From Coriobacteriales bacterium (GTDB taxonomy: Bacteria; Actinomycetota; Coriobacteriia; Coriobacteriales; UBA8131), in NCBI GenBank assembly GCA_031256715.1, contig JAIRQA010000125.1, positions 1 to 48,391 on the forward strand: 48,391 bases of DNA, written 5' to 3'. How positions within the stretch are numbered: position 1 is the first letter of the stretch; every line of letters begins with the position of its first letter. Shown here one piece after another: positions 1 to 48,391 of the stretch. Under the pieces are notes generated by a model. It was not told where the DNA came from. It searched no databases and saw nothing but the letters and a program-made list of their open reading frames with translations. A program made the position numbers and the translations under genes.

Positions 1-465
1 TCAGAGCTACTTGAGGGTCATGCTAGCATGCTATACAAAAAGGATGCTGATGATTGGTGGTGCAGTATAGGGACAGAGAAGTTTGACGCTGACAAATGGA
101 AAGATCAGCTTGGAACAAAAGACGCTGCAAGCAACAAAAAAGAATCTAACATTCAAAATAACAAACTCTATCTTTTTTATAGCGACTACCTTTATCTGTT
201 TTTGCTTATGGGCTTTAATGCCCCTACAACAGCAGAAGCAATGTGTTTGCGTATGGCAGATTTAGTACAAGCAAACATGCGCAAAGCAACAGGTAATGAT
301 GTCTATTTGTTATCTGAAGCTACAGTTTATTTTAAGTTAGAAACAGATGTTAAAGTAGCACCTTTAATGATAGCTTTTCCTACAGCAGACAAACACACTC
401 CTATAGGTATAGAGTCATGGGCATATTGGACATTTCATGAAAAGACGGTTAGAGGATATCAGTAA
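1..465 (+). CDS. Partial CDS: C-terminal part of a DUF5702-like Tad-locus protein
   Basis: The reading frame is open from the first base, so the gene starts upstream of the window; the ATG at 28 is probably internal. About 155 residues are visible. The pattern SDYLYLFLLMG, then RMADLVQANMRK, then a beta-rich tail (SEATVYFKLETDVKVAPLM) resembles the C-terminus of DUF5702 proteins, which are large TadE/TadG-like envelope proteins in Tad pilus loci. Position just ahead of Flp1-like and TadE-like genes fits. The family call is from memory of the pattern and not from a search; the remainder of the protein is outside the window. It ends 29 bp before the following lipoprotein gene. Confidence 0.55.
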   Translation, partial: SELLEGHASMLYKKDADDWWCSIGTEKFDADKWKDQLGTKDAASNKKESNIQNNKLYLFYSDYLYLFLLMGFNAPTTAEAMCLRMADLVQANMRKATGNDVYLLSEATVYFKLETDVKVAPLMIAFPTADKHTPIGIESWAYWTFHEKTVRGYQ

Positions 466-494
466 TAACAAACAATAAAGAGAGGAAAACAACA

Positions 495-1115
495 ATGAGA
501 AAGACAACTAAGGCTATATCACTTTTTATCTGCATGACACTACTTTTTACGACACTTGTAGCATGTACTAACGATACGCAATCATATGAACCAACTACTT
601 CGCAACAGTCTTCTTCTAACTCGGATACAACAACGTCTGCCACAGAAGATGAAGATGGTCGCCCACTGATTTATAACAACAATGGTATCAAGATATATGC
701 TAGCAAGGTGAGGTTTGATACTTATAAGGTAGAGAGCAATGCTGCGATAGAAGTCTGCTATAAGGTTGTAAATAGTAATGATGATAGTTGTTCTGTAAGA
801 ATTATTGGTATGAAAGTTAATAATCAGGTTAGCACAGGTGCAGCTGACACTTCTTTTGTTCCTCCTGCTCGCTCTACTGTTGCCGATGGCAGTGCTTCAA
901 CAATTCCAGTTAGATGTTCATCTTTTGGACTCCCTGTAATTAAAACATCTGAAGATAAATTTAAGGCTGATGCAAATATGGCATATAGCATTGTTGGCAA
1001 TTTTGAGGTTTGGGTTGATGGCCTTGTTGATAGCGGTACCTTTACTGTTACAATCCCAGCCAACTTCCCAGAAAACAAGTTTCGCACCGATGAGAAATGG
1101 GTAAGCACCAAATAG
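495..1115 (+). CDS. Putative secreted lipoprotein, Tad-locus associated
   Basis: A 206-residue protein with a lipoprotein signal: Lys/Arg start (MRKTTKAIS), a hydrophobic core of about 14 residues, then the lipobox LVAC with the lipidated Cys at about residue 24. A Ser/Thr/Gln-rich linker follows (about 25-52), then a beta-rich domain of about 150 residues that I do not recognise; it may adopt an immunoglobulin-like fold of the kind common in surface lipoproteins, but that is only a guess. The ATG is preceded by AGAGAGGAAAA, a good ribosome binding site. It probably shares a transcript with the preceding Tad gene. A role on the outer face of the membrane near the pilus is inferred from location only. 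Confidence 0.75.
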   Translation: MRKTTKAISLFICMTLLFTTLVACTNDTQSYEPTTSQQSSSNSDTTTSATEDEDGRPLIYNNNGIKIYASKVRFDTYKVESNAAIEVCYKVVNSNDDSCSVRIIGMKVNNQVSTGAADTSFVPPARSTVADGSASTIPVRCSSFGLPVIKTSEDKFKADANMAYSIVGNFEVWVDGLVDSGTFTVTIPANFPENKFRTDEKWVSTK

Positions 1116-1222
1116 GTGATTTGCTTAGGCTAACAGCAGCGCGATGCAAAAAAGTGCGGACGCAGGCACACACGGATGCAGGGGCATGGACGCAGCATGG
1201 ACGCAAGGACGGTTCATCTGTT

Positions 1223-1526
1223 CACCTTGTCCCACACGGGCTTAACCCGCAATCTCCTGCCTTGCCACTGGACTGGAGATTCTGAAACAAGTTCAGAATG
1301 ACGTTCATTGGAGATTCTGAATCAAGTTCAGAATGACAAGTGTTTTGGATTCTGAAACAAGTTCAGAATGACGTTCAGGCACGTCCCTCACGGGCTTAAC
1401 CCGCATCTTCACGAAACTTGTCATTGCGGGCTTGACCCGCAATCTCCCAACATGCTGTTTTAGATTCTGAAACAAGTTCAGAATGACGTTCAGACACGTC
1501 CAACACGGGCTTAACCCGCAATCTTC
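1223..1526. repeat. Cluster of dispersed palindromic repeats (two intermixed families)
   Basis: Several copies of two short imperfect palindromes alternate here: ATTCTGAAACAAGTTCAGAAT (about 1280-1302, 1313-1337, 1349-1372, 1465-1487) and CGGGCTTAACCCG or TGCGGGCTTGACCCGCA (about 1238-1256, 1391-1408, 1424-1442, 1507-1526). Translation gives the well-known spurious peptides SELVSESK and GQARND, so frames here are not genes. A 73-bp stretch (1419-1491) recurs in inverted orientation at 24940-25012. Confidence 0.85.
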
Positions 1527-1931
1527 GCATAGCGGACACAGGTACGCACGGGATACAAGCACAGACACACCTGCGTTTGCATGCAAAAGACCAACTTGTG
1601 CAGCTTACAACCACTAGCCGTTTTATTTGTTCGCTTAGCGTAAAGCATGCGTTTACCACTAGTTTTCTTTTGGTGTATGTGCTATTGTTTTTGCTTCGTT
1701 TTTGTTGTTGCACTTGATAAATGGCTTGATAACTTGCTTGATAACTTATGAACACTTTAAATTCGAGCAAAGTTTCACATGATGTTATTTTAAACATGGC
1801 ATCAAAACCCAAGCTAGTGCGTAAGAGGTTTGCAAGTCTTATCTGGCAATAACAATAAGAGGGAGTTTTTACGTAGGCTGTAGGCTTTATGCCATACAGG
1901 AGGAAGAGCAACAGACAAGGGAGTGTTAATT
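1527..1931. other. Intergenic region upstream of the pilin gene
   Basis: About 400 bp with no supported gene. It is AT-rich toward the right end with small direct repeats (GGCTTGATAACTTGCTTGATAAC around 1725-1747). It probably carries the promoter and leader of the Flp1-like pilin gene; no confident -35/-10 pair could be picked. A second Shine-Dalgarno-like run (AGGAGGAAG, about 1898-1906) precedes the one used by the pilin. Confidence 0.5.
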
Positions 1932-2159
1932 ATGATTATGAATTCAATCAAGCACAAAGCAAGACTTGCTATTACTTTTGTTACAACAAGCATTGCATCA
2001 CGTATTAAAGATACGCGTGGTGAAGTTAATGTTGTTGCCATCGTGGTGCTTATTGGTATAGCAATACTTTTGGCTATACTATTTAAAGATTTCATCATAG
2101 GTCTTTTAAACATGCTTTTTGAGTTTATAACTGGTAATGCCACAGAAGCAGTTAGCTAA
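1932..2159 (+). CDS. Flp1-like pilin (small single-TM Tad pilin)
   Basis: A 75-residue protein: a basic N-terminus of about 30 residues, then TRGEVNVVAIVVLIGIAILL, a transmembrane/pilin helix, and a short amphipathic tail. The RGE-V-N-V-V-A-I-V-V-L-I-G pattern is typical of the Flp1-like family of Gram-positive Tad loci, in which a prepilin peptidase cleaves just before a hydrophobic helix containing a conserved Glu. It is therefore the likely major or minor pilin processed by the TadV-type peptidase at 4355. The ATG at 1932 is chosen because AAGGGAG lies 8 bp upstream; a GTG at 1923 is in frame but falls on that ribosome binding site. The gene overlaps the next one. Confidence 0.8.
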   Translation: MIMNSIKHKARLAITFVTTSIASRIKDTRGEVNVVAIVVLIGIAILLAILFKDFIIGLLNMLFEFITGNATEAVS

Positions 2160-2856
2160 GCAACTTATGTTTAGGCATCGCCAACAGGGCGCACAGCGCA
2201 TGTTTGGTGCAATTATCAGTGAGCGGGGTGCCGTCCCAGTTATAGAGGCAACATTTGTGTTTCCAATAACTTTTCTTGTGCTTGCGGTTTTGCTAATGGT
2301 TGGAAACGCCTATTATCTTAAGGCTCGTGTAGAGGCAGGTGTGTCACAGTTTGCTCAGGATGGCGCTGCTTATGTTGCGGCTCCTTTATTAGAAGGAGTC
2401 TTGGCTGGAAATGCAGTACCAAGCTTTACAGATGCAAATGGGCACGCAAAGCCATACCGCTACTTAGCTGGGATTTTTACAGGTAATTCTGCCGCAGTTG
2501 GTAATGTAGAATCTGGTCTATCTACGTATCTAAACAATAATGCTCAAGGTCTATTTCCAACAATAGAACTTGATGTGCGCGATGTAGATGTTAAGTACAA
2601 TGGCTCTGTTATTTATCCAACAGTCTCTGTTGATGTTAGCTATGAGGTGGTTATACCTATAAGGCTCTTTGGACAGGATGCGCCATTTGCTATATCTATG
2701 GCATCTCATTCAGAGGTGATGGTCTCTGACATGTCGGAGTTCATTCGTAACATGGACGCTGCCGCCTATTATATGAAGAAGTCTGGACTGTCTGATGAAA
2801 TAGCTAAGTGGGCAGAAAAGGCAAAAGAACTGCTCTTTTTAAAGAACAACACATGA
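2137..2856 (+). CDS. TadE-like pseudopilin
   Basis: Up to 239 residues. After a short basic stretch comes ERGAVPVIEATFVFPITFLV, then more hydrophobic residues: the class of TadE-like proteins with a Glu (E in IEATF) five residues into a hydrophobic helix and a prepilin-peptidase cleavage site before it. The rest is an extracytoplasmic domain with alternating beta strands. TadE/TadF pseudopilins initiate or prime Flp pilus assembly. The annotated ATG overlaps the pilin gene by 23 bp; in-frame ATGs at 2167 and 2200 are alternatives and no start has a strong ribosome binding site, so translation may be coupled to the pilin. Confidence 0.75.
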   Translation: MPQKQLAKQLMFRHRQQGAQRMFGAIISERGAVPVIEATFVFPITFLVLAVLLMVGNAYYLKARVEAGVSQFAQDGAAYVAAPLLEGVLAGNAVPSFTDANGHAKPYRYLAGIFTGNSAAVGNVESGLSTYLNNNAQGLFPTIELDVRDVDVKYNGSVIYPTVSVDVSYEVVIPIRLFGQDAPFAISMASHSEVMVSDMSEFIRNMDAAAYYMKKSGLSDEIAKWAEKAKELLFLKNNT

Positions 2857-2979
2857 TGTAATAGGTATTTTAGTCTTGCATGAAAAGCGAGTAACTGCGA
2901 TACAGTAAATTTACAAGTAGGATAGCGAGATTAAACAGGCAACAAGGTAATGTTTGGCTTATAGTAAAGGAGTATGAAA

Positions 2980-3549
2980 ATGGCGTTTTGTTCAAAATGT
3001 GGAACACAGATTGCAGATGAGGCAGCTTTTTGTCCAGCGTGCGGACAGCAGACAGGAGCGGCTGCTGTGCCACCAATCTCTACGCAAGCAAGCACGCAGG
3101 CATCAGGGTTTAACCAACAGCAAGCGGGAATTCCGCCTACACAGCCGCCTACACAGCCGCCTATTGCGTCGGCAATACCCGTAGACGCAGAAAGAGACAT
3201 ACAAGACAACAAAGGCATCGCCATTGTTGGCTATATATTGTTTTTTGTCCCATTGCTTACAGGTAACTATAAAACATCACCATTTGCCAAGTTTCATGCA
3301 AACCAAACTCTTATACTGACAATATGCTCTGCTGCTTTATATGTTGCAAGGTATATAATCGATGCTGTATTATTGGCTATAAGCCGTACTGCCTATAGCT
3401 TTTTTGGAGTGTATGAAATCATAGCGCTTATACTAAGCATCGTCTCTTTGGCTCCTCTGGTATTTATAATAATAGGTATCGTAAATGCCGCTGGTGGTAA
3501 GATGGAAAAACTGCCACTAATTGGCAACTTCTTTACCATTCTTAAGTAG
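2980..3549 (+). CDS. Zinc-ribbon membrane protein (DUF4870-like C-terminus)
   Basis: A 189-residue protein. The N-terminus MAFCSKCGTQIADEAAFCPACG is a zinc ribbon with two CxxC pairs. A Pro/Gln/Ala-rich linker (about 25-70) contains the duplicated TQPP unit. Then come three or four membrane segments with FAKFHANQ and GIVNAAGGKMEKLPLIG, the arrangement seen in DUF4870/Tic20-like small membrane proteins. Function unknown. The ATG at 2980 is preferred over 2974 because AAAGGAG lies 7 bp upstream of it. It sits between the two TadE-like genes in the same direction, so co-expression with the pilus locus is likely, though a pilus role is only inferred. Confidence 0.75.
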   Translation: MAFCSKCGTQIADEAAFCPACGQQTGAAAVPPISTQASTQASGFNQQQAGIPPTQPPTQPPIASAIPVDAERDIQDNKGIAIVGYILFFVPLLTGNYKTSPFAKFHANQTLILTICSAALYVARYIIDAVLLAISRTAYSFFGVYEIIALILSIVSLAPLVFIIIGIVNAAGGKMEKLPLIGNFFTILK

Positions 3550-3570
3550 TGTTGTGCGCAATTCAGGAAA

Positions 3571-4365
3571 ATGGCAAACATGCGTAATGGTGCAAAGGAG
3601 AAGACGTGGTCGTATGTGCGAACTTGTGTGCGCAAAAAGCTTAGCAGCGACGAAGGCGCCATAATTGTAGAGGCAACGCTCTCTTTGCCGTTCTTCATTT
3701 TTGCCATTTTTCTTGTTCTTTCAATTACAAATATCTGTTATGTTCAAGCTAAAATTGGCGGTGCCTTGGCATCAGCAAGCAAGGAAATATCGCAGTATTC
3801 GTATCTTTACTATGCGTTAAACGGGGATGGCGCACAAAGGGCAATTGCCGATAAGGGCGAGGGCGTTAACCAAATGTTAGCTAACATTAACACTTTGTCT
3901 GACACATCTTTATATCAGACTTCCAATGCTAGTATTGGTGAACTTTGGGATGACTTTCAAAACAAGCGCATTGCCTACGATGATCTTGTCTCGCAGTTAG
4001 AGGGTTACTCTAAAAACCCAACCGATCTTATAGTTGGTATATTCTCTACAGAAATTAATGACGGTCTAGATAGCGCAAAAAATGCATTTGGAGAATTTAT
4101 GGCTACTGCTTTTATGCGTAAAAATCTTGTTGAGACAAGCGACGGTGACCCAAATCGCTTTTTGCGTCATATGAATGTTGTGGATGGCTTAAACGGGCTC
4201 AATTGTCAGGCGCAGCTTTTCCCTGGCGGTGAAGGGCGAGCAGTAAATATCACCGTTGCATATAAGATTCAAGTTCTAGAGTTGCTTGGCATAGATTTTA
4301 GCTTTAGCTTTGAACAATCTGCGCAAACCGAAGCGTGGGGTTTAGGCGCTATGGGTGGCAAGTAG
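3571..4365 (+). CDS. Second TadE-like pseudopilin
   Basis: A 264-residue protein. A basic N-terminus of about 28 residues precedes DEGAIIVEATLSLPFFIF plus more hydrophobic residues, with a cleavage-site Gly-Ala and the conserved Glu at +5 (IVEAT). The remaining 210 residues form an extracytoplasmic domain with helix-rich and beta-rich parts. Resemblance to the upstream TadE-like protein is limited to the N-terminal class III signal. The start codon follows CAGGAAA. The stop overlaps the start region of the prepilin peptidase gene, implying translational coupling. It is likely a minor pilin/pseudopilin of the Flp pilus. Confidence 0.75.
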   Translation: MANMRNGAKEKTWSYVRTCVRKKLSSDEGAIIVEATLSLPFFIFAIFLVLSITNICYVQAKIGGALASASKEISQYSYLYYALNGDGAQRAIADKGEGVNQMLANINTLSDTSLYQTSNASIGELWDDFQNKRIAYDDLVSQLEGYSKNPTDLIVGIFSTEINDGLDSAKNAFGEFMATAFMRKNLVETSDGDPNRFLRHMNVVDGLNGLNCQAQLFPGGEGRAVNITVAYKIQVLELLGIDFSFSFEQSAQTEAWGLGAMGGK

Positions 4366-5155
4366 AAACATGCTTGTTGTTATCGTAAGCGCAGCGGTTT
4401 TCTGTGCAATTAGTACGTTTTTGTTATTGTGGTTATATCCACGCTATTCAAGGCCGCAAGGCGATATAGATGACGAGTTAGCTATAGAGCGTGAGACTTG
4501 CGAACATGAGCTAAATATGCAGAATGCGCAAGTAACGCTCGAAGCGCCAAAAGACCACGATACGCAAAATAAGTCTTTGTCTAAAGTTCACACTTTACTT
4601 AAGCCGTCACGCCGTTTGGCACTGTATATTGGTCTGAAGTATATTCTACTTTGCGCAACAGCAATTGTTCTTTATTTATACGATGGCGATGCTGACTTGT
4701 TCGCAGAAATTAAGGCTGTCGCATTAATGAGCATCCTTTGCGTTGCCGCGATTACAGATTTAAAGTCTTATCGTATCCCTAATCTGCTTATCATAGTTGG
4801 CATTGGCTATTGGCTGGCACTATCGCTATTAGAACTGCTGCTTTTTGGCGCAGCGTTAACTATGATGTCAATAATTTCTGACTTAGTCGTAGCTATTGTT
4901 GTTGGGATATTGGTTTTTCTGCTTTCGCTGGCGGTAAAGGGTGTAGGCTTTGGCGACATAAAGTTGCTGTTTGTTATGTGTCTGCTGCTTGGGATGCAGC
5001 ACGTTTGGCCACCGCTGTTCTTGACGTTGTTTGGTTCTTTCGCTGTAGCTGCGTTTTTGCTGATATCAAAGAAGATGGCTAAAAAGGATATGTTGCCCTT
5101 TGCTCCATTTGCAATGGCTGGAACTGGCGTTGCACTTTTGGTGATGGGCCTATAA
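4355..5155 (+). CDS. Type IV / Tad prepilin peptidase (TadV/CpaA, A24 family)
   Basis: A 266-residue membrane aspartyl protease expected to cleave the Flp1-like and TadE-like leaders in this locus. The two catalytic Asp motifs are visible: AAITDLKSYRIPN (Asp about residue 135) and GVGFGDIKLL (GxGD, Asp about 201). Several hydrophobic helices surround them. The N-terminal 90 residues carry one membrane helix and a charged linker rather than the methyltransferase domain of classical PilD. The start is a GTG at 4355, overlapping the upstream stop, or an ATG at 4370; neither has a strong ribosome binding site, consistent with coupling. The C-terminus ends with a short Gly-rich membrane helix (MAGTGVALLVMGL). 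Confidence 0.85.
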   Translation: MASRNMLVVIVSAAVFCAISTFLLLWLYPRYSRPQGDIDDELAIERETCEHELNMQNAQVTLEAPKDHDTQNKSLSKVHTLLKPSRRLALYIGLKYILLCATAIVLYLYDGDADLFAEIKAVALMSILCVAAITDLKSYRIPNLLIIVGIGYWLALSLLELLLFGAALTMMSIISDLVVAIVVGILVFLLSLAVKGVGFGDIKLLFVMCLLLGMQHVWPPLFLTLFGSFAVAAFLLISKKMAKKDMLPFAPFAMAGTGVALLVMGL

Positions 5156-5174
5156 GGAGCAGGGAGGGTTTGTA

Positions 5175-6482
5175 GTGAAAGGATATGCGAAGTTTGCACC
5201 TCTTGCTTTAGTGCTACTTTTTGTAGTTGCTATATATAGCGTTGTGAATACTGAAATGCAAACCGTAAAGAATTATGAGCAGGCATTGCTGGATGCTAGA
5301 AAGTATGCAGCTGATGGCATTGTGGTTGACGCGATAAAAAGTTATGAGGCAGCATTGGCAATTAACGAGTCCTTGCCAATACGTGTTGAAGCAGGCGAGA
5401 CTCTGTTCTTAATAGGCAGCCGTAGCGCCGCAACCTTTTGGGCTAAAGATCTAATAAAGAGATATCCACTTAATCCCGAGTCCTATGAATTTACTTTAAA
5501 GCTATATTATGAGACTAAAAACTACGCCGCATTTTTTGAGCAGTTAGACATTATGAAGGGTAGAGAAGTAAATTCTTCCATCGTAGACGATATGGTAGAG
5601 TCCTTGCGCTACGCATACTTTTTTGATTCTAGCTATGAGGATGTTGCTCTTTTTTCTGATGACATATGTGCAATAAAGAAAAAAGAGAAATGGGGCTTTG
5701 TAGCGAAAAACGGCAAGAAGCTTACCAATTCTACATTTTTGGCGGCTGGCTCCTTTGTTAATGGTCTTGCCCCAGTAACTAATGAATCTAATGACGCTTT
5801 CTTTGTTGACGCAAAAGGCGACAACAAAAGCTTGATTGCTCGTGGCCTTGGCGCTAAGCAGTTTGGTATGTTTTCTGCTGATATATTGCCAGTTTATGAT
5901 GGCGAGCAATGGTGCTATTATACTAGCAAAGGCGAGCTATTGCATGGCGGATACCAAAACGCAACGGCGTATTCTTCTAGTGGCGTCGCTGCTGTTTACG
6001 ATGGCGATGGCTGGTATCTTGTAAACAAAGATGGAACTGCGATATCAAGCAACCGCTACGATGACATTGCCATAAATGAGCTAGGCGTTGCTTTTGCCCA
6101 AGATAGGGCTTGCGCATACAAGGATGGCGCAGTTGTTATCTTAGATGCTGACGGCAATGAGCTTTTCTCGACATATTATGAAAATGCGCACCCGTTTGGA
6201 ACAGATGGCCTAGCGGCAGTTTCTATAGGTGGCGCTTGGGGATTTATAAACAAAGATGGCGAAATGGTAATTGAGGCTCAGTATTTGGACGCACACAGTT
6301 TTCATAATGGTTTTGCAGCGGTAAACATTTCAGGGAGATGGGGGTTCATTAACATAGAGAATATGTTGATAATAGAGGCGAACTTTACAGACGCAAAGGA
6401 CTTTTCTGCAGGCGGTTCTGTTTTTATTCAGGATGGCAGCATGTGGAAGTTGCTCAGGTTTTACTCACAAAGCTACGCATAG
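5175..6482 (+). CDS. Membrane-anchored protein with TPR-like region and WG repeats
   Basis: A 435-residue protein: an N-terminal membrane anchor (about 6-22, LALVLLFVVAIY), a helical TPR-like stretch (about 30-145; KSYEAALAINESLPIRVEAG), then a series of WG-type repeats of about 45 residues (KWGFVAKNGKKL, WYLVNKDGTAI, AWGFINKDGEMV, RWGFINIENMLI). WG repeats form beta-propeller-like scaffolds of unknown ligand. The GTG start is supported by AGGGAGG 7 bp upstream. It follows the peptidase gene by 19 bp and precedes the FHA gene by 13 bp, so it belongs to the pilus operon. It may act as an extracytoplasmic scaffold or sensor; this is inference. Confidence 0.8.
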   Translation: MKGYAKFAPLALVLLFVVAIYSVVNTEMQTVKNYEQALLDARKYAADGIVVDAIKSYEAALAINESLPIRVEAGETLFLIGSRSAATFWAKDLIKRYPLNPESYEFTLKLYYETKNYAAFFEQLDIMKGREVNSSIVDDMVESLRYAYFFDSSYEDVALFSDDICAIKKKEKWGFVAKNGKKLTNSTFLAAGSFVNGLAPVTNESNDAFFVDAKGDNKSLIARGLGAKQFGMFSADILPVYDGEQWCYYTSKGELLHGGYQNATAYSSSGVAAVYDGDGWYLVNKDGTAISSNRYDDIAINELGVAFAQDRACAYKDGAVVILDADGNELFSTYYENAHPFGTDGLAAVSIGGAWGFINKDGEMVIEAQYLDAHSFHNGFAAVNISGRWGFINIENMLIIEANFTDAKDFSAGGSVFIQDGSMWKLLRFYSQSYA

Positions 6483-6495
6483 AAACGAGGAGGAT

Positions 6496-6741
6496 ATGCA
6501 GGAGGAATATATAACTCAAGGCACGAACACTTATCTTGTATTTAAGTTGAGCGATAGCGATAAGATTGACGAACTGGCGCTTAAAATGATGACAAATAAT
6601 GCCATCAGGGGTTTTGCAGCGGTTACTTTTTCGCAGCATGATAACGAGCATGTACTTTGGTACAATGTCTCGGCAAAGGTTTCACTTAAGGAATTCTTTT
6701 CTGGCACAGTAAGTAAGAGTAGTCTGCTGGCGGTTTTTTAG
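6496..6741 (+). CDS. DUF6382-like N-terminal part of a split FHA protein
   Basis: An 81-residue frame starting at the ATG after GAGGAGG. It reads like the first half of DUF6382 (YLVFKLSDSDKIDELALKMMTNNAIRGFAAVTF, then LWYNVSAKVSLKEFF), a domain found fused to FHA domains in Tad-associated proteins. The frame ends LLAVF-stop at TTTTTTAG (6734-6741). Reading on in the +1 frame continues without interruption as RGILTSIAESEDYMLNPSQF into the next frame, which is the expected second half of the same domain. So this and the 6779 frame are almost certainly one gene of about 617 codons, broken by one extra base, a programmed shift, or a sequencing error. Confidence 0.75.
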   Translation: MQEEYITQGTNTYLVFKLSDSDKIDELALKMMTNNAIRGFAAVTFSQHDNEHVLWYNVSAKVSLKEFFSGTVSKSSLLAVF

Positions 6742-6778
6742 GGGGATTTTAACATCAATTGCTGAATCTGAGGATTAT

Positions 6779-8347
6779 ATGCTTAACCCAAGTCAATTCC
6801 TGCTAGACACCGAGCATGTATTTGTAGAAGTTGGCAGTTGCGAAACAAAGATGATATACCTTCCTGTTCATGGCAACAGCGATGAGGATGAATCTACTAC
6901 AAAGGTTGATACAGGTATTTTTGTTGAGAAAAACTCAGATTCTGCCTTAGAGGTTTCTGCCTTAGAGAGGCTCAGATCGTTTTTTAAAGAGCTGTTGTTT
7001 AACTTGAAATTTGATACAAACGAAAGTAATGAATATATTGGCAAGCTAATAAACTATCTTAATACCACTACAAATATATCAATTGCAGGTTTTAGTGCGT
7101 TTATAGATGAATTAACAGTTAAGCCTGTTGCTAAGGCCGCATCGATGACCGCGCCTGTAACGCCTGTACAAGTGTTTTCTTCTCAGCAAGCTGTTTCACA
7201 AAGGGCGCCTGGGCAAAATGAGTCTACACTGCATCAGTCAATGCAGACGAACTTACCACAGTCTATCGTGCAAGGACAAGTGGCAAGTGTTGTTTGTGGC
7301 GCCACTGGAGCTGCCGGTACTGCCGGTGTCGCAAGCTCTGTTCCTACTGCTGGTGCTGCGAGTTCAGTTGGCATTGGCGGTGCTGCGAGTTTTGTTGGTT
7401 CTGCCAGAGCAGGAAGTGACATTAACTTTGCTGGCCATGCAAGTACTACAACTGCTTCTGATGTGACACAAGTAAAAAATGACGACAAAGAGATGTCACT
7501 CATGCACTTAATGATGCACTACAGCAAAGAAAACAAAGCCATATATGATGCGCAAAAAAACCAGAGAAAATCGATGCAAACCGCTGCGCCGGCTGTTCAG
7601 ACAAAGTCCACAAAAACTAAACGAGAAAAGAAGAGCAAGGGAGCACAAGGGTTGGCTGCTCAAACAGAATTTGCCATTCCCGGAATGCCACAGCAAAATG
7701 CATTGCAAAATACGTTACCGCCACAGGGCATGAGTTATTCGGGACAGCAAAGTGTGCCAGTCTCACAGGGTACAGGTTATTCAGGACAGCAAAGTGTGCC
7801 AGTCTCATATAATACGAATGTTTCGCAGCAGCAGGGTGCACAATCGCCAAGCGCTCAGCAGTTTTCTGCTGCGCCACAAGTAGCACCACCAGCGCAACAG
7901 CATGGTGTTGCCTTACAAACTGCAAAGCCCTATAGTGCGCCTGTCGCATTTGCACCCGTGACAAATACTGTTAATTTTGGCGAGACAACAGTACTTAGTC
8001 CCGACCGAGAAACTACTCTTTTGTCAGATGAGTACAATCCATCTATGGCGCCGCAGCCATATCTTATTAGAACAAAGACTAACGAGAAGATAATACTAAG
8101 TGGCGAGACATTTAGAATTGGTAAAGAAGAAGGTTATGTTAATTATTGCGTTAAGGACAATCCCACAATTAGTCGTAGTCATGCGGTGATACGTAAAGAC
8201 GATAATGGCTATACAATTGTTGATACAAACTCTACTAACCACACATATGTCGATGGAAAAATGACTACTGGAAGTGCTGGCGCGCAGCTTACGCATGGGG
8301 TTCGTATCAGACTAAGTGATGAAGAGTTTGTTTTTTACAAAAGCTAG
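6779..8347 (+). CDS. FHA-domain protein (C-terminal part of split DUF6382-FHA gene)
   Basis: A 522-residue frame. The first 110 residues complete the DUF6382-like domain (FLLDTEHVFVEVGS, MIYLPV). A low-complexity Ala/Gln/Ser/Gly linker follows (about 120-420), including two copies of YSGQQSVPVS and several GAASSV-type units. The C-terminus is a clear FHA domain: FRIGKEEGYVNYCVKDN, ISRSHAVIRK, DTNSTNHTYVDGK. FHA domains bind phosphothreonine peptides, so a Ser/Thr kinase partner is expected but is not in the window. The ATG at 6779 has a plausible GAGG upstream and could initiate separately if the upstream frameshift is real. It is the last gene of this Tad segment. Confidence 0.85.
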   Translation: MLNPSQFLLDTEHVFVEVGSCETKMIYLPVHGNSDEDESTTKVDTGIFVEKNSDSALEVSALERLRSFFKELLFNLKFDTNESNEYIGKLINYLNTTTNISIAGFSAFIDELTVKPVAKAASMTAPVTPVQVFSSQQAVSQRAPGQNESTLHQSMQTNLPQSIVQGQVASVVCGATGAAGTAGVASSVPTAGAASSVGIGGAASFVGSARAGSDINFAGHASTTTASDVTQVKNDDKEMSLMHLMMHYSKENKAIYDAQKNQRKSMQTAAPAVQTKSTKTKREKKSKGAQGLAAQTEFAIPGMPQQNALQNTLPPQGMSYSGQQSVPVSQGTGYSGQQSVPVSYNTNVSQQQGAQSPSAQQFSAAPQVAPPAQQHGVALQTAKPYSAPVAFAPVTNTVNFGETTVLSPDRETTLLSDEYNPSMAPQPYLIRTKTNEKIILSGETFRIGKEEGYVNYCVKDNPTISRSHAVIRKDDNGYTIVDTNSTNHTYVDGKMTTGSAGAQLTHGVRIRLSDEEFVFYKS

Positions 8348-8550
8348 CGTACTATATTAATAGTATATTAGTGCTATGTCATTTGGGTATTGGGTCTTGA
8401 GCGTGTTATCGCGTGTCATCACCGATTGCTTTACCGACGCTTATATGTGTGCAGATGCACACTTGCCATTCATGTGGTAAGATATTTTCAGCAAGATTCG
8501 CACTGGTCATTGCAGATAATTGATGCTTGCAATTGCGACTTTTGTCTTGC
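8348..8550. other. Intergenic region between Tad segment and tRNA
   Basis: About 200 bp with no gene. It contains short inverted repeats (TACTATATTAATAGTA at about 8350; GTGTGCAGATGCACAC at about 8450) that could end Tad transcription, but neither has a convincing U-tract. The tRNA promoter should lie here; GATAAT at 8515-8520 is a candidate -10 without a good -35. Confidence 0.35.
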
Positions 8551-8641
8551 GGAGAGCTGACCGAGAGGCCGAAGGTGCTCGCCTGCTAAGCGAGTAACGG
8601 GCAAAACCCGTTCTGGGGTTCGAATCCCCAGCTCTCCGCCA
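8551..8641 (+). tRNA. tRNA-Ser (anticodon GCU)
   Basis: The acceptor stem GGAGAGC pairs with GCTCTCC, followed by a G discriminator and encoded CCA. The anticodon stem CTCGC/GCGAG encloses loop CTGCTAA, giving anticodon GCU (reads AGC/AGU). The long variable arm (ACGGGCAAAACCCGT) and the T arm CTGGGGTTCGAATCCCCAG are class II features typical of tRNA-Ser. The terminal A of CCA is the first base of the downstream terminator stem. Confidence 0.97.
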
Positions 8642-8682
8642 CGCATACGGGGGCTGGCTAATAAGCCAGCCCCCGTATGCGT
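8641..8682 (+). terminator. Strong hairpin terminator of tRNA-Ser
   Basis: A perfect 19-bp inverted repeat (8641-8659 with 8664-8682) with a 4-base AATA loop and a GC-rich core (CGGGGGCTGGC), starting at the last base of the tRNA and followed by ATTTAAAG. Its U-tract is weak, but the stem is exceptionally stable. Confidence 0.85.
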
Positions 8683-8705
8683 ATTTAAAGCAGGGATTCG
8701 CCTAC

Positions 8706-8829
8706 GCGATTTCTTGTCATGAAATGGCTAACAGCGAAGCTGTTAGCCAACTTTAGTTAGCAGAAATCGCACCCGAGGGGGGTTTTTGCGCTAATAAACG
8801 CGCCAGTGGCGTGTTTTAGCAAAAACGCC
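8706..8829. repeat. Densely structured noncoding segment (nested hairpins)
   Basis: An outer stem GCGATTTCT/AGAAATCGC (8706-8714 with 8762-8770) encloses a perfect 11-bp stem TGGCTAACAGC/GCTGTTAGCCA with a GAA loop (8725-8749). A second long imperfect hairpin follows, GTTTTTGC (8782-8789) pairing with GCAAAAAC (8819-8826), with an inner GGCG/CGCC around AGT. It may be part of a repeat element or an unrecognised structured RNA. Confidence 0.6.
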
Positions 8830-8854
8830 CGAGCGCCTGCGCGAGGGTCACAGC

Positions 8855-9141
8855 GTTTCTGTTCACGCCCTACCCCATGTCATCTAGAGGCGAGCAAAGC
8901 GAGAGCTTAAAGGATCTAGTTCGCCAGACCGAAGTGTCTAAGCCTTAAGCATTGCCGCCACGGCAATCTTAGGATGACGCAGGTGAATGCAAGCAGAAAA
9001 CAGTTCGGTGGTTATGCAAACGGGACGCTGTGGACAGCGTCCCCTACGGTTGATTCCCCTACTCCACGAGAGGGAACTGAATCTGTGAACGGGACGCTGT
9101 GGACAGCGTCCCCTACGGGGGTGGGGCGTGAACAGAAACAG
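8855..9141. mobile_element. MITE-like element, about 287 bp, with terminal inverted repeats
   Basis: The left end TTTCTGTTCACGCCCTACCC is matched in inverse by the right end (GGGGTGGGGCGTGAACAGAAA, read as its complement). There is no transposase inside. The first about 125 bp match, inverted, the element at 18797-18942 at about 90% by eye; the rest contains two REP palindromes. It looks like a non-autonomous element later enlarged by REP insertion. Confidence 0.6.
9021..9116. repeat. Two REP palindromes inside the MITE-like element
   Basis: Two identical copies (9021-9047 and 9090-9116) of a palindrome GGGACGCTG-TGGA-CAGCGTCCC followed by CTAC. Read on the other strand each begins with GTAG and then the hairpin, the organisation of REP elements. 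Confidence 0.75.
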
Positions 9142-9177
9142 ACACTAAGTGGGTCATGGTCGCGGTGTCTTAAAAAA

Positions 9178-9206
9178 TTGCATTATACTTAAATATCATA
9201 TAGTAT
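9178..9206 (+). promoter_or_regulatory. Candidate sigma-70-type promoter of the mocR gene
   Basis: TTGCAT (9178-9183), a 17-bp spacer, TAGTAT (9201-9206) in a locally AT-rich stretch, about 155 bp before the MocR start and just upstream of the tandem operator-like array. It is a good consensus match but untested. Confidence 0.5.
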
Positions 9207-9233
9207 ATTCTTTAAGCGCAATTACCTGCCCGT

Positions 9234-9313
9234 ATTGTGCGACAATGATTGTGCGACAATGATTGCGTAACAATGATTGCGTAACAAAGTGAGTTGAGGA
9301 TTGTGCGACATAG
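9234..9313 (+). promoter_or_regulatory. Tandem 14-bp operator-like array upstream of mocR
   Basis: Four head-to-tail 14-bp units: ATTGTGCGACAATG twice (9234-9261), ATTGCGTAACAATG (9262-9275), ATTGCGTAACAAAG (9276-9289), then after 10 bp a fifth, ATTGTGCGACATAG (9300-9313). Each unit is itself near-palindromic (ATTGT-GCG-ACAAT). The position between the candidate promoter and the start codon fits autoregulation by MocR, a family known to bind direct repeats. Binding is inferred. Confidence 0.6.
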
Positions 9314-9360
9314 TTGCAATGACGGTGGGTAGCGACCAATATTCATGGGAGGTCAAATGA

Positions 9361-10944
9361 ATGATACAGCTCAAACACGATAGTAAAAAGCCGCTCTATC
9401 AGCAGATTTATGAGCAGCTACGCGAAGAAATCCTTAGCGGAAATGTAGAGGTTGGCGCTAAACTTTCGCCTATTCGCGCTTTGGCAAACGACCTTGAGGT
9501 TTCTCGCAATACAGTAGAGACTGCCTACATGCAGCTTAGCCTGGAGGGTTATGTTAGCTCGCGTGTAGGTAGCGGTTTTATTGTTGAGAAGATCGAGTTG
9601 CCTCCAGAGAGCAAAGACAATAAGACGCGTGAAAGTGCTGAGGACTTCTTGCGGCGATTATCTAAAACATCAATTTGGAAGCACTGTGATTATGATAAGT
9701 TTGAGCAAAACACTGCAATGAGCACCGCAACAGACACCGCAACAGACACCGCAACAGACACTGCAACAGACACTGCAACAGACACTGCAGTAGGTACCGC
9801 AATGAGCGGCAAGAAAAGCGCGTTAACAAGCAGCAAAGCAATTCTCTACGATTTTACTTATGGCAATTTACCCAATGGCAGCTTTCCCTCGCAGATATGG
9901 CGCAAGCTAACCACTAATATTTTGCTTAGCTGTGAAGCAATTAAAGCATCTAGATATACAGACCCACTGGGCGAGCATGGTTTACGAGAACATATTGCCC
10001 ACTACTTGCATTTGCACAGTGGTGTTAACTGTCATCCTGCTCAGGTGGTGATACAGCCAGGAACGCAGGCCTGTCTTTATAATCTTTTATTGTTATTTGA
10101 CCCACTGCGAGATGTTATAGCTATGGAAGAGCCTGGATACGATGGCGTGCGACTAGTGTTTGAAAATGCGCGTTTTAAGTTATATCCAATACCGGTAATG
10201 GAGCCTGCAAGCGAGTATATGAATGCATATTATAGTTCGAATGCTCGTTTGGCGTATGTGACACCATCTAATCAGTTTCCTACGGGAAAGATTTTACATT
10301 TGCCACAGCGTCAGGCTCTTCTTCGTTGGGCTACAAACAACAACGCTTACATCATAGAGGATGATTATTGTCGTGAGTATCGCTACACCATGCGTCCGCT
10401 ACCATCGTTGCAATCGTTAGATCGCGACAATCGTGTCATTTATATGGGAACTTTTTCTAAAGCGCTTTCGCCTGCATTAAGAATAAATTATTTGGTGCTT
10501 CCTCCGGATTTGCTTTTTGAATGGCATAAAATTTATGCCAACCATTATCCGGAGGTTCCTTGGCTGTCGCAGGCAATTTTAGAAGCCTATATGCGTGATG
10601 GACATTGGGAAAAACGTTTGCGAAGAGCGCAAAGTGCCAACAAACGCAAGTATGACCTTCTAAAATCTAGTATAAAGAAACATATGGGCGAAAAAGTTGA
10701 CATCATGGAAAACGGTAGCGGTTTGCATCTATTGTTAGGCACGCGAGATGGGCGGCATCAAAACGAGTTAATTGCAAAGGCGCTAGAAAGCGGGGTAAAA
10801 GTTTATGGCACAAGTCGTTATTGTATGAGTCAGCGTCATGCACTTAAATCTTATGTTTTAGTAGGTTTTTCTGTCATTGACGAGAAGCACATTGCGGCTG
10901 GTGTCAAAGCGCTTGCAGAAGCTTGGTTTGGCTCAGAGCAGTGA
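9361..10944 (+). CDS. MocR/PdxR-family regulator (GntR wHTH fused to aminotransferase domain)
   Basis: A 527-residue protein. An N-terminal GntR winged helix (about 1-75: PLYQQIYEQLREEILSG, SRNTVETAYMQL, GYVSSRVGSGFIV) is joined by a long linker to a class I aminotransferase-like domain (about 165-525). Visible PLP-domain motifs are IQPGTQACLYNL, EEPGYDG, TPSNQFPTG, IEDDYCREYRY and GTFSKALSPALRINY, whose Lys would hold PLP. Such proteins are PLP-sensing transcription factors controlling vitamin B6, GABA, taurine or similar genes; the target is unknown here. The linker holds a (TAxx)n repeat. The start at 9361 has GGGAGG 8 bp upstream; an overlapping ATG at 9357 is out of frame and short. Confidence 0.92.
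   Translation: MIQLKHDSKKPLYQQIYEQLREEILSGNVEVGAKLSPIRALANDLEVSRNTVETAYMQLSLEGYVSSRVGSGFIVEKIELPPESKDNKTRESAEDFLRRLSKTSIWKHCDYDKFEQNTAMSTATDTATDTATDTATDTATDTAVGTAMSGKKSALTSSKAILYDFTYGNLPNGSFPSQIWRKLTTNILLSCEAIKASRYTDPLGEHGLREHIAHYLHLHSGVNCHPAQVVIQPGTQACLYNLLLLFDPLRDVIAMEEPGYDGVRLVFENARFKLYPIPVMEPASEYMNAYYSSNARLAYVTPSNQFPTGKILHLPQRQALLRWATNNNAYIIEDDYCREYRYTMRPLPSLQSLDRDNRVIYMGTFSKALSPALRINYLVLPPDLLFEWHKIYANHYPEVPWLSQAILEAYMRDGHWEKRLRRAQSANKRKYDLLKSSIKKHMGEKVDIMENGSGLHLLLGTRDGRHQNELIAKALESGVKVYGTSRYCMSQRHALKSYVLVGFSVIDEKHIAAGVKALAEAWFGSEQ
9712..9807 (+). repeat. In-frame 12-bp tandem repeat in the MocR linker
   Basis: Eight consecutive 12-bp units, five of them near-perfect copies of ACYGCAACAGAC (9724-9783), encoding Thr-Ala-Thr-Asp. 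The flanking units (TAMS, TAVG, TAMS) have diverged. All units preserve the frame, and the block falls exactly in the interdomain linker. Confidence 0.9.
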
Positions 10945-11018
10945 AAGTTCGTGCAGCGCTAAAGCGTTTGCGGCACATCTAGCTTGCAGAAGCTTGGTTT
11001 GGCTCAGAGCACTGAAAG
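10911..11018 (+). repeat. Duplicated 3' end of the mocR gene
   Basis: The last coding bases, stop codon and a few bases after it (10911-10947) are repeated at 10982-11018 with one mismatch over 37 bp, offset by 71 bp. The second copy is noncoding. Confidence 0.85.
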
Positions 11019-11348
11019 AGCCTAAATGGCCTAAGGAGCCTAAAGAGTCGTAACTGCAGCGGGATAGCAACGCTTTTCTCGACATAATAATATCGTTACA
11101 ACAAGAAGAATTAAATTGTCCCTTTGCAATTTATGTAAATTGTCGCCTTTCAGAGGACGAATTGCAAAAAGAGCCTCTATATTGCTGTTTGTGACAGCAT
11201 TGTCCCCATTAGTTATAAAAAAAACAACCAACAAAGTGGGGCTTTTCTGAGCTGTAGAACAAGAGGAAAATACTGTAATGGATTTTTTTGTAACAATGGC
11301 TTTTTGCAGCGACAAAGTTTCACAAGAGGCTCATGGAGAGGAGCAGCC
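11019..11348. other. Intergenic region upstream of the LuxR-type regulator
   Basis: About 330 bp with no supported gene: AT-rich, with no clear hairpin terminator after mocR. The promoter of the response regulator should be here. An in-frame upstream extension of the regulator (to 11304) lacks a ribosome binding site and is discounted. Confidence 0.4.
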
Positions 11349-12071
11349 ATGTTGCGCATTGCGTTAGTAGACGAACACGAGCTTGTTCGCATTGGTTTAA
11401 AAACCGTTTTAAAATTATATGATGATTTTCAGGTGGTTGCAGATGTTGCTGATCATAGTCGGATTTGCGTGATTGCGCAAGAGCAGCAGCCCGACTTGGT
11501 GTTAATAGACGCAGCTGCATCTGGTGCGCTTGACTCACTTGAGCAATTGCGGCAATGCTATCATGATATTAAGATAGCATTAATGTCAACCAGTTTTTCA
11601 TTGGATTGCTTATTGCACACATTGTGCGGAAACTCTGATGGTTATTTTCTGAAGAGCGTTTCTCCTAGCGAATTGATTGCTGCTGTGAATTGTATAGCCG
11701 CCAATGGAGTTTACATACACTCGACGCTAATGGAAAACTTGCCGCAGCATCTTTTAAAGGCACCCCAGCAAATGGCAGCTGACAAGAAAATGAGCAAAAT
11801 GGCAAGTAAGAGGATTATGGCACAGCAGCAGTTATCAGAGCAGCTATCAGGGCAGCTATCAGGGCAGCTATCAGAGCAGCTATCAGAGCGCGAACAAGAT
11901 ATCGTTAATCTTTTAGCAAAGGGTTACACTAATCGTGAGGTTTCTGAGCACATGTATCTTTCTGCAAAAACCGTTGAGGCTTACCGAGCGCGTATCTACA
12001 ACAAACTGGGTGTAAATACGCGCTCTGCTCTGGTTGCCTTTGCTGTTGAGCATGGGCTAGTTGCGTTTTAA
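11349..12071 (+). CDS. NarL/LuxR-family response regulator (orphan)
   Basis: A 240-residue protein. The receiver domain (about 1-120) opens MLRIALVDEHELVRIGL with acidic-pocket residues Asp8/Glu9, has the phospho-acceptor Asp in DLVLIDAAAS, a Ser/Thr at LMSTS and the conserved Lys in FLKSVSP. A GerE-type HTH sits at the C-terminus (LSEREQDIVNLLAKGYTNREVSEHMYLSAKTVEAYRARI, split here by description: recognition helix about SAKTVEAYR). A (QLSE/QLSG)5 repeat joins them. The ATG follows GAGAGGAG at optimal distance. No histidine kinase is adjacent. It converges on napDA, so control of the nitrate reductase is possible by analogy with NarL, but unproven. Confidence 0.9.
   Translation: MLRIALVDEHELVRIGLKTVLKLYDDFQVVADVADHSRICVIAQEQQPDLVLIDAAASGALDSLEQLRQCYHDIKIALMSTSFSLDCLLHTLCGNSDGYFLKSVSPSELIAAVNCIAANGVYIHSTLMENLPQHLLKAPQQMAADKKMSKMASKRIMAQQQLSEQLSGQLSGQLSEQLSEREQDIVNLLAKGYTNREVSEHMYLSAKTVEAYRARIYNKLGVNTRSALVAFAVEHGLVAF
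11829..11888 (+). repeat. In-frame 12-bp tandem repeat before the LuxR-type HTH
   Basis: Five 12-bp units CAGYTATCAGRG encode Gln-Leu-Ser-Glu/Gly. The last unit merges into the HTH start (LSEREQDIV), so the array seems to have grown from the domain boundary itself. Confidence 0.9.
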
Positions 12072-12136
12072 CTCTGCGCTTTAACTCAGCGTTTGACTAT
12101 AGCGTCATTAGTTAGCATTAGTTTAGCGTGCTGAGT

Positions 12137-12457
12137 TTAGTTCTTTGCATCTGCTCGCATGCGCGCTTTGATGCCAGGGTCGTCCTCAAAATTCGCATAT
12201 ACCAATTGCACGTTAAGAACTCCATCAATCGCGGTTAACTCTGTTGCTATCGCGTAAGAGGCGTCAATTGTTGGCGCTTCGATAGTAACAACAAGGCATG
12301 TGCCATGCGTCGAGTGAACCTGAACGCCAGGCATCTGCGCCAAATATGTTGTTACATCTTTAAGCGATGCAGCCTTAGTTTCTACAAGAACGCTAGAGAT
12401 AACCACAGACTCCTCTGCTAAAGATGTCGGCTCAAGCAAGTCTCGAGAGGCGTTCAT
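12137..12457 (-). CDS. napD: NapD-like chaperone for the nitrate reductase
   Basis: A 106-residue cytoplasmic protein with the NapD pattern: VVISSVLVETK, then LAQMPGVQVHSTHGTCLVVTIE, and near the end GVLNVQLVYANFEDD. NapD binds the twin-arginine signal peptide of NapA and holds back export until the molybdenum cofactor and FeS cluster are inserted. The ATG at 12457 lies two bases past the napA stop (TAATATG), implying coupling; an in-frame TTG at 12472 would overlap napA. It is slightly longer than classic NapD of about 90 residues. No napB, napC, napG or napH neighbours are present. Confidence 0.85.
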   Translation of the reverse strand: MNASRDLLEPTSLAEESVVISSVLVETKAASLKDVTTYLAQMPGVQVHSTHGTCLVVTIEAPTIDASYAIATELTAIDGVLNVQLVYANFEDDPGIKARMRADAKN

Positions 12458-12458
12458 A

Positions 12459-15068
12459 TTAGCGCTTCTCAATCTTTACAATAGTCTTCTTGTAATCCGG
12501 TTCCTTGCTTAGGGGGCAATAGACATCTTCGCAAACAAGATTAATTAGAGTTTCCTCGGCAAAAAATGCCGCAAAGACACGCCCTGCGGGAGGCTGAACT
12601 CGCGATGTCACAGAAACCTTAATGTCAACCGAACCATATGCCGAGCTAACTTTTGCCATGTCGCCCTCGCTAAGATTAAGAGCGGCAGCATCATTTGGAT
12701 TCATGTAGAGAAGTGCTTCGGGCAACGCGTCATTTAATTCCGGAATGCGTCTAGTCATAGAACCAGTGTGCCATTGCTCTAGCAAGCGACCGGTAACAAA
12801 CCAGAATGGATATTCTTCGTTTGGCTCAAAAGCAGGAGGCTCGTAAGGTCTAAAAACAACCGAAGGTTTACTTGTGGCACTTTTGTAAAAACTGATATTG
12901 CCAGCTAGGCCAGCTTTGCCATACATCTGAACACCTAGTTGATCGTAGCCATCTTCTTGTGATCCACCATTGTTAAAACGCCAGCTGGTTCCCAGCCATC
13001 TGCCATTTACTTCACGGCAAGGCCAACTTAAGCCATGATTTAAAAGATATTCGTCATAAGGAGCCAACTGTTTGGCCTCCATCTTAAGTTTACTGGGAGT
13101 GTATGTGCCATCGTCTGCGCGAGTGCCAAATTTCTCTTCTGCATCTTTGTTAATACTATTGGCGCGGTTATTAAGGTCTGGGTTAGAGAAGGTGCGATAC
13201 TCTTCCCAAAGTGTTTTGCAAACCTCACGTTGCTCACCAATAAAATCGTCTTTAGCGTTATCCCAGATGAGTCCAAAAAGTTTGGTAAATGCGTCATCGT
13301 CGCTGATCTTCTCGCCAGCTAAAACACGTTTGGCAATTTGCACGAAAACCCAAAGATCCCACATTGCATCGCCAGGCGGATCTATGGCTTTTTCGAAGAT
13401 GGCAGTGCGGCGCTCGGCGTTTCCAAACTGCCCCTCGCGCTCTACCCACAAAGACACCGGAAAAACAACGTCGGCATAATCGCAGGAAAGCGTGGGATAA
13501 ACTTCATTAACAACAACAAAGGTATCTAAAAGTCCCTTCTTGTCGCCTTTGCCTAAGAAACGGGTTAGGTTAGGCATGCTTACTGCCCAGTTGTTGTAGG
13601 CACTCCAGAAGAAGTCATATTTGCCAGATGACATATCGCGGAAAATCTTAACTGTATGTGGACCTGGCTTCTCGATACCATCTAGATAACCCTCTGGCAA
13701 ATCCCAGACTGCCTCTGAATAGCGACGATGCTGAGCATTGTTAACCACAAGGTCGGCAGGTAAGCGGTGCGAGAATGTACCAACTTCTCTGGCTGTTCCA
13801 CAGGCTGTAGGTTGGCCGGTAAGCGAGAATGCGCCACAGCCAGGCATAGCGTGTTTGCCACTAAGCAAATGGATGTTATAAATATTGTGATTCATCCAAG
13901 TTCCGCGGTTGTGTTGGTTTACGCCCATAGTCCAAAGCGAAAGTATCCTTAGCTTGGGGTCTGCGAAAAGCTTAGCAAGTTCCTCTAAGTCTGATGCCTC
14001 AACACCAGAGAGTTGCGCTACGTACTCTAAAGTGTAAGGGGCTAACATGGCAGCATATTCATCAAATGTAATGCCATGAACATCATTAACTTTCTGACCA
14101 ATATCTGATGCGTCATATCCATCTTCTAAGGCATCGCTAAGGTTTTCTTGTCCGGCTTTAAATTGCAGATGGTCTTTTACAAAGTCTGCATCATAAAGAT
14201 TATTGCTAACAAGATAGTTTGCTATATAGTTAGCAATTGCCAAATCTGTTCCAGGCTTAAAAATTAGCACTTTATTGGCAGACTTTGATGTCTTGGTGGT
14301 AATGGTGCCCAGATCATAATGCTTGACGCTACTATTGTCTTGCATTCGTGCCACTAATCTAGAATAGAGTACGGGATGTGCTTCTGCCATGTTAGCGCCC
14401 CAAGTAACAAAGACATCGGCACTGTCTATGTCTGCGTAGCAGTTAGCAGGTTCGTCTGTCTGAAATGTGTTCATTAAAGCTACAACAGCGCTTGCCATAC
14501 AAAGACGAGCATTGGGGTCTATGTTGTTAGAGAGCAGACCGGCTTTCCAAAATTTAACCAGAGCATAACCTTCAATGATGGGCTGCTGACCGCTGCCCCA
14601 AAAAGCCAGACGACTCTTGTCGGTCTTCCAAGTTGCTTTAAGTTTTTCTGCGACAAGGTCTAAAGCTTCTTCCCAAGTGGCTTCGCGTAAGCCATTTTTG
14701 GTTCCCTTGCTAGTTTTATCATCGCGAATTAATGGTTTGGTGAGGCGATCTTCACCATAAAGAAGCTTGACTAAATTCATGCCCTTAATGCAATTTGCGC
14801 CCTTATTGGTTTGGTTATCGGGGTCACCTGTGACCTCGACTACCGTGCCATCTTTTACGCCCACTAAAACACCGCAGCCTACGCCACAGTAGCGACAGAC
14901 AGCACTATAGGTTTTTATGCTATCGCTAGAACTAGTACCTGTTGACTCGCTTGTTGGCTTAGGCGCGCAGCCGCTAAGTGAACTTGTCGTTGCAGCGGCA
15001 CCTGTGGCAACTGCTGTTGCCAACGCCACTGCCGTACTTTTTACAAACTTTCTTCGTGAGAACTTCAT
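12459..15068 (-). CDS. napA: Periplasmic-type nitrate reductase catalytic subunit NapA (Tat lipoprotein)
   Basis: An 869-residue bis-MGD molybdoenzyme. The signal region SRRKFVK is a Tat motif and is followed by a lipobox LSGC (Cys34), so the enzyme is probably lipid-anchored on the outer face. The [4Fe-4S] motif is C58-x2-C61-x3-C65-x27-C93 (CRYCGVGCG, ANCIKG). The Mo-ligand Cys lies in ARLCMASAV. Nap-type signatures include ADVFVTWGANMAEAHP, SLTGQPTACGTAREVGTF, FSHRLPADLVV, EGQFGNAERRT, EQWHTGSMTRRIPEL and the C-terminal PLSKEPDYKK. It reduces nitrate to nitrite with quinol-derived electrons; the electron donor is not encoded next to it. The start has GGAG 5 bp upstream. The leader carries a repeat array. 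Confidence 0.9.
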   Translation of the reverse strand: MKFSRRKFVKSTAVALATAVATGAAATTSSLSGCAPKPTSESTGTSSSDSIKTYSAVCRYCGVGCGVLVGVKDGTVVEVTGDPDNQTNKGANCIKGMNLVKLLYGEDRLTKPLIRDDKTSKGTKNGLREATWEEALDLVAEKLKATWKTDKSRLAFWGSGQQPIIEGYALVKFWKAGLLSNNIDPNARLCMASAVVALMNTFQTDEPANCYADIDSADVFVTWGANMAEAHPVLYSRLVARMQDNSSVKHYDLGTITTKTSKSANKVLIFKPGTDLAIANYIANYLVSNNLYDADFVKDHLQFKAGQENLSDALEDGYDASDIGQKVNDVHGITFDEYAAMLAPYTLEYVAQLSGVEASDLEELAKLFADPKLRILSLWTMGVNQHNRGTWMNHNIYNIHLLSGKHAMPGCGAFSLTGQPTACGTAREVGTFSHRLPADLVVNNAQHRRYSEAVWDLPEGYLDGIEKPGPHTVKIFRDMSSGKYDFFWSAYNNWAVSMPNLTRFLGKGDKKGLLDTFVVVNEVYPTLSCDYADVVFPVSLWVEREGQFGNAERRTAIFEKAIDPPGDAMWDLWVFVQIAKRVLAGEKISDDDAFTKLFGLIWDNAKDDFIGEQREVCKTLWEEYRTFSNPDLNNRANSINKDAEEKFGTRADDGTYTPSKLKMEAKQLAPYDEYLLNHGLSWPCREVNGRWLGTSWRFNNGGSQEDGYDQLGVQMYGKAGLAGNISFYKSATSKPSVVFRPYEPPAFEPNEEYPFWFVTGRLLEQWHTGSMTRRIPELNDALPEALLYMNPNDAAALNLSEGDMAKVSSAYGSVDIKVSVTSRVQPPAGRVFAAFFAEETLINLVCEDVYCPLSKEPDYKKTIVKIEKR

Positions 15069-15078
15069 GTTACTCTCC

Positions 15079-15252
15079 TTAAATCATTTTCTGCACCGCA
15101 TTTTGGCGGCCATGCCTCTGAACTTTGCACTGAATCCCGTAGTTCATGCCCTCATAATTCCGCGCCGAATCTTGAAGAGCATTCCCTCATAATTCTGCGC
15201 CGAATCTTGTAGAGCATTCCCTCATAATTCTGCGCCGAATCTTGAAGGCATT
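15079..15252 (-). promoter_or_regulatory. 35-bp iteron-like array in the napA leader
   Basis: Three tandem units on a 35-bp period (15149-15183, 15184-15218, 15219-15252), nearly identical, with core CATAATTCTGCGCCGAATC on the plus strand. Two further degenerate units in the same register (about 15114-15148 and 15079-15113) carry the array to within about 10 bp of the napA start. The position suggests binding sites for a regulator or a structured leader. No NarL heptamer consensus was recognised by eye. Confidence 0.7.
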
Positions 15253-15488
15253 GTTCTTTGCATTTATTCAAACAGCAATAATTCTACGCTTGTTTATATT
15301 GTTTTAACAGCATAGATTTTGCCTATTTTTATTGGGTTTTTCCCTTATTTTCACTTTAAGGTGATTGTTTCTTGTGATAATGTGGGTGGGGGTGTCGAGG
15401 GTGGGGGTGTCTCACAAGTGTCTCATGTGTGTCTCATGTGTGTCTCAAGTGTATCGCGTGTGCATATCTCGTCTTTAACGCACAAGAA
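15253..15488. other. Intergenic region between napA and the FAD reductase terminator
   Basis: No gene. AT-rich toward napA (15253-15350), where the napA promoter is expected but not clearly seen. 15385-15460 is GT-rich with repeats of GGGTGTC and GTGTCTCA. Confidence 0.4.
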
Positions 15489-15521
15489 AAGGACGGTATC
15501 ATTACCAAAGACACCGTCCTT
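15489..15521 (-). terminator. Rho-independent terminator after the FAD reductase gene
   Basis: A 9-bp stem AAGGACGGT/ACCGTCCTT (15489-15497 with 15513-15521). On the minus strand it is followed by TTTTCTT, so it ends leftward transcription from the gene ending at 15657. Confidence 0.75.
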
Positions 15522-15656
15522 CTCAACATAAAAAATTAAATTAGTCGCGTACAGCTAAGCGTATATCATAAACATAAAAACCACAGCTTAGCAAGGTCGT
15601 AGCGAGGTCGCGCCCAAGCTTTTAGCGCCAAGCGCCCCAGCGCTCAGCAAAACTTG

Positions 15657-17618
15657 TTACAACTTAGCAAGGTCGCGACCAAGCAGGTAAGAGAGCGTGC
15701 AACAAACGCCGCCCATATTCTGCCCAAACACCACGAAGTTATAGGTAGTCGAGTAAAAGTCGCCTGTCATGATGCCGGTGTTATACAAGCCTTCTATGGG
15801 GCTGTCGTCCTCGGCGCAGACTTGCATGTCGGCGTTAGTGCGCAGGCCACCGCAGATGGTTAAAAACGTGCTTGAGCCACCTGGCGTTGTGCATGATGCG
15901 TAAAATGGCGGCGTAGATATTGGATGCAAAACCTTGGCATTAACATGAAACTCTTCGTCGTTGCCTTGTTTTGCGTAGCGGTCGTAATCTTCAATTGACT
16001 TTTTGGCAGCGGCGATGTTTATGGGGTGATATTTGTTAACCATCTCTAACAATTCGTCGATAGTGTCAGCTTTAAAAGAACTCTGAACGCTAGATCCACC
16101 AAAAGGACCAGCGGGTGCATTGGGGTCTACAGGAGCTGCGGCAGTGTCCCACGACTGAATCATTTGCTCAGAAGTTGAGGGCATGATGCCATTTTCGCGG
16201 CCAACGTTAACGCCAAAAGCTTCCCACTCGTCTTTGATGTAGGCGTAATCTTGCTGCCAAACAGAGAAAGCGAATTTATCTTTCTGGTTTAGGAGGGCAA
16301 CGCCACCATGTCCAAAGTTTACCGTCTCGCGCTGGAAACGCTTGCCATCGGCGTTAAGGTTTATGCACCAGCAGTTATCGATGGCGTTATATTGCGGTCC
16401 CGGTACGCCCACGTTAATCATTGGCGAGACATTATTTTTCTGCCATGCCGCACCAACCCAAAGTCCCATTTTGTGACCATCACCAGGCAAAAGACCTGTA
16501 AAGTTTAGGCCGATATCAAAGTTTGGCGTCTCTTCCCAGTCCCAATTAATGGTGTCTTTGTACATTTTATATGTCCAAGGTGCATACTTTGCCATCATGT
16601 CTTTATTTGTAGAGAAGTCACCAGTTGCAAGCACAATGGCCTTGTTGGCAACATATTTTACGTAGCTGCCGTCTTCGCGCCGTGCAACAACTGCCTCTAC
16701 GCGTCCGCTTTGCCCATTTGGTTTTCCACCGCGAATTAGGTAGAGCGCGCGGGTGTTGTAGTCTATAATGCCGCCGCGCTCTTCGAAGGTGTCGGCATAG
16801 GCCTGGGCTTGCAGAGGTGCGCCAAAGAGCGCTCCAAATGGCTGCTCGTCTGTAAAGAAATTGTGCGAAGCCGGAGGAGAATCTAGGATGCCATCGGGAT
16901 CCCAATAACCAGGTTCCATAGAAACTTTTAGACCCTTAGCAGACATGATATCAATCATCCAGTCCATAGATTCGCCTGAGGCATTGCGCCACTTGCTCCA
17001 CATCTGTTGATTTTGTTGATAAGCGCCAGAGACATTCTCTACCTTAAAAAGGTGATCCAGCTCTTCAGAATTTGCGTTAATGTCTACACCTAATTGCTTT
17101 TGGTAGCTAGAACCCAGTGCCGAGTTTGATCCACCACGGCCAATAGGCATAGATCCTGCCGAGAAAAGACGCACATCGCCGCCCGCTTCCTGACAAGATA
17201 CCGCGGTGCATAGGCCAGAGGGGCCAGAGCCTACAACTATTATGTCTGCTGTGAAGGTCTCTGCGATTTGACTATCCGGCACAGGCTCATAAGGAACTTC
17301 GAAGCTCCATTTCATATCCATCGTGTCTGCGGTTAGTACAGTTTCGCTACTAAGGGTGCTCGTTGCGCTAGTTTGTGGAGACGCGCCTGACGCGCTTGCA
17401 TCCGGAGTCTTGGGGGCGCAAGCGGTCAGTCCACTGGCTGCTGCTGATGTGGCGGCAACCGCGCCAACAGCAATTGCTCCCTTAAGTAGGTCGCGACGCG
17501 AGAGCTTTACATCCTGATTTCGATACCTGAATTGGATGCTCTCATCGTCTGTAGATGTGTTACTGTTAATGATTTCTTCCTCTGTGCTCTTGATGTGCGA
17601 CTGCTTACTTTTTGTCAT
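15657..17618 (-). CDS. Tat-exported FAD-dependent reductase of the fumarate reductase family
   Basis: A 653-residue extracytoplasmic flavoprotein. The N-terminus carries a Tat motif SRRDLLKG, hydrophobic Ala-rich core and lipobox LTAC, so it is likely a lipoprotein. A Rossmann FAD site follows (IIVVGSGPSGLCTAVSCQEAG), with FAD-domain elements IGRGGSNSALGSSY, YNTRALYLIRGG and AIVLATGDFSTN, and the C-terminal GLYNTGIMTGDFYSTTYNF. It belongs to the FrdA/FccA-like group without a visible FMN-binding or haem domain, so it needs an external donor; the acceptor is unknown. The minus-strand ATGs at 17621 and 17618 follow AAAGGAGAG; 17618 has better spacing. A long upstream extension to 17897 is open but unsupported. 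Confidence 0.85.
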   Translation of the reverse strand: MTKSKQSHIKSTEEEIINSNTSTDDESIQFRYRNQDVKLSRRDLLKGAIAVGAVAATSAAASGLTACAPKTPDASASGASPQTSATSTLSSETVLTADTMDMKWSFEVPYEPVPDSQIAETFTADIIVVGSGPSGLCTAVSCQEAGGDVRLFSAGSMPIGRGGSNSALGSSYQKQLGVDINANSEELDHLFKVENVSGAYQQNQQMWSKWRNASGESMDWMIDIMSAKGLKVSMEPGYWDPDGILDSPPASHNFFTDEQPFGALFGAPLQAQAYADTFEERGGIIDYNTRALYLIRGGKPNGQSGRVEAVVARREDGSYVKYVANKAIVLATGDFSTNKDMMAKYAPWTYKMYKDTINWDWEETPNFDIGLNFTGLLPGDGHKMGLWVGAAWQKNNVSPMINVGVPGPQYNAIDNCWCINLNADGKRFQRETVNFGHGGVALLNQKDKFAFSVWQQDYAYIKDEWEAFGVNVGRENGIMPSTSEQMIQSWDTAAAPVDPNAPAGPFGGSSVQSSFKADTIDELLEMVNKYHPINIAAAKKSIEDYDRYAKQGNDEEFHVNAKVLHPISTPPFYASCTTPGGSSTFLTICGGLRTNADMQVCAEDDSPIEGLYNTGIMTGDFYSTTYNFVVFGQNMGGVCCTLSYLLGRDLAKL

Positions 17619-17621
17619 CAT

Positions 17622-17926
17622 CTCTCCTTTGTTCTGGTGTTCTTGGCAGCATTTTGCCGCCATTTTTTGGTGAGCTTGGTAGATAATTGCTCTAGACAGT
17701 TGCGCCAAAATTAACGTGCAAAGTTTGTCCTGCAAGGTCTTTTGCGCGAAGTCTGGCTTACAAGGTCTGGCATGCAAGTATGCAAGTTTTTGCGCGAAGT
17801 CTTTTACCAAGCTTCTCCCTGACAGATGATGATTATAAATGCAGTTGCCATTTTGTGGCTCACATAGTGTAGGTGAAATCGTTATTTTCCACATCATTTT
17901 TTAGCTTTTTCTTGCCCTTACATTTT
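17622..17926. other. Gap between membrane protein gene and FAD reductase gene
   Basis: About 300 bp, open in one minus frame but without family features. It contains short repeats (TTTTGCGCGAAGTCT at about 17730 and 17790; GCAAGGTCT-like units). It probably holds the reductase gene's leader or promoter. Nothing else is recognised. Confidence 0.45.
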
Positions 17927-18505
17927 TTATTTCTGGGCTTTTGCAGCGGCATCTTGCATTTTGCACAACTTATATCCTTTGTATAAGTATTTTGGCATAG
18001 CAAACAAGAACTCAGGTGGAATCATTGTAAGGATCTTCCAAACCTCTTCTGGGTTAATGTGTACAGCAGAAGGCATTCTTTGTAACAAAAGCGCCTCTAG
18101 CACGATATTGCCGTCTTTTACACCCAAGCGTTCAAGGTCTAGCATAGAGACGCCTTTGTCGTCGTAAAATGATGCGCCACTATATTTTGTTTTAAAAAGT
18201 GTGGCCAAAAGAGAAAACGCAATAATTAAAACCCCAACGATAATGGCATTTGCGCCAAATCCCATTGCGGTTATTAAAGAAACAATCCCCATCACGATAC
18301 AAGCCAAACCTATGGCAATTGTAAAATAATTTAGAACGGGCTTGTAATCTTTCTTTCTTACAGCAGTGGCAATTGCTAAGATTAAAATAAGGATGCCAGC
18401 TGCCTCGTGCATTGCTAAGCCAATTGTTTCATAGCCAAAGAACAAAGGCGAAACTACGAGCCAAAGTCCAAAGACAGCAAGAAACATATTCAGAAACTTT
18501 GCCAT
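17927..18505 (-). CDS. Small membrane protein with SPW-like N-terminus
   Basis: A 192-residue protein with four predicted membrane helices in the first about 115 residues (FLAVFGLWLVVSPLFFGY resembles SPW-repeat membrane proteins; ILILILAIATAV; YFTIAIGLACIVMGIVSL; AIIVGVLIIAFSLLATLF) and a soluble C-terminal tail of about 70 residues (LERLGVKDGNIVLEALL, PPEFLFAMPKYLYKGYKL). Function unknown. The start at 18505 is supported by AAGGAAAGGG upstream; a longer in-frame start at 18571 is possible. It lies upstream of the FAD reductase gene in the same direction, so it could be a membrane partner, but there are no haem or quinone motifs. Confidence 0.7.
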   Translation of the reverse strand: MAKFLNMFLAVFGLWLVVSPLFFGYETIGLAMHEAAGILILILAIATAVRKKDYKPVLNYFTIAIGLACIVMGIVSLITAMGFGANAIIVGVLIIAFSLLATLFKTKYSGASFYDDKGVSMLDLERLGVKDGNIVLEALLLQRMPSAVHINPEEVWKILTMIPPEFLFAMPKYLYKGYKLCKMQDAAAKAQK

Positions 18506-18697
18506 GATAAACCCTTTCCTTCGTACTCCTTTTGCAATACTTTTTAGGGTTTGGGATTTGTCATTAAGCATGTCAACCCATTTATGCTAAAGACTCCTTG
18601 ACAATGCGAAGCGACTTGTTAGGCTCCTCATGCGCAAGTGGCACTAATTGCTGCCTAAATGCGCTCCCAACCCTACCAAAAAAATAAAACCACAAGC

Positions 18698-18726
18698 ATT
18701 TTACTATTTAGTTTTACGATCTGCAA
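18698..18726 (-). promoter_or_regulatory. Candidate promoter for the membrane protein / FAD reductase genes
   Basis: On the minus strand: TTGCAG, 17-bp spacer, TAAAAT (plus-strand 18698-18726). It is about 190 bp upstream of the start at 18505, giving a long leader (18506-18690) with small hairpins such as GGCAGCAATTAGTGCC. No known riboswitch was recognised. Confidence 0.5.
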
Positions 18727-18796
18727 GCAAAATTTTGTTAGCCTAATATAACTTTGGCAGTTGGGTATCTGTTCGGTTTCTGTTCAGTTTCTGTTC

Positions 18797-18942
18797 AGTT
18801 TCTGTTCGCGCCCCCATGCGTCATCCTGAGATTGCCGTGGTGGCAATGCTTAAGGCTCTGACGTTTCGGTCTGGCTAACTAGTACCTTTAAGCTCTTGCT
18901 TCGCTCGCCTCTAGATGACATGGGGTAGGGCGTTAACAGAAA
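18797..18942. mobile_element. MITE-like element, about 146 bp
   Basis: The left end GTTTCTGTTCGCGCCCCCAT and the right end (complement GTTTCTGTTAACGCCCTACC) form imperfect terminal inverted repeats. The interior matches, inverted, the left part of the element at 8855-9141. The left end is preceded by a tandem GTTTCTGTTCA-type repeat (about 18774-18806). Confidence 0.6.
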
Positions 18943-19051
18943 CAGGTGGGATGCGGGTGTGGTGTTTAGTGCAGGCGTGCGTAGATTGTGGGTGCATTTA
19001 GTACGTTTGGGTGGGCGAACGCAGTTTGTTGGTGCATTTATCTGTTTGGGC

Positions 19052-19654
19052 GGGCGACCGAAGGTCGCCCCTACAAGGACGTTCCAATGTGGGCGCCCAT
19101 ATGGCGGGCGGATGATATCCGCCCCTACGAACGACGCACGCAGCGGCAACCTTGTGAAGCCGTTTTGTTCGGGTAAACTTTTAAGCCATTTTGGGCGGGC
19201 GACCGAAGGTCGCCCCTACAAGGACGCTCCAATGCGGTCGCCCATATGGCGGGCGGATGATATCCGCCCCTACGAACGACGTGTGCAGAGGCGACATGGC
19301 GAAGTCGCTTTGTAGGGGCGAACTGTGTTCGCCAGCACGTACAAGGACGTTCCAATGCGGGCGCCCATAGGGCGGGCGGATGATATCCGCCCCTACGAAC
19401 GACGCACGCAGCGGCAACCTTGTGAAGCCGTTTTGTTCGGGTAAACTTTTAAGCCATTTTGTACGGGCGACCGAAGGTCGCCCCTACAAGGACGTTCCAA
19501 TGCGGTCGCCCATATGGCGGGCGGATGATATCCGCCCCTACGAACGACGTGTGCAGAGGCGACATGGCGAAGCCATTTTGTAGGGGCGAACTGTGTTCGC
19601 CCGTGTGGGTACAATCTTGTGAAGTCGTTTTGTAGGGGCGAACTGTGTTCGCCC
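19052..19654. repeat. Cluster of GTAG-footed REP palindromes, with a 268-bp tandem duplication
   Basis: At least ten hairpin units lie at 19052, 19106, 19197, 19251, 19312, 19374, 19465, 19519, 19580 and 19632, each about 23 bp. Three core types alternate: GGGCGACC-GAA-GGTCGCCC, GGGCGGAT-GAT-ATCCGCCC and GGGCGAAC-ACA-GTTCGCCC (complement form), all with CTAC at one foot (GTAG on the other strand). The arrangement repeats on a 268-bp period (19075-19342 and 19343-19610). Open frames through this region are repeat artefacts. Confidence 0.85.
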
Positions 19655-19856
19655 GCCGTAGGGACGGCAAGTCGTTCGCCCGCCGCAGACCTTGTAATCG
19701 GTCACCTGCCAAAAAGCGAACAAATGTTCGATTGTGGATGCGCAAAAGACGCACAATAGGTGCATTAAAGTTAACAATCTCTTATAAGCCAAAGGCGTCG
19801 CAGCATTTCGTCAGGATGGAGTATAAATATGCTCCAATGGCTTGTCTCGCTAAACT
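19655..19856. other. Intergenic region after the REP cluster
   Basis: About 200 bp without a gene. A remnant GTTCGCCCGCCG-type half repeat persists to about 19685; the rest is unremarkable and forms the 3' flank of the ferredoxin gene. Confidence 0.4.
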
Positions 19857-21254
19857 TTAAAGCAGGAATTCGCTGCCGCTGATTGTGGTCATAGATATGG
19901 CGTTAGTGCTGCAAACAGAAAGGCATCTGCCACAACCTACGCAGTAAAGACTGTCACAGTCTATGTAATATTGTGGTAACGGTTGGCTGTCATCAACATC
20001 GTCGTCTATAGTAATCTCTGAAAGGCGGCGAGCATGTACGGCACAGACGTCTATGCAGCTACCGCAGAGCGAACAAAGTGTTAAGTCTGTAGCGCTAACA
20101 GTAAGCGTGACGGCGTCTGCGCGCTTGGGGTTTCTTCCTAAGGCATCTACAAGGATATAGCGAGAAGGAACAACAATTCCCCTTGGAACAGTTTTTAGAG
20201 CTGCCGCTCCCGCTGCGCCGGTTGCGCCCGCCTTGTTAATCGCGCCTGCTAATCCTGCTAAGGTGCCGTTTTTTATGCCGTTAGCCCCGCCAGCCCCGTT
20301 TGCCCCGCCAGATCCACTTGCCGCCGTTAAGCTGGCTCCCAAACGCGTTCTTTTGTATGCCAGTTTACGATCGCGCTTCGCCTGCACTTCTATTAAGGCG
20401 CGATTTTCGTTGTTGCCCACCTCATCCCAGGTATTTTTCAGGCTCTTAAAAATTCCCGTTAGAGCATCGCGCCTATCTGCAGGGCGATGCACAGAGTCTA
20501 AAACGCCTTTTAATGACAAGTCTGGTTGCGTTGGCAGTTCACTTGTATCAACAAAAATTCCAACAGTCTTGCCAGACCAAAGTTCTGCTGTCCCAATAGC
20601 TTGCTCAAACAACTCCTCAACATTATTCTTAGCGTTTGCTGCACAGGCAGCGCATTGGGCAAATGGTAATAGTATGCTAGCATATTCTAATGCTGTTATT
20701 TCGATTTCGTTAAGAAGTGAAAACCAGACTTCTGCTCCAAGCATGCAGAGACAAGGAACGATGAAAATTTGTTCTTTAAGTGCATCTGGTACCTTTGCAA
20801 GCTGAGTTTGCGAACAGGTAACAATAAGATGCTCGCGATCTAAAGTGGCATCTAGTAGCTTGCGATTGATGTCCTGAATGGTCTGGCGCGTGCAAGACAA
20901 GGCACACATTGGACACATGCCCAGGCAGGCTCCACAACGAATGCAGTCATTGGCGACAACTAACGAATGCTCTTTGGCGGTGATGGCACCTACCGGACAG
21001 CCAGCGATGCAGATGTCGCATTCTGAGGGATGTGGCGCAAAGCGCTGACACATAGAAGACACGGCCATTGCCTTGCCTGCGCCGAAGTCGGCGGTCGTGG
21101 TAGCGCTGCTTGTCTTTAAGTCGGCGGTCGCGGTAGCGCTGCCGCTCGCAGCATGCTCAACGCCCGCGGTCGCGCTGCCGCTCGCAGCATGATCGGCGGT
21201 CGCACCGGCGCTGCCATTTGTTGTCTTGTTTGCGATTACGTTACTATCTGTCAT
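19857..21254 (-). CDS. Multi-cluster ferredoxin-like protein (two split 2[4Fe-4S] regions)
   Basis: A 465-residue protein. A repetitive Ala/Ser/Thr/Gly head (about 1-65, with HAASGSATA units) precedes a first ferredoxin region (CDICIAGCPVGAI and CIRCGACLGMCPMCALSC). A middle domain of about 190 residues has Cys-rich QCAACAAN, and a Gly/Ala linker follows. The C-terminal ferredoxin region has CSLCGSCIDVCAVHARRL and CVGCGRCLSVCSTNAISM. Up to four [4Fe-4S] clusters are expected. It has no signal peptide, so it probably acts in cytoplasmic electron transfer; the partner is unknown. It resembles NapF/HycB-type polyferredoxins only generally. It diverges from mazG across 20 bp and may be translated leaderless. 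Confidence 0.75.
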   Translation of the reverse strand: MTDSNVIANKTTNGSAGATADHAASGSATAGVEHAASGSATATADLKTSSATTTADFGAGKAMAVSSMCQRFAPHPSECDICIAGCPVGAITAKEHSLVVANDCIRCGACLGMCPMCALSCTRQTIQDINRKLLDATLDREHLIVTCSQTQLAKVPDALKEQIFIVPCLCMLGAEVWFSLLNEIEITALEYASILLPFAQCAACAANAKNNVEELFEQAIGTAELWSGKTVGIFVDTSELPTQPDLSLKGVLDSVHRPADRRDALTGIFKSLKNTWDEVGNNENRALIEVQAKRDRKLAYKRTRLGASLTAASGSGGANGAGGANGIKNGTLAGLAGAINKAGATGAAGAAALKTVPRGIVVPSRYILVDALGRNPKRADAVTLTVSATDLTLCSLCGSCIDVCAVHARRLSEITIDDDVDDSQPLPQYYIDCDSLYCVGCGRCLSVCSTNAISMTTISGSEFLL

Positions 21255-21260
21255 GAAAAC

Positions 21261-21268
21261 AGTATACT
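21261..21268. promoter_or_regulatory. Shared palindromic -10 element of the divergent ferredoxin and mazG genes
   Basis: AGTATACT is a perfect palindrome, so TATACT occurs on both strands. On the plus strand it lies at -12 to -7 from the mazG ATG (21275), and on the minus strand at -12 to -7 from the ferredoxin ATG (21254). This is the spacing expected if transcription starts at each ATG. No ribosome binding site exists on either side. The -35 elements are weak. Confidence 0.6.
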
Positions 21269-21274
21269 ATTACC

Positions 21275-23577
<2,303 letters not shown>

Positions 23578-23626
23578 ATCTATGTCTTTTTAGGAAGCAG
23601 GGTTTTTTATAGCGAGCATTGTTGCG

Positions 23627-23732
23627 TCTATAAACATAAGCAATGAGAGTTGTTGTACTTATAAGCATAAGCAGCAAGAGTTGTTATGCTTTTAAATATA
23701 AGCAACGAGCGCAATTGTACTTATCAACATAA
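23627..23732 (+). repeat. 31-32-bp tandem repeat between eno and the polyprenyl synthetase
   Basis: Three and a half degenerate units (23627-23658, 23659-23690, 23691-23720, partial after) share the core ATAAGCA-AR-GAGNGYTGTTGTAC. No hairpin terminator for eno was seen. Function unknown. Confidence 0.7.
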
Positions 23733-23741
23733 TTAAAAAAA

Positions 23742-24764
23742 ATGAGGAGAGCGAAAAAGTTGTCATTTGAGACCTACCTAAAAGAAAACTCTGAACGTAT
23801 AGATGCTGCCATTGCATCGTATTTTGAGCTCAGCGATGTTGCTGATGTTAATCGCTACTTATATGAGCCACTTGCTGCCTATAGCGCCAACGGAGGCAAA
23901 AGGCATCGCCCTTTAATTTGTGAGCTAGCCTGTGCAGCCGTTGGCTCTGACCCTTCGCGTGCCCGCAACTCGGCGGCGGCAATTGAGCATTTTCATACTG
24001 CCGCGCTTATTCATGACGACATTGCCGATGAATCTAAGATGCGTCGTGGCGTTCCCTGCATGCATCTTACTCAGGGCGAGGGCTTGGCAATTAATGCCGG
24101 CGATTTGGCTTTGTCTTCTGTCACAGGAACTGTGCTTGCCGATGCCACTTTAGACGATAAGACCAAGTTGCGCGTGCTTGAGGAGTTGGTGCATATGACG
24201 ACGCGCACCATAGAGGGGCAGGCCTTAGATATTGGTTGGGCGCGTGATGGTCGTTTTGACCTTAATATAGAGGACTATCTGGCGATGGCAACGCGCAAGA
24301 CGGCTTATTATTCTGGGGGGACGCCCTTGGCTGTTGGGGCGATTTGCGGTGGTGGCACAGAAGAGCAGGTTGAGGCGCTGCGCGGCTTTGGTATGGCTTG
24401 CGGATTGGCGTTTCAGATTCAGGATGACATCTTAAACCTTGTGGGTGCGCAAGAATCTACGCGTAAGGATTTTCGGTCTGATATAACCGAGGGCAAACGC
24501 ACGCTTATTGCGGTGCATGCTATTACGCACTCTTTGCAAGGAGACGAGCTTGCTACAATACTAGCATCACATACTACTGCGCCAACAATGCTTTCTATTG
24601 CTGTAGATATTATGCAAGAAGCTGGCTCTATAGATTTTGCTCGAGATTACGCTATTGGCTTAGTAAATAGGGCAAAGTCTAAACTAACAGAGATGTTGGA
24701 GCCATCCCAACCCCGTGATTTGTTGCTCTCGATGGCGGACTTCTTTATCTCTAGAATGAGTTAA
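23742..24764 (+). CDS. Polyprenyl (geranylgeranyl/farnesyl-type) diphosphate synthase
   Basis: A 340-residue trans-isoprenyl diphosphate synthase. It has GGKRHRPLICELACAA, the first Asp-rich motif in ALIHDDIADESKMRRG, TLGE-equivalent RKTAYYS, and the second Asp-rich motif in FQIQDDILNLVG. It condenses isopentenyl diphosphate to make C15-C20 or longer chains for menaquinone or undecaprenyl synthesis; chain length cannot be told from sequence by eye. The ATG at 23742 has no ribosome binding site, whereas a TTG at 23760 has GAGGAG 10 bp upstream; either is possible. Typical class 1 lengths of 290-330 fit the later start. Confidence 0.9.
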   Translation: MRRAKKLSFETYLKENSERIDAAIASYFELSDVADVNRYLYEPLAAYSANGGKRHRPLICELACAAVGSDPSRARNSAAAIEHFHTAALIHDDIADESKMRRGVPCMHLTQGEGLAINAGDLALSSVTGTVLADATLDDKTKLRVLEELVHMTTRTIEGQALDIGWARDGRFDLNIEDYLAMATRKTAYYSGGTPLAVGAICGGGTEEQVEALRGFGMACGLAFQIQDDILNLVGAQESTRKDFRSDITEGKRTLIAVHAITHSLQGDELATILASHTTAPTMLSIAVDIMQEAGSIDFARDYAIGLVNRAKSKLTEMLEPSQPRDLLLSMADFFISRMS

Positions 24765-24794
24765 GCGACTGGCTGAACAAGTTTTCAGAATCTC

Positions 24795-25129
24795 TAGTTG
24801 TAGACTCTGGAGATTGCGGGTCAAGCCCGCAATGACAATCCTGAATGTCATTCTGAACTTGATTCAGAATCTCAAGCTACGAGTCAGGAGATTGCGGGTC
24901 AAGCCCGCAATGCCAGGGTAGCCCGTGTGGGACGCGCCCGAACGTCATTCTGAACTTGTTTCAGAATCTAAAACAGCATGTTGGGAGATTGCGGGTCAAG
25001 CCCGCAATGACAGGGTAGCCCGCGCGGGACAAGCTTGTACGTCGCTGCAGACCTTGTACGTGTGGGGCGAGTTGCAAAGTTTTGCACAGGTTGCCGTTGT
25101 TCACGCGGGCGACCGAAGGTCGCCCCTAC
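24795..25129. repeat. Cluster of dispersed palindromic repeats between convergent genes
   Basis: Three copies of GGAGATTGCGGGTCAAGCCC-type palindromes (about 24809, 24890, 24984) alternate with CATTCTGAACTTGNTTCAG units (about 24845, 24945), followed by one GTAG-footed REP (25107-25129). 24940-25012 is an inverted copy of 1419-1491. It fills the gap between the polyprenyl synthetase and ABC genes. No protein is credible here. Confidence 0.85.
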
Positions 25130-25198
25130 AATTAATATGTTAGTAATGGTGAACTTTTTACGCAACCGTGGCTGCAATTACAAAGCATGAGATCTTGT

Positions 25199-25843
25199 TC
25201 AGTCTAGTCTTTCTATGCGATTACAAGCAGATGCGACAGCAGGATCGTGGGTGACAATGATGATTGTTTTCCCGCTTGCGTTAAAATTCTTTAGAATGCC
25301 GATAACCTCATCACGATTCTTGTCATCTAAAGATCCCGTTGGCTCATCTGCCAGCAACAACTTTCCAGGTTTAAGTAAACACCGAGCCAGAGAAACACGC
25401 TGTTGTTCGCCCCCAGAAAGCTCGAATACTTTTGCATCTAAGTAGTCTTTAAGCCCAACTTTACAAAGTGCATTTTGCATTGCTGATAACTTCTCTTTTG
25501 GTGTTTGCTTAATGTGATGTGTTGCCATTTCTAGATTGTCTTTAACAGACCTGTCATCGACAAGAGCGAAATTCTGAAAAAGATAGCATATCTCATCGCG
25601 TATGAGTTTTTGTGCTGCTCTGCTGTCAACCTTTGGGGCAGCTTTGCCAAAAATAGTGTAGGTTCCCGCATCAAATGGCTCTAAGAGTCCCAGAATATTT
25701 AGCAGGGTAGACTTTCCGCAGCCAGAATGGCCACACAAAGCTATTATGTCATTTTCCTCTACTTCAAGATTAAAATCTTTAAGGATCTCATGCCTGCCAT
25801 ACGATTTTCTAATGTTGCTTAAACTTAAGATTATATCTGACAT
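25199..25843 (-). CDS. ABC transporter ATPase, lactococcin-972-type bacteriocin export family
   Basis: A 214-residue ATPase: Walker A GHSGCGKST, Q-loop YLFQNFALVDDRSV, signature LSGGEQQRVSLARC, Walker B LLLADEPTGSLD, His-loop IIIVTHDPAVA. The wording of YLFQNFALV, KEKLSAMQNALCKVGL and ELSGGEQQRVSLAR closely matches the putative bacteriocin-export ATPase family linked to lactococcin 972-like peptides. It pairs with the large membrane protein immediately upstream (start 25843, or an in-frame TTG at 25852 overlapping the partner stop). No bacteriocin precursor gene was found nearby, so the cargo is unknown. Confidence 0.85.
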   Translation of the reverse strand: MSDIILSLSNIRKSYGRHEILKDFNLEVEENDIIALCGHSGCGKSTLLNILGLLEPFDAGTYTIFGKAAPKVDSRAAQKLIRDEICYLFQNFALVDDRSVKDNLEMATHHIKQTPKEKLSAMQNALCKVGLKDYLDAKVFELSGGEQQRVSLARCLLKPGKLLLADEPTGSLDDKNRDEVIGILKNFNASGKTIIIVTHDPAVASACNRIERLD

Positions 25844-25848
25844 ATCAA

Positions 25849-27978
25849 TCAAGCACCTTTCAGTTGGTTTGAAAAATTACGTTTTTCTAATCGCGAAATT
25901 ACAAATGCTGCGACAACTACATCTGCGGCTGCAGAAACAAGAAGCAGCAGAAGCGCAACTAGATTGTTAGAGAATAGATATGCAAAAAGAAGCGCCAAAA
26001 TATTAACAGATAAAAGGACGGTCGCTTCTATTGCGTAGCGTTTATAAAATGGAATCGCATGCAGCTTTGCTACTAACAACCAGCGGCGCTTTGCCATAAT
26101 TAGTATCTGCACCAAAAAAATGCTGGCGGCCATGCTAGCAAAGAAAAGAGCGATGTAGGCAGCGAATAAAGTTGTAATTACGCCTTGTAGCTTGCTTATT
26201 TGTTCAGCCATAACATTTTTTACTGTGTCAAAGCGAATGTCATTGTTCGCAACCGCGCTTTTCTTTAAGTCGTTATCTAGTGCCACCATATCTGTATTTG
26301 CGGGAAGTTTTATTGGATTGCTTATCCCGGTAATTCCCAAACTTGCTAGCGTATTGTTGCTAACGTTGCCTTCGGTAATTACTTCGATAACAGGACTTTG
26401 TAAGTAATTTCCTGTGCTTGCGTCAGCTTGTGAGCTACTAATGTAAAAAGTAAAGATGCTATTAGAGTCTTGATAGTAATATATCTTTGGCTTTTGGCTT
26501 CCGGTATTGTCGCTAGCGCCAAACGGAGAATACATGCCTAGGAGCGTTTCAAGAGCAGCTTCACTTTCTGTAATTTTGCTTGCCGGAATTAGCACAACGG
26601 GTGCAGTTTCATCTTCGTTTACAATGATCTTATTACTGTTAACATCAAATATGGTATAGGATTGCAAATAATTTGGGTTAACTATAAGACGTGCAGGCAA
26701 ATCCTTGCCGCTTGTGCTGCTACCAGCTGGAATACTATCGTAGCCTTCTGAATATATTGCACCGTAATTTTTGTTTAAGAGCGGATAGATACTAATAATA
26801 TTTTCTCTGCCTTGTCTGCCATTATTGTTAACCATGTCGTCAAAATCATCTTTGGTCTGAGTAAAGGAATTTATGACGTACAAATCACCTTGGTTAAGTA
26901 ATTCCTGATGGGTTTGTATTTGCGTCATGTAAGCTGTAAGGGAGGGGGCTATAATTAGTGTGAACACAATTAGCATTACGACATAGCCTAATTTCGTGAT
27001 GCTTGCAATTGCAAAAAAGGGACGCAATGACATCGAGTCCTTAAGCACTGATGATGTCTTTTTGCTATTAACGAGTAAAAGCAATAAAGATGTTAGGCAG
27101 ATAAAGACAATTAGGGCAACAATCTGAACAAGAATCAAACCAAAAAGGAAATCTAAGGAGTAGGAGGATACAAAACATAGCAAGCCGATATCAAATATAG
27201 CAATGGTTGCGCAAAACACAAGTGGTATGCCTTTAAGATATCCTTTCCAAATGCTAAAGCTGGACCACCCCAATAGCGATTGAACGCCGATTTCCTTTGC
27301 CCTTCGTATTGGAACACTGGCAATAAATAGACAAAAAATTAAGCCTATAAAAACAAGTGCGGCAATGCCAAATTCACCAATTCCGCTACTTTGGATTACC
27401 TTAAAAGATGTTTTCTGAGTTAGCGCGTTTACATCTATTGTAAAATAATCGCTAATTTTCGTTAGCAACGCTTGTTCGTTAAAGGATTCTGTAGAGATTA
27501 AGCGATAGGTGCCATTTACTATGCCCTTTTTATCGTAATAAGCGCTTAAGCTGTTTATGGATACCTTATGGTTGCCCATAAACTCATAAAGACCGCCAAC
27601 CTGATGCGAATCATTACTGTTGTAACTTGCTAAAAATTCATTATCGTCCTGAATGAATCTGCCATCTGTAAGACCAATGTAATTTACGGGATAAAGATTG
27701 TTAACGAAAATGCCTGAATAGATGGTTTCGGGTGCATCGTCATAAGCTTCTGTAACTTTAACGATTGAGACATTGCATTCGCTACTTAATTTTCTAAAAA
27801 ATGAAAGTGCTTGACTTGTAGACACACTAGTGTCTTTGATGTAAAACTCAGTTGTGTATTTTGTGTTTCCCAGAGCACTTATGCGTATAGCATCATTGTA
27901 ATCGTAAAAGAAAGTATAAGATATAGCTGCGATAATAACGCTGATAATCAGCACTAATTTTAGAGGGATTTTATCCAT
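25849..27978 (-). CDS. Bacteriocin-associated integral membrane protein (ABC permease, 7-TM type)
   Basis: A 709-residue membrane protein. One N-terminal helix (LKLVLIISVIIAAISYTFF) is followed by an extracytoplasmic domain (about 30-200), four helices around 205-345 (FGIAALVFIGLIFCLFIASV, IPLVFCATIAIFDIGLLCFV), a second large external domain (about 355-585), and three C-terminal helices (LFAAYIALFFASMAASIFLV, ending with basic residues). This layout fits the DUF1430-like family found next to lactococcin-972-type ATPases. Together with the downstream ATPase it should form an exporter or immunity pump. The start is excellent: AGGAGG 5 bp before ATG. A hairpin lies just upstream. Confidence 0.75.
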   Translation of the reverse strand: MDKIPLKLVLIISVIIAAISYTFFYDYNDAIRISALGNTKYTTEFYIKDTSVSTSQALSFFRKLSSECNVSIVKVTEAYDDAPETIYSGIFVNNLYPVNYIGLTDGRFIQDDNEFLASYNSNDSHQVGGLYEFMGNHKVSINSLSAYYDKKGIVNGTYRLISTESFNEQALLTKISDYFTIDVNALTQKTSFKVIQSSGIGEFGIAALVFIGLIFCLFIASVPIRRAKEIGVQSLLGWSSFSIWKGYLKGIPLVFCATIAIFDIGLLCFVSSYSLDFLFGLILVQIVALIVFICLTSLLLLLVNSKKTSSVLKDSMSLRPFFAIASITKLGYVVMLIVFTLIIAPSLTAYMTQIQTHQELLNQGDLYVINSFTQTKDDFDDMVNNNGRQGRENIISIYPLLNKNYGAIYSEGYDSIPAGSSTSGKDLPARLIVNPNYLQSYTIFDVNSNKIIVNEDETAPVVLIPASKITESEAALETLLGMYSPFGASDNTGSQKPKIYYYQDSNSIFTFYISSSQADASTGNYLQSPVIEVITEGNVSNNTLASLGITGISNPIKLPANTDMVALDNDLKKSAVANNDIRFDTVKNVMAEQISKLQGVITTLFAAYIALFFASMAASIFLVQILIMAKRRWLLVAKLHAIPFYKRYAIEATVLLSVNILALLFAYLFSNNLVALLLLLVSAAADVVVAAFVISRLEKRNFSNQLKGA

Positions 27979-27996
27979 TTGGGCCTCCTGTATAGG

Positions 27997-28028
27997 GCAG
28001 TCCTCGCCATAAAAATGACAAGGACTGC
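27997..28028. other. Hairpin just upstream of the bacteriocin-type permease gene
   Basis: GCAGTCCT (27997-28004) pairs with AGGACTGC (28021-28028) across a 16-base loop. In the leftward direction it sits about 10 bp ahead of the ribosome binding site with no U-tract, so an attenuator or mRNA-stabilising role is possible. Rightward it is followed by TTTAAT. Confidence 0.5.
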
Positions 28029-28047
28029 TTTAATACGACTGATAGAT

Positions 28048-28107
28048 AGCAGCCGCGACAGTCACTTCTCAAAAATAGATAGCCGCGACAGTCACTTCTC
28101 AAAAAGA
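28048..28107 (-). repeat. Tandem duplication of the aldo/keto reductase 3' end
   Basis: The last codons and stop of the reductase (TTTTTGAGAAGTGA on the minus strand) plus about 15 following bases are repeated once more directly downstream, a unit of about 27-30 bp. The second copy is noncoding. Confidence 0.8.
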
Positions 28108-29225
28108 TTAGACGCTTTTTTTAGCTCATTAATGATGGGGATGGCCTGTGGACAAGCGCTTTCGCAGGCGCCGCAGGCAATGCAAGATGCAGCTCCATTA
28201 AGATGACTCATTTTTGTTTGCCACATATACTCGAATGCGGCAGACTGTTTGCGGGTTTCTCCAAAGCGTAAAACCAGATTTAGAGCCTCGAAGATGCCTG
28301 GTATTGCAACATTTTCTGGACAGCTTTTCATGCAATACTCGCAGGATGTACAGGGAACAACGGGGACTTTTTCTAACTCTGCTTGCACGGCTGCAATTAC
28401 CGCTTGTTCGTTGGCATTAAGCGGTGCGAGGTTAGTAAAGGTGGCAATATTATCGCGCATTTGCTCTAAGTTAGACATGCCACTAAGAATTGTGATAAGA
28501 CCATTAAGCGAGGCAACATAGCGCAGCGCCCAGCTTGCAGCTGAAGACGCGGGGTTTGCTTTGAGCAACAATTCACTGGCAGCTTGAGGCAAATCTGCTA
28601 GGCTTCCGCCCTTTACAGGCTCCATGGCAATGATGGGTTTGTTGTGCGCTTGCGCGACCTCTAAGTTTGCCTTGCATTGTATAGAATGGCTTTCCCAGTC
28701 TGCGTAGTTTAGTTGCAATTGCACGAATTCTACTTCCGGATGCTCGCAAAGAATAACCTCTAGCTCGTCGGCTTTGCCATGCGAAGACAGTCCTACATGT
28801 TTAATAAGACCTTCTTGCTTGCGCTCTTGCAAAAACTCCCAGATGTTAAAGCGGCTAAAATACTCGGTGCGAAGTGCTCCTAAGTTGTGCGCAAGGTAAT
28901 AGTCAAAGTATCCAGCGCCTGTACGTTCTAGCGAGGTGTAAAACATCGCTTTGGCTTCGTCTGCTGTTTCTGCGCGCCACGCCGGAAGTTTGGTTGCTAG
29001 CTTAAAGCTGGCGCGTGGATGGCGATCTACAAGTGCAATTTTGGTGGCGGCTTCTGAATCTTCGTAGCCGTAGGCCGTGTCGAAGTATGTAAAGCCAGAC
29101 TGAAGAAAGAGATCTGTCATTTGTTGGAATTGCTCTATGTCTATTTTGCCATCTATGCGTGGTAGACGCATTAGACCGAATCCAAGCTTGGGTATGTCTT
29201 TACCAAGATAATTATTGAAGTCCAT
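28092..29225 (-). CDS. Aldo/keto reductase with C-terminal ferredoxin domain
   Basis: A 377-residue cytoplasmic oxidoreductase. The AKR barrel is about 1-285: KLGFGLMRLPRIDG, FTYFDTAYGYEDSE with catalytic Asp/Tyr, KLATKLPAW with Lys, LAHNLG in the place of the usual catalytic His motif, and GLSSHG. A C-terminal ferredoxin region (about 295-370) follows with CTSCEYCMKSCPENVAIP and CIACGACESACPQAIPI for two [4Fe-4S] clusters. This fused family is common in anaerobes; the substrate is unknown. Start supported by AAGGAAG upstream. It stands 113 bp ahead of the bacteriocin-type exporter in the same direction. Confidence 0.9.
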   Translation of the reverse strand: MDFNNYLGKDIPKLGFGLMRLPRIDGKIDIEQFQQMTDLFLQSGFTYFDTAYGYEDSEAATKIALVDRHPRASFKLATKLPAWRAETADEAKAMFYTSLERTGAGYFDYYLAHNLGALRTEYFSRFNIWEFLQERKQEGLIKHVGLSSHGKADELEVILCEHPEVEFVQLQLNYADWESHSIQCKANLEVAQAHNKPIIAMEPVKGGSLADLPQAASELLLKANPASSAASWALRYVASLNGLITILSGMSNLEQMRDNIATFTNLAPLNANEQAVIAAVQAELEKVPVVPCTSCEYCMKSCPENVAIPGIFEALNLVLRFGETRKQSAAFEYMWQTKMSHLNGAASCIACGACESACPQAIPIINELKKASNLFEK

Positions 29226-29456
29226 GATACTAACTTCCTTCCTCCTTGTGCTTGTAAATGCTTCATTTATTGTAGCTTAATTTTATGCCTTTTGTGTTGA
29301 CAAGCTTATCAAAAAGAAGTAAAGTGGATTTAGCAATAAAGTTAGATAAAGCTAACTTTAGCACCTGTGGGCAAAGCACATTGCCATAGCTTGCTATAGC
29401 TTGCCATAGCCTAAAACGTTGGTATGCAGAAACGCTGGTCTGCAAAAACGCGCTTC

Positions 29457-29541
29457 TGTACTTTTAGGAACATTGTACTTTTAGGAACATTGTACTTTAA
29501 AGAACATTGTACTTTTAAGAACACTGTACTCTAAAGCGTAT
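29457..29541. repeat. 17-bp tandem repeat
   Basis: Five units starting at 29457, 29474, 29491, 29508 and 29525, consensus TGTACTTTTAGGAACAT, with degeneration to the right. It lies in the intergenic region between the divergent aldo/keto reductase and ABC genes; 29226-29456 to its left holds nothing recognisable. Confidence 0.85.
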
Positions 29542-29550
29542 TGCGCTCAA

Positions 29551-29683
29551 AAGCGCCGGCACGTACTGGCACATACTGGCAAGCGCCGGCACGTACTGGC
29601 ACATACTGGCAAGTGCCGGCACGTACTGGCACATACTGGCAAGTGCCGGCAAGTACTGGCTCGTACTGGCAAGTACCAGCACG
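29551..29683. repeat. 30-bp tandem repeat with 10-bp inner periodicity upstream of the ABC genes
   Basis: Four 30-bp units (29551, 29581, 29611, 29641) plus a partial. Each unit is three 10-mers: AAGYGCCGGC, ACGTACTGGC, ACATACTGGC. The shared GGC recurs every 10 bp over about 130 bp and ends about 20 bp before the start codon of the ATPase. TGCCGGCACGTACTGGCA is a near-palindrome. Confidence 0.9.
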
Positions 29684-29706
29684 AAAAAACGAAGAAGGGA
29701 CAGACA

Positions 29707-30402
29707 ATGTTAGAAATTAAGGGTTTACGAAAAGCATATGGCAGCGACAAAGCCAAGATTGAGGTGCTTAGAGGTATAGATTTAAAGATTGACAAAGGCG
29801 AGCTTTGCGTTTTGTTAGGACCATCAGGATCTGGTAAATCTTCTTTGTTAAACATAATTGGAGGTATCGAGCAAGGCGACGATGGTAGTGTTGTTGTTGC
29901 CAAAAAAGATATTTTACGCATGAATAAAAAAGAGTTGGCGCAGTATCGCAGGGAACAACTTGGGTTTGTTTTTCAGTTTTACAATTTAGTGCCGGATCTA
30001 ACTCTAAAAGAAAACATAGAAGTTGGTGCCTATCTTAGCAATATGCCGCTTGGCTTAGAAGAACTGATTCAAACGCTGGGGCTCGCACAACACACAAGCA
30101 AGTTTCCCACTCAACTTTCTGGGGGACAACAGCAGCGCTGTGCTATTGGTAGAGCGGTAATAAAAAACCCCGGACTTCTGCTTTGCGATGAGCCCACAGG
30201 AGCCTTAGATTATGCTGCCTCTAAAGACATCTTGCAGTTAATAGAGGACATCCACAAGCGCTATGGCACAACAATTCTTATTGTTACTCATAATGAGGCG
30301 ATTAAGGCAATGGCAACTCGTGTAATTAAGCTGCACGATGGACAGATTCGCGACGACTACATTAATGAGTGCCCGCTTGCCGCCGCCAGTGTAGATTGGT
30401 AA
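29707..30402 (+). CDS. ABC transporter ATPase, MacB/LolD type
   Basis: A 231-residue ATPase: Walker A GPSGSGKSS, Q-loop FVFQFYNLVPDLTL, signature LSGGQQQRCAIGRA, Walker B LLLCDEPTGALD, and TILIVTHNEAI. The FxFQxYNL and EPTGALD forms are typical of ATPases that pair with FtsX-like permeases for mechanotransmission, lipoprotein release or peptide efflux. It directly precedes the FtsX-type permease by 9 bp, so the two form one transporter. A ribosome binding site GAAGGGA lies upstream. The promoter region is occupied by the 30-bp array. Confidence 0.92.
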   Translation: MLEIKGLRKAYGSDKAKIEVLRGIDLKIDKGELCVLLGPSGSGKSSLLNIIGGIEQGDDGSVVVAKKDILRMNKKELAQYRREQLGFVFQFYNLVPDLTLKENIEVGAYLSNMPLGLEELIQTLGLAQHTSKFPTQLSGGQQQRCAIGRAVIKNPGLLLCDEPTGALDYAASKDILQLIEDIHKRYGTTILIVTHNEAIKAMATRVIKLHDGQIRDDYINECPLAAASVDW

Positions 30403-30411
30403 TCAAACGAC

Positions 30412-31521
30412 ATGAAAAACACCACTAAAAACAACACGAAGAGCGACACGAAAAGCGACACGAAAAGCGACATAAGAGACCTTGCGAAAAAGAACACAAG
30501 AAACAACACGAAAAGCGACATAAGAGACCTCAAAAAAAGCAACGCGAAAAGCAACGCGAAAAGCAGCACGAAAAACGCTATAAAAAATCCGATCAGCAAA
30601 AGAATTGTAAGACAACTTAAGCATAATATAGGACGTTATCTAGCAATTTCTGCAATATTCATTGTTATGATAACTGTTGTTGGTGGCTTTTTAGTGGCAG
30701 CAAATGGCAACAAGCGCGGCTTAGAAGAAGCAATAATCAGTTGCTTGCAAGAGGATGGCGAATTTGCAACTAGCGAGCGCCTAAGTGCAGATGCTAAAAA
30801 TAATGTTGAGAAGTTGGGCGTTGAACTTTTTACCAACGACTACCTAGAATACGAATATGACAGCGCAAATACCTTACGAGTTTTTGCGAATCGCGAAGAA
30901 ATTAACCTTGCCAAACTACATGAAGGAAGACTTGCACAAAATGAAAACGAGATAGCAATAGACTCGCTTTACGCACAAAATAACAATCTGGCTATAGACG
31001 ACACCTTTACCATAGATGGCGTTAGCTATAAAATTACTGGTCTAGTTTGGCTGCCAGACTACACATCATTATTTAAAAACAACACAGATTTAGCAATGGA
31101 TGCAAAACACTTTGGGACCGCATTGGTCGCCACAAAGGCTTTCGCTAAGTTTGCCGCCGAGCGCGTTACAATTAATTATGCTTGGCGCAATAGCGACCGC
31201 AATCTAAGCGACGATCAGCAGTTTAACCTTACCCAAGACATAAAGGACACTCTAATTAAAGACGGCGTGAGGCTAACCGCCTTCATGCGCTCTGCCAATA
31301 ATCAGGCAATAGCCTATGTCGCAGATGATTTAGGGACAGATGTTCCCATGATGTATGGGTTTCTGATTGTCATGATGCTCATATTATCCTTTGTCATTGC
31401 GATTATAACTTCGCACACGATAGCTGCCGAGGCAGGCAGCATAGGCGCACTTGCAGCAACAGGCATGCGCCGAGGCGAGCTTTTGCGACACTATCTGGCC
31501 CGCCTTTATTGGTCATGCTAG
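30412..31521 (+). CDS. FtsX-type ABC permease, N-terminal part (frameshifted)
   Basis: A 369-residue frame. It begins with a repetitive basic head of about 60 residues (NTKSDTKSDTKSDIRD) that is not part of the permease family. A membrane helix follows (YLAISAIFIVMITVVGGFLVA), then an external domain (about 100-295), and then helix 2 (MYGFLIVMMLILSFVIAII) with the FtsX segment EAGSIGALAATGMRRGELLRHYLA. The frame then fails after CTGGCC at about 31499 and ends at a TAG. The expected continuation (PLLVMLASGIVGS) is in another frame, so one base seems to be missing near 31500-31503. It is the partner of the ATPase at 29707. Confidence 0.8.
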   Translation: MKNTTKNNTKSDTKSDTKSDIRDLAKKNTRNNTKSDIRDLKKSNAKSNAKSSTKNAIKNPISKRIVRQLKHNIGRYLAISAIFIVMITVVGGFLVAANGNKRGLEEAIISCLQEDGEFATSERLSADAKNNVEKLGVELFTNDYLEYEYDSANTLRVFANREEINLAKLHEGRLAQNENEIAIDSLYAQNNNLAIDDTFTIDGVSYKITGLVWLPDYTSLFKNNTDLAMDAKHFGTALVATKAFAKFAAERVTINYAWRNSDRNLSDDQQFNLTQDIKDTLIKDGVRLTAFMRSANNQAIAYVADDLGTDVPMMYGFLIVMMLILSFVIAIITSHTIAAEAGSIGALAATGMRRGELLRHYLARLYWSC

Positions 31522-32852
31522 CCAGTGGCATCGTTGGTAGTGTTATCTGCGCCACATTGTCTTATCGCCTCTTCAATGACATCTATCATACATCTTATAG
31601 TCTCCCACCAATCGCAAGTTTGTGGGACACAGAAAGCTTGCTTACGGTAGTTCTTCTCCCCATTGCTAGCATGCTAGTAATCTGCGGTATCCTTTTGTTT
31701 AGAAAACTCTCGCTGATGCCTGTGCGCTTCTTGCGTGGCGAGTTGCGTCTGGGGCGTAGCACTAGGGGCGCACACAGCCGTAAGGCCATGCGTTTGCCGG
31801 CAGTCACGTTTTTTAAGCGCTTTCAGATGCGGGTTTTAATTGGCAACAAAGGCAGCTACATCCTGCTTTTTTTAGGTATATTGCTTGCAAACTTTATTCT
31901 TATGATGGGATTAATACTAGGCCCGTCACTTGAAAAATATGTTACTGATATTCAGCAAGACGCGGTGGCCGAATATCAATATGTGCTTAAAGCGCCAACG
32001 AACTTGAAGAACAATGATAATGTAGAGAAGTACGCGATTCGTTCTATGGAGTTTACTGCGCCAAGCGGGCAAGATTTTGAGGTCTCGATGTTGGGGCTTG
32101 TTAAGGACAGCAGCTTTTTGCCTGACGCGAATCTGCGTGGTGATACGATTTTGGCGTCGGAAAGTTTCTGGAAGAAATTTAAGCTGCAAGAGGGCGATAA
32201 GGTTTTAATAAAAGATGGTGTGACTAATAAGACCTATGAAGTAGAAGTTGATGGTAGTTATCCATATGCTGCCGGATTTTCGTTGCTCATGTTAATAGAC
32301 GATATGAATGCGTTGTTAGACAATGACAGCGATTATTTTAATGGCTATTTTGCGCGCCAAAAATTAGACATAAACGAAGATTTTGTGGCCACGATAATAA
32401 CTCCTGAGGTGCTAAGAGGAGGTGGGGAGCAAATGTTAAGCATGTTTGACAAGATGATTGGCATCTGCCTTTTTGCCTCTGTAGTTGTGCATCTTGTGTT
32501 GTCGTTGTTATTAACCAAACTTGTTTTAGATAAAAACGCCCACAATATTGCGCTAATGAAAATCTTTGGTTATAGAACAGCTGAGCTTAGGCGTATATTC
32601 ATTAACGCTAACACAGTGGTTGTGGTAGTTTCGTTAATTGTGACATTGCCGCTGGTAGATATTGGCGTTGTGACAATGTATCAGGAGTTTATGATGTCTA
32701 AGATGAGTGGCTACCTGCAAATGCAGTCGCAATGGTGGATGTATTTAGTTATTGTCGCAATTGGTCTTTTGTGTTATTTACTAGTTACACTATTGCAGAT
32801 TCGTAGGTTAGACAAGTTAGATATGGGCGCCGCCTTAAAAGTTGCCGAGTAG
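31509..32852 (+). CDS. FtsX-type ABC permease, C-terminal part (frameshifted)
   Basis: A 447-residue frame that continues the preceding permease: helix 3 (LLVMLASGIVGSVICATLSY), helix 4 (LLTVVLLPIASMLVICGILLF), a loop with basic residues, helix 5 (GSYILLFLGILLANFILMMG), a second external domain (about 165-300), then the C-terminal FtsX-like module (LFASVVVHLVLSLLL, NIALMKIFGYRTAELRRIF, WWMYLVIVAIGLLCYLLVTL). The TTG/GTC start is an artefact of the frameshift. Joined, the two parts give about 810 residues, the normal size for this permease type, so the intact gene was probably functional recently or still is. Confidence 0.8.
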   Translation: MVMLASGIVGSVICATLSYRLFNDIYHTSYSLPPIASLWDTESLLTVVLLPIASMLVICGILLFRKLSLMPVRFLRGELRLGRSTRGAHSRKAMRLPAVTFFKRFQMRVLIGNKGSYILLFLGILLANFILMMGLILGPSLEKYVTDIQQDAVAEYQYVLKAPTNLKNNDNVEKYAIRSMEFTAPSGQDFEVSMLGLVKDSSFLPDANLRGDTILASESFWKKFKLQEGDKVLIKDGVTNKTYEVEVDGSYPYAAGFSLLMLIDDMNALLDNDSDYFNGYFARQKLDINEDFVATIITPEVLRGGGEQMLSMFDKMIGICLFASVVVHLVLSLLLTKLVLDKNAHNIALMKIFGYRTAELRRIFINANTVVVVVSLIVTLPLVDIGVVTMYQEFMMSKMSGYLQMQSQWWMYLVIVAIGLLCYLLVTLLQIRRLDKLDMGAALKVAE

Positions 32853-32869
32853 CTGCGAAGTAGCGTGGA

Positions 32870-33010
32870 AGTTGTGGAGAAGTGCTAGCATTGCTGGGAT
32901 TCACAGCGAGAAAGTTGCGTGCAAGTAGCTAGGAAGTAGCGTGCAAGTAGCGTGCAAGTTGTGGAGAAGTGCTAGGAAGTTGCGTGCAAGTTGTGGAGAA
33001 GTGCTAGTGT
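32870..33010. repeat. Degenerate tandem repeat between permease and ppx genes
   Basis: Units built from GCGTGCAAGTTGTGGAGAAG and GTGCTAGGAAGT recur four to five times in the 170-bp gap between these convergent genes. No terminator hairpin was found for either. Confidence 0.7.
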
Positions 33011-33026
33011 TCTAGAAAATTATTCA

Positions 33027-34463
33027 TTAGCGACTTTGAAGAATTTCTTGATAGTGGTCAAGGAGAATGCCCTGTAAGATGTCAGTTTCGCTTACCGTCA
33101 TCTTGGTTAAGTTAGCGGCGTGCATAGTCTGTTGCAAGATGAGTAGGCCGCCAATGATAATGCCAGCGCGTTTGGGATGAAGACCAACAACTTGCTTGCG
33201 CTTGGCAAGTGGCAAGCTAGAAAGGTGTGCGATTATACTATCTAGCTCGCATATACTTATGCTAGCACCATGCACTTTTTTAGAATCGTATGGTTCTAGT
33301 GCGTCGCGTATGGTAATAGCAGATGTGGCCGAGCCGGCAACAGCAAACATGCGCTTTGGCGCTTGGTGTTTGATGGCTTTATGCTGAGGCGTTTGAGAAA
33401 AACTATTAAAGAATGGCAAGATCTGTTCTGCCACCCACTGTGTTGCCAAAGCGCGTTCGCTTGCGCTTGGTGGGTCTTCGCGCAAGAAGAGGTCTGTAAG
33501 TTTGCGGCTGCCAAATGGGAAAGAGTGCGCCGCAAAGACACTTGGTTGTTGTGGTTTAGTTAGAGTAGCACTTAAACATTGTGCTTCGGGAAAGTTTTCG
33601 CTGGGTTGTCTCGCTTCGGGAAAGCTGTGCTGCCGCGCGCCAGTCAGTTGAGCACCAATGATAACTTCCGATGAACCACCACCCACATCTACACTCATTA
33701 AGGGCTCGTCGTTTATTTCTAGGGAATTAAAGCCGCTTAGAGTGCCTGCAAAGGAAAGCTCCGCTTCGCGCTTACCCGAAATGATGCTAACATCTACTCC
33801 AAAGTTGGCAAGTGCGGCAATGACATCCGCGCTATTTATGGCATCGCGCATGGCGGCGGTTGCAACTGCAAGAACAGGAATGCTACGCGTTATACCTGTG
33901 TCACTTGCGAGAATAGGAAAACCCTGCGCCATGCCCGCGTCGCATGCGAGAACGGGAAAACCCTGCGTCACGCCCGCGTCGCTTGCTAGAACGGGAAAAC
34001 CCTGCGTTATGCCCGCGTCACTTGCGAGAATAGGAAAGCCCTGCGTCATGTTTTCATTGGCAGGAATAGAGCATGCGGATTCATGTGTTTTGGCAATGAT
34101 ATCGTTAAACTCGCAAACAGCACTACATATGCGCGAGATGGCAGCATCAGAGATGCGTCCGGTTAAAGCTAAGCCCTCGCCCATATCTGTGATGATGGTC
34201 TTGCGCGCAAGCGTTTGAATTTCTAAGTGGTTGTCGCATGTGCTAGCGAGCTCGCTGTTTTTCTCGACATTTTTCTTACTATTATTTTTAACGGCAAAAT
34301 CGCATGTGCGACTGTTAGGCGTGCGCCCGCTAGTGAAGCCGGCATCATCTTTGTTTGCACAACTCGCCGTGTGCCCATTAGCAGAATCGTTAGGCCGTGA
34401 GACAATTTTGCCAATTAACAAACGCGAAGTTACAGTACCAAAATCTATTGCTGCTAGTATCAT
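33027..34463 (-). CDS. Ppx/GppA-family exopolyphosphatase / pppGpp phosphohydrolase
   Basis: A 478-residue ASKHA-fold phosphatase acting on polyphosphate or pppGpp. Core motifs are LAAIDFGTVTSRLLIG (phosphate 1), VLAVATAAMRDAINSADV, IISGKREAELSFAG, SVDVGGGSSEVIIG (phosphate 2), FAVAGSATSAITI and ERALATQW. The family is usually about 300-330 residues in this short form; the extra length comes from three insertions: about 20-80 (Ser/Asn-rich), about 140-200 (four and a half 13-residue units with FPVLASDAGITQG), and about 285-320 (FPEARQPSENFPEAQ). The inserts fall in loops, leaving the motifs intact. The ATG follows the 18-bp repeats, and no clear ribosome binding site is visible. Confidence 0.88.
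   Translation of the reverse strand: MILAAIDFGTVTSRLLIGKIVSRPNDSANGHTASCANKDDAGFTSGRTPNSRTCDFAVKNNSKKNVEKNSELASTCDNHLEIQTLARKTIITDMGEGLALTGRISDAAISRICSAVCEFNDIIAKTHESACSIPANENMTQGFPILASDAGITQGFPVLASDAGVTQGFPVLACDAGMAQGFPILASDTGITRSIPVLAVATAAMRDAINSADVIAALANFGVDVSIISGKREAELSFAGTLSGFNSLEINDEPLMSVDVGGGSSEVIIGAQLTGARQHSFPEARQPSENFPEAQCLSATLTKPQQPSVFAAHSFPFGSRKLTDLFLREDPPSASERALATQWVAEQILPFFNSFSQTPQHKAIKHQAPKRMFAVAGSATSAITIRDALEPYDSKKVHGASISICELDSIIAHLSSLPLAKRKQVVGLHPKRAGIIIGGLLILQQTMHAANLTKMTVSETDILQGILLDHYQEILQSR
33884..34050 (-). repeat. In-frame 39-bp tandem repeat within the ppx/gppA gene
   Basis: About four and a half copies of a 39-bp unit encode FPVLASDAGITQG variants, inserted just ahead of the conserved VATAAMRDA motif. 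Synonymous and conservative changes between copies suggest they are not brand new. Confidence 0.9.
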
Positions 34464-34481
34464 AGTATGCTAGCACCGTGC

Positions 34482-34571
34482 CTTAATATCATACCGCGAC
34501 TTAATATCCTACCGAGCCTTAATATCCTACCGCGACTTAATATCGTACCGGGCCTTAATATCATACGATTC
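34482..34571 (-). promoter_or_regulatory. 18-bp tandem repeats upstream of the ppx/gppA gene
   Basis: Five units (34482, 34500, 34518, 34536, 34554) with consensus CTTAATATCNTACCGNGN on the plus strand, occupying nearly the whole gap between the ppx start and the divIC-like stop. It may be a regulator array or merely another expansion. Confidence 0.65.
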
Positions 34572-34598
34572 GCTAGCGCTTGCGTCGGCTGCACTTTT

Positions 34599-35129
34599 TT
34601 AACCAAATGGGTCGTAGGGTTTTTCTGGCGGCTCTGGCTTTGGAACAGCGAAGAAAGCATCAAGAAAGTCTGTCCACCAGCGAGCCTCTTCGGCAAGTTC
34701 TGTTTTGTTCGCGGCGGCACCCTGAGCGACATCTGGCGGAAGCACTGTAGATGACGTCTCTAAAGGCAAGCCCGTAATGTTCACAGCCTGCTCGCCGGCT
34801 TTTGTCCAGCCAAAAAGACGCGCTCTGTCCTCTATTCCCTCTGGAGTCTTTAGCATAGCAATCTGCTCCTCAATTTTTTCATTGCGAGCATTAACGGCGT
34901 CTAATTCGTTTTGCAGGCTATTAACCTTTACAGAGGCAATATAGTAGTCGCGCGCCGCAGGGTAAAGCGCATAAAAGGCAAAGGCTATACAAAGCGAAAC
35001 CCCGCACACAATAATCAGCGAGCTTAATGCCATGCGAATGCGCCGCTGCCGTGGCTTGGCACGCTTAGTTTTACTCTCTTCACTTTGTTCTTCGGGCTTA
35101 ATTTGTTCTGTTCGCTTAAAAATCTTCAC
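34599..35129 (-). CDS. Septum formation initiator (DivIC/FtsL-like)
   Basis: A 176-residue single-pass protein. A basic cytoplasmic head (about 1-33, KRAKPRQRRIRM), one membrane helix (LIIVCGVSLCIAFAFYALYP), then an extracellular coiled coil (VNSLQNELDAVNARNEKIEEQI) with the family tail GIEDRARLFGWTKAGE. A Pro-rich C-terminus follows. DivIC-like proteins join the FtsB/FtsL/FtsQ divisome complex at the septum. It is separated by 7 bp from the hibernation factor gene upstream, so the two are co-transcribed. Alternatives such as FtsB are not distinguishable by eye. Confidence 0.85.
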   Translation of the reverse strand: MKIFKRTEQIKPEEQSEESKTKRAKPRQRRIRMALSSLIIVCGVSLCIAFAFYALYPAARDYYIASVKVNSLQNELDAVNARNEKIEEQIAMLKTPEGIEDRARLFGWTKAGEQAVNITGLPLETSSTVLPPDVAQGAAANKTELAEEARWWTDFLDAFFAVPKPEPPEKPYDPFG

Positions 35130-35136
35130 TGCAACT

Positions 35137-35811
35137 TTAACTCTCTAGCGTCTCTATCTTAGGTTTAAGGATACCATAGCTTCCATCTTTGCGTCGGTAC
35201 AAGACATTAAAGAGGCCATCGACATCATTAATATATGCAAAGAAGTCGTGACCCAAAAGGTCTATATGAATCAGAGCTTCTTCCTCTGTAAGGGCTTCAA
35301 GCTCGATCTCTTTTACGCGCACAATCTTGCTTTCGTCTTCTACATCTACGACATGTTCTAAGACACCGCCAGCGGCAGAGCCATTAGAGTTTGCACCTGC
35401 GAAACCGGAGCCACCGCTAAGCGTGCCATTAATAGCGGCAGTTTCTAAGTCATCAGGAACAAGCGCGTCAGCAGGTAAAATCTCTGTGAGTTTGGGAGCA
35501 TGCTGGCGCTTCTCTAAAACTTTTGTCTTATATTTTCGCAGTTGACGTTCAACCTTTGCCGCCGCAACATCTATGGCTGCGTACATGTCCTCCTCGGCCT
35601 CTTCTGTGCGAATGATGTGACCTTTAGTGAACAACGTAATCTCGGCTACGGCTGGTTTGGGATTGGCGGGGTTTTTCTCTTTGCGCAACACTACCTCGGC
35701 GCTCATTGGCGAAATCTGAAACACCTTAACAGAGTTGCCAACCTTTTCTTTAACATAAGCTCGTAGTGCATCACTTACAGACATCTTGCGACCAGTAACT
35801 ATAATATCCAT
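35137..35811 (-). CDS. hpf: Long-form ribosome hibernation promoting factor
   Basis: A 224-residue protein. The N-terminal S30AE domain (about 1-100: DIIVTGRKMSVSDALRAYVKEKVG, AEVVLRKEKN, EEDMYAAIDVAAAKVERQLRKYK) binds the 30S decoding centre. A Gly/Ser/Asn-rich linker (about 130-155) follows. The C-terminal dimerisation domain (VRVKEIELEALTEEEALIHIDLLGHDFFAYIN, described in parts: KEIELEALTEEEA and LLGHDFFAYIN) ends with LYRRKDGSYGILKP. Long HPF dimerises 70S ribosomes into inactive 100S particles in stationary phase. Start supported by AGGAAG upstream. Confidence 0.95.
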   Translation of the reverse strand: MDIIVTGRKMSVSDALRAYVKEKVGNSVKVFQISPMSAEVVLRKEKNPANPKPAVAEITLFTKGHIIRTEEAEEDMYAAIDVAAAKVERQLRKYKTKVLEKRQHAPKLTEILPADALVPDDLETAAINGTLSGGSGFAGANSNGSAAGGVLEHVVDVEDESKIVRVKEIELEALTEEEALIHIDLLGHDFFAYINDVDGLFNVLYRRKDGSYGILKPKIETLES

Positions 35812-36119
35812 TTCTGCCCACTTCCTTTAGGGGATACGTAAACTATAAGCATACCAAAATTGCGATAATTTTTATGTTGAGAAAAGACACTTCGTTACTG
35901 TGCGGGCATTCTTGTGAAGGAATTCTTGTGCGTGCCTTCTTGTGCGGATGTCCTTGTGAGGGCTTTCTGGGTGTCATGAAGAATTTGTGCTGCCGCAGGG
36001 CGCGGGTATGAAACCAAGATTGTTTTAAAACGCAGCAACTTATTGCTTAAGGACAGTTCTTCTCAACATTTGCAAATTAATGCATGAAAGATGTGGTATG
36101 CGCTCATGTCACACAATAG
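35812..36119. other. Intergenic region upstream of hpf
   Basis: About 300 bp with no gene. The hpf promoter should be here; TATAGT (minus strand, about 35842-35847) is a possible -10 without a clear -35. Small direct repeats (TTCTTGTG at 35909-35960) occur. Confidence 0.4.
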
Positions 36120-36291
36120 CATTTCACAAATACGAACTTCACGGAGGCAAGCTACGAGAATGCAATTATCGAGGTGTTTTGTGAGACGCTTGGCAACGGT
36201 TATGCCTTAAGGCCTGATGTAGAGCGCGATTATACCGAGCCTCTTTATATGCATGGGCATTTGCCCCGCCTCGTGTCAGGCGAGCTGTTCG
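36120..36291 (+). pseudogene. Remnant of a type I restriction enzyme R subunit N-terminus
   Basis: An open stretch without a start codon reads FTEASYENAIIEVFCETLG, then GYALRPDVERDYTEPLYM, ending LPRLV before REP palindromes take over. This resembles the start of HsdR-type proteins (TEAxYENAxIExFxxTLGY..YGPDVERDxxxPLY). There is an in-frame stop at 36117 and no ATG before residue 18, so it is a decayed or truncated copy. It has no HsdM or HsdS neighbours. Assignment is from pattern memory. Confidence 0.5.
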
Positions 36292-36305
36292 TTGCCGATG
36301 TGGAC

Positions 36306-36487
36306 GGGCGGATGGTATCCGCCCCTACGGACGGGGCGGCACTTGACGGGCGGCATAATGCCGCCCCTACGGGTGATATTGGCGGGCGGATGGTATCCAC
36401 CCCCACGGACGGGGCGGCGCTTGGCGGGCGGATGGTATCCACCCCTACGGGGGAATCGACTATTGTAGGGGCGGATATCATCCGCCC
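36306..36487. repeat. Five GTAG-footed REP palindromes within the gene remnants
   Basis: Units lie at 36306-36328, 36348-36370, 36384-36406, 36426-36448 and (inverted) 36465-36487. Cores are GGGCGGAT-GGT-ATCCGCCC and GGGCGGCAT-AATGCCGCCC. Two units carry ATCCACCC, breaking one stem pair. Confidence 0.85.
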
Positions 36488-36508
36488 GCAAACCGACGCG
36501 ACCGCTAA

Positions 36509-36700
36509 ATGATAATTAATCTGATGCAGAAATGCATTGAGGATAACGCCCGCGTCGCCATTAACCAAGCGGAGTACCAAGAACACTACGACGGGCTGCT
36601 ACACGCTTCGTCAAGACGAAGTCGCGGCACGATGAAGTCACGGGGCTCAGCTCGGTGCGGAAGGCTCGCGGCGAGATGGTGGACGTCAACCCCCGCCCAC
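36509..36700 (+). pseudogene. Remnant of a large serine recombinase C-terminus
   Basis: The frame from 36509 reads CIEDNARVAINQAEYQEHYDGL. After a one-base shift at about 36596 the next frame continues ATRFVKTKSRHDEVTGLS and then VRKARGEMVDVN. Together these match the coiled-coil region at the end of site-specific serine recombinases (ENARxxxxQxEYQxRYDxLVxRF..TKARHxEVTxxIxxxxARxE). A missing base and no stop-proximal domain mark it as a fossil. The shifted frame runs in phase into mfd, giving a misleading upstream extension of that gene. Confidence 0.65.
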
Positions 36701-36753
36701 GACACACAAACTACCTAATAGCCAATCTTTTTGCAACCTGCTATCATGAAGGA

Positions 36754-39700
36754 ATGCAAAATCAGTTGTTGTTACACGAATTTCAGAGCAGGCTTTTTGG
36801 TAGCGAGTCATTAAAGCCAGCTGCTGAATTATTAGATGCAGGCAAAGACATAGTTTTGGCTGTTCCCCTTGGCGCGCGCGCTGCATTCGTTGCCGCGTGT
36901 TTTGCGCATTTTGCAAAAAATAGATGCTCTCAGCCAATTCTTATGGTCATGGCGGGGGAGGAAGCAGCGCTTCGCACTGCGCGTCATTTAGCACACTGGT
37001 TGGGCAACAACAATGTTTATCATTTTCCCATGCGCACAGAAACTCCTTGGGGAAAGTTGCCCATAAACTTAAATCATGTAGGCTTGCGCAATTTGGCGCT
37101 TTGGCGTCTATGTTCAACTGAAACAAGCAGTCCTGTCGTTGTTGTTGCTTCTGTGCGTTCGTTAATGCGCTCTGTACCTGTGCGCACGAAGACACCTGCC
37201 TTTACACCTATTCATTTTGTATGTGGAGAAAAACTAGGCGCCGGACTTAGCTATAGTAAGCTAGCACAATATCTTATTAGCATGGGTTATGAACGCGTAA
37301 AAAAGCTTGGAGCCCCAGGAGAATTCATCTTTCATGGTGACACTTTAGATATCTTTGGCGTTGGTTCACCATATCCGGTGCGCATTGAACTTTTTGATGA
37401 TGAGGTTGAGGTTATACGACGTATAGTTCTAAGCACTTCTCAAACCATTTGTGAACTTCCAAGAACCGAGATCTTTGCGGCTCGTGAGTTTATACCTGAC
37501 TCTATTTCTGTTGCAAATTTACAAGATAAGGTACATGCAGCATCTGATATAAATATATTTCCAAAAGACATTAAACAACATTTAGAATATTTTAATCAGG
37601 GAATAAATTTTCGCGAAAGCGAACTTTACCTCGAACACCTCTTTGAGCACATTGGTTCGCCACTTAGCTGGCTGCCGGAAAATGCTTTAGTAATTTTAGA
37701 GGAACCACGAGCCATCTTTGATGACGCGACGCACTACTACGAAGAAGTCTCATTGTCTGCCCATGAACATGGTATTAGCGATTGTGCACGTGGTAGGCTC
37801 TATCTGCCACCAGCTGCTTTAGATTTTGGCGAACAACAGCGAATTACACTTAGCTCGCTGATGACAAAAGGTGTTGGCGTAGATGGACGTATAGAAGCAA
37901 AGCATGTTGACACATCCGCAAGCGACGAAAAGCTTGTGGCGGCAGTTCGCGCCTGCTTGAGCGCTAAGAACCTGACGATTGTTTGCGAACCGGATAGCCG
38001 GGTACGCGATACATTAGCGCTTTCACTAAGTGATGCTCATATTACATTTCAGAATATTCCTGCTGCGGATTTCACTTTTAGGCACGACCGCGCTTGGCTT
38101 ACAGATCTGGATATTCCATCATCACTTGTTATCCCTCAGGCAAAGTTAGCTTTTCTCACCATTGCTGATATTTCTTCTAAACAGGCGGTTCGTCAGGCGC
38201 GCACGCGCAGAAGCATAGACATTACCCAAGTTACCTTTCCTTTTAAGCCCGGAGATTACGTTGTTCATGAAACTCACGGAATTGCGCTTTTCCGCGAGAT
38301 TGTTCGCCAAGAGATTGATGGTATCCAGCGCGATTATCTTTTTTTGGAATACGCTAAAGGCGACAAGCTCTTTACGCCTATAGACGCAATTAGCAAAATC
38401 ACGCGCTTTGTTGGACCGGAGGGAACTGCACCTCGGCTGACGCGTTTAAATACATCGGATTGGTCTAGGGCAACGGGAAAGGCGCGAAAGGCAGCAAAGA
38501 GACTTGCCTTTGATCTAGTAGATCTTTATAGCCGACGCGCAACTGCTACCGGGTTTGCTTTTGCTTTAGACGATGCAATTCAGTACGAGATGGAGATGCT
38601 TTTTCCTTATGAAGAGACTTCAGACCAGCTTCAAGCTATTGCCGATGTTAAGGCAGACATGCAGTCTGAGCGACCCATGGATCGTCTGATTTGTGGCGAC
38701 GTTGGCTTTGGCAAGACAGAAGTGGCTCTGCGTGCTGCCTTTAAGGCAGTGCAAAGTGGCAAGCAGGTCATGTTGCTTTGTCCTACTACAATACTGGCTC
38801 AACAGCATTTTACAACGTTTTCTGAGCGTTTTGAACCTTTTGCTGTGCGTGTAGACGTGCTTTCGCGTTTTCGCAGCGCGGCGGAACAGAAAATCACCTT
38901 AAAAGATGTTGCTAATGGCAAAGTGGATGTTCTTATTGGTACGCACCGTTTATTATCTTCAGATGTAAATCCCAAAAATCTTGGTCTTATAATCATAGAC
39001 GAAGAACAGCGTTTTGGTGTGCAGCACAAAGAGCAAATAAAGAATTTGCGCGAACAACTAGATGTTTTAACTTTAAGCGCCACTCCTATACCTCGCACGC
39101 TGCAAATAGCACTAAGTGGCGTACGCGACCTGTCTATTATCGACACGCCGCCGCAGTCGCGAACTCCGGTTAAAGTTCATGTTGGCGAGTGGGACGCGGA
39201 TGTCGTAAGTACAGCTATTCGTCGTGAACTTGCGCGCAATGGACAAGTGTATTATGTGTCTAACCGTGTGCGCTCTATAGATGATGCGGTAAAGCGTGTA
39301 TACGCCGCCGCTCCAGAAGCTCGCGTGGCAGTGGCTCATGGCCAGATGGGAGAACATGCCCTAGAGGCGGTGATGGAACGTTTCGCGGCCAACGAAGCCG
39401 ATGTTCTTATTGCCACCACAATTATCGAAAGCGGTCTAGACAATCCGCATTCTAACACTCTAATCATAGAGGACTCGCAGCGGCTTGGGCTTGCACAACT
39501 CTATCAGCTTAAAGGTCGTGTTGGGCGCTCGCACACGCAGGCGTTTGCCTACTTTCTTTTCCCGTCGCACGAGGCACTTACAGAAACTGCGATTGATCGC
39601 TTAACGGCCATAGGTGAATATCATGAGTTGGGTTCAGGCATGCGCATTGCAATGCGCGATCTAGAGATTCGTGGAGCAGGCTCACTTTTGGGTGCCGAGC

Positions 39701-40416
39701 AATCAGGAATGCTTACAGCTGTGGGCTTTGACCTTTTTGCCTCTATGATTCAGGAGGCAGTAGAAAATGCTCGATCTTTGCCATCTGTGGCATTTCCGGA
39801 AGTACGCATAGATCTACCAGCGCATTTTTATTTACCTGAAGAATATATCGCCGCAGCCGACGAGCGTGTTGTTGCCTATAGGCGAATCGCTGCCATAAGC
39901 ACCATTTCAGACTTCGAGGCACTAAAGGAGCGTTTAGTTTGCGATTATGGTGCACTACCTGCTCCCGCGCAAAATTTGCTAGATCGTGCCAAAGCCAAGA
40001 TATTAGCGGCGCAATTGGGTGCTTCCGGGATTTTAGTTTTGCATGGCAAGCTAGTTATCGACGAAATTGTGCTTACAGAATGCCAGCATAAATGGGTAAA
40101 GCAGCAGCAAGGAGCACTTTATTTTGCTACCTCGCATCGTTTACAATGGCCGCTGCCTAAAGATTTAGTTGGAAGGCAAAAATCTGATACAGATGCAAAG
40201 GATTCTTTTTTTGTCGAGAAAAAATCTGCCGCTTGCAACTCTGACGCAAAACGCAGTAGTGCGCCAGGTGACTTGAACGACACCAGCCTTTTAACAATAG
40301 TCTGCGACCTATTACAGCAGCTAATTGAGCTTCAGACAAACACTATTTTGGGCACGGCACAAGGGACAGACGCGATGAGTAACGAGCAAGCGGAAATAGG
40401 CGTAGGCGAGTCGTGA
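36754..40416 (+). CDS. mfd: Transcription-repair coupling factor Mfd
   Basis: A 1220-residue SF2 translocase that displaces RNA polymerase stalled at DNA lesions and recruits UvrA. Visible order: a degenerate UvrB-like N-terminus (about 1-450), the RNA-polymerase-interacting CarD-like domain (FKPGDYVVHETHGIALFREI, KLFTPIDAISKITRFVG), Walker A (CGDVGFGKTEVALRAAF), TTILAQQHF, IGTHRLLS, DEEQRFGVQHKEQI, LSATPIPRTL, the translocation-in-repair motif region (LKGRVGRSHTQAFAYF, GSGMRIAMRDLEIRGAGSLLG), and a D7-like C-terminus. The ATG at 36754 is chosen because the open frame upstream of it is a recombinase fossil; GAAGGA precedes it closely. Confidence 0.95.
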   Translation: MQNQLLLHEFQSRLFGSESLKPAAELLDAGKDIVLAVPLGARAAFVAACFAHFAKNRCSQPILMVMAGEEAALRTARHLAHWLGNNNVYHFPMRTETPWGKLPINLNHVGLRNLALWRLCSTETSSPVVVVASVRSLMRSVPVRTKTPAFTPIHFVCGEKLGAGLSYSKLAQYLISMGYERVKKLGAPGEFIFHGDTLDIFGVGSPYPVRIELFDDEVEVIRRIVLSTSQTICELPRTEIFAAREFIPDSISVANLQDKVHAASDINIFPKDIKQHLEYFNQGINFRESELYLEHLFEHIGSPLSWLPENALVILEEPRAIFDDATHYYEEVSLSAHEHGISDCARGRLYLPPAALDFGEQQRITLSSLMTKGVGVDGRIEAKHVDTSASDEKLVAAVRACLSAKNLTIVCEPDSRVRDTLALSLSDAHITFQNIPAADFTFRHDRAWLTDLDIPSSLVIPQAKLAFLTIADISSKQAVRQARTRRSIDITQVTFPFKPGDYVVHETHGIALFREIVRQEIDGIQRDYLFLEYAKGDKLFTPIDAISKITRFVGPEGTAPRLTRLNTSDWSRATGKARKAAKRLAFDLVDLYSRRATATGFAFALDDAIQYEMEMLFPYEETSDQLQAIADVKADMQSERPMDRLICGDVGFGKTEVALRAAFKAVQSGKQVMLLCPTTILAQQHFTTFSERFEPFAVRVDVLSRFRSAAEQKITLKDVANGKVDVLIGTHRLLSSDVNPKNLGLIIIDEEQRFGVQHKEQIKNLREQLDVLTLSATPIPRTLQIALSGVRDLSIIDTPPQSRTPVKVHVGEWDADVVSTAIRRELARNGQVYYVSNRVRSIDDAVKRVYAAAPEARVAVAHGQMGEHALEAVMERFAANEADVLIATTIIESGLDNPHSNTLIIEDSQRLGLAQLYQLKGRVGRSHTQAFAYFLFPSHEALTETAIDRLTAIGEYHELGSGMRIAMRDLEIRGAGSLLGAEQSGMLTAVGFDLFASMIQEAVENARSLPSVAFPEVRIDLPAHFYLPEEYIAAADERVVAYRRIAAISTISDFEALKERLVCDYGALPAPAQNLLDRAKAKILAAQLGASGILVLHGKLVIDEIVLTECQHKWVKQQQGALYFATSHRLQWPLPKDLVGRQKSDTDAKDSFFVEKKSAACNSDAKRSSAPGDLNDTSLLTIVCDLLQQLIELQTNTILGTAQGTDAMSNEQAEIGVGES

Positions 40417-40453
40417 GTTGCAGACAAGACGCGTAGCAAAGGCGAGTCACGCA

Positions 40454-41089
40454 ATGCATCAAGAAAATACTCATAATGCAAATTATGGTGACACGTGTGG
40501 TGAGCTAATTTTGGCATCGGGGTCGCCTAGGCGCCTGGCAATTCTTGCGCAGCACGGTGTTAAAGCGCGAGTTGTATTACCAGAGGTAGATGAATCTAGT
40601 ATACTAGCAAAATATAATAATAGCAAAAAGCCAGACGAGCTAGCAAAAATGCTTGCTTTGGCCAAGGCAGAAGATGTTTGCAAGCGCATTGTCCCAGGCA
40701 ATGAGCAACTTCTTGTTCTTGCTGCCGACACTATAGTTTATAAGGAAGGCATTGGTATTCTTGGTAAGCCGGATGGGCGCGATGCGGCAATTTCTACGCT
40801 GATGGCGCTTCGCAATACCAGTCATCAGGTTTTTACCGGTGTGGCGCTAATCAAGTTGGTATCAAGTGGTAAAAATTTGTCTGTGCAGACGCTTTCGGAC
40901 TTCTCAACAGTATTTTTTAGCAACTACTCTTTAAATGACATAGAAACTTTCCTTGCAATAGAGCCGCCTTACGACAAGGCAGGCTCTTATGGTGCTCAGG
41001 GCTATTGGTCGCGCTATATTAAGCGTATAGATGGCGATTACGAGAACGTTATTGGTTTGCCATGGCATTTAATTAGTGGTCTGCTTTAA
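40454..41089 (+). CDS. maf: Maf-family nucleotide pyrophosphatase
   Basis: A 211-residue house-cleaning NTP pyrophosphatase acting on dTTP/UTP or modified nucleotides. Motifs are ILASGSPRRLAIL, VDESS, ALAKAEDV, VLAADTIVY, GKPDGRDAA, TGVALI and PPYDKAGSYGAQG, the last containing the catalytic Asp/Lys/Gln-Gly set. The ATG at 40454 is preferred; an in-frame TTG at 40418 overlaps the mfd stop. A ribosome binding site AAAGGCGAG is 7 bp upstream. It is probably co-transcribed with mfd (gap 37 bp). Confidence 0.92.
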   Translation: MHQENTHNANYGDTCGELILASGSPRRLAILAQHGVKARVVLPEVDESSILAKYNNSKKPDELAKMLALAKAEDVCKRIVPGNEQLLVLAADTIVYKEGIGILGKPDGRDAAISTLMALRNTSHQVFTGVALIKLVSSGKNLSVQTLSDFSTVFFSNYSLNDIETFLAIEPPYDKAGSYGAQGYWSRYIKRIDGDYENVIGLPWHLISGLL

Positions 41090-41298
41090 TAAAACAGTGC
41101 TAATTAATGTGTCGTTTTTAAGTTGTTTTTAAGGATTTCAAAAAATATTGGCGAAATTGAGCAAATGTTAAAACATCTATCTTTTGCTTGTGCTAGACTG
41201 TTTTTGGTAAAAGTTCGTATACGCTTACTTTGTCAGAACTTTGTGGGCGCAATAGATGATAAAATATGAAGTTTAATAAGTAGAAAGGAAGAACGCAA

Positions 41299-41541
41299 AT
41301 GATTACTAAGAAGAATGTTGGTTTTATTGGCGCCGGCTTTTTGCTGGGAACATTAGGTCTTAAGGCTCTGACATCCAAACCAGCCAAGAAGCTTTATGTT
41401 CAGGGCGTGTCAAAGGCGTTGCAGGTAAAATCGGCCGGCTTAGACATAGTAGAACAAGCTAAAAGCAATCTTGATGATATTGTGGCCGAAGCCAGCTATT
41501 TAAACGAGAAAAACGCTGCTGATACGAATAGTGTGCAATAA
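41299..41541 (+). CDS. DUF6110-like small protein upstream of the P1B-type ATPase
   Basis: An 80-residue protein with a Gly-rich hydrophobic N-terminal segment (VGFIGAGFLLGTLGLKALTS), then KPAKKLYVQGVSKALQVKSAG, then an acidic amphipathic tail (IVEQAKSNLDDIVAEASYL). This is the pattern of DUF6110, a small family often next to heavy-metal-type P-type ATPases, as here. A strong AAAGGAAG ribosome binding site precedes the ATG. In-frame sequence continues beyond the TAA stop as 41 codons of Ala-Ala-Ser-Thr repeats ending at 41667, so the gene may once have been longer. Confidence 0.75.
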   Translation: MITKKNVGFIGAGFLLGTLGLKALTSKPAKKLYVQGVSKALQVKSAGLDIVEQAKSNLDDIVAEASYLNEKNAADTNSVQ

Positions 41542-41667
41542 AGCACTATTGCCTCTAAAGCGGCCTCTACAGTGGCCTCTACAGTGGTCTCTACAGCGGC
41601 CTCTAAAGCGGCCTCTACAGCGGCCTCTACGGCGGCCTCTACAACTACTTCTGCAGAAACGTCGTAG
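41542..41667 (+). repeat. 12-bp tandem repeat following the DUF6110-like stop in frame
   Basis: About nine 12-bp units GCGGCCTCTACA and variants. In the frame of the preceding gene they read Ala-Ala-Ser-Thr/Lys with no stop until TAG at 41665. The reverse strand is also open but is only a shadow. Confidence 0.85.
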
Positions 41668-41686
41668 GTGTTTTGTTGTCGCCGGA

Positions 41687-41730
41687 CTGTGTTTTGCCGC
41701 AAGACGAGCATTGACTTGCGGCAAACACAG
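41687..41730 (+). terminator. Stem-loop after the DUF6110-like gene, possible terminator or repeat
   Basis: CTGTGTTTTGCCGCAAG (41687-41703) pairs almost perfectly with CTTGCGGCAAACACAG (41715-41730). There is no U-tract. Bases after it (GGATGACGCAGGAGGGCGCG) resemble an end of the MITE-like elements, so it may belong to that family. 41731-41926 is otherwise featureless. Confidence 0.45.
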
Positions 41731-41926
41731 GATGACGCAGGAGGGCGCGAACAGTAGCCCTTACATGCTCTGGCGATTGTAGTCGCTTTTGTTTATGTTT
41801 CGGTAGATATTTTATAAGCCACCCTTGTTGGTCTACCGTGTTGCATTTAGTTTTTCTCCACGTTAGCTTGTTCGTAGTGTATGCAAGCTTGTCCATATTA
41901 AAATATACTAGCAAAAGAAAAAAATT

Positions 41927-44206
41927 ATGAGATTTAAAATTGAACATCAAATTCCAGGTCGCATTCGTGTTCGTTTCTCTGGTCGTCTTAGCGCGGTAAA
42001 CGCTATTGCGTTAGAAACGTTTTTGCATACGCAACCACTTGTTATCGGCTGTGTTGTTTACGAGCGCACTGGCTCGCTTGCTATTACCTACAATTTCGCG
42101 GCAGACTCAGCGAATTTAAATGCTTTAGACAAAGACGAGTTTCATAACAAGTCTGAAAGCAAACAAATTGCGGCAGACTCTACAAATTTAAATGCTTTAG
42201 ACTATTGCGATGGGACGCCATCAAGCGAAGGTGAAAGCTGTGCCGCAAGAACTGCAATTCTCAACATGTTATTAGAACTTTCAGCAGATGATCTTGCTAA
42301 GTATCGTCCATCCGAAGAGATGGCCTTGGCGCTTCAGTCAGACAAACTTTTCCAGAAAATAGTGGTTACAACTGCCATTCATGTTGTCACTCACTATTTT
42401 TTGCCGACACCCTTGTCTGCCGCATGGAGTATTTTTAGGGCTGCCGGCTACATCTTGCGCGGACTGCGCTCGCTTCTGCATGGTCGAGTTGATGTACCTG
42501 TATTAGATGGTGCCGCTATGGCATCTTGTCTTGCAAAAGGCGACTTTGGAACCGCAGGATCGGCTATGTTTATGCTCACTATTAGTGAGTTGTTAGAAGA
42601 ACAAACACGAAAACGCTCAGAGCAGAGTTTAATATCGTCACTTTTAGAGGTCTCAGAGAAAGTTTGGTTGGTGAGAAGAGCCAACGAATCTGATGGTGAC
42701 ACTAAATTATGTGAGCCAAGTGAACCATACGAAGAGGAAATTTTTGTTGAGGCATCTACTCTTAAAGAAGGCGATTTAATTGTGCTAAGAACCGGGCAAT
42801 CGCTGCCTGTTGATGGTGTTGTTGCCAGTGGCGAGGCGTGGGTTAATCAATCTGTGCTTACCGGCGAGTCGGCATGCGTTTTACGTACCTTAGGCGATGA
42901 TGTCTTTGCGGGCACTGCCATAGATGATGGCGAACTGCAGGTGCGAGTTACGGCCGCCCCGGAAAAGACGCGCTTGCGTTCCATTGTTGGTCTTGTAGAG
43001 CAAGCCGAAAGTTTAAAGTCGGCAAACCAACAACGTATGGAAAAACTTGCTGATCGCATTGTTCCATTCAATCTGCTTTATGCCGGTATTGTTTTTGCTG
43101 CTACGCGTTCACTAGAGAAACTTTCGGCAGCGTTGATGGTAGATTACTCCTGCGCGTTGCGTCTTACTGGTTCTATCGCTGCGCTAGCGGCTATGCATGA
43201 GGCGGCGACAATTGGTTTAAGAGTTAAGGGTTCTAAGGCATTTGAGTCTGTCGCGGCAGCAGATACCATAGTTTTTGATAAGACAGGAACTCTTACACAG
43301 GCAATACCAGCAGTGGCTGACATTTTGCCTTTAGGTGATTGGAATCAAACCGAGGTTATTAGACTTGCCGCTTGTTTAGAAGAGCACTTTCCACATCCTG
43401 TTGCGCGAGCTGTTGTTGCCGAGGCACAGGCGCGCGGCATCGATCACCGCGAGCGCCACGCAGAAGTAGAGTATATTGTCGCGCATGGGATTGTGTCGTC
43501 TTTAGATGGCAAGCGTGCAATTATTGGCAGTGGTCATTTTGTTTTTGATGATGAGAATATCCCTCGCTGTGCCCAATGCGATAGCTTGCTGGCAACTGCG
43601 TCTTCTGATGCGTCGCCATTATATCTTGCTGTGGATGGCAAACTTGTTGGTGTCATACTAATTAGTGACCCGCTTAAAGATGGTATAGCCGACACTATTG
43701 TGTCTTTGCGTGATATTGGTTTTAAGCGTGTCATAATGCTTACTGGTGATAACTATAATACCGCCGCTTTTATTGCCAACTCTGCTGGTATAACTGAATT
43801 CGTTGCCGACATGCTACCCGAAGACAAGCATCAATTTATTCGCAAGCTAAAAAATGATGGCTTTACCGTGATGATGGTTGGCGATGGCGTTAATGACTCA
43901 CCGGCATTAGGTGAAGCCAATGTGGGTGTTGCTATGGGTAGAGGTGCTGCTATTGCTCGCGAAGTTGCCGATGTTACCTTGGCATCTGACGATCTTAACG
44001 CATTATTGCAACTGCGCCTCCTAAGTAAGCGCCTGATGCAACGCACTAACACTGCCTACACTTCATCAATTATTGTAAATACCGCTCTGTTGTTATTAGG
44101 CACAGCAGGTGTTGTGACTCCATCGCTGTCGTCTTTGCTTCACAATACTACGACAGTGGCATTAAGCTTAAATGGCGTTCGCGGCTATTTGGGCGAGGCG
44201 AAATAG
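41927..44206 (+). CDS. P1B-type (heavy-metal) P-type ATPase
   Basis: A 759-residue membrane cation pump. It opens with an HMA_2-like domain (RFKIEHQIPGRIRVRF) lacking the CxxC metal site. Then come actuator loop LTGES, phosphorylation motif DKTGTLT, the HP motif in EEHFPHPVARAV, TGDN, and the hinge GDGVNDSPAL. In the metal-binding membrane helix the usual CPCALxLATP is YSCALRLTGS, keeping only the second Cys. Such variants form a P1B subgroup of uncertain specificity. A 33-bp stretch is duplicated about 70 bp apart near residues 58-92 (ADSANLNALD). It pairs with the DUF6110-like gene upstream. The start lacks a strong ribosome binding site. Confidence 0.88.
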   Translation: MRFKIEHQIPGRIRVRFSGRLSAVNAIALETFLHTQPLVIGCVVYERTGSLAITYNFAADSANLNALDKDEFHNKSESKQIAADSTNLNALDYCDGTPSSEGESCAARTAILNMLLELSADDLAKYRPSEEMALALQSDKLFQKIVVTTAIHVVTHYFLPTPLSAAWSIFRAAGYILRGLRSLLHGRVDVPVLDGAAMASCLAKGDFGTAGSAMFMLTISELLEEQTRKRSEQSLISSLLEVSEKVWLVRRANESDGDTKLCEPSEPYEEEIFVEASTLKEGDLIVLRTGQSLPVDGVVASGEAWVNQSVLTGESACVLRTLGDDVFAGTAIDDGELQVRVTAAPEKTRLRSIVGLVEQAESLKSANQQRMEKLADRIVPFNLLYAGIVFAATRSLEKLSAALMVDYSCALRLTGSIAALAAMHEAATIGLRVKGSKAFESVAAADTIVFDKTGTLTQAIPAVADILPLGDWNQTEVIRLAACLEEHFPHPVARAVVAEAQARGIDHRERHAEVEYIVAHGIVSSLDGKRAIIGSGHFVFDDENIPRCAQCDSLLATASSDASPLYLAVDGKLVGVILISDPLKDGIADTIVSLRDIGFKRVIMLTGDNYNTAAFIANSAGITEFVADMLPEDKHQFIRKLKNDGFTVMMVGDGVNDSPALGEANVGVAMGRGAAIAREVADVTLASDDLNALLQLRLLSKRLMQRTNTAYTSSIIVNTALLLLGTAGVVTPSLSSLLHNTTTVALSLNGVRGYLGEAK

Positions 44207-44325
44207 ATTATGAAAAACTGGTTATGATAGACTGGTCATGAAGAAAAGCTATGAAATACTGGTTATAAAAGACAAGCCGTGAAATACAATCCATGAAAAG
44301 CTCGTTATGAAAGATGCGCCATGAA
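44207..44325 (+). repeat. Short tandem repeats ahead of the hypothetical gene
   Basis: Degenerate units of GAAAWACTGGTTATGAWAGA (about 20 bp) recur five to six times in the 115-bp gap after the ATPase gene and run into the next start codon. Confidence 0.7.
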
Positions 44326-45130
44326 AAGCACCAACGCTGTTAATCTGCAGTCAACGACTATAACATCTAATTTAACGCTACCCGATTTACGCGCTTGGCG
44401 TACTAGTATGCTAGCATCATATCGTAATTACTTCGATGGCAACATTATGGGTGCAATTGTTGTTGTAAAGGAGCGCGAAGACGATACAAAAAGGCATGAA
44501 AGTGATGCCATAAAAAGCGCTCTAGAAAAACTTGATATAGGCGCAAGCTCGCAGTTAAGCGTCTTTCTTTTGCCAAAGGCAGATGCCAAAGCTACTGCCG
44601 ATACTTGTTTAAGCCCTATTGCAAATGATAACGTAAAAGACGGCGATTGTCTGACTGATGGCTCGCGTCTAACTGCCAACTTGCGACAGAATGCAAGCTC
44701 GCGATTGGATGAGGGAGCGCGAGCAACTGCCAACTTGCGACAGAATGCAAGCTCGCGTCTAACTGCCAATCAGCTGCTTTATCTTATAGAGTCAGCGGAT
44801 CCAATGTTAGTTATAGTCTTAGATGAACCATCACGATTGCTTATTAATGAGTCATGGAAAGCTATTGAACAACAGTTAAGTGGCAGCGATACGCTTCAAG
44901 AGGCCTCACAAAGTGAACCTTCTGTCACTTATGAGACACCATCAATCGTACCATTAGAAGCATGGAGTACAAGAAGCGTTTTAGGTAGAACATATATCAG
45001 CCTTGATGAGTTTGGCGCCGCCTTAGCTATGGATGCAAGCAAAGATGCAAGCGTTCAACAACGCAACAAGGCAAAAGAACAAAAGCAGCTTGCTTGGCAG
45101 ATGTTAAAACAAGCTGTCGCGTATCTCTAA
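44321..45130 (+). CDS. Hypothetical protein, unrecognised
   Basis: A 269-residue cytoplasmic protein with no motif I recognise. Segments LPDLRAWRTSMLASYRNYFDG, IMGAIVVVKERE, LYLIESADPMLVIVLDEPSRLLIN (short of a Walker B), VPLEAWSTRSVLGRTYISLDEFG and a Lys/Gln-rich helical C-terminus suggest an alpha/beta fold. The middle contains a 63-bp duplication (ANLRQNASSRL twice). The start is uncertain because the repeats upstream contain several ATGs and no ribosome binding site. It lies between the P-type ATPase and the convergent ferredoxin gene. Confidence 0.6.
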   Translation: MKSTNAVNLQSTTITSNLTLPDLRAWRTSMLASYRNYFDGNIMGAIVVVKEREDDTKRHESDAIKSALEKLDIGASSQLSVFLLPKADAKATADTCLSPIANDNVKDGDCLTDGSRLTANLRQNASSRLDEGARATANLRQNASSRLTANQLLYLIESADPMLVIVLDEPSRLLINESWKAIEQQLSGSDTLQEASQSEPSVTYETPSIVPLEAWSTRSVLGRTYISLDEFGAALAMDASKDASVQQRNKAKEQKQLAWQMLKQAVAYL

Positions 45131-45153
45131 ATGAAGATTGTAGGTTCGCGCCG

Positions 45154-45395
45154 CAACTCGTCCATATGTCACGTCGCTTGCGCTGGCGCCTTCGCTCCGC
45201 AACGCGTCCATATGTCACGTCGCTTGCGCTGGCGCCTTCTCAACACAACACGCATCTGCCGCGCTGTTTGCGCTGGCGCCTTCTCACCGCAAAGCACACA
45301 TGTTGCGATGCTTGTCTCGGCACCATCTCACCGCAAAGCACACATGTTGTGATGCTTGTCTCGGCACCATCACAACACAACACGCACAACCCAAA
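45154..45395 (+). repeat. Degenerate 44-48-bp tandem repeat
   Basis: About five units, each with a CTTGCGCTGGCGCCTTCTCA or CTTGTCTCGGCACCATCTCA core and an ending such as CCGCAAAGCACAC. The first two and last two units pair up as closest relatives. The repeats fill the gap between the hypothetical gene and the convergent ferredoxin gene. Confidence 0.8.
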
Positions 45396-45413
45396 TCTCA
45401 TTGGCAGTTGTAC

Positions 45414-45602
45414 TTAATCTTCCTCAATATCCTCAATAGCACCCATCGGACACTCTTCCATGCAATCGCCGCAACCAATGCAAGCATCCTCATTTACAAC
45501 TGAGACTGAGCTGCCAACAATATCTAATACAGTTTGCTCGCAGACATCAACACAAATTCCACAGGCCGAACATTCGTCGGTGTTAATTATAGGGCGTGCC
45601 AT
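45414..45602 (-). CDS. 2[4Fe-4S] ferredoxin
   Basis: A 62-residue ferredoxin with two Cys motifs: CSACGICVDVCEQ and CIGCGDCMEECPMGAI, the last with the typical Cys-Pro. Acidic overall (ends EDIEED), as usual for low-potential electron carriers in anaerobes. The ATG has AAAGGAA upstream and a good promoter 47 bp before it. A single-gene transcript is likely. Confidence 0.95.
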   Translation of the reverse strand: MARPIINTDECSACGICVDVCEQTVLDIVGSSVSVVNEDACIGCGDCMEECPMGAIEDIEED

Positions 45603-45648
45603 AGTTAATTCCTTTCATTCGTAGGCGTGTATCCCTTCCGCACGCGTA

Positions 45649-45677
45649 ACTATACAAATATGCCGGCATAATGGCAA
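45649..45677 (-). promoter_or_regulatory. Promoter of the ferredoxin gene
   Basis: Minus strand: TTGCCA, exact 17-bp spacer containing the palindrome ATGCCGGCAT, then TATAGT. The start point would be about 40 bp before the ferredoxin ATG. The spacer palindrome could be an operator. Confidence 0.7.
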
Positions 45678-45887
45678 GCATCATTTTAGTAACAATTCCG
45701 TGTAGTAGCAAAGTAGCGCCTTTACGGAAGAAATTCAATGATATGTTTCATCTTTCATTATGTCGAGAAAAACTTCTATCAACCATCGCATCTATTCTAT
45801 CGTTAATTTTAGCAACAGGCTTACTTAGTATCTAAATACTTCTTCGCTTGAAAATTCACTTCGTCCTACTCACTCACTAATTTGCGC

Positions 45888-46075
45888 ACTCACATATGCA
45901 CACACGCGCACGCACGCGCACATGCAGCGCTCACGCGCTCACGCGCTCACGCGCTCACGCGCTCACGCGCTCACGCACACGCACACATGCACACAAACAT
46001 GCACACACGTACGCACACACATGCACACACGCACTCACACACGCATACACGCACACATGCACACACGCACACACT
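45888..46075. repeat. CA/CG-rich alternating purine-pyrimidine tract
   Basis: About 190 bp almost entirely of CA, CG and TG dinucleotide steps (ACACGCACACATGCACAC type), including six copies of the 8-mer GCGCTCAC (45927-45974). Frames through it (Thr/His or Ala/Arg-rich) are not genes. Such tracts can adopt left-handed Z-DNA. Confidence 0.9.
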
Positions 46076-46189
46076 CTTTACCTCTTTCTGCCCTTTGTTC
46101 TGTCCTTTGTTCCAACGTGTAGCGACGCAGTTAGAAGCAAATAAAAAGTTATGTGCTGGTTTCCCCAAACATATTTAGTTAGCTGGCTA

Positions 46190-46260
46190 TAGGCTTGTGA
46201 TAGATTTTTGATAGATTCCTGATAGCTTACCGATGGCTTCCTGATAGATTCCTGATAGTC
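46190..46260 (+). repeat. Short tandem repeat GATAGATTCCT
   Basis: About five degenerate 12-14-bp units (GATAGATTTTT, GATAGATTCCT, GATAGCTTACC, GATGGCTTCCT, GATAGATTCCT). The remaining bases to 46491, where the cpaB promoter should lie, hold a near-duplicate GAAAACTATTCTGATG / GAAACTATTCTCATG (about 46351 and 46389). Confidence 0.7.
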
Positions 46261-46491
46261 ACACTTTAGTCTTTTGAAACACAATTGATTGCTTCATTAT
46301 ATCTATTTGATGTGTGTTTTATAGAGTTTCGATTGAAATAGTTCATAATGCGAAAACTATTCTGATGTGGTTTTGAAGGCTTACACTGTGAAACTATTCT
46401 CATGCAAAAAAGCAGTTGTTTTCTGGCAGGTTAAACAGAAAGCAAAAATGACTGTTTAGACTTATTAACAGGTGCAGATAAAGGAGAAGTT

Positions 46492-47265
46492 TTGCAGAAA
46501 TCAAAAAAGCATATAGTTATTGCTATTGCAACGGGGCTCATTAGTGCGGCGCTTATTTGGTTTTATGCCAGTGACCTGCAAACTAGATCACAGCTAGCAC
46601 GAGAGCAAGCGCTTGATGGTTATGGTGGTGAACAAGTAGCAGTCTATGTCGCCAATCGCGATGTTGCGGCAGGCGAGACACTTAGCGCTGCTAATACAGA
46701 ATTAAGAACCTGGGTTGCCGAACTTTTACCACAGGGTGCAATCGGCGATGCTACACAGGTTTATGGTTCTACGATTAATGTTCCATTGCTAAAAGGTGAA
46801 CCAGTGCTTGCAGCCAAAATTGGTATGACATCAGATCCTGTCGTTGTGCCAGATGGTCTTTGCGCATTAAGTATAGCTGTAGATGACGTGCAGGCTGTGG
46901 GTGGTTCTGTGACTCCAGGGTGTGCAGTAAATGTTTATGCAACGGGTGCTGTAGGCGCTTCATTAGTTGCACAGGATGTGCTGGTCTTAGATACCAGCAA
47001 TAAGATGTCGGTTGCAAATAGGTCAACATCAACGGTAGCGTCGTCGTCCTCAACATTACTTTCCTCGTCTGGCGCAAGAACAAGTCTTAAGTGGGTGACT
47101 TTGGCAGTTGACCCTCAGCAAGTTCAAGAGATTCTGGTTGCAGCTCGTGATAAGAGTCTGAATTTAGTATTGCCAGGAAACGATAGCACGTTCGCTTTAG
47201 ATAATGCTAGCATATTAGCTTTAGATAACGCTAGCAACAATAGCTCATCAACATTGGAAAGGTAA
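46492..47265 (+). CDS. cpaB: Flp pilus assembly protein CpaB/RcpC (SAF domain)
   Basis: A 257-residue protein. It starts with a membrane anchor (HIVIAIATGLISAALIWFYA), then a SAF domain (about 45-115: QVAVYVANRDVAAGETLSAAN, described in part; VNVPLLKGEPVLAAK-like INVPLLKGEPVLAAKIG), then the RcpC/CpaB domain (LCALSIAVDDVQAVGGSVTPGCAVNVYA, in part) and VTLAVDPQQVQEILVAARD. CpaB/RcpC is an envelope component of the Tad secretion channel. The start is TTG with AAGGAG 5 bp upstream. The C-terminus has an Asn/Ser-rich tail with duplicated LALDNAS units. It begins a Tad operon going out of the window. Confidence 0.85.
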   Translation: MQKSKKHIVIAIATGLISAALIWFYASDLQTRSQLAREQALDGYGGEQVAVYVANRDVAAGETLSAANTELRTWVAELLPQGAIGDATQVYGSTINVPLLKGEPVLAAKIGMTSDPVVVPDGLCALSIAVDDVQAVGGSVTPGCAVNVYATGAVGASLVAQDVLVLDTSNKMSVANRSTSTVASSSSTLLSSSGARTSLKWVTLAVDPQQVQEILVAARDKSLNLVLPGNDSTFALDNASILALDNASNNSSSTLER

Positions 47266-47268
47266 GTC

Positions 47269-48391
47269 ATGTTGTCTGCTTCTAAACCATGTGCATACGC
47301 ATTTAGACCTGAGCCATCTAAATCTTCAATTGAGCAAAATGGCACTGCTGCTGATGCTTTTGTCTTTGATGTTCATTTGCGACCACACGCTGTTCAGTCA
47401 TTTTTTAGTGCGGTTGCCGCCAGATATGCGCTTCGGGATATGGACAGCGGCGTGCAAGTGATTATCGTTGAGCGCCAATGCGAGGTTTCGCCACTTAATC
47501 TTGCTGCCGCAATTGTTAAGGATTGCCCCGCACGTGATGTTTATCTCTTAAATGATAATCCAACCGGAACCTTGCTTGCTAGGTGCCGATACGTTGGTGC
47601 ACGAGGGGTTATAAGTGCCATTCAGGCAGTGAGTATGCTGGGCTTCTCACCATTTACAGCGGCTGCAAATACGGCTGTATCTACGCTTGCATCTCGCGCG
47701 ACACTAGATATGCCAACTAAAGAGTTGCCAGATCAGGCAAGCCTACTAACTAATCGTGTCAAAAATGAACAGATTAATCATCAAGGTCAAGATAGTGTTA
47801 AAACTCATAGCTATAAGCAAAACCAAATGAGTGCGCTAAGCCAAATTTGTCATCAAAAACAGGCTGACATAGATGGTATAGCTAGCTCTAAAAATCAGAA
47901 TGGGGTTTTTGTTCTGCATAATCATCATGGCGAAGAGATTTCTCATGATAAAGAGAACCTTCAAAGAAAAGAGATGCTCCAAGGTAAGTCGGACGCTCAG
48001 GTAATAAGCTTTATTTCTGGTAGGGGCGGCACAGGAAAGAGCACACTTGCGCTTTTAAGTGCAGTTGAATTATTCAGACGTGGTTGCAAGGTGGCACTGA
48101 TAGATCTCGACTTACAGTTTGGTGATTTGGGGTATCTTATAGGCTCAGAAAAAGACCTGCAGCTTAGACGACTGCGCATTAACGATTTTGCACGTGGTGT
48201 CGCGAATCCAATTGTAAATGCGGCAACAGAGCATCAGTGTCTCACTTTGTTTGAAGCTACAGATAGCCCCGAACTTGCAGAAGAACTAGTTGGCAGGCTT
48301 ACAGATATTCTTGATATAATTCGCCCACAATTTGATGTTCTTATCATAAACACGTCATCATTTTTTAATGAACTTGGTGCCATTGTTGCTC
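47269..48391 (+). CDS. TadZ/CpaE-like pilus-localising ATPase (partial, runs off the end)
   Basis: At least 374 codons visible. An N-terminal atypical receiver-like domain (about 25-125: FVFDVHLRPHAVQSFF, VQVIIVERQ, GARGVISAIQAVSMLG) is followed by a long Gln/Asn/Lys-rich linker (about 150-240). A ParA/MinD-type ATPase domain comes next, with deviant Walker A FISGRGGTGKSTLA at about residue 247 and VALIDLDLQFGDLGYLIG, the CpaE/TadZ pattern. TadZ localises the pilus machine to the pole or septum and partners with TadA. The ATG at 47269 is 3 bp past the cpaB stop. tadA, tadB and tadC are expected beyond 48391. Confidence 0.88.
   Translation, partial: MLSASKPCAYAFRPEPSKSSIEQNGTAADAFVFDVHLRPHAVQSFFSAVAARYALRDMDSGVQVIIVERQCEVSPLNLAAAIVKDCPARDVYLLNDNPTGTLLARCRYVGARGVISAIQAVSMLGFSPFTAAANTAVSTLASRATLDMPTKELPDQASLLTNRVKNEQINHQGQDSVKTHSYKQNQMSALSQICHQKQADIDGIASSKNQNGVFVLHNHHGEEISHDKENLQRKEMLQGKSDAQVISFISGRGGTGKSTLALLSAVELFRRGCKVALIDLDLQFGDLGYLIGSEKDLQLRRLRINDFARGVANPIVNAATEHQCLTLFEATDSPELAEELVGRLTDILDIIRPQFDVLIINTSSFFNELGAIVA

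Follow-up and report, generated by a model that had tools for sequence, protein, structure and literature searches.

Bacterial promoters can be bidirectional through symmetry of the -10 element, and one source (PMC10268837) places the opposite transcription starts of such promoters 7 to 25 bp apart, with 18 bp being the most common distance. The same source puts forward the view that bidirectional -10 promoters represent an early step in promoter evolution, frequently an undesirable one, which selection removes. Leaderless genes, which are common in Actinobacteria, are marked by a TANNNT motif lying about 12 bp ahead of the start codon (PMC3160421). Both ingredients were already known; their combination at the locus described here is unusually conserved and compact.

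The locus was detected in a 48,391-nucleotide stretch of DNA from a Coriobacteriales bacterium, hereafter the window. A 20-bp gap (21255-21274; GAAAACAGTATACTATTACC) separates a minus-strand ATG (21254-21252) from a plus-strand ATG (21275-21277), and the palindrome AGTATACT (21261-21268), a candidate -10 element shared by the two genes and kept in relatives, lies in mid-gap with its centre (21264.5) on the gap centre. The putative -10 box of the plus-strand gene is TATACT at 21263-21268 and that of the minus-strand gene is TATACT at 21266-21261, each being 6 nt ahead of its own ATG, at -12 to -7; the coordinates that had been predicted for this divergent arrangement proved exact. The minus-strand gene (19857-21254) encodes a 465-aa 4Fe-4S multi-cluster ferredoxin-like protein with an Ala-rich, lineage-specific N-terminal stretch, and the plus-strand gene (21275-22291) encodes MazG, a nucleotide pyrophosphohydrolase of 338 aa; Pfam assignments were to a multi-cluster 4Fe-4S protein and to MazG. 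The enolase gene, eno, follows on the plus strand (22288-23577). As the eno start overlaps the mazG stop (ATGA) and eno is syntenic with mazG, the two genes are probably co-transcribed as one operon. Through this overlap (22288-22291), expression of a gene of central glycolysis may hinge on a leaderless mazG promoter. In its 5' portion, the ferredoxin gene contains a 36-bp tandem repeat (2.3 copies, 21121-21203), which encodes the Ala-rich N-terminal stretch; relatives lack this stretch.

Comparison with the symmetric -10 bidirectional promoters of Warman et al. (2021), as cited in PMC10268837, indicated several likenesses: a -10 element readable on both strands (here two TATACT hexamers in overlapping register, sharing TATA), divergent genes and no need of a -35 element. 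The opposite starts predicted from box spacing, at the A of each ATG (21254 on the minus strand for ferredoxin and 21275 on the plus strand for mazG), would be 21 bp apart, which is within the 7- to 25-bp class but is not the 18-bp optimum. The reciprocal -7T/-11A coincidence that typifies the commonest 18-bp class, and is not required of all members, was absent, the register here giving 21 bp. Unlike those promoters, the present locus has its symmetry centred on TATA, has both predicted starts coinciding with ATGs and has an element that is kept family-wide for a pair of protein-coding units. The TANNNT leaderless genes of PMC3160421 resemble those at this locus in having the motif (TATACT at -12 to -7), no SD and an Actinobacteria-type lineage, but here two genes would depend on one box and the host is mostly SD led.

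Analysis of the start codons indicated that the annotated ATGs are the sole reasonable starts of ferredoxin and mazG. An in-frame stop directly upstream of mazG makes 21275 its first start, and the next in-frame candidate, a TTG at codon 34, falls within a conserved region of 11 protein letters. In ferredoxin, codon 1 is followed by no ATG, GTG or TTG until the conserved domain is reached, at about residue 56. A ferredoxin start at Met63 was ruled out, as this residue is just within the DFGxG region, which is conserved, and the ATG upstream of it, beside the box, is conserved as well. Hence the search for a start codon further inside either gene, as suggested with the original prediction, yielded no usable alternative. 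The absence of a ribosome binding site from both genes was borne out, there being no SD-like 4-mer within -17 to -4 of either ATG. Both genes therefore have the sequence characteristics of leaderless genes, namely, TANNNT at about -12 together with neither an SD nor an alternative start. Nothing out of the ordinary was observed in the 5'-end RNA structure at the locus.

In order to place these features in their genomic context, counts were made for 492 ATGs in 755 kb of sampled stretches of the host genome, the values being approximate since genes were called with a simple longest-ORF scheme. A TATANT starting exactly at -12 was detected for 7 of the 492 ATGs against a background of 0.85 per position (Poisson probability of about 3e-5, or 0.002 without ferredoxin and mazG themselves), while 243 of the 492 genes had an SD-like 4-mer. 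These results indicated that the host genome is mainly SD led and that leaderless starts are a small minority; the expectation of common leaderless mRNAs in Actinomycetota is supported by the literature (PMC3160421) but does not extend to this genome. The pattern CATN6ANTATANTN6ATG occurred once in 2.66 Mb, at the present locus.

The gene order, with ferredoxin divergent from mazG and eno following mazG, recurs in family f1, a Coriobacteriia-like family. A TATANT was located 6 to 8 nt ahead of the ferredoxin ATG in all 25 family f1 genes outside genus g6 (24 TATACT and one TATAAT); 24 of these boxes were identified by script and one, in G022, was read from the sequence, the locus match in that genome lying further inside the gene. 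The box was also present where mazG lies elsewhere or on another contig (G029, G014 and G025). This 25/25 occurrence is very strong support for a putative leaderless ferredoxin promoter that is ancient and conserved within family f1, and on the evidence of these relatives coincidence is excluded for the ferredoxin side. In genus g6, other boxes (TATCAT or TATGAT) precede the ferredoxin ATG and ATTATACT is found farther up toward eno. At the g6 loci L110 to L114, ATTATACT (TATAAT on the eno strand) is ∼70 nt upstream of ferredoxin's own TATCAT/TATGAT-like box, an arrangement resembling two promoters derived by the splitting of one shared box. A ferredoxin query of a collection of genome contigs found no named relative, and an enolase query, which is the basis for the Coriobacteriia-like placement, found Coriobacteriia records that lack the present arrangement.

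The second half of the palindrome was then considered. Eleven genomes of different genera that carry AG ahead of the box agree fully at positions -15 to -9 and -7 (identity of 1.0), with flanks at the random level of 27% identity, so that TAG plus TATANT is invariant across 11 genera; the corresponding footprint on the ferredoxin (minus) strand here is ATAGTATACT (21261-21270). The outer left flank AT (ferredoxin strand) is conserved with no right-hand mirror, and hence the palindromic symmetry of the footprint is imperfect. Where AG is lacking (seven genomes), TATACT alone stays and the bases ahead of it vary freely. Of the 15 genomes in which a divergent mazG or eno lies no more than about 250 nt away, 12 had AG, versus 2 of the 9 others (Fisher P of about 0.01), a split that is supporting rather than decisive as the cut-off was set post hoc and the genomes are related; G019, whose contig ends at the locus, was excluded from this count. 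The exceptions were G006, G024 and G027, with a close partner or a mazG remnant but no AG, and G007 and G003, with AG but no close partner seen (G003 being near a contig edge). In G027 (L095/L222), all that is left of mazG is a short C-terminal fragment separating ferredoxin from eno, and the symmetric half of the box is lost. As the TAG half is invariant and tends to accompany a close mazG or eno, we consider that the ATAGTATACT box is probably a selected bidirectional -10 promoter for ferredoxin and mazG-eno. The original prediction of one symmetric box common to both genes was upheld to this extent, with TATACT being present on both strands.

The best-surviving alternative, which we regard as unlikely, is that the box is a one-way leaderless ferredoxin promoter of incidental symmetry, with mazG being weakly transcribed or served by a promoter inside the ferredoxin gene. 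Retention of the ferredoxin TATACT even without a divergent partner would fit such an arrangement, as would the divergent mazG genes that lack the palindrome (G006, G024 and G017b) and the lack of a -35 element on the mazG side. However, incidental symmetry does not account for a TAG half that is invariant in 11 genera amid random flanks and is mostly lost where a close partner is absent, and a scan of about 70 nt of the ferredoxin strand showed no other conserved element. A weakness of the bidirectional reading itself is that no conserved -35 element was found in either direction, with matches of at most 4/6 that were not conserved, and that neither side had a TGn extension (extended -10); the box must therefore act by itself or together with factors that the sequence does not reveal.

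Somewhat less probable again is that ATAGTATACT serves as an operator, overlapping the ferredoxin -10 box, through which a dimeric transcription factor controls both genes. The element is near-palindromic, invariant and in a divergent region, and in G046 of family f8 two SD-led genes flank a longer palindrome, CGAGTATACTCG. Against this reading, the 8-mer AGTATACT showed no enrichment in the genome as a whole (41 sites, compared with 44 for a reversed control) and CATN7AGTATACT elsewhere in the family was similar in number to its reversed control (about 9 versus 11). No conserved operator was seen within about 70 nt of the box, nor any further conserved half-sites, and the core is itself a good -10 box at a fixed spacing.

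The mazG side of the locus was more variable. In most relatives that could be read, the mazG start is 29 to 71 nt from the box and mostly has an SD (G026, G015, G009, G016, G008, G022 and G004), and the possibility of a conserved leaderless mazG spacing was rejected. A leaderless-compatible spacing was found only in the present genome (G000; 6 nt) and in G018 (7 nt), which has the arrangement CAT-6-ATTATACT-7-ATG and a mazG that lacks an SD and carries an N-terminal extension of about 50 residues; the double-leaderless geometry is thus known from two incomplete genomes, with one genome representing the present genus. G006 is intermediate, with mazG 14 nt away and no SD; mazG of G024 has neither an SD nor the palindrome; mazG of G010 has a single in-frame start, at a distance of 121 nt and with no SD close by; and the script returned no in-frame mazG start for G021. 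Low-complexity N-terminal stretches similar to the Ala-rich stretch of ferredoxin were noted in the MazG proteins of G009 and G018. In the outgroup genome G046, CGAGTATACTCG lies between ferredoxin, with AAGGAA ahead of its ATG, and an SD-like mazG start. This sequence (L042/L225) is a 12-bp perfect palindrome ∼40 nt from both SD-led genes. These few genomes fit a stepwise loss of leaders, from both genes being SD led (f8) to a leaderless ferredoxin (f1) and then to both being leaderless (G000 and G018). Of the proposed back-to-back leaderless promoters, the ferredoxin one was very strongly supported and the mazG one had good support here, but a leaderless mazG start is not general in relatives; similarly, the symmetric spacing was conserved on the ferredoxin side (6 to 8 nt, 25/25) but not on the mazG side, where only G018 repeats the double arrangement.

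For the bidirectional -10 promoter, the proposed mechanism is that RNA polymerase binding in either orientation would melt one common TATA core. In the present genome each transcript would begin with the A of its own ATG, the two starts being 21 bp apart, and both the ferredoxin and the mazG message would be leaderless when translated. On the ferredoxin side, the promoter would be the ancient conserved leaderless one; mazG, with an SD leader in most relatives, may have become leaderless through leader loss, once here and once, separately, in G018. As the box is shared, momentary mutual exclusion of two polymerases is physically likely; one direction would be chosen per binding event, splitting initiation between the two genes rather than switching stable states. 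A true mutually exclusive switch, as originally predicted, in which a ferredoxin state and a mazG-eno state would alternate under regulation, is very improbable, since the exclusion that polymerase footprint size would impose on one shared box is limited to a single initiation event, no memory element, regulator or feedback is visible, nor any conserved operator within about 70 nt, and the box is kept in relatives despite differing downstream leaders. Random sharing of one promoter, giving a fixed expression ratio, is simpler than a switch.

Between two protein-coding units, the box looks conserved in at least 11 genera, and where the partner gene is gone the second half of the box tends to be gone too, so the locus offers a natural experiment on whether selection can act on bidirectionality in its own right. 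The gap is also among the smallest plausible regions for starting two genes, and the locus illustrates how SD-led genes can turn leaderless. We suggest tentatively, as a proposal with slightly less than an even chance of being correct, that a selected bidirectional -10 box couples ferredoxin to mazG-eno in a fixed ratio and that it may have allowed the stepwise loss of leaders, leaving a 20-bp promoter and start signal in this organism.
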